A stretch of DNA of 37,118 nt, from positions 1 to 37,118 of the forward strand of contig CAIXDX010000261.1 in assembly GCA_903918335.1 (NCBI GenBank), in the 5' to 3' direction. The DNA comes from an uncultured Methylococcaceae bacterium. GTDB lineage: Bacteria > Pseudomonadota > Gammaproteobacteria > Methylococcales > Methylomonadaceae. This document shows positions 1 through 37,118 of this stretch, in pieces. A model generated the notes under the pieces. It searched no databases and had not been told where the DNA came from. It was given only the letters and a program-made list of their open reading frames with translations. Positions within the stretch are counted from its first letter, which is position 1, and each line of letters begins with the position of its first letter. Position numbers and translations under genes: made by a program.

Positions 1-118
1 TACGGGTTAACTATACAGAATACTCGTATTGTTGACAATGATTAATATAATATATTTATTGTTTCTTTTTTTTGAATAATAATTAGATGCAGACAACTAA
101 GGGATTTTACTAGATAAT

Positions 119-712
119 TTAATTATTGAGACTAGCTTTAAAAGTACGCATCAATGCAACAAATGCCAAAAAATCATAGAGCCCATGAATAATAATCGGC
201 ACTAAAAGGTTTGATTCACCGGTAATTGTTAAAGATAAGCCTAAATAGACACCCACTAATGTTGCTAATACAGCATAGAGTGGAGTAACTGCGTGAACTA
301 TACCAAAAATCAGATTACTAACAATTAAGCCAACCATGGCTCCCCCAAAATGTTCTATCCAAGGTTGAATAACACCTCTAAACAAAACCTCCTCTGAGAA
401 ACCAGCTATTGCCGCTAAAATAAATAGATCCGTCCAATGATATGTATGTAATCCAGGCCCTAATGTTCTAAGCAATAAATCCCTAATACTTGAAACTGAG
501 TTGTGTTGAATTTTCTGTAGAAATATAAACATCATAAATAAGGGGGCGGTGCCCATTACCCCATAAAAAATAGCAAGTTCTGAAAAATGTAAATTTTGAA
601 ATGGATTTATATCGGCGATAAAGCCTAAAATAATGGCGAATAAGGTAAGAGAAGCCTCAAAAAGACAAGCTGACTTAAAAAAATTTTCAATATTAAAAGG
701 GGATTTTTGCAT
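119..712 (-). CDS. CPBP family intramembrane metalloprotease
   Basis: Multi-TM protein with EEVLFRG motif, FGIVHA and HGLYDF segments typical of CPBP (Abi) proteases. Confidence 0.9.
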   Translation of the reverse strand: MQKSPFNIENFFKSACLFEASLTLFAIILGFIADINPFQNLHFSELAIFYGVMGTAPLFMMFIFLQKIQHNSVSSIRDLLLRTLGPGLHTYHWTDLFILAAIAGFSEEVLFRGVIQPWIEHFGGAMVGLIVSNLIFGIVHAVTPLYAVLATLVGVYLGLSLTITGESNLLVPIIIHGLYDFLAFVALMRTFKASLNN

Positions 713-791
713 AACCAGACAATAAATTAAAAGTTGAGAAAATTAAATACGGTTAGAATGCGCGTTTATTTATCTAAAAACAACAATCAAC

Positions 792-1034
792 ATGCAATGC
801 TTCGTTTATAAAAGCTTAAAAAAAGAATTTCTTTACTTATACACCGCGAGTAAAGATGACCTTTCTAACGTACCAGAAGAGTTATTAACTAACTTGGGGC
901 CATTAGAATTAGTGATGGAGTTAGATTTAACTGAAGACCGTAAACTAGCTAGAGAAGATGCTTGTAAAGTATTAAGTAGCTTAAATACAAAAGGTTATTT
1001 TGTACAACTGCCACCCACTAACAAAGCATCTTAA
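792..1034 (+). CDS. ycgL: YcgL domain-containing protein
   Basis: 80 aa, MQCFVYKSLKKEFLYLY...LPPT pattern of the YcgL family. Confidence 0.85.
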   Translation: MQCFVYKSLKKEFLYLYTASKDDLSNVPEELLTNLGPLELVMELDLTEDRKLAREDACKVLSSLNTKGYFVQLPPTNKAS

Positions 1035-1059
1035 AATAGTTAAACTTAAAATAGAATGT

Positions 1060-1626
1060 CTAAGCTTTAGGTAAAGTTACACCTCGTTGGCCTTGATACT
1101 TGCCTCCTCTGTCTTTATAAGAGGTTTCACACACTTCATCACCACCAAAAAATAACATTTGTGCGACGCCTTCGTTAGCATATATTTTTGCAGGCAAAGT
1201 AGTCGTATTTGAGAACTCTAGGGTAACGTGACCTTCCCATTCGGGCTCTAATGGTGTTACATTAACGATAATTCCGCAACGCGCGTAAGTTGATTTGCCC
1301 AAACAAATCGTTAAAACATCCCTAGGAATACGAAAGAACTCAACCGTACGTGCTAAAGCAAAAGAGTTCGGAGGAATAATACAAACATCTGACTTAACAT
1401 CTACAAAACTATTGGGATCAAAGTTTTTAGGATCGACTATAGCGGAGTTTATATTAGTAAAGATCTTAAACTCATCTGAACAACGAACATCATAACCATA
1501 ACTAGAAGTGCCATAAGAAATAACTCGACCCTGTTCTGAATCTCTAATTTGTCCCCTTTCAAACGGCTCAATCATTCCGTGTTGTTCCGCCATACGACGA
1601 ATCCATTTATCTGACTTAATACCCAT
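1060..1626 (-). CDS. dcd: dCTP deaminase
   Basis: [13 protein letters not shown]...[11 protein letters not shown]...FALARTVEF...[10 protein letters not shown]...GGKYQGQRG; start moved from the ORF-track 1653 to the internal Met matching the family N-terminus. Confidence 0.95.
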
Positions 1627-1704
1627 ACTATTCAATTCTCTCACTACTAACAATTTGTTAAATTTTTACATAGAGTGTTATCTGTTACAAGATAAAAACC
1701 AACC

Positions 1705-2796
1705 TCATGTATTTTGTACCGTTATATTAGGAAAACGTGAACTATAATCTTTGGTAGTTAATGCCAATTTAGCGGCAGTTTTTCTAGCAATTTCTTTATA
1801 AAGTTCAGATGCACGTCCTTCAGGATCAGACACTACAGTCGGCTTACCTGAGTCGGCATTCTGGCGAATTGTTATATCTAATGGCAATGCCCCTAAAAAA
1901 TCCACCTTATTCTTCTGAGACATGGCAACACCGCCACCCTCCCCGAATATTGCTTCAGCATGACCACAAGCACTACAAATATGTATGCTCATATTCTCAA
2001 CAATACCTAAAACAGGTACATTCACTTTTTCAAACATGGCAAGACCACGTTGGGCATCTATCAAAGCAATATCTTGTGGCGTAGTGACAATAATTGCTCC
2101 ACTCACTGGAATTTGTTGTGCAAGCGTTAATTGAATATCACCTGTACCGGGCGGCAAATCGATAAACAAGTAATCTAAGTTATCCCACTTTGTATCTCTT
2201 AATAATTGTTGTAGAGTATTAGTTGCTATAGGACCTCGCCAAATCATGGCTTGATCGGGCTCAACCAAATACCCAATTGACATAGTTTGTAAACCATAGG
2301 CAACTTTGGGTAATAAGGTTTTATTATCGGAGGTATCAGGTCTACCCTCCAATCCCATCATAGTTGGAATACTCGGACCATAAATATCTGCATCTAATAT
2401 TCCAACTCTTGCTCCTTCGGATGCTAAAGCTAAGGCCAAATTAACCGTGGTAGTTGACTTACCAACCCCCCCCTTACCTGAGGCAACTGCAATAATATTT
2501 CTAATATTTGGCTGAGGTTTTAAGGCTTTCTGTACGGCATGAGATAATATCCTGACGCAAATATCAACACTTAATTCTGTTAAACCTTCTAATTGTAATA
2601 AAGCCTGAATAATACTAGCTTTTAACTGCTCTCGAGTACTCTTAGCAGGATAGCCTAGTTCTATAATGATACTGACGACTGATCCATCAATATTGATGGC
2701 CTTAACTGATTTTGAAGTGATTAAGTCCACTCCATGATTGGGATCTATAACTGTTTTTAAGATATTTTCAACATCAAACTTTTCTATCTGTACCAT
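1705..2796 (-). CDS. apbC: Mrp/ApbC (NBP35-type) iron-sulfur carrier P-loop ATPase
   Basis: ASGKGGVGKSTTTVNLA deviant Walker A, DADIYGPSIPTMMG, CSACGH; divergent from metG as in other gammaproteobacteria. Confidence 0.95.
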   Translation of the reverse strand: MVQIEKFDVENILKTVIDPNHGVDLITSKSVKAINIDGSVVSIIIELGYPAKSTREQLKASIIQALLQLEGLTELSVDICVRILSHAVQKALKPQPNIRNIIAVASGKGGVGKSTTTVNLALALASEGARVGILDADIYGPSIPTMMGLEGRPDTSDNKTLLPKVAYGLQTMSIGYLVEPDQAMIWRGPIATNTLQQLLRDTKWDNLDYLFIDLPPGTGDIQLTLAQQIPVSGAIIVTTPQDIALIDAQRGLAMFEKVNVPVLGIVENMSIHICSACGHAEAIFGEGGGVAMSQKNKVDFLGALPLDITIRQNADSGKPTVVSDPEGRASELYKEIARKTAAKLALTTKDYSSRFPNITVQNT

Positions 2797-2968
2797 GTTA
2801 ATTCCGTCTTAATATTTATCTAAAAATGCATGCTAATAAACTTTAATGCCGACATTCTACAGTTTTTTTGGAGAAATTCCTTTTTTAGGATACCCACTAT
2901 CATTAGATCAGTCATTTTATGCGATAATCTGAATATTAAAGCTTACGTATAATTTACACATTTACACC

Positions 2969-5005
2969 ATGTCAGATAGAAAAATTCTTGTCACTAGTGC
3001 CCTACCTTATGCTAATGGCCCTATTCATTTAGGCCATCTTGTTGAATACATTCAGACCGATATATGGGTTCGCTTTCAAAAACAACGAGGTAATTCTTGT
3101 TATTTTGTGTGTGCTGATGATACGCATGGCACGCCTATCATGCTTAAAGCAGATAGCTTAGGCATACCACCTGAAGAGTTAATTGCTCAAGTGGGTAAAG
3201 ATCATCTTGCTGACTTTACCGAGTTTGGGGTAGCTTTTGATAATTATCACAGCACTCATTCTGAAGAAAATAAAACTTTTTCTTCGCTTATCTATACCAG
3301 ACTACGTGATGCTGGCCATATAAGTTCACGCACTATTAGACAAGCATTTGATCCCGTAAAAAAGATGTTTTTACCAGATCGTTTCATTAAAGGGGACTGT
3401 CCAAAATGCGGCGCGACTGAACAATATGGAGATGGCTGTGAAATTTGCGGTGCAACTTATTCCCCTACTGAACTTAAAAATGCTGTATCTGCCATTTCAG
3501 GCGAAAAACCAATAGAAAAAGACTCTGTACACTATTTCTTCAATTTAGCAGACTTCACTCAGATGCTTACTGATTGGACGCGTGCAGGGCATTTACAACC
3601 CGAAGTTAAAAACAAATTGGCTGAATGGTTAGATGGGGGCTTGCAACAATGGGATATTTCGCGTGATGCACCTTATTTTGGCTTTGAGATTCCTGATGCG
3701 CCTGGCAAATACTTTTATGTCTGGTTAGATGCTCCAATAGGTTACATGGCCAGTTTCAAAAATCTATGTGATAAACAGTCACTTGATTTTGATGAATTCT
3801 GGGCTAACGATAGTAAAACAGAACTCTATCATTTCATTGGCAAAGATATTATTTATTTCCACGCCTTGTTCTGGCCAGCCATGTTAAATGGTTCAAAATT
3901 TAGAACACCCAGTGCAATTTTTGCACATGGTTTCTTAACTGTGAATGGCGAAAAAATGTCTAAATCGCGCGGCACATTTATCACTGCGCGCACTTATCTA
4001 GATCACTTAAATCCAGAATATCTCCGTTATTATTTTGCTGCTAAATTAAGCGCAGGTGTAGACGATATCGATTTAAACTTTGACGACTTCACACAACGCG
4101 TAAATTCTGACTTAGTGGGTAAAGTCGTTAATATTGCAAGCCGTTGTAGCGGTTTTATCAATAAACGCTTTGCGAATACTTTATCTGCTAACTGCTCAGA
4201 ACTTGCCTTATTTGAAGAGTTTATTGCCGCTAACGTAACTATTGCAGACTTTTATGAAGCTAGAGAGTTTGGTAAAGCAATGCGTGAGATCATGGCATTA
4301 GCCGATAAAGCTAATCAATATATCGATGATAAGAAACCTTGGTTAATTGCTAAACAAGAAGGTCATGATGCAGAACTTCATGAAGTATGCTCAACCAGTC
4401 TTAATCTATTTAGATTGTTAGTAACTTATCTAAAACCTGTTATTCCTGCTTTAGTTACTGAAGCAGAAACCTTTCTAAACATTGCTTCACAAACTTGGCC
4501 AACCCAAAATACCTCGCCGTTAATCAATCACTCTGTCAATGATTTTAAACCATTAATGACGCGTATTGAGGCTGATAAAATCAACGCTATTGTAGATGCT
4601 TCTAAAGATAACTTAGAGAAGACAGCCAGCATTGTTAAAGCCGAACCGATTAAAGAAAAACAATTTGAACCGATTGCAGAGATTATTGATTTTAATGATT
4701 TTGCAAAATTAGACTTAAGAATTGCCAAAATCCTTAAAGCTGATCATATCGAAGGTTCAGATAAACTATTAAATCTCACTGTTGATATTGGTGACGAAAC
4801 ACGTACCATCTTCGCCGGCATTAAATCAGCTTATGACCCAAAAGATTTAGAAGGTAAATTGACACTCGTTATCGCTAATCTAGCCCCTAGAAAAATGCGT
4901 TTTGGTACTTCAGAAGGCATGGTATTAGCGGCAGGGCCAGGTGATAAAGAGATCTTTATCTTAAGTCCTGATGTAGGTGCAGTCGCAGGAATGCGCGTTA
5001 AATAA
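2969..5005 (+). CDS. metG: methionyl-tRNA synthetase
   Basis: [17 protein letters not shown] (HIGH), KMSKS, zinc-binding Cys knots, C-terminal tRNA-binding domain. Confidence 0.98.
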
Positions 5006-5013
5006 GCTTAAAC

Positions 5014-5049
5014 AAAAAAGGCCGGCGTTTATGACGATCGGCCTTTTTT
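5014..5049. terminator. bidirectional rho-independent terminator between convergent metG and lipoprotein gene
   Basis: AAAAAAGGCCG-loop-CGGCCTTTTTT, perfect 11-bp dyad with flanking A/T tracts. Confidence 0.85.
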
Positions 5050-5067
5050 GTTAAATTGAATAGTCTT

Positions 5068-5571
5068 TTATTTTGGCGCTGAATTTTTTTCTTCAGTTGC
5101 CGTAGCGTCAGCAGCTACTTTAGCATCAGCAGTTGCTTTTTCTTCAGCTACTGCTTTCTCTTCTGCCGCTTTTTCTTTTAACTCTTCTTCAGACTCAGAA
5201 ATTACAGTGGTGTAACACTCTACTAAACTTTCCGTGTAATTTGCATGTGCTTCAGCAAAAGCTTTTGGAGAGCCAAATTCAACTCTTAATTCATCTAGTG
5301 TCTTTTTTGGATCAGCAGACTTAGGTAAAGTAAGCATTTTCGTATAATTTCGATACGCTTGTAAACGTTGCGGATCAATAGGGAAGACACCTGGCATATT
5401 TGCAGTGGTCTTTTCAAATACACACTTTGCCATATATTCTGGTGCAATTTTATAATCTTTTATATCTGCTTCTTTATGCATTTCTTCTAATATAGCTGCC
5501 TCATACTGCTGTTTATCAGCACAACCGGTCAGCAATATTGCTGAAACAGTGAGCATTATTATTTTTTTCAT
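5068..5571 (-). CDS. hypothetical lipoprotein with Ala/Glu/Lys-rich C-terminal tail
   Basis: Signal peptide with lipobox LLTGC; low-complexity EEKAVAEEKATADAKVAADATATEEK tail. Confidence 0.7.
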   Translation of the reverse strand: MKKIIMLTVSAILLTGCADKQQYEAAILEEMHKEADIKDYKIAPEYMAKCVFEKTTANMPGVFPIDPQRLQAYRNYTKMLTLPKSADPKKTLDELRVEFGSPKAFAEAHANYTESLVECYTTVISESEEELKEKAAEEKAVAEEKATADAKVAADATATEEKNSAPK

Positions 5572-5633
5572 TATAGTTACCGTTATTTTCTAGTGTTTAA
5601 AATCATTGTGTTGCAAGCCTATCTTTATAAAAA

Positions 5634-6401
5634 TCAAGATAAGTGTCTATTAGATAAATCCATTTCTTGCTGTGCTTGTCTTATCCAAGCTTCGGCCTCT
5701 GCATTGATATCAGCCGCTTTACGCCCCTGTGTTTCTATCATTGGACCAATCTTTACTTTAATAACCCCAGGATATTTAAAAAAACTATAACGTGGCCAAA
5801 AGTCTCCAGCATTATGCGCAACAGGTATAACAGGATAACCTGTTTTATGCGCTAACATAGCGCCACCTACATTAAACTTAAGCAAATCTTTGGGAGCAGC
5901 TCGTGTACCTTCTGGAAATATAAGCACAGAAACTCCTTCTTTCAAATACCGCTCACCTTGTGTAAGCAAAGATTTTAAAGAAGATCTCTGATTCTTACGA
6001 TTAATAACAATCGATTTTAGTGCTAATAACGACCAACCCCAAATTGGGAAGTATAATAATTCCTTTTTTATAACGACAGAATGCGGTGGCAATATATATC
6101 TTAAGGCTAAAGTTTCCCAAGCTGATTGATGATTACTTATGAATATAGTAGGTTGTTTAGCATCAACATGTTCTAATCCTTCAACTTCAAATGTCAGATT
6201 ACAAAAAACTTTCGTCATCCAACCTACAACAGCGCACCACCAATAACCGATTTTCCAACGAATTCTGAATGGTGTTATTAAACCTAATAAAATTAATGTG
6301 CCAGCTACAGTCGCCGTTGTAAATATGCCTATAAACAATAAAGTAGAACCTAAACGATTCTTAGGTCTAAGGTCTTGCGATGATAAATTTTGCTGCTTCA
6401 T
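5634..6401 (-). CDS. plsC: 1-acyl-sn-glycerol-3-phosphate acyltransferase
   Basis: NHQSAWET (NHX4D-like) and FPEGTR motifs. Confidence 0.88.
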   Translation of the reverse strand: MKQQNLSSQDLRPKNRLGSTLLFIGIFTTATVAGTLILLGLITPFRIRWKIGYWWCAVVGWMTKVFCNLTFEVEGLEHVDAKQPTIFISNHQSAWETLALRYILPPHSVVIKKELLYFPIWGWSLLALKSIVINRKNQRSSLKSLLTQGERYLKEGVSVLIFPEGTRAAPKDLLKFNVGGAMLAHKTGYPVIPVAHNAGDFWPRYSFFKYPGVIKVKIGPMIETQGRKAADINAEAEAWIRQAQQEMDLSNRHLS

Positions 6402-6912
6402 ATAAGTTTTCGAATACCAAAGTTGTTAATTGTGGATTTTTTAATAATGTATCTTCACCTTTGCCTGTTTTTACCAAAATAGGCAGAGCCCCCACCGTTT
6501 TTGCAGCTTGCAAATCACGCAGTGAATCACCGACGACAGGAATATCTACTAAATCGATAGTGTAATCCTTAGCAAAATCGAGGAGCATGCCTGCTTTTGG
6601 CTTACGACACGCACATATGTTATCTGGGCCATGCGGACAATAATAAATTGCAGAGATTAGTCCGCCTTTTTCATGAACCAAGGTCTGCATTTTAGTATGA
6701 ATTTGTTCTAGCATTGCTTCATCAAACAACCCTCTGGCAATACCGGATTGATTGGTCACTACAACAACTCGATAACCATAAGCATTCAGTAAAGCGATGG
6801 CCTCCAGACTACCATCGATAGGTAACCATTCTTCAGGACTTTTAATAAAAGCATCTGAATCTATGTTAATAACACCATCTCGATCTAATAATACGTAACG
6901 TTGTTTAGGCAT
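6367..6912 (-). CDS. gmhB: D-glycero-beta-D-manno-heptose 1,7-bisphosphate 7-phosphatase
   Basis: HAD family: LLDRDGVIN, TNQSGIARG, YCPHGPDNICACRKPKAGM, VGDSLRDLQAA. Confidence 0.93.
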   Translation of the reverse strand: MPKQRYVLLDRDGVINIDSDAFIKSPEEWLPIDGSLEAIALLNAYGYRVVVVTNQSGIARGLFDEAMLEQIHTKMQTLVHEKGGLISAIYYCPHGPDNICACRKPKAGMLLDFAKDYTIDLVDIPVVGDSLRDLQAAKTVGALPILVKTGKGEDTLLKNPQLTTLVFENLYEAAKFIIARP

Positions 6913-6955
6913 GATGTTAATTAAACGATTTACTGATCAGCACAGTGCTTTAAGC

Positions 6956-6978
6956 TAATCTGAAACCAGTTCAGATTA
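6956..6978. other. perfect inverted repeat (stem-loop) between glyS and gmhB
   Basis: TAATCTGAA-ACCAG-TTCAGATTA, 9-bp stem, 5-nt loop, starting 16 nt beyond the glyS stop codon. Confidence 0.6.
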
Positions 6979-6994
6979 ACTTATAAACTATAGA

Positions 6995-9064
6995 TTATGC
7001 TTGCAACTTCGAAATATCAGCACAGGTTAAGAACTGTTCTGATAATAAATTCAATAAAGCCAGACGATTAGCACGCAAATCTAGATCCTCGGTCATCACC
7101 ATCACATTATCAAAAAACGCATCAACACTGACTCTTAACTGAGCCAATCGATTTAATGTACTTTGATAATCATGAAGCGCTAATAAAGGTTGAATATCAA
7201 TACCTGAAGCAGTGGCTTCATCCAATAACTGAAGTTCTTCAGCCTCAACCAACACACCCACCTTATCAGCTGGTTTTGTTTCAGATTTTTTAAGTATATT
7301 ACTAATACGTTTATTTGTAGCTGCTAAACTCTCTGCTTCCGGTAACTGTCTAAAAGTCTTAACAGCAGCCAAGCGTTGCATAAAGTCTAATGGATCTGTA
7401 GGTTTAACACTGATTACCGCATCAAACTCATCTGCACTATAGCCTTTATCTAAACAATAGCCTTTTAAGCGCTCGAAAATAAAATCAATCACTAAACTTT
7501 GGGTCTTTTCTTTATTAAATTCATGCGTAAACAATGAAGCTGAATAGGAAATTAACTCACAAATATCTAAAGTAAGATTATTCTCGATTAAAGTTCTTAA
7601 TGCGCCTAACGCCGCCCTTCTTAAAGCATAAGGATCTTTATCACCCGTTGGAATCAAACCGGCACTAAAAATACCGGTCAAAGTATCAATCTTTTCAGCA
7701 ATGGCTAATACCTGTCCAATAGCCGTTTTTGCTGTTGGGCTACCCGATTGTTTTGGAAAATATTGTTCTTCTAAAGCATAAGCTACTTCTGTGCGCTCCC
7801 CTTCTACTAAAGCATAATAGCGCCCCATCAAACCTTGTAAATTACCAAACTCACCTACCATTTCGGTCATTAAGTCTGTTTTAGCTAATAAAGCCGCTCG
7901 TTTAGCTAAGGAAACATCTAAATTTAGCTGGTTAGCTATAAACTCTGATAATTGAATAACGCGTTGAGTTTTCTCAGCAACAGTACCTAATTTTTGCTGA
8001 AAAACGATATTTGATAATGTATCTACCCTATCAGCTAAGGTTTTCTTTCTATCTTGTTTCCAAAAGAACTCGGCATCCGATAATCGTGGGGTGACTACTC
8101 TCTCATTACCTTGTTGAATGGATTCCGGACGGGTACTTTCAATGTTACTAAAAGTTATAAAGTGGGCTAATAAACCGCCTGATGCATTTTCTACCGGAAA
8201 ATATTTTTGATTTGTTTGCATCGTGGTAATTAAAACTTCAGGAGGTAATTCTAAATAGCGCGGATCGAAACCACCCGTAATTGGAACTGGCCACTCATTT
8301 AAAGCTGCTATCTCCTCCAATAAATCCGCCTCAATATGCGCAATACCACCCACAGTTGCCGCCGCTTTTTGAGCAGACTCGCTAATAATCAATTGACGTT
8401 GCTCGATATCTGCAATAACTTTACCTTGCGAAAATAAGACCTCTTGATAATCTTCAGGCCTATTAATCGTTAATGTATTGGGTGCATGAAAACGATGACC
8501 AAAGGTAGTATTACCAGTAGATAACCCTAAGATTTCAGTCTGTATAACTTTTTCACCGTATAACAAAACAGCCCAATGCACGGGTCTTACAAATTCAGTA
8601 GTAAAACTACCCCAACGCATCCTTTTAGCAATTGGTAAAGCCGCAATGCTTTGACGAATAATATCAGGGATTAAATTTTCAGTGGGTTGGCCTTTAACCA
8701 CTTGGGTATAAGCTAACCATTCACCTTTATCCGTTTTCAATCTCTCTAGTTGATCGAATGTTGTGCCACAACTTCCCGCAAAACTAACAGCCGCTTTACT
8801 AGGAGTCCCATCTGGTGCAAATGCCGCTTGAATTGCAGGACCGCGTTTTTCAACTGTTTTATCAGGTTGAGCACTTGCTAAATTTTCAATATAAACAGCC
8901 AACCTTCTAGGTGTAGCAAATGCTTTACTGGCAGTAAAAGAAACATCAGCTTCTTGTAAGCCTTTCAAAACACCCTCCAATAAGGCATTGCTCAACTTAA
9001 CTAATGTTTTTGGAGGTAACTCTTCTGAACCCAATTCAAATAGTAAATGATTTGTTATTGTCAT
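6995..9064 (-). CDS. glyS: glycine-tRNA ligase beta subunit
   Basis: LLFELGSEELPPK N-terminus, full-length 689 aa, next to glyQ. Confidence 0.97.
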   Translation of the reverse strand: MTITNHLLFELGSEELPPKTLVKLSNALLEGVLKGLQEADVSFTASKAFATPRRLAVYIENLASAQPDKTVEKRGPAIQAAFAPDGTPSKAAVSFAGSCGTTFDQLERLKTDKGEWLAYTQVVKGQPTENLIPDIIRQSIAALPIAKRMRWGSFTTEFVRPVHWAVLLYGEKVIQTEILGLSTGNTTFGHRFHAPNTLTINRPEDYQEVLFSQGKVIADIEQRQLIISESAQKAAATVGGIAHIEADLLEEIAALNEWPVPITGGFDPRYLELPPEVLITTMQTNQKYFPVENASGGLLAHFITFSNIESTRPESIQQGNERVVTPRLSDAEFFWKQDRKKTLADRVDTLSNIVFQQKLGTVAEKTQRVIQLSEFIANQLNLDVSLAKRAALLAKTDLMTEMVGEFGNLQGLMGRYYALVEGERTEVAYALEEQYFPKQSGSPTAKTAIGQVLAIAEKIDTLTGIFSAGLIPTGDKDPYALRRAALGALRTLIENNLTLDICELISYSASLFTHEFNKEKTQSLVIDFIFERLKGYCLDKGYSADEFDAVISVKPTDPLDFMQRLAAVKTFRQLPEAESLAATNKRISNILKKSETKPADKVGVLVEAEELQLLDEATASGIDIQPLLALHDYQSTLNRLAQLRVSVDAFFDNVMVMTEDLDLRANRLALLNLLSEQFLTCADISKLQA

Positions 9065-9066
9065 GA

Positions 9067-9981
9067 TTATGCTCCTTGCTCATTCAACATGGGGAAGCCC
9101 AAAGACTCTCTTCGAGCATAATAAGCTTCTGCTACTGATCTTGATAAAGTGCGCACTCTAAGGATATAACGTTGACGCTCAGTAACTGAAATAGCATGAC
9201 GCGCATCTAACAAATTAAACGTGTGTGACGCTTTTAAGACCATTTCATAAGCGGGCAAAGGCAGATTAGATTCAATTAATTTTTGGCATTCTTGCTCATA
9301 AGTATTAAAACATTGAAACAAGAAATCTACATTGGCATGTTCAAAGTTAAAAGCAGACATTTCTACTTCATTTTGATGAAAAACATCACCGTATGTTACG
9401 ACACCCTGAGGACCCTTTGTCCAAACTAAATCATAAACGCTATTAACGCCTTGCAAATACATCGCAATCCGCTCTAGACCATAGGTAATCTCACCGCTTA
9501 CAGGTCGACATTCCAAGCCACCCACTTGTTGGAAATACGTAAACTGAGTTACTTCCATTCCATTAAGCCAAACCTCCCAACCTAAACCCCAAGCGCCTAA
9601 GGTAGGTGACTCCCAGTTATCTTCAACGAAACGAATATCGTGTTCCAATAAATCTAAACCTAAATGACGTAATGAGCCTAAATATAGCTCTTGGATATTA
9701 TCGGGAGAGGGTTTTAACAACACCTGAAACTGATAGTAATGTTGTAAACGATTAGGATTTTCGCCATAACGACCATCGGTAGGTCGACGTGAGGGTTGCA
9801 CATAGGCCGTATTCCATGGCTCCGGTCCAATCGCTCTTAAAAACGTTGCAGGATGAAAGGTACCGGCCCCCACTTCCTGATCTAAAGGCTGTAACAGAAT
9901 ACAACCGTGACTAGACCAATAGTTTTGTAAACTTAAAATAAGTCCCTGGAATGTTGAGGAATCATTGCTTATATTCGACAC
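9067..9981 (-). CDS. glyQ: glycine-tRNA ligase alpha subunit
   Basis: [47 protein letters not shown]. Confidence 0.98.
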
Positions 9982-10151
9982 AGTATCTTCACACTAGGCA
10001 GTAAAAAAGGCTTCAATTATAAGCTGAAACAAGTTTTTTTAGTAGGGATAGAACACCTAAATAAACGACTCTTGATAAATTTATATCAGTAATAACGCCA
10101 ACTTTATTTACAATAGTGACAATCATAAAAATAATAATAAATCTGTCGCCT

Positions 10152-12311
10152 ATGAATAACGAAATCAGCCCTAAAACTGCTGGCCATGACCAACTTAAAA
10201 AACTTAGAACCGCTTTAGCTATTTCGCAAGCCATAAAACTTTCTTCAACCCTACAACAAGAAACTGAGGGGACTGTTTCACACGATCAAACTAAAAGAGT
10301 CACCTACTTAACTGAATTATTCTCTCGTATTCATCGGGAAATATTTAAAGACTGGAAAGATCAAGCAACCGTAAATCATCGACCAGGATCTATGCAGGAT
10401 CATGATAAACGCAAAGAGTTTCGTGAAGCTATTGAAAGCTTAGTATTAGAAACAGATCATAACACCGAAACCGCTATTTTCGACAATAACGGCTTTGTCA
10501 TTAGCACACCTAACATCGCCGAACGTCTAGGTGTCTTTTATAAAAAAATGCGTGCTATTAGACCATTTTCTTATGGCAATCGAATCACACTCGATTTCTT
10601 CATGACCTTATTATGTAAATTACCTGCTATGAAAAGTGTCTATGAGCATGGCATTGATTTTAGACGCATCAACAATATCGATGCTGTGGCTTTACATAAT
10701 CAAAACAGCCAACTAAGAGAAATCACTACCGCATTTGAAAATGCCCTTAACCCTAACCTTTGCAAAAACTTAATCAACCAGGCTAATGCCTATGGAATAT
10801 GGCCGGAAAATAAACAATTTATCCATGGGATTCCTTTTTTATCACACAGAACAACAGACGGCGTTCTTTGTTTAGTTGCTATTAATGGTGGCCTAGTCCC
10901 CATGAGTCGTATTGATTATTATCTATCATTAGCTGGCAAACATTTAGCGGATTATCCACTTTGCGAGACAAAAAACATGCTGGGTTATTTACCTGGCACC
11001 GAGTCAATTCGACAGGATGGACCCTACGAAATTGACGGAATCAGTATAGGCAATGACGGTGCAGCACCGCTCTTCTGCTTGGATATTAATATTCTTACCG
11101 GTTTACGCTCACCAGCTCATACCGAAGTCTTACAATTACTTAAGCAATGTGAAGGCGATCATGCTGTCATATTTGATTTAGTCAATAATGAGAGACTCAA
11201 AAGCCGTATGTTATCAGTCTCAGAAGATGACACTCGATTAATGCGCGCTGTTGAAATTGCTTATGAACGTCTTAATAAAATTATTAATAAACTTAATGCG
11301 GCAAAAGATTCAGTATTTGAAGGTAAACTTCCAGTTCATCACCCTAAACTAATCATGTCAATGGGAGGTGCAGGTGTTGGTAAATCGGGGGTTGAAGCAA
11401 CCGCACGTGCACTTTGTGATGATAATTTTGTGATCGCATCTTTAGATGAATTTAGAAAAGAAAGTGATCTGTATAAGGTACTAACTGCCGCCAACCATCA
11501 TAGTGATGATTACGTTTATGTTGAACCTTTTGCCAACAAACTTAGAGACTCCGTCGCACATCATGCTCGCGCCCATCATTACAACATATTATATGATGGC
11601 ACGGGCATTCCCTATCAACCCAGATACTCCACAATCATTAGTAAATTCAAAGCCAGTGGATTTTATACGCAAGTCACTGCAGTTGATGCATTTCTTATTA
11701 AACCCGTAGGTAGAGACGATGAACTAATACGTTCTAATGTTATCAGTAGTGTTAAAGCACGATTCGAAAAATCTGGTAGAGCTTTGCCATGGGTAGTGAC
11801 TATAGACAAACATATTAGAGCCCCAAGATCTTTCTTAAACGCCCTAGAAGATGAGGGCTTAGATAAAATTTCCTTGTTTGCAAATGATAGTGAAAAACAA
11901 AAAAATTACCTAGTAGCAGAAAGCTTCTCCTTAACTGAAGCAGAGGTTAAAGCGCTGCAACAACATCAATTAGCGGGCAATTTATGTGAACATCTGAAAA
12001 CTTACATAATTCATCATTCAGACTCCCATTTAAAAAACTTTGCTGATAATGATCCAACTAAACTTGATGATTTAATCTCCAGAATTCCTAATTTCAATGA
12101 ATCCAATGTGGCTTATCAAATCTATCAACGCAATAACTATAACCGTGTGCTATTGATTTATTGCGCTAAAAGAATGGTGGACTTTATGGAAAAAAGGCAA
12201 TTAAATCCAAATGCTTCAGGAGAAGAAGGCTTATTACATAAACCCGAAGTGCTTTCATTTCATGTTAACCCTCATGCGCAAGATCCTTGGCTAACTAAAC
12301 TACAAAATTAA
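10152..12311 (+). CDS. large two-domain protein: Fic-like N-terminal domain (degenerate motif) plus zeta-toxin-like P-loop kinase domain
   Basis: Walker A MGGAGVGKSG, SLDEFRK, ILYDGTG of zeta-toxin-like kinases; N-terminal IHREIFKDW...IRPFSYGNR resembles Fic HPFxxGNxR without His. Start moved to the internal ATG at 10152 (MNNEISPK). Confidence 0.75.
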   Translation: MNNEISPKTAGHDQLKKLRTALAISQAIKLSSTLQQETEGTVSHDQTKRVTYLTELFSRIHREIFKDWKDQATVNHRPGSMQDHDKRKEFREAIESLVLETDHNTETAIFDNNGFVISTPNIAERLGVFYKKMRAIRPFSYGNRITLDFFMTLLCKLPAMKSVYEHGIDFRRINNIDAVALHNQNSQLREITTAFENALNPNLCKNLINQANAYGIWPENKQFIHGIPFLSHRTTDGVLCLVAINGGLVPMSRIDYYLSLAGKHLADYPLCETKNMLGYLPGTESIRQDGPYEIDGISIGNDGAAPLFCLDINILTGLRSPAHTEVLQLLKQCEGDHAVIFDLVNNERLKSRMLSVSEDDTRLMRAVEIAYERLNKIINKLNAAKDSVFEGKLPVHHPKLIMSMGGAGVGKSGVEATARALCDDNFVIASLDEFRKESDLYKVLTAANHHSDDYVYVEPFANKLRDSVAHHARAHHYNILYDGTGIPYQPRYSTIISKFKASGFYTQVTAVDAFLIKPVGRDDELIRSNVISSVKARFEKSGRALPWVVTIDKHIRAPRSFLNALEDEGLDKISLFANDSEKQKNYLVAESFSLTEAEVKALQQHQLAGNLCEHLKTYIIHHSDSHLKNFADNDPTKLDDLISRIPNFNESNVAYQIYQRNNYNRVLLIYCAKRMVDFMEKRQLNPNASGEEGLLHKPEVLSFHVNPHAQDPWLTKLQN

Positions 12312-12324
12312 GCACATAAAAAAA

Positions 12325-12344
12325 GGCGGTTAAAACTAACCGCC
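12325..12344 (-). terminator. rho-independent terminator downstream of slyD
   Basis: GGCGGTTA-AAAC-TAACCGCC, 8-bp perfect stem, followed on the minus strand by a T7 tract. Confidence 0.8.
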
Positions 12345-12376
12345 CCTCTGTATTAAACTTTAGCGACTGCTAATGT

Positions 12377-12856
12377 TTAATGGTGACAGCCCGCACCATG
12401 AATGTGTCCATGGTCTAATTCTTCTTTAGTTGCCGCTCTTACTTCAACAATCTCAACATCAAAAGTTAAGGCTTCACCCGCTAATGGATGGTTACCATCA
12501 ATAGTGACGTTATCACCATCAATATTAACTACTGTTACTATACCAGGACCGTGACTAACATCTGCATGGAATTGCATACCCACTTCAATATGATCAACAC
12601 CTTCAAACATATCTTTTGAAATGACTTGCACCATATCTTCAGAAATTACACCATAAGCATCTTCTGGTTCGATACGCACATTAAATTTGTCGCCTACTTT
12701 TTTACCCAATAAAGCCGCTTCAAGACCAGAAATGATGTTACCACTTCCATGTAAATAAACTAAAGCATCACCACCATCAGAACTATCCAATACCTCACCT
12801 TGATCATTGGTTAATGTGTAATGAATTGATACCGCTGTATTGTCAGCAACTTGCAT
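12377..12856 (-). CDS. slyD: FKBP-type peptidyl-prolyl cis-trans isomerase SlyD
   Basis: MQVADNTAVSIHYTLTNDQGEVLDSS...PEDAYG, His-rich C-terminus. Confidence 0.92.
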   Translation of the reverse strand: MQVADNTAVSIHYTLTNDQGEVLDSSDGGDALVYLHGSGNIISGLEAALLGKKVGDKFNVRIEPEDAYGVISEDMVQVISKDMFEGVDHIEVGMQFHADVSHGPGIVTVVNIDGDNVTIDGNHPLAGEALTFDVEIVEVRAATKEELDHGHIHGAGCHH

Positions 12857-12933
12857 GATATACCCTTAAGAATAAATAAAATGCAACATGATAACGACTA
12901 AACTAAGATTTGTCTGAAAATTTATTGACTGCA

Positions 12934-13281
12934 CTAAAATTTTATAGCGCCAAAAAAGTATCCCATAACAGCAATAATCCAACTTATGACCAATAACACC
13001 CAAGGTAACCCGTGTTGCCGATACACAATGATATGTTCAATTTCATGGTCACCTGTATCAACTGAAGTTGTTTTCTGAAGAGATGCTTTCTTAAGCCTTC
13101 TATTAAGTTCTCTGGCTTTTTCTTTCTGCTGTTTCTTATAAAGTTCAATACCCTTTTGAATACCTTGGGCTATTAGCTTTGATTGTTCTTTAGTCTGCCC
13201 GGGTCGTTGAATGCCTTTAGTTATCCTCAAGGCTTCTTCTTGAGTTTGCGGCGATGGTTTTTGATAAGTATTTTTTGTCAT
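12934..13281 (-). CDS. DUF2956 domain-containing protein
   Basis: TQEEALRITKGIQRPGQTKEQSKLIAQGIQKGIELYKKQQKEKARELNR plus C-terminal TM helix; ATG at 13281 preferred over the ORF-track start. Confidence 0.8.
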   Translation of the reverse strand: MTKNTYQKPSPQTQEEALRITKGIQRPGQTKEQSKLIAQGIQKGIELYKKQQKEKARELNRRLKKASLQKTTSVDTGDHEIEHIIVYRQHGLPWVLLVISWIIAVMGYFFGAIKF

Positions 13282-13282
13282 T

Positions 13283-14041
13283 TCATTTTTTACCATAAGC
13301 ATTATAAAACTGCTTAGCCGTTCTACCATTCTTCGACGCATTTTGATGCGCAAAATCTAACGCCTGTTTATACAACTCTTCTTTATTACCCATATAATCT
13401 ACAAAATAACTATCAATAATATCGAGATAAGTTTGCGTGTGTTGTGGATAAAAAGCCAGCCTTATACCAAAACGATCAGATAATGAAATTTTTTCCTCTA
13501 CAGTATCAGAATAATGCACTTCGTCATCAATCAATTGAGTGGCAAGATTATCACTCATTTTTTCAGGTAATAAATGCCGACGATTTGACGTAGCATAAAA
13601 CACCACATTTTCCGGTGGCAATTCAATAGAGCCTTCTAATACACTCTTTAATGGCTTATATAAAGTATCACCGGTATCAAAAGAAAGATCATCGCAGTAA
13701 ATTACAAAGCGTTGTGGCAGTTCACGGATGTCATCTACGATCTCAGGCAGATAAATCAAATCCTGTTTATCAACTTCAATCAATCGTAAATCACGATCTT
13801 TGTATTCATTCAATAACGCTTTAACCAATGATGATTTACCCGTCCCCCTGGCTCCCCACAAAAGCGCATTATTTGCCGGCTGACCAGAGATGAATCGTAG
13901 TGTATTATCAAGCAATTGTTGCTTTTGGTTATCGATTCCCAATAACTGATTAAGCCTTACTGGATCAATCTGTTTAACAGGCCGCAGATATTCTTTACGT
14001 TGACGCCAGATAGCCGCATAAGTGGTATTCCAATTAATCAT
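13283..14041 (-). CDS. DUF815 family ATP-binding protein
   Basis: AAA-type: LLWGARGTGKSSLVKALLNEY, FVIYCDDLSF. Confidence 0.88.
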   Translation of the reverse strand: MINWNTTYAAIWRQRKEYLRPVKQIDPVRLNQLLGIDNQKQQLLDNTLRFISGQPANNALLWGARGTGKSSLVKALLNEYKDRDLRLIEVDKQDLIYLPEIVDDIRELPQRFVIYCDDLSFDTGDTLYKPLKSVLEGSIELPPENVVFYATSNRRHLLPEKMSDNLATQLIDDEVHYSDTVEEKISLSDRFGIRLAFYPQHTQTYLDIIDSYFVDYMGNKEELYKQALDFAHQNASKNGRTAKQFYNAYGKK

Positions 14042-14331
14042 TTTATTAATCCTTTCCTTTTATGAACACATGCAAATTATTCCACACTTGTAAGTTATAG
14101 CACTAGTACCCGAAAACTCTATTTTACGTAGACATTTTCTAACTCAATTAGAAACGGAAAATACTTTGCTAATAGCAAAAATTCAGAACCGTTTATCAAG
14201 ATAGGTGCTGTATCTGTTATATTTAATTAATGGCCAGTGGGTGAATGCCTTCAAACTTTACCTTTTATTTGTAGTATTCTTTATTACACATTGTTGTAGT
14301 TCCAGCACAACAGCAACATGCATATAACAAT

Positions 14332-14631
14332 ATGAATATTTGGGCGCTTAAAAAAGATATTCCACTCAAGGTATTGTTGTTAGAATTAAAGCAACGCCAC
14401 AACATCTTTAATTTAAATCTAAATACAGCCGAAAAAAATTTTCAGGCGATTGAAATCTTTTTGCCTGACAATCCTAGTCTATCTGCTTATGTCTATACAT
14501 TTGGACAAAATCCAAATAGTTATGGAATTGATCTAAGATACCCCATCACCACACATAATATTGTCGGTGAAAATGAAAATCTCAGTTTAGATCAAGCATT
14601 AGATATCATTGCAATTCATTTATTTTACTAG
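14332..14631 (+). CDS. hypothetical protein (99 aa) at head of efflux operon
   Basis: ORF stop overlaps the next frame (TAGTG), suggesting translational coupling; no family recognised. Confidence 0.55.
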   Translation: MNIWALKKDIPLKVLLLELKQRHNIFNLNLNTAEKNFQAIEIFLPDNPSLSAYVYTFGQNPNSYGIDLRYPITTHNIVGENENLSLDQALDIIAIHLFY

Positions 14632-14636
14632 TGTTA

Positions 14637-16121
14637 ATGCACAACAAAATTTTTTCATCGTTCTATTTTATACCACTACATTTGCTACTATCTGCCTGTA
14701 CTTCTGGTGGATTATTCACAACAGTCGGCCCCGATTACAGCCCTAATAAACCGCCCACGCCTAATCAGTGGTACAGTTCACAGCCAGAATTTACACCACA
14801 AGTATTGGCGCACAATGGTAATAAAAATACACTCATTCATTGGTGGAACCGTTTTCAAGACCCTGTTCTAATTCAACTATTAAATGCTGCAGAAAAAGTA
14901 AACCCCACTCTTACAGATGCCAAAGCTCGTATAGAAGAAGCGAGAGCCAATGTGGTAACTGCCGATGGAGCCGTATTGCCGACTTTGGATTTTTCTCAAG
15001 GTCTTAAGCGCTCTTCCTCTTCATTCGGTGGCACACCATTCATCTGGAACCAATTTTCAGCGGGAGTACAATCCAGTTGGGAAATTGATTTATTCGGGGG
15101 TTTAGCTCGTCAACAAGAAGCAGCGCGCAGTCAATTAGATTCCAAAAACGCAGCCTGGCATGATGCTAGGGTAGCTGTTGCAGTAGAAGTCGCCGACGCT
15201 TACCTCGCCTATCGATTTTCTGAGGCTCAAAAACAAATATTACAAGCGGATACCGCCTCAAGAGTTGAATCCGCCCGTTTAACAGCCATCGCAACTGAAC
15301 AAGGTTTCCACTCTCAAGGAGAAGTTGCTCTAGCTAAAGCGAGTGCAGCTGAAGGCAACAAATCAGTATTGCAACAAGCGTCCCAAAGTGAGCGTGCCAT
15401 AAAAAGCCTAGTATCTATGACGGCAATAGAAGAACCAGAACTACGTAAACTATTGAATGGTGCTCCTGATCAAATTGCAAAACTACCTAGTCCACCCTCA
15501 TTTAATATAGATACTTTACCTGCCAAGGTGTTACTACAACGGCCCGATGTTGCAGTAGCAGAGCGAGATGTTGCAGAAGCCAGTGCTAATATCGGCGTAC
15601 AAAGAGCAAAACAGTTTCCAAAACTGAGTTTATCTGGAACGATAACTCCAACTCTACAAAATATAAATGGCGGTGCACTATTACTTGCACAAACATGGTC
15701 GATTGGACCCACACTTAGTTTACCTCTGTTTGACTCTGGCAAACGCGCCGCCGATGTTGAGAATGCAAAGGCGAAATATCTAGCTGCTTCGACTCGATTC
15801 AATAGTAAAGTCAGAACCGCTGTTAAAGAAGTTGAAGATGCGTTAGTCCGATTAAATAGTGTGCGTAAAATCTTACCCGAAGCTCATCTTGCTGTAGATG
15901 GATACACTACTAATTTTTTAGCAAATCAGACCCTGTACCAAAATGGTTTAGGTAACTTGCTAAATGTTGAAGTAGCGAGGCGCAATATGCTATCTGCTGA
16001 ATTAGCGCTAAAGGAACTTGAAAGAGAACAAGTTAGTGCTTGGATTGCACTATATCGTGCTGCTGGAGGTGGCTGGTGGGAAGATCAAATTAATGAAACG
16101 AGCAATGGAGCAAAATTATGA
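14637..16121 (+). CDS. efflux transporter outer-membrane subunit (NodT/OprM-type lipoprotein)
   Basis: Lipobox LLSACTSGG, VGPDYSPNKPP...WW.RFQDPVL, IGVQRAKQFPKLSLSG. Confidence 0.92.
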   Translation: MHNKIFSSFYFIPLHLLLSACTSGGLFTTVGPDYSPNKPPTPNQWYSSQPEFTPQVLAHNGNKNTLIHWWNRFQDPVLIQLLNAAEKVNPTLTDAKARIEEARANVVTADGAVLPTLDFSQGLKRSSSSFGGTPFIWNQFSAGVQSSWEIDLFGGLARQQEAARSQLDSKNAAWHDARVAVAVEVADAYLAYRFSEAQKQILQADTASRVESARLTAIATEQGFHSQGEVALAKASAAEGNKSVLQQASQSERAIKSLVSMTAIEEPELRKLLNGAPDQIAKLPSPPSFNIDTLPAKVLLQRPDVAVAERDVAEASANIGVQRAKQFPKLSLSGTITPTLQNINGGALLLAQTWSIGPTLSLPLFDSGKRAADVENAKAKYLAASTRFNSKVRTAVKEVEDALVRLNSVRKILPEAHLAVDGYTTNFLANQTLYQNGLGNLLNVEVARRNMLSAELALKELEREQVSAWIALYRAAGGGWWEDQINETSNGAKL

Positions 16122-17230
16122 CCAAACGGAATTCAGGCATTCTAGTCTTAGCCTTAGTATTAATCATAGGTATTACAATGATTATTAGTCATAGAAATAA
16201 ACCCAGCTCATCCGCGATTAAATCGACAGAGAATCCATCACTCAGCGTATCTCTGATCCAACCAGAAACCACTAATATTCCAATCACTCTGACAACTAAC
16301 GGCTCTATAGCTGCCTGGCAAGAAGCCATTATTGGCGCTGAAATAGGCGAATTACGTCTTAATGAAGTGAATGCTCAAATAGGAGAAAAGGTAAAAAAAG
16401 GTCAAGTGTTAGCTTCGTTTTCAACGGAAAGTGTTTTAATCGACATTGCCCATAGTCGAGCCGCTTTACTGGAAGCTGAAGCTAATCAAAGTGACGCTAA
16501 AATTAATGCTGAGCGAGCCAATAAAGTATCTATTTCAGGAGCCTTGAGTTCTCAGCAAGTCGATCAATATAAAACCCTCTATAAAACGGCTAATGCAAAA
16601 GTTGAATTAGCAAAAGCCCAGCTTAATGCCCAATTACTACGCTTGAAATATACACAAGTTTTAGCCAGTGATGACGGTGTTATCTCTTCAAGTAACGCCA
16701 CATTAGGTGCAGTAGCGACTAAAGGCCAAGAACTATTTCGTTTAATTCGTCAAAACCGCCTTGAATGGCGAGGTGAAGTGACTGCTGAAGAAATCACCCA
16801 ACTTAAACCGGGCATTAAGGTTACTGTAAAAGTACCTAATGTTGGCAATGTTGAAGGATCAATTCGCTTTCTTGCTCCAACTTTAAATATACAAAATCGT
16901 AATGGCCTAGTGTATGTTGACCTGCCTAATGCAACAGCTAATGGCTTACGTGCAGGCATGTTTGGACGTGGCGAATTTCATATAGATTATTCTAAGGGTC
17001 TAACAATTCCTCAAGAAGCGATTTCAATGCGTGACGGTTTTAGTTACGTATTCATCTTAACGAATCAAACTAAAGACCGTGGCTATGTTAAACAAGTAAA
17101 AGTGCAATTAGGTCGCAAATTCGATAACAAACTAGAAATATTATCAGGAATTACAACCAATGATTATCTAGTAGCCAGTGGAGCCGCATTTCTAACTGAT
17201 GGCGATAACGTGAGAATAATTACTCAATGA
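16118..17230 (+). CDS. efflux RND transporter periplasmic adaptor subunit
   Basis: MFP/HlyD: GSIAAWQEAIIGAEIGELRLNEVNAQIGEKVKKGQVLA; ATGA overlaps with both neighbours. Confidence 0.92.
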   Translation: MTKRNSGILVLALVLIIGITMIISHRNKPSSSAIKSTENPSLSVSLIQPETTNIPITLTTNGSIAAWQEAIIGAEIGELRLNEVNAQIGEKVKKGQVLASFSTESVLIDIAHSRAALLEAEANQSDAKINAERANKVSISGALSSQQVDQYKTLYKTANAKVELAKAQLNAQLLRLKYTQVLASDDGVISSSNATLGAVATKGQELFRLIRQNRLEWRGEVTAEEITQLKPGIKVTVKVPNVGNVEGSIRFLAPTLNIQNRNGLVYVDLPNATANGLRAGMFGRGEFHIDYSKGLTIPQEAISMRDGFSYVFILTNQTKDRGYVKQVKVQLGRKFDNKLEILSGITTNDYLVASGAAFLTDGDNVRIITQ

Positions 17231-20200
17231 ACATCTCAGCCTGGTGTATACGCAACCCCATTCCAGCCGTTATGCTGTTCATCATGCTCAGTTTTGGTGG
17301 ATTAATTAGTTTCAAGGCGATGAAAGTTCAAAACTTTCCAGATCTTGACCTACCAACCATTACCGTCACCGCTTCTTTGCCTGGTGCCTCACCATCACAA
17401 TTAGAAACAGAAGTAACTCGAAAAATAGAAAATGCTATTGCCACCCTGCAAGGCTTAAAACACATTAGCTCGAAAGTACAAGACGGAAATGTCACGATTA
17501 TTAGCGAATTTCGCTTAGAAAAACCTGTGCAAGAGGCTTTAGACGATGTTCGATCTGCCGTATCAAAAGTGCGTGCAGATTTACCGAGTGATTTACGCGA
17601 TCCTATCGTCACCAAACTTGATTTAGCCTCTTCACCCATATTAGCTATCACCGTTAAATCAGATCATAGAGATGAAGAAGCACTCTCATGGTTTGTTGAA
17701 GATGTTATCACTAAAAAATTGTTAACAGTTCGCGGTGTAGGTGCGGTTAATCGTGTAGGTGGTGTTACCCGTGAAATCACTATTGCACTTGACCCTATTA
17801 AACTCCAAGCACTAGGTGCAACAGCAACTGATATTTCTCGCCAACTCCGCGTAATCCAACGTGAGAGTGCTGGTGGCAGGATGAATTTAGGATTAGGGGA
17901 ACAACCTATACGCACCTTAGCAAACGTCAGTTCCATTGCTGAAATACGCACAATGCAAATCTCATTAAGCGATGGACGCCATATTCAACTTGATCAAATT
18001 GCCAAAATTGATGACTCCGTCACTGAGCCACGCGCTTTAGCTCTATTAAACGGGACTCCCGTGGTTGGCTTTGAGGTAACACGAAGTAGAGGTGCCAGTG
18101 AAATTGAAGTCGGTGCGGGTGTTCAAAAAGCCCTACAAGAATTACGCGATGCAAACCCTGATATTGAACTTACCGAAGCTTTTAACTTTGTAACACCTGT
18201 TAAAGAGGAGTTTCAAGGATCCATGACGATGCTTTACGAAGGTGCTCTCCTCGCCACATTAGTTGTCTGGCTCTTTTTAAGAGATTGGCGAGCCACATTT
18301 ATTTCAGCAATTGCCCTTCCACTTTCTGTTATTCCTGCCTTTATTGGGATGGATTATTTCGGATTTTCACTCAATGTCATCACTTTATTAGCACTGTCTT
18401 TGGTTATTGGAATATTAGTTGATGATGCAATTGTTGAAGTAGAGAATATCGTCCGGCATTTAAGGATGGGTAAAACACCTATACAAGCAGCTAAAGAGGC
18501 CGCTGATGAAATTGGCCTAGCTGTCATAGCAACCACGCTTTCATTAGTTGCTGTATTTCTTCCTACTGCATTTATGAGTGGTATTGCAGGCAGATTTTTT
18601 AAACAATTTGGCTGGACAGCGGCATTAGCAGTTTTAACATCTTTAGTCGTTGCCAGAATGCTAACCCCGATGATGGCAGCTTATATGTTAAAGCCACATA
18701 AACATGGAGCAGCCAAGGAAGGATTCATCATGCAAATCTACATTAAATATGCAACGTGGTGTCTACATCATAGGCTACGAACGATGTGCGGTGCTGCTAC
18801 TTTTTTTATAGGCTCCCTCCTTCTAATTCCACTATTGCCCACTGGTTTTATCCCCCCAGATGACAATCCACAAACACAAGTCTTTATTGAGCTTCCCCCT
18901 GGTTCAAGTTTAGCGCAAACAAAAGCAAGTGCAGAGGCCGCTAGAAAGTTAGTATCAAAAATCAATTACGTAAATAGCATTTATACGACGATCGGCAGTG
19001 GTTCCGCAGGCAGTGACCCAATGGCTAACACACAAGGTACTGGCGAAGTTCGCAAAGCCACGTTAACAATCACTCTTGCCGATCGCCAAGATAGACCCAT
19101 TCGTAAACAAGTTATCGAGCAAGATATTCGACTAGCACTCCAAAAATTACCGGGGGTTAGAACAAAAGTGGGACTTGGAGCGTCAGGCGAAAAATATGTA
19201 TTAGTTCTGAGTGGTGAGGATTCACAAGCTTTATTAAGTGCTGCACGAAAATTAGAACTTGATTTAAGAACAATTCCAGGTTTAGGCAGCATTGCCTCTA
19301 GTGCTGCACTGGTGCGACCCGAGATTTCTGTTAAACCCGACTTTGTACGTGCTGCTGATTTAGGCGTAACAACAACTTCACTGGCAGACACACTTCGAAT
19401 TGCCACTTTAGGTGATTATGATTGGTCTTTATCAAAACTAGATTTAGCCCAACGTCAAGTGCCTATCGTAGTAAAACTAGCTGAAGACAGCCGGCACGAT
19501 TTAAGCGTATTAGAGAGACTCGCCGTTCCCAGTTCAAAATCAAGCCTCGGCTCAGTTATGGTGGGTCAAGTAGCAAAGATCGAACTATCAAGCGGACCAG
19601 CTGTCATTGATCGATATGATCGATCTCGGAATATAAATTTTGAGATCGAACTTTCGGGGACTCCATTGGGTGAAGTTACCACTGCGGTTGAGAATCTACC
19701 TAGTATTAAAAACTTACCCACCGGTGTAAAACGCATTAACATTGGTGATGCTGAAATGATGGGAGAACTGTTTGCCAATTTCGGTCTTGCTATGTTAACG
19801 GGCCTATTATGTATCTTTATCGTACTTATTTTACTTTTTAAAGACTTTATTCAACCTATCACTATTTTAGCGGCATTACCGCTTTCTTTTGGTGGTGGCT
19901 TTATTGCATTGCTAATAACTGGTAAGGCATTCTCTATGCCGTCTTTAATCGGTTTAATTATGTTAATGGGAATTACCACAAAGAACTCTATTCTCTTGGT
20001 AGAGTATGCAATAGTTGCTAGACGAGAACTTGGCATGAGCAGACTCGAAGCGCTTTTAGATGCTTGTCACAAACGAGCCAGACCTATAGTAATGACTACT
20101 ATAGCCATGGGAGCTGGCATGCTACCTATTGCAATGGGTATGGGTAACGCAGACTCATCTTTCCGTAGCCCAATGGCAGTTGCCGTTATTGGTGGCTTAG

Positions 20201-20316
20201 TCACCTCCACTTTGCTAAGCCTATTAGTCATACCCGTCGCTTATACCTATCTGGATGATTTTAAAACATGGTTTATTACCCATTGGAAACGTAGCAGTGA
20301 AAATTTTATCCATTAA
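17227..20316 (+). CDS. efflux RND transporter permease (HAE1-like)
   Basis: 1029 aa; MKVQNFPDLDLPTITVTASLPGASPSQLE; ILVDDAIVEVENIVRHL. Confidence 0.95.
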   Translation: MNISAWCIRNPIPAVMLFIMLSFGGLISFKAMKVQNFPDLDLPTITVTASLPGASPSQLETEVTRKIENAIATLQGLKHISSKVQDGNVTIISEFRLEKPVQEALDDVRSAVSKVRADLPSDLRDPIVTKLDLASSPILAITVKSDHRDEEALSWFVEDVITKKLLTVRGVGAVNRVGGVTREITIALDPIKLQALGATATDISRQLRVIQRESAGGRMNLGLGEQPIRTLANVSSIAEIRTMQISLSDGRHIQLDQIAKIDDSVTEPRALALLNGTPVVGFEVTRSRGASEIEVGAGVQKALQELRDANPDIELTEAFNFVTPVKEEFQGSMTMLYEGALLATLVVWLFLRDWRATFISAIALPLSVIPAFIGMDYFGFSLNVITLLALSLVIGILVDDAIVEVENIVRHLRMGKTPIQAAKEAADEIGLAVIATTLSLVAVFLPTAFMSGIAGRFFKQFGWTAALAVLTSLVVARMLTPMMAAYMLKPHKHGAAKEGFIMQIYIKYATWCLHHRLRTMCGAATFFIGSLLLIPLLPTGFIPPDDNPQTQVFIELPPGSSLAQTKASAEAARKLVSKINYVNSIYTTIGSGSAGSDPMANTQGTGEVRKATLTITLADRQDRPIRKQVIEQDIRLALQKLPGVRTKVGLGASGEKYVLVLSGEDSQALLSAARKLELDLRTIPGLGSIASSAALVRPEISVKPDFVRAADLGVTTTSLADTLRIATLGDYDWSLSKLDLAQRQVPIVVKLAEDSRHDLSVLERLAVPSSKSSLGSVMVGQVAKIELSSGPAVIDRYDRSRNINFEIELSGTPLGEVTTAVENLPSIKNLPTGVKRINIGDAEMMGELFANFGLAMLTGLLCIFIVLILLFKDFIQPITILAALPLSFGGGFIALLITGKAFSMPSLIGLIMLMGITTKNSILLVEYAIVARRELGMSRLEALLDACHKRARPIVMTTIAMGAGMLPIAMGMGNADSSFRSPMAVAVIGGLVTSTLLSLLVIPVAYTYLDDFKTWFITHWKRSSENFIH

Positions 20317-20323
20317 TCCCACC

Positions 20324-21349
20324 ATGCTAACGATACTTAATAAAATCAAGATTTCAATTGTACTGTTGCTCAGTTTCAATTTATATACTTTTTCAACTGC
20401 TTCCGCCAACACTGTATTTTCGGCGACCCAAAACTGTGTCGCCACTCCTTCGATCCATAAACTAGATAATCCAGGCGCGGTCAAATTAGAAGTTGGTGAC
20501 CATTATCCGATACTCCAAGGAAATAAACCGACCCATCCAGAATGGTATCTGTTACGTATTGAAACAGCTAATCCACCTATAAGATGGGTAAGAAATGATT
20601 GTGGTAACGTGAGTAGTTCAGATATCGAGATAAATACAGACAACAATAAAACCTGTAACATTGCAAATCAAGCAGATAGTTATGTCTTTGCCGTCAGTTG
20701 GCAACCCGCTTTCTGTGAAAGTAAACCGGAGAAACCTGAATGTGCAACCACTGATGCATCAGCCTATCAGGCTAGTCAATTTAGCCTCCACGGTTTATGG
20801 CCCAATAAAGAAAGTTGTGGAATCGATTACGGTTATTGCGGTGATGTGAAAGCAAAACCGGCGAATTTCTGCGATTACCCTCAGGTCAACATGAGTAGCA
20901 TTATCCGTAATCAGTTGAGCCAAGTGATGCCTAGTGTGAGTTCTAGTTCTTGTTTAGAGCGGCATGAATGGCACAAACATGGCACTTGTCAAAGTGACCT
21001 TCCCGACCAATACTTTGAAAAAGCAAGTAACTTAGTACATCAATTTAACGAAAGTGGAATCAGTGATTTCATGAAAAGTCATATCAATCGAAAAATAAGT
21101 CTTGATGACTTTCGTACTGTTCTTGATTCAAGTCTTGGTTCGGGTGCCAGCACACATGTTAAGCTCGGATGCAAGAATGGTTTATTAGTTGATATTTACG
21201 TGAGTTTGCCTGCCGAAATTAAACCAGATGCCAAGCTTAAAGATTTGATATTTAGGGCACCACCCATGCCAACAGACAAAAGTTGCCAGAGTGGTTTTCG
21301 TATTGATGCCATTGGGCAGGATTTTTTCAATAAACGAACAATTTTCTAA
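20324..21349 (+). CDS. ribonuclease T2 family protein, secreted, with extra N-terminal domain
   Basis: CAS-I FSLHGLWP and CAS-II HEWHKHGTC; signal peptide; ATG at 20324 gives MLTILNKIKISIVLLLSFN. Confidence 0.92.
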   Translation: MLTILNKIKISIVLLLSFNLYTFSTASANTVFSATQNCVATPSIHKLDNPGAVKLEVGDHYPILQGNKPTHPEWYLLRIETANPPIRWVRNDCGNVSSSDIEINTDNNKTCNIANQADSYVFAVSWQPAFCESKPEKPECATTDASAYQASQFSLHGLWPNKESCGIDYGYCGDVKAKPANFCDYPQVNMSSIIRNQLSQVMPSVSSSSCLERHEWHKHGTCQSDLPDQYFEKASNLVHQFNESGISDFMKSHINRKISLDDFRTVLDSSLGSGASTHVKLGCKNGLLVDIYVSLPAEIKPDAKLKDLIFRAPPMPTDKSCQSGFRIDAIGQDFFNKRTIF

Positions 21350-24300
21350 AGCTCTTCTAACTTATATCGATCCTGCTTATCAAACTGCTGTAACAAACAT
21401 GGCAACAACACCAACACCAACGGTATTTGTATCAGTAATCCAAAGATCAACGCAATGGCCAGTGGTTGCAACATCTCGGCTCCAGTCCCTATACCCAACG
21501 CTAATGGCAATAAAGCAAATATAGCCGCAATAGTGGTCATTGCAATAGGACGCATTCGGTTATTACCGGCTTTACTAAATCCTGCGATACCTTGTTTATC
21601 AATTACAGGTAGATTCTCGTACTCTGAATAATAAAATACCGCAACTTCTGTAACAATACCTATCACCATGGTCATGCCCATTATAGCCATAATATTCAAT
21701 TCAGTATGAGTTAACCATAAGCCTATAAACACCGCAGGGATCGATGTTAACGTTGTTGTGATAATAGCTGTAGCCACCCTAAAAGACTCATACACCATCA
21801 ACAAAAGTAAATAGACTAAGGCCACAGCGGCCATAAAAACCACCAACATATCTTTAAAAGCAATCTGTTGTTCTGCGTACAACCCACCTAACTCATAGTA
21901 GATTGAAGAAGGTAACATATTAGTTTGATGCAGAGTCTTTTCAATAGCTACTATCGCAGAACCTAAATCACGTCCTTCTAAGCGAGCAGTGACTGCCACC
22001 ATACGTTTTAAATTCTCTCGATGAATTTGCGGTTGCCCAATTTCAGTGGTTATCTGCGCAACTCGCTCTAAAGGTACCCATTGACCTGATATAGTACGAA
22101 TAGGCAAATTTTTCAATTGAGCACCATTTGTTCGCTCTGCCTCAGGAACCCACACCCGCACATTTAGCATTTTAATGCCTTCTTGTACCTGAGTTGGAGT
22201 AATACCAGTTAAATAGGCATTGATCGCCTGTTTAATCTCATCACCACTTAACCCTGCCAAAGCCGCTTTATCAGGTATTATACGAATAGTATAAGCATCC
22301 CCAGCCGGAATCACACCCGAATTAATATCTACAACACCGTCTATTTTACCGATAGCCTCAGCAATTTTTTCTGCCGTTATAATGAGTAATTCACCTTTAT
22401 CTGCATACAATTTAATTTCAATCGGCTGCGGTACTGCGGTTAAATCACCAATCATATCAGCCATCAATTTAGCCATTTCTACCTCAAGTCCAGGCACATG
22501 CTTTGTGACTTGATCACGAATATCGATCATAATTTCATCGAGGTTTCGCCGCGGTAATGGCTTTAATTTTACAAAAAAGTCGCCTTCATTAGCCTCAGTA
22601 ATATGCCCCCCCAAACTTAAACCAGTCCGACGAGAATAGGTTGCTACTTCAGGTGTTTGTTGAATAATTTCTTCAACTTGCTGGAGTAAGCGATCAGTCT
22701 CTGTGACTGACGTACCCGCCTCAGCTCGATAATCAAGAATAAAACCCCCCTCATCCATAGCAGGCATAAAGCCAGAACCAATCGATTGTTCAGCAATAAA
22801 GCCACCTGAAAGCAATACCACAATTGCACCTAATACCCAGCAAGGTCGAGGCAGTACCTGTTGCATTAACCGCCTATAAACCTCATGAATCCATTGCGTT
22901 AATTTAGAACGTTGCTCTGATGTTTGAACTGATTTTGATAAGGTTTGCGCAGCTAACAAAGGTACTGCTAACCAAGCAACTAAAAAGGATAAGGTTAAAA
23001 CTGACGCAATCGTTAAGGATAAGGCTTTAAAAAAACTACCACTCACCCCTGATAGAAAAGCCAATGGGATGTGAGTCACAATAGTAGCCGCAGAAGAAGC
23101 CGCCAGCGGCTTACTAAACTCAGCCGCAGCGGTTTGAATACGCTCACGGAAAGGCGCATTGCCCTCTTGAAGTCTCCGCATAATATGCTCAATCATCACG
23201 ATAGCATCATCAATAATTAAAGCCACAGCAGCCGCCATACCACCCAAAGTCATAATATTAAAACTTTGCCCCATCAGCGACAGAATTAAGGTCGTTGCAG
23301 CCAAGGCTAACGGTACAGTTAATGCCGTAATTACCGTCACCCAGCCGTTACGTAAAAACACCCATAAAACCAGCACGGCTAAAACCAGACCAATTAACAA
23401 AGCCTCTCGCACAGTTGATGCTGAAGCAATAATCAATTCACTTTGGTCATACCATTTCGCTAAATGAACATCTTGTGGAATGCGAGCAGCTAATAATTTC
23501 AATTTCTGTTCTACAACAGAAACAATATCAACCGTACTCCCTTCCGGTTGTTGAATAATTTGAAACAAAACGGCCTCTTTACCATCCGCTCTAACCCGTT
23601 GCCATTGAGGTGCTGTTGTCTTAATAATCGTTGCAACATTTTTTAATAATACCAATCCATTAGCATCATGTCTTAAAACGGTTAAACCAATATCCTGAGT
23701 ATTTTTTAGCTGTTGCTCAGCTAACAATAAATACAATTTATAGTGTTCTTCCAAGCGACCAACCGCTTGCAAAACATTACTCGCTGCTAATGTTTTAGCG
23801 ACTTCATCCAACGTTAAATTATAGGCTCTTAATTTACCGGTATTTATCAATACTTGATATTCAGCCGTCGCCCCGCCTAACACTTCGACTTTAGCGACAC
23901 CAGGTATCGTTGATAACAAAGGCACAATCTGATAATCAGCAATATCTCTAAGTGCAACTGCTGTCTGTTTACTGGCAGTTAAACTATAGCCCAGCACCGG
24001 AAACACGGTGGGCTCCATTCTGCGAACTGTAAAATTAAGCGCAAGCGGTAACTTGGAACGAATCTGATTAACTGCGGCATCCACTTGCAACATGGCAGAC
24101 ACCATATCAACTCCCCAAACAAAGTTAATTGAAATATCGGTACTGCCACGTGTAGTTGTTGATCTAACATTCAATACGCCCGGCACTGCTCTAACCGCTT
24201 CTTCAACAGGGACGGTTGCTTCCAAAACCATACGTTCTGCGGGTTTATCACCCGCATCCATATTAATAACAATACGCGGAAAAATAACTTGCGGAAATAG

Positions 24301-24399
24301 GCTCACTGGCAAAGACTGCGTCAAATAGAGTCCTGAGAACGCCAATAAAAGAAGAGTTAATATGATTGATCGGCGGTGACTAAATGCCCATGAGGTCAT
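21346..24399 (-). CDS. efflux RND transporter permease (second system)
   Basis: 1017 aa; SLPVSLFPQVIFPRIVINMDAGDKPAERM; LIIDDAIVMIEHIMRRL. Confidence 0.93.
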   Translation of the reverse strand: MTSWAFSHRRSIILTLLLLAFSGLYLTQSLPVSLFPQVIFPRIVINMDAGDKPAERMVLEATVPVEEAVRAVPGVLNVRSTTTRGSTDISINFVWGVDMVSAMLQVDAAVNQIRSKLPLALNFTVRRMEPTVFPVLGYSLTASKQTAVALRDIADYQIVPLLSTIPGVAKVEVLGGATAEYQVLINTGKLRAYNLTLDEVAKTLAASNVLQAVGRLEEHYKLYLLLAEQQLKNTQDIGLTVLRHDANGLVLLKNVATIIKTTAPQWQRVRADGKEAVLFQIIQQPEGSTVDIVSVVEQKLKLLAARIPQDVHLAKWYDQSELIIASASTVREALLIGLVLAVLVLWVFLRNGWVTVITALTVPLALAATTLILSLMGQSFNIMTLGGMAAAVALIIDDAIVMIEHIMRRLQEGNAPFRERIQTAAAEFSKPLAASSAATIVTHIPLAFLSGVSGSFFKALSLTIASVLTLSFLVAWLAVPLLAAQTLSKSVQTSEQRSKLTQWIHEVYRRLMQQVLPRPCWVLGAIVVLLSGGFIAEQSIGSGFMPAMDEGGFILDYRAEAGTSVTETDRLLQQVEEIIQQTPEVATYSRRTGLSLGGHITEANEGDFFVKLKPLPRRNLDEIMIDIRDQVTKHVPGLEVEMAKLMADMIGDLTAVPQPIEIKLYADKGELLIITAEKIAEAIGKIDGVVDINSGVIPAGDAYTIRIIPDKAALAGLSGDEIKQAINAYLTGITPTQVQEGIKMLNVRVWVPEAERTNGAQLKNLPIRTISGQWVPLERVAQITTEIGQPQIHRENLKRMVAVTARLEGRDLGSAIVAIEKTLHQTNMLPSSIYYELGGLYAEQQIAFKDMLVVFMAAVALVYLLLLMVYESFRVATAIITTTLTSIPAVFIGLWLTHTELNIMAIMGMTMVIGIVTEVAVFYYSEYENLPVIDKQGIAGFSKAGNNRMRPIAMTTIAAIFALLPLALGIGTGAEMLQPLAIALIFGLLIQIPLVLVLLPCLLQQFDKQDRYKLEEL

Positions 24400-25454
24400 G
24401 GTTTTTCAACCTCGATATCCATACCATCAGTTAACTCGTAATTACCTAAAATGACCAACTCATCTTCTACCTTCAAGGTTGGATCAATCAATTCGACCGA
24501 TGTATCGGTTTCTATGCCAATATCTACCCTATGTTTAACTGCTTTTTTATCAACAACGGTAAAGACACTATATTTATCATCATCCGGTAATACCGCTTCT
24601 CTGGGCGACACTAAAGTATGTTTAGTTGCTATGGTAATGCACCCTTCTATCGATTCATTCAATAAAAAACTAGCTTCATTGGAGGGCTTAACAACTACGC
24701 TAACTAAATGACTCACAGGATCAACTTGTTGAGAAATAGACTCAATAACTCCACTGACAGACTGCTCAAGTTTCCGATTAGTTGGTATTAGTTCAACACG
24801 TTGCAGTTTTCTTAAGGCACCTATTTGACTTGCTTCAACACCCAATTCAATGCGCCATTGCGTTTGTTCAGACCATTGCAATAGTGGACTTCCAGAAGCT
24901 AATTGTTGTTCTTGTTGGACTTTAACAGAGACAATAACACTGGGTTTATCAGCCTTTAAGGTCCGACTTTTTAATGAGCCTCGGGCCGTTAAATCCGCAA
25001 GTAGCGCCTTAGCTTGATCAACCCGTAATTGACTAGTCACTAATTCATGCTCTGTAGCTAACTTCAACTGAAATCGACCTTGTAGCAAATTCAATTCTTT
25101 TGTTGCAGCCGCCAATTCTTGCTGAGCTTGTTTCACACTTAGCAAAGCATCTTCACTAGGTTCCACTACCAACAAAGGCTCACCCGCCTGCACTGCTTCG
25201 CCACTACTCACGAAAACTTTCACAATACGACTGGCATAAGGCACGCTGAGACTTTTTAAACTATTTGGCAAAGCTATTACAGATCCATAAGCTGTTATAG
25301 TCTCTACGATATCTGTTAACTCTAAGGGTTGGGTCTGGACCTTAACACTAGAGGTCACGTCAGCCTCTTCTTCACTATGCTCTGCAGAACAAGCCATCAA
25401 TATCAACAAGCTCATTAGCAACAGGCTCTTCAAGAATCTATATTTCATAAACAT
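24396..25454 (-). CDS. efflux RND transporter periplasmic adaptor (lipoprotein)
   Basis: Lipobox LMACS; ITAYGSVIALPNSLKSLSVPYASRIVKVFVSSGEAVQAGEPLL. Confidence 0.9.
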   Translation of the reverse strand: MFMKYRFLKSLLLMSLLILMACSAEHSEEEADVTSSVKVQTQPLELTDIVETITAYGSVIALPNSLKSLSVPYASRIVKVFVSSGEAVQAGEPLLVVEPSEDALLSVKQAQQELAAATKELNLLQGRFQLKLATEHELVTSQLRVDQAKALLADLTARGSLKSRTLKADKPSVIVSVKVQQEQQLASGSPLLQWSEQTQWRIELGVEASQIGALRKLQRVELIPTNRKLEQSVSGVIESISQQVDPVSHLVSVVVKPSNEASFLLNESIEGCITIATKHTLVSPREAVLPDDDKYSVFTVVDKKAVKHRVDIGIETDTSVELIDPTLKVEDELVILGNYELTDGMDIEVEKP

Positions 25455-25465
25455 ATACGTAAAAA

Positions 25466-26833
25466 TTATAAAACATACCGACCTGTCGTAGTTTCCAAAG
25501 CGACTTGCGCTTCGATTAAATGCAGTTGCAAGGTTAAAACTTCAACCTGTTTATCAATCAAATGGTTCCAAGCAGCATAATAGGTAGGTTGGTCAATTTG
25601 TCCTTCCCAATTAGAAGTCGTATAAGCATTAAATAAACTAGCTAATTGATTCAAGCCCGCACGTGCCGTTTTAATTTCTGCATTAATTGAGATGATAGTC
25701 GTCAGCAACTCGGCCACATCGGCTTTGCTTTGAAAATCACGATTGCTATATTCATCAAATAACTGTTGCCGACTTGCGGTTGCTATAGCAATTGCACCTT
25801 GGTTTTGATCAAATAGTGGCAAACTTAAAGCAGCCCCAGCACCCACAGTATAGTAATTACTGTTATTTCTAGTCTGCGTTAATCCAAGACTAATTTTTGG
25901 AAATTGTTGCAATATAGCGATACGGACTTGTTCTTCTTGGGCAAGATACCCTTGTTTTAAGGCTAATAAATCTAAACGATGTGAGGTTAAATCGGTAGTG
26001 AGTTGTGCAAAACTTGGGGGTAGCAATTCAATTGGTAAATACGACTTTTGATAAGTAATTTTTAGACCGGACGTCTGACCTAAAACTCTGTTGAGCCGTT
26101 CTTGTTGATGCTGCTTTTGTAGTAATAAAACTTGCATCCGACCTTCTAGGGCTTCAACAGAACTCATTGCGGTAGAGTTTTCTAAAACTGTTGCCCAACC
26201 CTGATCAAACGCCTTTTGAATTTGTTCCTTATTACTTTCTAACCGTTTTAAACTCTCAGATAAAAGCGCGTATTGCTGATCATAAATTTGTAATTGATAA
26301 CAGGCTAATTTCGCTGCTTGTGCAATTTGCCATTCTTGCCATGCTATCTGTAAATTAATAGCTTGTTGTTCTGCCTTTGCGGCTGAAACCTTATTAGAGC
26401 GAGTTAATAAGGCTGTAAACTCCCAGTCTAAACTAACACCATAACCTTGAACTTTACCTTGATCTACCCCCCCTGTAACTGTTGCATAATTATAGGCTAT
26501 GCGTGGATTAGGTAATAAGCCAGCTTGTAACAATTGTGCATCGGCAACGCCTTGTTTTGACCTCGCAGCGCGTAATTCTGGATTTTGAATTATCGCTATA
26601 ATGGCGGCCTCATCCGGTGATAAACCATCTGATAATTCGAAAATTACCGGCTTTAATAATGGATGTTTAATCTGACTCGCTAAAATTTGAAGTTGCGCAA
26701 ATGATAGGGTAGCATTTTGCTTATGGATAGATTGTTCAGTCAACGCCTTTGGTTGATAATTAGAACAGGCCGTTAACGTTAGCAGAAATAATAATAAAAT
26801 ATTTTCAATATTGAAACTTAACCTCATAACCAC
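25466..26833 (-). CDS. TolC family outer-membrane protein (CzcC-like)
   Basis: LSPDEAAIIAIIQNPELRAARSKQGVADAQLLQAGLLPNPR, lipobox LTACS. Confidence 0.9.
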   Translation of the reverse strand: MVMRLSFNIENILLLFLLTLTACSNYQPKALTEQSIHKQNATLSFAQLQILASQIKHPLLKPVIFELSDGLSPDEAAIIAIIQNPELRAARSKQGVADAQLLQAGLLPNPRIAYNYATVTGGVDQGKVQGYGVSLDWEFTALLTRSNKVSAAKAEQQAINLQIAWQEWQIAQAAKLACYQLQIYDQQYALLSESLKRLESNKEQIQKAFDQGWATVLENSTAMSSVEALEGRMQVLLLQKQHQQERLNRVLGQTSGLKITYQKSYLPIELLPPSFAQLTTDLTSHRLDLLALKQGYLAQEEQVRIAILQQFPKISLGLTQTRNNSNYYTVGAGAALSLPLFDQNQGAIAIATASRQQLFDEYSNRDFQSKADVAELLTTIISINAEIKTARAGLNQLASLFNAYTTSNWEGQIDQPTYYAAWNHLIDKQVEVLTLQLHLIEAQVALETTTGRYVL

Positions 26834-26982
26834 TGCCGTGTTTTTAAAACTATGTTATACCACCAAGAAATGTAAATATTCAAACAAATCATCTAGGATA
26901 GTACTCAAAAATACTGATGATTAGACGTTTCCAAGAATATTTATTTCCTAGGTGTTTATAGCAAACTAGACTAGACTCGAAG

Positions 26983-27792
26983 TTGAGGTATCAAGCTTTT
27001 TGGAAACGCTCATATAGTCGACTGATTTTTAATGCTATTTTCGGCTTTAAATCTTTCGTATCATTCTTCCGGCCTTATTTCAAGGAACATAAATATCAAA
27101 CTATCCTTTATCAAAATACTCTTTTGTTTAGAGCATTACACATTATCAAACGTATCAAGTTTGAGTGTATTATCCCAGTGAAACTCGATGAAATTAATAT
27201 ATCAATTGGTGAAAGTTTACGTAATAAAAGTTGGTGGATGGGAAATCTCTTTCCTAAGACTTTACTCAGGCAATTAAACACAGATGCGAGAATGCTATCA
27301 AAAACTCAACAGTTTACTAAAGCCGCCACTGGCGCTTCGCATGCTAAATTAATCGACACTAAAATACGCGGTGACCAGACTTACTGGCTATCTGAGCCAA
27401 GTTTAGAACCACCAAACCTAGCCCAACTACAAATTTCCATTGCAATGCTTTCTTTAAAAGACACCTTTGAAAACTACTTTCCAATTCTTTTAAATAATTT
27501 TGAAGGTCATTACAGCCATTACCCTGCTGGCACTTTTTATAAAAAACACATGGATAATTCCCGTCACACGAATAATAGAGTCTTTAGTGTCATCACCTAT
27601 TTTAATCAAAATTGGCATGAAGGTGATGGGGGAGAACTCGTGCTATACAGCCCAGATAATGGACAATTACTTATTGAAATAAAACCTCTATTTGGTATCA
27701 CTGTCATTTTTTTTAGTGCTGACTTTCCCCATGAAGTAAAGGCAACAGTACCCGATCGATATAGTTTAACGGGCTGGTTTACACACAAGTAA
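26983..27792 (+). CDS. 2OG-Fe(II) oxygenase (prolyl 4-hydroxylase/SM-20-like)
   Basis: HYPAGTFYKKHMDNS...RVFSVITYFNQNWHEGDGGELVLY...FFSADFPHEV...RYSLTGWF: HxD...H and Arg; TTG start, N-terminal limit uncertain. Confidence 0.82.
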   Translation: MRYQAFWKRSYSRLIFNAIFGFKSFVSFFRPYFKEHKYQTILYQNTLLFRALHIIKRIKFECIIPVKLDEINISIGESLRNKSWWMGNLFPKTLLRQLNTDARMLSKTQQFTKAATGASHAKLIDTKIRGDQTYWLSEPSLEPPNLAQLQISIAMLSLKDTFENYFPILLNNFEGHYSHYPAGTFYKKHMDNSRHTNNRVFSVITYFNQNWHEGDGGELVLYSPDNGQLLIEIKPLFGITVIFFSADFPHEVKATVPDRYSLTGWFTHK

Positions 27793-27842
27793 ATTGATTG
27801 CCGCTGCAGAAACAGCTCACGAATGATGGCAACTAAAAGAAA

Positions 27843-28025
27843 TTGGAGTATCTCATCCGTCCTATACAGACTTGGCACACCCAGTTAATGCTAAAAGTAA
27901 ATCCCCTCCATGTCCTACGTAATCATCTATTAGAACTAGCGATTAATGATGCTGAGCAAGGCGACTTTAATTGTTTCTATCGTTTATTAGATCAAATTCA
28001 AAATCCTTTTGAAAACTATTCATAA
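27843..28025 (+). pseudogene. C-terminal remnant of SelO (YdiU/UPF0061) protein adenylyltransferase
   Basis: MLKVNPLHVLRNHLLELAINDAEQGDFNCFYRLLDQIQNPFENYS matches the VNPKYVLRNYLAQ.AI..AE.GDFS....LL..L..PF segment near the SelO C-terminus; catalytic regions absent. Confidence 0.7.
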
Positions 28026-28096
28026 TGATTGCCTAAAACCCCATTAACACTTTAAAATTAACCGTCGACAGGCCTTTAATTTTAAGGAGCAACACC

Positions 28097-28423
28097 ATGA
28101 AAACAGTTATTTCAGCCATTGTTTTACTATTGGCTTGCACTACAAACATTAGCTTTGCAGAAGATGCTACTAAAGGTGAAGCCATATTTACCTCAAATTG
28201 CGCGGGTTGTCATGCAGGGGGTAAAAACTTCATGTCTCCGCATAAGTCTTTAAGTAAAGAAGATTTAGAAAAAAACCAAGTTAACACGACTGCCGCTATT
28301 ATTAATCAAATCACCAACGGCAAATCTCCCATGCCTGGCTTTGGTAAACTCGGCATTCTTAGTACTACTGATATTGAAAATGTAACCGCTTATGTCTTAC
28401 AAAAATCAACAGCTGGTTGGTAA
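28097..28423 (+). CDS. periplasmic class I c-type cytochrome, cytochrome c6-like
   Basis: Signal peptide, CAGCH heme site, NGKSPMPGFG distal Met, C-terminal AYVLQKSTAGW. Confidence 0.9.
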   Translation: MKTVISAIVLLLACTTNISFAEDATKGEAIFTSNCAGCHAGGKNFMSPHKSLSKEDLEKNQVNTTAAIINQITNGKSPMPGFGKLGILSTTDIENVTAYVLQKSTAGW

Positions 28424-28465
28424 TACACTGTCAGTAAGTGAAACAAACAAAGGGGTATGGTAATA

Positions 28466-28489
28466 TGTCTGATTAATCAGAATCAGACA
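28466..28489. promoter_or_regulatory. perfect inverted repeat just upstream of the DUF3581 gene
   Basis: TGTCTGATT-AATCAG-AATCAGACA; contains the palindrome CTGATTAATCAG; ends 7 nt before the ATG. Confidence 0.5.
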
Positions 28490-28496
28490 CCGCACT

Positions 28497-29213
28497 ATGT
28501 TTTTACAAGATTTTTATAATACCACCGATCAAAATATTACGATTACCGCAGAACAAGCCAGTACCTTTGCTAAAGAAATTGCACATGATTTCAACCCGTT
28601 ACATGATGTAGATGCTAAGCGCTATTGTGTTCCAGGAGATTTATTATTCTCTCTCGCTTTAGAAAAGTACGGACTTAGCCAACAAATGTACTTTACCTTT
28701 GCGGGTATGGTTGGGCATGATGTGTTATTAAATTTTCCTGAAACTGATGCAACACACATTGATATTAACGACAACCAAGGTAAAACCTACTTACAGGTCG
28801 AACGTTCAGGTGATGTAACTCACAATACGAGTTTAATCGAAAGCTTTATACGTGATTATGTTGCATTCTCTGGTCAAAACTTCCCCTATGTTTTGGTCCC
28901 CTTATTAGAGCAAGAAAAAGTAATGTTTAATCTGAGTCGCCCTTTAGTGATTTATGAAAGCATGACACTGTCTTTTGATCATCTAGATTTTAAAGAAGCG
29001 TCAGTAGAAATGTTAGAGCCAAAAATAGAAGTGGATGGTAAACGCGCTACGGCCTTTTTACACTTCCAAATCAATGCAGAGAATGCAATTGTAGGTAAAG
29101 GCTTTAAGAAATTGGCTATTAGTGTACCTAACGCTTATGAAGCAGAACCTATGCAAGCGTTTGTTAATGAATACCTCAATAGGAAAAATACTTACTTAGG
29201 GAATTTAAAGTAA
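28497..29213 (+). CDS. DUF3581 domain-containing protein
   Basis: AKEIAHDFNPLHDVDAKRYCVPGDLLFSLAL...FAGMVGHDVLLNF. Confidence 0.82.
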   Translation: MFLQDFYNTTDQNITITAEQASTFAKEIAHDFNPLHDVDAKRYCVPGDLLFSLALEKYGLSQQMYFTFAGMVGHDVLLNFPETDATHIDINDNQGKTYLQVERSGDVTHNTSLIESFIRDYVAFSGQNFPYVLVPLLEQEKVMFNLSRPLVIYESMTLSFDHLDFKEASVEMLEPKIEVDGKRATAFLHFQINAENAIVGKGFKKLAISVPNAYEAEPMQAFVNEYLNRKNTYLGNLK

Positions 29214-29699
29214 TTCAGTAAACCACTCAGTTAAATCACGCGTGTCGCCTAAAGCATTTAGGCGACGATCAATAGTGTCATGATTGCCCCACACCACATC
29301 GGCTAATGCTCCCTGCTCTACCTCAGTTTTAATTTCGTTACAATACAGTCCTAAATGTCTCTGCACATAAAAACCATAGGTACGGCAAGCAACGGGGCGA
29401 TATTCATAAAGACTGCATGCGCCTGCTGATTCATTTAACAAGGGACATACGACTGGTCGTGTTTTCTGTTCTGCCAAAGCTCGCATTTTTTTCCTGACGA
29501 CTTCCAATTGCTCAGGCGACAATGTCAATAAACCGACTTTTAGCAAATCCCATTCAGTACGGGTTAAGGATGGAATTTCTGCAAGTCGCCGACAACAAAG
29601 ATCGCAACCCATGCGACACTGCCAATCGGAGTGATGTTCGCGAATATCATTGACACGCTCATCAATATCTTGATGGAGTTGAAACAAAGGCTGCATCAA
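29205..29699 (-). CDS. YkgJ family cysteine cluster protein (putative Zn/Fe chelating)
   Basis: CRMGCDLCCRR...CPLL...CSLYEYRPVACRTYGF. Confidence 0.9.
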   Translation of the reverse strand: MMQPLFQLHQDIDERVNDIREHHSDWQCRMGCDLCCRRLAEIPSLTRTEWDLLKVGLLTLSPEQLEVVRKKMRALAEQKTRPVVCPLLNESAGACSLYEYRPVACRTYGFYVQRHLGLYCNEIKTEVEQGALADVVWGNHDTIDRRLNALGDTRDLTEWFTELL

Positions 29700-30460
29700 T
29701 TTTTAATGCCCACACCTTTATGTAACATGATCAAACAAACAGAAATAAGTAATACCGTTGAACAACCGGTAATCATATATGCTAGCTCAATATTGACATC
29801 AGACACACCAATCAAACCGTAGCGGAAGGTGTTAACCATATACAAAATAGGATTGCATTTCGATAGCGTTTGCCAAAGGTTGGGTAACATATCAACCGAA
29901 AAAAACACACCACCCAAATAGCTTAAAGGGGTTAATACAAAGTTAGGAATAATAGAGATGTCATCAAAACTCTCTGCCAAGATAGCGTTGATAAATCCCG
30001 CCAAAGCAAAGAGCACCGATGTTAAGAAAGCAATACTCAAAGCAATTAAATAATTGTGTATCTCGATATGAGCAAACAACAAAGAGATCAGCGCCACTAC
30101 AAAACCAACCAACAAACCTCTAATGACCCCACCACTGATATAGCCGGCTAAAATAACCCAATTAGGCACGGGGGCAACGAGTAACTCTTCAATATTGCGC
30201 TGAAATTTTGTGGAATAAAAAGAAGATACTACATTGGCATAAGAATGACTAATCACCGACATTAAAATAACGCCCGGCACGATATAGTTCATATAACTAG
30301 CACCGTCCACAGTGCCAATTCGAGAGCCGATGAGTTCACCAAAGATTAAAAAATACAAAGCCGTGGTGATTGCAGGCGGCAATAAAGTTTGCGGCCAAAT
30401 GCGTACGAAGCGAACAATTTCCTTAAATATAATTGTTCTTAATGGAATCAATACATTCAT
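29696..30460 (-). CDS. yadH: ABC-2 type transporter permease (YadH-like)
   Basis: ALYFLIFGELIGSRIG...YIVPGVILMSVI; adjacent to its ATPase. Confidence 0.88.
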   Translation of the reverse strand: MNVLIPLRTIIFKEIVRFVRIWPQTLLPPAITTALYFLIFGELIGSRIGTVDGASYMNYIVPGVILMSVISHSYANVVSSFYSTKFQRNIEELLVAPVPNWVILAGYISGGVIRGLLVGFVVALISLLFAHIEIHNYLIALSIAFLTSVLFALAGFINAILAESFDDISIIPNFVLTPLSYLGGVFFSVDMLPNLWQTLSKCNPILYMVNTFRYGLIGVSDVNIELAYMITGCSTVLLISVCLIMLHKGVGIKN

Positions 30461-31386
30461 CAGTTCACCCCTTCAGACGTTGAATCAATTAAGTTTAAAA
30501 AGAGTTGCTCCAAGCGATTAGTTTTATTTTTTAAACTGACCACTCTTATATTCAAACTGCTTAATTGATTAAACAAGGCATTTAAACCAATTTCTTTAGG
30601 TACCAACACATTTAAAACTTTATCTGACACCTGCTCTATTTGATAACCAGAGATAACCGGCGTTGTTTGCAAAGGTTGCGATAAATCTAAGACAAAATGA
30701 TCAACATGTAAGCGTGCTAATAAACTCACCATATCAGAATGCTCAACGATATTACCTTGATCAATAATAGCGATATTACGGCATAAACTTTCGGCTTCTT
30801 CAAGATAGTGTGTCGTTAAAATGATAGTCGTCCCATTGTCATTCAGGGTTTGCATCATCTTCCACATTGAGCGTCTAATTTCGATATCAACACCAGCCGT
30901 TGGTTCATCCAAAATTAATAATTTAGGTTCATGCACCATAGCCCGAGCAATCATTACCCGACGCTTCATTCCACCGGACAAACGACGCGAAACAGTATCT
31001 CGCTTATCCCATAAATCCATTTGCTTTAAACAAATTTCAGTACGCTCTAAGGCCTGTTTACGGGGTATGCCATAATAACCCGCCTGATTAAATACGATAG
31101 CTTTAACCGTATCAAACTGATTAAAATTGATTTCTTGGGGCACAACGCCTAAACAACTTTTTGCCTGTTCACGATCTTTATGCAAATCATGTCCAAAAAT
31201 ATTAACAGAGCCACTCGTACTATTAACCAATGAACTAATGATGCCAATAGCAGTAGATTTACCTGCGCCATTGGGACCTAACAAAGCAAAAAAATCACCT
31301 TGATCTACGTCTAGGTTAATTCCTTTTAATGCTTCAAAACCATTATTGTAGATTTTTCGCAAATTACGTATCGATAATGCATTCAT
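30460..31386 (-). CDS. yadG: ABC transporter ATP-binding protein (YadG-like)
   Basis: GPNGAGKSTAIGIISSLVN, LSGGMKRRVMIARAMVHEPKLLILDEPTAGVDIEIRRSMW. Confidence 0.92.
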   Translation of the reverse strand: MNALSIRNLRKIYNNGFEALKGINLDVDQGDFFALLGPNGAGKSTAIGIISSLVNSTSGSVNIFGHDLHKDREQAKSCLGVVPQEINFNQFDTVKAIVFNQAGYYGIPRKQALERTEICLKQMDLWDKRDTVSRRLSGGMKRRVMIARAMVHEPKLLILDEPTAGVDIEIRRSMWKMMQTLNDNGTTIILTTHYLEEAESLCRNIAIIDQGNIVEHSDMVSLLARLHVDHFVLDLSQPLQTTPVISGYQIEQVSDKVLNVLVPKEIGLNALFNQLSSLNIRVVSLKNKTNRLEQLFLNLIDSTSEGVN

Positions 31387-31435
31387 ATTGAAACTAACAC
31401 TTAACGGGAGCCAATAAATAAGTTAAATTAGACTA

Positions 31436-31466
31436 GTGACATAAATAGCGCAGCGCTTAAGGTCAC
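31436..31466. promoter_or_regulatory. nested dyad in divergent ppx/ABC promoter region
   Basis: GTGAC (31436-31440)...AGCGC-A-GCGCT (31447-31457)...GTCAC (31462-31466). Confidence 0.4.
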
Positions 31467-31525
31467 ATTAAAAACCAACGAATTTTAACAGATATTAATA
31501 CGCTTAGTACAAAACTGGATATTAC

Positions 31526-33025
31526 GTGCCTATAAAACCACCCGAAATGGTCGCCGCTGTAGACCTTGGTTCGAACAGCTTCCACATGATCGTTTGCAGC
31601 CTAAAAGATGGCGCACCTCAAACGATTGACCGATTAAGAGAAATGGTGAGACTCGCCTCGGGGCTTGATGAATATAAAATATTAGATGAGCCCACTCAAC
31701 AAAGAGCCTTAGCTTGCTTAGAGCGCTTTGGCCAAAGAATCAGCCACTTCCCAAAAGGTAGTGTGCGAATCGTGGGTACTAATACCTTACGCACCGCAGT
31801 CAATTCAAAAGACTTTTTATTAAAAGCAGAACAGGCATTAAATCACCCGATCGATATCATTTCAGGTATAGAGGAAGCACGTTTAATTTATCTAGGCGTT
31901 TCTTACAGCTTAAGCAGTAACGCCAAATTACGTCTAGTCATGGATATTGGTGGCGGCAGTACAGAATACATTATCGGTACAGGCGATACACCACAAGAAA
32001 AAGAAAGCTTACACATGGGCTGTGTCACTGTCAGCAATCTTTTTTTCAATGAAGGCAAACTATCCAGAAGCGCTTTTAATAAAGCGACACTTTATGCACA
32101 ACAAAAACTGGAACCTTTCCAAAGAAAATTTCATCATCAAAACTGGGATGAAGCCATTGGCGCTTCAGGTAGTTTGCGATCTATTGCAAAAGTCCTAAAA
32201 TCGACTGGCTGGAGCAATAATGGTATTACCCGTGCAGGGCTAGAAAAGTTAGCGGAACACTTAACCCAATGTACTCACATCAATGAATTAAATCTACCTG
32301 ATCTTGATCCAGAACGCTTACCGGTATTTCCAGGTGGCTTGGCTATTGTCTATGCAACTTTCAAAAGCTTAGGCATCGAGCAAATGACAGTGTCTGATGG
32401 CGCATTAAGAGAGGGTCTAATACTCGACTTAGTCGGTAGAATCTATGATGAGGATATGCGTTCCGTCACCGTTAAGTCAGTGGTTGAACGTTATCATACT
32501 GATAAAAAACAAGCCGGTCGAATCAAAGATACCATTACAGTGTTGTTAACCCAATTAAAAGAAAACTGTCATTGGGCGATGAATGAAAACTGCATCCAAT
32601 ACTTAAACTGGGCCGCAGACTTGCATGAGATTGGTATTGATATAGCGCATAGTCAATATCATAAACACGGGGCTTATATTATTGAGAATGGCGATTTAGC
32701 AGGCTTCTCAAATCAAGACCAACGTGTCTTATCGACACTCGTTAGGTATCATAGACGCAAAATCAATCCTAATGCTTACACAGAATTACCCACCCCTTGG
32801 TCAGAGTTAGCCCCTTATCTAACCGTTGTTTTAAGATTAGCTGTTTTACTGCATCGTAATCGTTTAGAGCAAGCCTTACCTGACATTAAAATTAGCTTAT
32901 TGAAAAATAAATTCTATTTACAATTCCCAGAACTCTACTTAGAACAATCACCGCTCACCCGAGCTGATTTAATACTTGAGGCTGACTACTTAAAAGCAGC
33001 GGGCTTTAAATTGGATTTTATATAG
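31526..33025 (+). CDS. ppx: exopolyphosphatase (Ppx/GppA)
   Basis: GTG start; AAVDLGSNSFHMIV, VMDIGGGSTEYIIG, C-terminal HD-like region. Confidence 0.94.
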   Translation: MPIKPPEMVAAVDLGSNSFHMIVCSLKDGAPQTIDRLREMVRLASGLDEYKILDEPTQQRALACLERFGQRISHFPKGSVRIVGTNTLRTAVNSKDFLLKAEQALNHPIDIISGIEEARLIYLGVSYSLSSNAKLRLVMDIGGGSTEYIIGTGDTPQEKESLHMGCVTVSNLFFNEGKLSRSAFNKATLYAQQKLEPFQRKFHHQNWDEAIGASGSLRSIAKVLKSTGWSNNGITRAGLEKLAEHLTQCTHINELNLPDLDPERLPVFPGGLAIVYATFKSLGIEQMTVSDGALREGLILDLVGRIYDEDMRSVTVKSVVERYHTDKKQAGRIKDTITVLLTQLKENCHWAMNENCIQYLNWAADLHEIGIDIAHSQYHKHGAYIIENGDLAGFSNQDQRVLSTLVRYHRRKINPNAYTELPTPWSELAPYLTVVLRLAVLLHRNRLEQALPDIKISLLKNKFYLQFPELYLEQSPLTRADLILEADYLKAAGFKLDFI

Positions 33026-33035
33026 CGCTATCAAA

Positions 33036-34304
33036 ATGAAACTAATACTAAGGCTCTTTACATATACATTAAGCACCTTAGTATTACTTTGTCTAATAGT
33101 TGTCATTTTTGGTGTCAGTAATGAACCTGAGGAGGCCATCGGTTGGACACTAACCCCGGATGATATTGGCCGAGCCAAGAAGATACTTCATGAAGGCGCC
33201 AAAACCAAGCCTGATGAAGTGGGTACCATTGAACTAACGAAAGATGATTTAAATCTTGCGACCAATTATCTATTAAATCGCTACATTCAAAGCGCAGTAA
33301 AGATAGAGCTAAAAAACAACGCAGTCAGATTTAGCGTCACTATGACCCTGCCCCACAAAAATATTCTGGGTCAGTACGTCAATATCAGTTTTAAATTAGG
33401 CAATGAAAAACCCACTGATCGACCAAAATTGACTAAATTTAAAGCGGGGGCCCTTATACTACCAGCCAGATTGGCGGCATTTATCATTGATACTGTCATT
33501 CATAATACACAGCTCAAAAACTACTATTTATTAGCGATAAACCCCCTTAAGTCGGTTGATATTAATGAACAGAGAGTGATAATTTCATATTACTCAAGTA
33601 AAGAAACCCGTATGCGTGCCGGCAATATCCTGACGCAAAATACCAATAACTCACCCGAGCTTAATATTTATCAACAAAAAATCAATGAAATTGTCAATCA
33701 ACATGATCCCGCGTGGCGGCTGTCTCTTGCCGACCTATTAAAATCAACTTTTCAACTCGCATTTGAGCGGTCAACTGTTGATACGGCTATTAGTGAGAAC
33801 AAACTCGCCATTATGGCAGTCAATAACTATGTCAATCACAAAGAACCTAAAGGTTTTTTAACGCCACCCACGGCTAATAACATAACCGAAAAATACTATC
33901 CGGCTTTTTTATATAAACGCGCAGACTTGGCTCAGCATTTTATAGGCTCAGCAGCTATTACTGCATCGACGGGAAGAGAGGTGGCTAAGGTAATGGGCGA
34001 AGAAAAAGAACTGAGTGATGCCAATGGTGGATCAGGCTTTAGCTTTATTGATTTAACGGCTGATAAAGCGGGGACAAAGTTTGGAGAAATAACTACTTCA
34101 AGTCCAGAGAATGCCCGTAAAGCGCAAAAGGCCATTGCAGAGATTAAAGACTACAGCGACTTTATGCCAGATCCTAGAGACTTACCAGAACACATGAATG
34201 AAGCAGAATTTAAAGATAAGTATGGCTCCATAGAAAGCCCTGTATATAAAGAGTTATCAAAAGAAATTGATAACCGAATTTCTAAAATGCTTTTGTATCA
34301 ATAA
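33036..34304 (+). CDS. hypothetical signal-anchored protein downstream of ppx
   Basis: N-terminal TM (LSTLVLLCLIVVIFGV) and long extracytoplasmic region; 10 nt after ppx. Confidence 0.65.
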   Translation: MKLILRLFTYTLSTLVLLCLIVVIFGVSNEPEEAIGWTLTPDDIGRAKKILHEGAKTKPDEVGTIELTKDDLNLATNYLLNRYIQSAVKIELKNNAVRFSVTMTLPHKNILGQYVNISFKLGNEKPTDRPKLTKFKAGALILPARLAAFIIDTVIHNTQLKNYYLLAINPLKSVDINEQRVIISYYSSKETRMRAGNILTQNTNNSPELNIYQQKINEIVNQHDPAWRLSLADLLKSTFQLAFERSTVDTAISENKLAIMAVNNYVNHKEPKGFLTPPTANNITEKYYPAFLYKRADLAQHFIGSAAITASTGREVAKVMGEEKELSDANGGSGFSFIDLTADKAGTKFGEITTSSPENARKAQKAIAEIKDYSDFMPDPRDLPEHMNEAEFKDKYGSIESPVYKELSKEIDNRISKMLLYQ

Positions 34305-34306
34305 AC

Positions 34307-34399
34307 TTACCGTCTTTTACCGGCTATATAACCCAAAAAGGTAGAAACAATAAAACAAACTAAAATAATCCATGGAAAAAAAGTATCTGCAACGCTCAT
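34307..34399 (-). CDS. 30-aa single-TM small membrane protein (not in ORF track)
   Basis: MSVADTFFPWIILVCFIVSTFLGYIAGKRR; AGGG Shine-Dalgarno-like sequence 7 nt upstream of ATG. Confidence 0.6.
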   Translation of the reverse strand: MSVADTFFPWIILVCFIVSTFLGYIAGKRR

Positions 34400-34475
34400 A
34401 TTAGTACCCTATAAAATAAAGTTATATTTATAACAATTAGATATGACATCTGTATTAACTCATATCATGAGGACA

Positions 34476-34985
34476 CTATATCAAATATTCCGCCACGAAC
34501 TCAGCAAAAACAGCTTGATCATCATGCTTAATTGAACTTTGTAATTTTTTTTCTGTGAGTTCATCAATATCATCCAAATAGTCTTCTCTAAACTCTTCCC
34601 GCAAATATCGAGACCATTCAGTCTTGTTCTTGCACAAACTTTTAAAAGAACCCATAAATTGAATCTGAAATTGTATCTCAGCCAGTAAATCATTGAGGTC
34701 AGTTAACAAACTTTCATCATCCATAGAAATGGCGTCACTATCTGGCAAAAGCTTAACTATCTCTGCTTTAACTAAATCTCTAGACGCTTTATCCCCTTCT
34801 GATAAAGCATCAATCAAATCACACTGTAATGCCTGTAACAATTCATTTGCAGTGGCATACCAAAAGAAACTACCGCCGGCACTCTCATCATAAACATCTT
34901 CTAGAAAGAAACCATACGGAAACTCTAATGGATTTCTGCCTAACGCGGCTTCTAACGCTTCTAATAATTTTGCTTGGGTATCCAT
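34476..34985 (-). CDS. hypothetical acidic protein
   Basis: Acidic soluble ORF, tightly spaced after the methyltransferase gene; MDTQAK start preferred. Confidence 0.65.
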   Translation of the reverse strand: MDTQAKLLEALEAALGRNPLEFPYGFFLEDVYDESAGGSFFWYATANELLQALQCDLIDALSEGDKASRDLVKAEIVKLLPDSDAISMDDESLLTDLNDLLAEIQFQIQFMGSFKSLCKNKTEWSRYLREEFREDYLDDIDELTEKKLQSSIKHDDQAVFAEFVAEYLI

Positions 34986-34998
34986 TTGTATCAACCGT

Positions 34999-35619
34999 CT
35001 AAAAAAGAATGGGAAATAATTTATAACGCACTTTGAGTTTATACTCTCGATAAAGAGGATCTAAAGAGAGATGTTTTTCTTCACTCACTATGCGTAAATA
35101 CAAAAACAGCATTGAGACCCCATAAAAAACACCATTGACTATTGTCGTATTAGTTAACAGATAGCCCAAAAATGTTAAACAGTAACTCGCATAAATAGGA
35201 TGTCTTACAAAACGATACATCCAAGCTGTTTTAATTTTTCTATTGGCGGCGATTATAGCAAAACTGCGATTAAGCGATAGTACACTCATCATTTGTATGA
35301 TTGCACCGGTAATTATCAGGGTATTAGCAATAGGTAATAATCCCCATTCCGCAGGGCGAAAAAATAAGGGTGCGAATGTTCCCACGATAGCGACGAACCA
35401 ATCATACATATTGACTGATAGTGTTTGCGGCTTAGTCCGAAAAATAAATAAAAACACGATAATTGATTCAGCAATTGCAAAAATCAGCATCGCGATGTGA
35501 TGCGTATTTAAAAAGTTTTGTAAATGCGCATAAGCAAACAACAGATATATAAAGGCGAATATAACGCTACTAATAATATGCGCCCATCGCGATCTAAGCA
35601 ATCTTATAAAAACATTCAT
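34999..35619 (-). CDS. isoprenylcysteine carboxyl methyltransferase-like membrane methyltransferase
   Basis: Multi-TM, YRFVRHPIYASYCLTFLGYLL and C-terminal EEKHLSLDPLYREYKLKVRYKLFP. Confidence 0.85.
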   Translation of the reverse strand: MNVFIRLLRSRWAHIISSVIFAFIYLLFAYAHLQNFLNTHHIAMLIFAIAESIIVFLFIFRTKPQTLSVNMYDWFVAIVGTFAPLFFRPAEWGLLPIANTLIITGAIIQMMSVLSLNRSFAIIAANRKIKTAWMYRFVRHPIYASYCLTFLGYLLTNTTIVNGVFYGVSMLFLYLRIVSEEKHLSLDPLYREYKLKVRYKLFPILF

Positions 35620-35643
35620 TGTCTTCAGAACTTAACAGACAAT

Positions 35644-36822
35644 TTAGAAACCTAAGAAACTAAAAAAACCTTCCTTCTTAGCTTCAAATTCAACTTGACC
35701 CACCACTTTTGCCAATACTCTTAAATCATGGGCAATGGTTGAGTTCTCGCTAGTTTCACACAGCGGTACACCCACATTAGCAGCGGATTCTACCCGCTCA
35801 AAATCATTGACTATCGTATACACATTATTATGATTAAGTAGACTTTTTAAATCTTCGACACGAAGACTATTTTTTGGATCATAGCGATTGATCACAATGA
35901 CAATTTTTTCTAAGGGGATATCCAGCTCTTTATTAAGCACTTGAATCAAACGCCGACCATCTCTATATTGCGCTAAATTTTGTTGAATAACCAAAACAAT
36001 TTGATCGGCCTGATTCATGACTAAACTTGATAAAGGATCAATTAAGCGCGGTAAATCAATGACAATCTGATTAAAATTAAGCTTTAGAAGATCCAATAAT
36101 TTTTTGAGCTTAGAGATATTTAACTCACCCGGCAATAGTATTTCAGTCGGTGATGGTAACAATAAACTTAAACTATCATCATACTTTAATAGATACGCTT
36201 CTAAAGACACTACATCTAAATCATCAACCGCATTCACCGCTTGGGTCAGGGTATATTTAGGCATCTGATCAAAGTTCAGTCCAATCGTACCAAACTGTAA
36301 ATCTAGATCCACTAGCGCTACCCTTAATTGGGCTTCTCTGGAAAGAATATAAGCCACATTACTGGCTATAAAACTAGAACCACTTCCCCCCTTAGCATTA
36401 ATAAATACATTTAAACGATTAAGTGTAGTCGTGTTAATACTTTGAGTAATATTTTTTTTAATATTATTAAAAACATCAACCAGTCTGTCTTGATAATGTT
36501 TCTCATCGATAAAGTCTTTTACACCTGCGCGGAGAGCACGGGTTAATAATTCCACATTACTCTGATCACCGATGATAATCATGGACGATTTTTTTTCAGC
36601 TAAACCTTCTAAATAGGCTAGTTCTTGTAAGGCATTGCTATCTAAATTAACCACAACGATACTATTTTCATCGTTAATATTTTGACTTATGGCGTCAACA
36701 ATATTAGTACTACAAAGCACTTTATTTTTGCGCGTCACTAAATCAGACAGCAAACTATATTGCTTATCCAATACATCATCGTCAACGCCAATTAAAATCA
36801 AATTAACTTTATTTAATTCCAT
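35644..36822 (-). CDS. TadZ/CpaE-like pilus assembly ATPase with pseudo-receiver N-terminus
   Basis: NAKGGSGSSFIASNVAYILS, VDLDLQFGTIGLNFD, IDLPRLIDPLSSLVMNQADQIVLV; start at internal Met (MELNKVNLILIGVDD). Confidence 0.85.
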   Translation of the reverse strand: MELNKVNLILIGVDDDVLDKQYSLLSDLVTRKNKVLCSTNIVDAISQNINDENSIVVVNLDSNALQELAYLEGLAEKKSSMIIIGDQSNVELLTRALRAGVKDFIDEKHYQDRLVDVFNNIKKNITQSINTTTLNRLNVFINAKGGSGSSFIASNVAYILSREAQLRVALVDLDLQFGTIGLNFDQMPKYTLTQAVNAVDDLDVVSLEAYLLKYDDSLSLLLPSPTEILLPGELNISKLKKLLDLLKLNFNQIVIDLPRLIDPLSSLVMNQADQIVLVIQQNLAQYRDGRRLIQVLNKELDIPLEKIVIVINRYDPKNSLRVEDLKSLLNHNNVYTIVNDFERVESAANVGVPLCETSENSTIAHDLRVLAKVVGQVEFEAKKEGFFSFLGF

Positions 36823-36869
36823 GCTGATTATCTTATCTCGTGACTCTTCAAAGGTGTAATATCCATACT

Positions 36870-37118
36870 CTAGTAGGTAGTAGGGTTGCCCCAATAGTTA
36901 ACTAACTTGGGTGGCTTATTAGCGCCGTCACTCGGTCCTGTACCACCCGAACCAGACAACTGACAATTACTCAGATTATTACCACCCATGGCCACCATCT
37001 GTGCCGTAATCGTTTTAGCACCTTGTTTTGCACTTAAAATATGCATACATCCAAATGCTGTAATTGGCGTCGGCTGCAGACCACCGCTTGTAGGTAAGGT
37101 ATCGCAGTTGGGCGTTGA
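36870..37118 (-). CDS. C-terminal fragment of a protein running off the window, possibly CpaD/RcpB-like or other Tad component
   Basis: Open minus frame from the edge: STPNCDTLPTSGGLQPTPITAFGCMHILSAKQGAKTITAQMVAMGGNNLSNCQLSGSGGTGPSDGANKPPKLVNYWGNPTTY*. Confidence 0.6.
   Translation of the reverse strand, partial: STPNCDTLPTSGGLQPTPITAFGCMHILSAKQGAKTITAQMVAMGGNNLSNCQLSGSGGTGPSDGANKPPKLVNYWGNPTTY

What the first reader, a model, noticed from the sequence alone, without database searches (positions are those of the whole stretch)
10152..12311. Fic-like domain fused to a zeta-toxin-like kinase, with no antitoxin nearby
Seen: the C-terminal half carries MGGAGVGKSG (11361-11390), SLDEFRK and ILYDGTG, as in zeta-toxin-like P-loop kinases. 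The N-terminal half reads IHREIFKDW...STPNIAERL...IRPFSYGNRITLDFF...LLCKLP, which lines up with the Fic fold. Knowledge: Fic proteins transfer AMP or other groups; zeta toxins phosphorylate UDP-sugars or related substrates. Inference: one polypeptide may couple two nucleotide-dependent activities, and its solitary position between glyQ and slyD argues against a classical epsilon-zeta module. It could be a secreted effector or a housekeeping regulator.
Basis: partly seen in the sequence, partly recalled or inferred. Interest (0 to 1): 0.8.

Follow-up and report, generated by a model that had tools for sequence, protein, structure and literature searches.

The report
Degenerate Fic domain fused to zeta-like kinase
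A chromosomal protein found, in our searches, only in methane-eating bacteria joins a Fic-type domain that has lost its usual catalytic residue to a kinase resembling zeta toxins, so it probably carries its own built-in control instead of a separate antitoxin.

Summary
The C-terminal half is a zeta-toxin/PezT-like P-loop kinase. Its Walker-A Lys (K411), the Asp aligned with zeta D67 (D432) and two arginines (R537, R543) are invariant in 61 homologues. The N-terminal half (about residues 26-202) is a remote relative of E. coli-type Fic. This rests on a PADLOC Fic profile (E 4e-4 for the window protein itself), a profile-profile P of 3.5e-5 against a shuffle control, and weaker NCBIfam and Pfam hits. 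The Fic active site is lost in every homologue: HPFx[D/E]GN[G/K]R reads [RK]PFxYGN[RK]. An ordinary AMP transferase is therefore unlikely.

The gene is single copy, 58-87% identical over full length, present in 74 of 151 sampled Methylococcales. No relative with this architecture was found in the sampled class, phylum, plasmids or phages. Neighbours vary and no antitoxin accompanies it. Best reading: a self-regulated zeta-like kinase with a pseudo-Fic domain in cis, working like E. coli EzeT with a different regulator. Substrate and role are inferred. New variant of a known kind.

The parts
10152..12311 (+). CDS of the fused protein, 719 aa
   Evidence: full-length homologues 58-87% identical in Methylococcales; low dN/dS, dS near saturation
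10227..10757 (+). Fic-like domain, about residues 26-202
   Evidence: PADLOC PDC-S04 E 4.4e-4 (26-198); hhalign to E. coli-type Fic P 3.5e-5 over 59-202; NCBIfam PRK10347 in 7/29 members, best 0.0016; Pfam Fic in 7/29, best 0.004
10560..10583 (+). Degenerate fido motif R137-P-F-S-Y-G-N-R144, in place of HPFx[D/E]GN[G/K]R
   Evidence: Position 137 R53/K8, 141 Y59/F2, G142 and N143 invariant in 61 homologues
10758..11306 (+). Middle region, residues 203-385, conserved, no recognised family
   Evidence: No family better than E 0.3
11331..11873 (+). Zeta-toxin-like P-loop kinase domain, residues 394-574
   Evidence: Pfam PF06414 E 3.3e-12, 4.7e-19 with the family consensus; NCBIfam PezT in 29/29 members
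11361..11390 (+). Walker A MGGAGVGKSG (K411 aligns with zeta K46)
   Evidence: K411 invariant 61/61; ungapped alignment to 1gvn
11439..11459 (+). SLDEFRK, D432 aligns with zeta D67
   Evidence: Invariant 61/61; alignment, offset 365
11874..12308 (+). C-terminal tail, residues 575-719, with the highly conserved block KRQLNPNASGEEGLLHKPE (681-699)
   Evidence: 92% mean conservation at 681-700; no family match
12325..12344 (+). Terminator-like hairpin after the stop codon (pattern match only)
   Evidence: number of such sites no higher than in shuffles

Best explanation
It is a chromosomal, solitary, multidomain zeta-like kinase. The kinase half has the conserved residues of a working zeta/PezT kinase (shown by alignment) and most likely uses ATP to phosphorylate a UDP-sugar or a similar nucleotide (inferred from the family). 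The N-terminal half is a Fic-derived domain whose catalytic motif is missing in all 61 homologues examined (shown), so it is unlikely to AMPylate. It probably acts in cis as a nucleotide- or protein-sensing regulator that restrains or triggers the kinase (inferred). It would thus do the job of an epsilon antitoxin within one polypeptide, as the antitoxin domain does in E. coli EzeT. Purifying selection and single copy suggest a native regulatory or stress role in these methanotrophs rather than an addiction module.
For: Zeta. Catalytic-type residues invariant. Fic origin: score 39.2; best of 100 column shuffles 23.6; E. coli Fic 5jff and Bep 4py3 among only 3 weak PDB hits. Active site lost in all. 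No antitoxin and no fixed neighbour. Conserved single copy over the order. Purifying selection in every segment. EzeT precedent of a cis antitoxin domain fused to a zeta kinase: PMC4826407.
Against: No structure: both predictions failed. The R537/R543 equivalence to the zeta arginines is outside the PDB alignments. The position aligned with zeta E100 (D466) is not conserved. The middle region and tail (about 330 aa) are unexplained and could be the true regulator or carry another activity. Nothing shows that the kinase is active, toxic or inhibited by its N-terminus.
Confidence: 0.5

Rival explanations
1. A housekeeping metabolite kinase of zeta-like ancestry, constitutively active on a non-UNAG substrate, with the Fic-like half serving only as a scaffold or dimerisation unit and no toxin-like restraint.
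For: Long, mostly vertical-looking retention and single copy; no antitoxin; PF06414 spans diverse P-loop proteins; the E100-equivalent position is not conserved.
Against: Absent from about half of the order, including many near-complete genomes, so not essential; closest solved matches are the toxins zeta and PezT only.
Confidence: 0.3
2. Two active enzymes in one chain: the Fic-like half still transfers a nucleotide or phosphate group with non-canonical residues.
For: The Fic-like half contains some of the most conserved stretches (0.94 at residues 41-60); AvrB shows that a fido fold can bind nucleotide without the canonical motif (PMC2686095).
Against: His to Arg/Lys and [D/E] to Tyr/Phe in all 61 homologues, with one loop residue fewer.
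Confidence: 0.1
3. A secreted effector aimed at other cells or eukaryotes, using Fic and zeta domains as warheads.
For: Both domain types occur in known effectors (general knowledge; PMC2686095 for Fic).
Against: No recognised linked secretion or immunity genes and variable neighbours; purifying selection and single copy; no N-terminal signal seen in the sequence.
Confidence: 0.05

Closest known systems
Zeta toxin / PezT (PF06414; 1gvn, 2p5t)
   Same: P-loop kinase core with Walker A Lys, D67-equivalent Asp, and the EGT-like motif (YDGTG); significant PDB sequence matches
   Different: Four-part 719-aa chain, no separate epsilon/PezA antitoxin gene; E100 position not conserved; activity untested
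EzeT of E. coli (PMC4826407)
   Same: Single-chain chromosomal zeta-like kinase with an extra N-terminal domain and no separate antitoxin
   Different: Here the N-terminal part is large and Fic-derived, followed by a further middle region and tail; homology of the N-terminal parts was not tested
E. coli Fic (NF007672/PRK10347; PADLOC PDC-S04; 5jff)
   Same: Remote homology over most of the domain, including IHRxxFxD, the ERLAxFY helix and the PFxxGN loop
   Different: Catalytic His replaced by Arg/Lys; acidic residue replaced by Tyr; one loop residue shorter; fused to a kinase
AvrB (fido superfamily, PMC2686095)
   Same: Precedent for a fido fold that lost the HPF motif
   Different: Plant-targeted effector, no kinase fusion; no direct sequence link shown here

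Membership tests
Zeta toxin / PezT kinase family | Significant profile match over the kinase core | tested here: met
   PF06414 E 3.3e-12, consensus 4.7e-19; NCBIfam PezT in 29/29 but far below its equivalog cut-off; 1gvn E 3.6e-7
Zeta toxin / PezT kinase family | Walker A Lys (K46) and catalytic Asp (D67) | tested here: met
   K411 and D432 align at a constant offset and are invariant in 61/61
Zeta toxin / PezT kinase family | Two active-site arginines (R158, R171 in zeta) | tested here: inconclusive
   R537 and R543 invariant but beyond the region aligned to 1gvn/2p5t
Zeta toxin / PezT kinase family | UDP-sugar kinase activity and toxicity | not testable with these tools
   Needs enzyme and growth assays
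Epsilon-zeta / PezAT toxin-antitoxin module | Antitoxin gene next to the toxin | tested here: not met
   No ORF of 90 aa or more conserved beside the gene in 20 genomes; no plausible small ORF in the 170-bp upstream gap of the window
Fic / fido superfamily | Homology by sequence profile | tested here: met
   PADLOC PDC-S04 4.4e-4, hhalign P 3.5e-5 with shuffle control; Pfam below its gathering cut-off
Fic / fido superfamily | Fic fold (helical bundle with beta-hairpin flap) | tested here: inconclusive
   AlphaFold pLDDT 35.4 and 40.7; fold search meaningless
Active Fic AMP transferases | HPFx[D/E]GN[G/K]R with catalytic His | tested here: not met
   [RK]PFx[YF]GN[RKQ] with few exceptions; no His in 61/61
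EzeT-like self-regulated zeta kinases | Zeta kinase with an extra N-terminal domain on one chain, no separate antitoxin | tested here: met
EzeT-like self-regulated zeta kinases | N-terminal domain quenches the kinase in cis | not testable with these tools
   Needs truncation assays

The most novel reading that the evidence does not exclude
The Fic-like half is not dead: with Arg in place of His it binds a nucleotide or catalyses a non-AMPylation transfer that switches the attached zeta-like kinase, giving a one-protein nucleotide-sensing circuit peculiar to methanotrophic Methylococcales.
Probability: 0.12. Interest if true: 0.75.

Novelty: new variant of a known kind. Interest (0 to 1): 0.48.

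Why it matters
If right, two toxin-type domains have been combined into a stably inherited self-contained regulator, showing that Fic folds can be reused as non-catalytic control modules for zeta kinases. It gives a testable case of toxin domestication, possibly linked to cell-wall precursor control, in an environmentally important group of methane oxidisers. No paper describing this fusion was found in the held library.

Tried and rejected
AlphaFold on full length and on residues 36-212: only 4 close homologues came from permitted sources, and both models were unusable; Foldseek on the second gave no match below E 2.5. A first Fic profile made from 25 Methylococcales Fic proteins (HPFxDGN[G/K]R) gave nothing convincing above shuffles; the link appeared only against the E. 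coli Fic subfamily, which was chosen after the NCBIfam hit, so that P value is not from a single blind test. The PADLOC hit with the window protein is independent of that choice. PHROGs and a PDB profile search with the N-half gave no Fic match. Viral contigs and phages gave no relatives; plasmids gave only ordinary zeta toxins over the kinase region. A link to methane oxidation was checked: 69 of 74 gene-positive genomes were not in the list lacking a PF02461 (particulate methane monooxygenase) match, but 9 match-less genomes went unlisted and 122 of 151 genomes in the order have one, so presence is not explained by methanotrophy alone. The background count of the PFxxGN motif was started but its script failed and was not repeated.

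Full report
What is there. It is not a chance ORF: full-length homologues with 58-87% identity occur in 74 of 151 sampled Methylococcales genomes, one copy each, and dN/dS estimates are well below 1 in every segment (mostly 0.03-0.1), although synonymous sites are near saturation so the values are rough.

The kinase half. Residues 394-574 match Zeta_toxin (PF06414) at E 3.3e-12; all 29 tested members match and the family consensus reaches 4.7e-19. This family model alone is not specific: it also rings on FtsY in this genome. The more specific evidence is that the only significant solved-structure matches are the zeta toxin 1gvn and PezT 2p5t, and that in the alignment to 1gvn a constant offset of 365 places K411 on zeta K46 and D432 on D67. 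Both are invariant in 61 homologues, as are T484, R491, R537 and R543. The naming of zeta K46, D67, E100, R158 and R171 as active-site residues is my own knowledge. The E100 position is not conserved (D466: D21/G4/S4 of 29).

The N-terminal half. Pfam Fic is only sub-threshold (E 0.57 for the window protein, 7 of 29 members, best 0.004). NCBIfam gives the E. coli-type Fic model PRK10347 in 7 of 29 members, best 0.0016. PADLOC's PDC-S04 hits the window protein at 4.4e-4 over 26-198, and that model is the E. coli Fic family (E. coli Fic scores 3.9e-75). Profile-profile alignment of 61 homologues with 11 E. coli-type Fic sequences gives P 3.5e-5, score 39.2 over 126 columns; the best of 100 column-shuffled controls reached 23.6, and the middle, C-terminal and reversed segments 16.0, 13.9 and 22.6. 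The phmmer search of the consensus against PDB sequences gave three non-significant hits, two of them Fic proteins aligned through the same loop. I take Fic ancestry as about 80-85% likely.

The active site is gone. Fic enzymes carry HPFx[D/E]GN[G/K]R, with the His needed for AMPylation (PMC2686095). Here the loop reads [RK]PFx[YF]GN[RKQ], apart from rare exceptions at P138 and F139: His is replaced by Arg (53) or Lys (8), the acidic residue by Tyr (59) or Phe (2), and the loop is one residue shorter. G142 and N143 are invariant, so the loop is conserved but not as a canonical transferase.

Surroundings. In the window and its closest relatives the gene sits between glyQ and slyD, but among 20 genomes spread over the order no neighbour is constantly present. 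The upstream gap of 170 bp has no plausible antitoxin ORF. So there is neither a classical epsilon-zeta module nor a conserved operon.

Distribution. Searches of 369 and 321 genomes of the class (samples that probably overlap) and 398 of the phylum with the N-half profile found no full-length relative outside the order; one class genome has a kinase-region match only. The gene tree groups nearly all f4 sequences, with one f4 sequence (L092) among f1, which suggests mostly vertical inheritance with losses and perhaps a transfer (FastTree, midpoint root, supports not examined). Both the genome collection and the sampling are incomplete, so absence elsewhere is provisional.

How it most likely works. 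The published precedent is EzeT, where a zeta-like UDP-GlcNAc kinase is restrained by an antitoxin domain on the same chain (PMC4826407). The present protein has the same logic on paper (kinase with conserved catalytic-type residues, no separate antitoxin, an extra N-terminal domain), with a pseudo-Fic domain in the regulatory position. Shown: composition, conservation, loss of the Fic motif, lack of partner gene. Inferred: kinase activity, UDP-sugar-type substrate, cis regulation, and the native role.

Verdict. Its proposal of two coupled activities is probably wrong for the Fic half, and the effector idea has no support. It is a new variant of a known kind, of moderate interest.

Noticed in passing
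G000 contig C269 / L130:1207-3144 (-): A 645-aa ORF whose N-terminal half looks like a multi-pass membrane protein (COX15/CtaA-like by eye) runs into an FtsY-like SRP GTPase; it could be a membrane-anchored FtsY fusion. It also shows that PF06414 rings on FtsY.
   Followed up: no
window 11874-12308: The C-terminal tail has a nearly invariant block KRQLNPNASGEEGLLHKPE with no family match, more conserved than much of the protein.
   Followed up: partly
window 10758-11306: A middle region of about 180 aa (e.g. PLFCLDIN.LTGLRSP) is conserved across the order and matches no family in Pfam or NCBIfam.
   Followed up: partly
L092 (G459, family f4): Its gene copy groups with f1 sequences rather than other f4 sequences, a possible transfer within the order.
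   Followed up: no
window 14637-26827: Two neighbouring efflux-type gene sets (outer-membrane lipoprotein, membrane fusion protein and RND-like pump) in opposite orientations, by eye from the translations.
   Followed up: no
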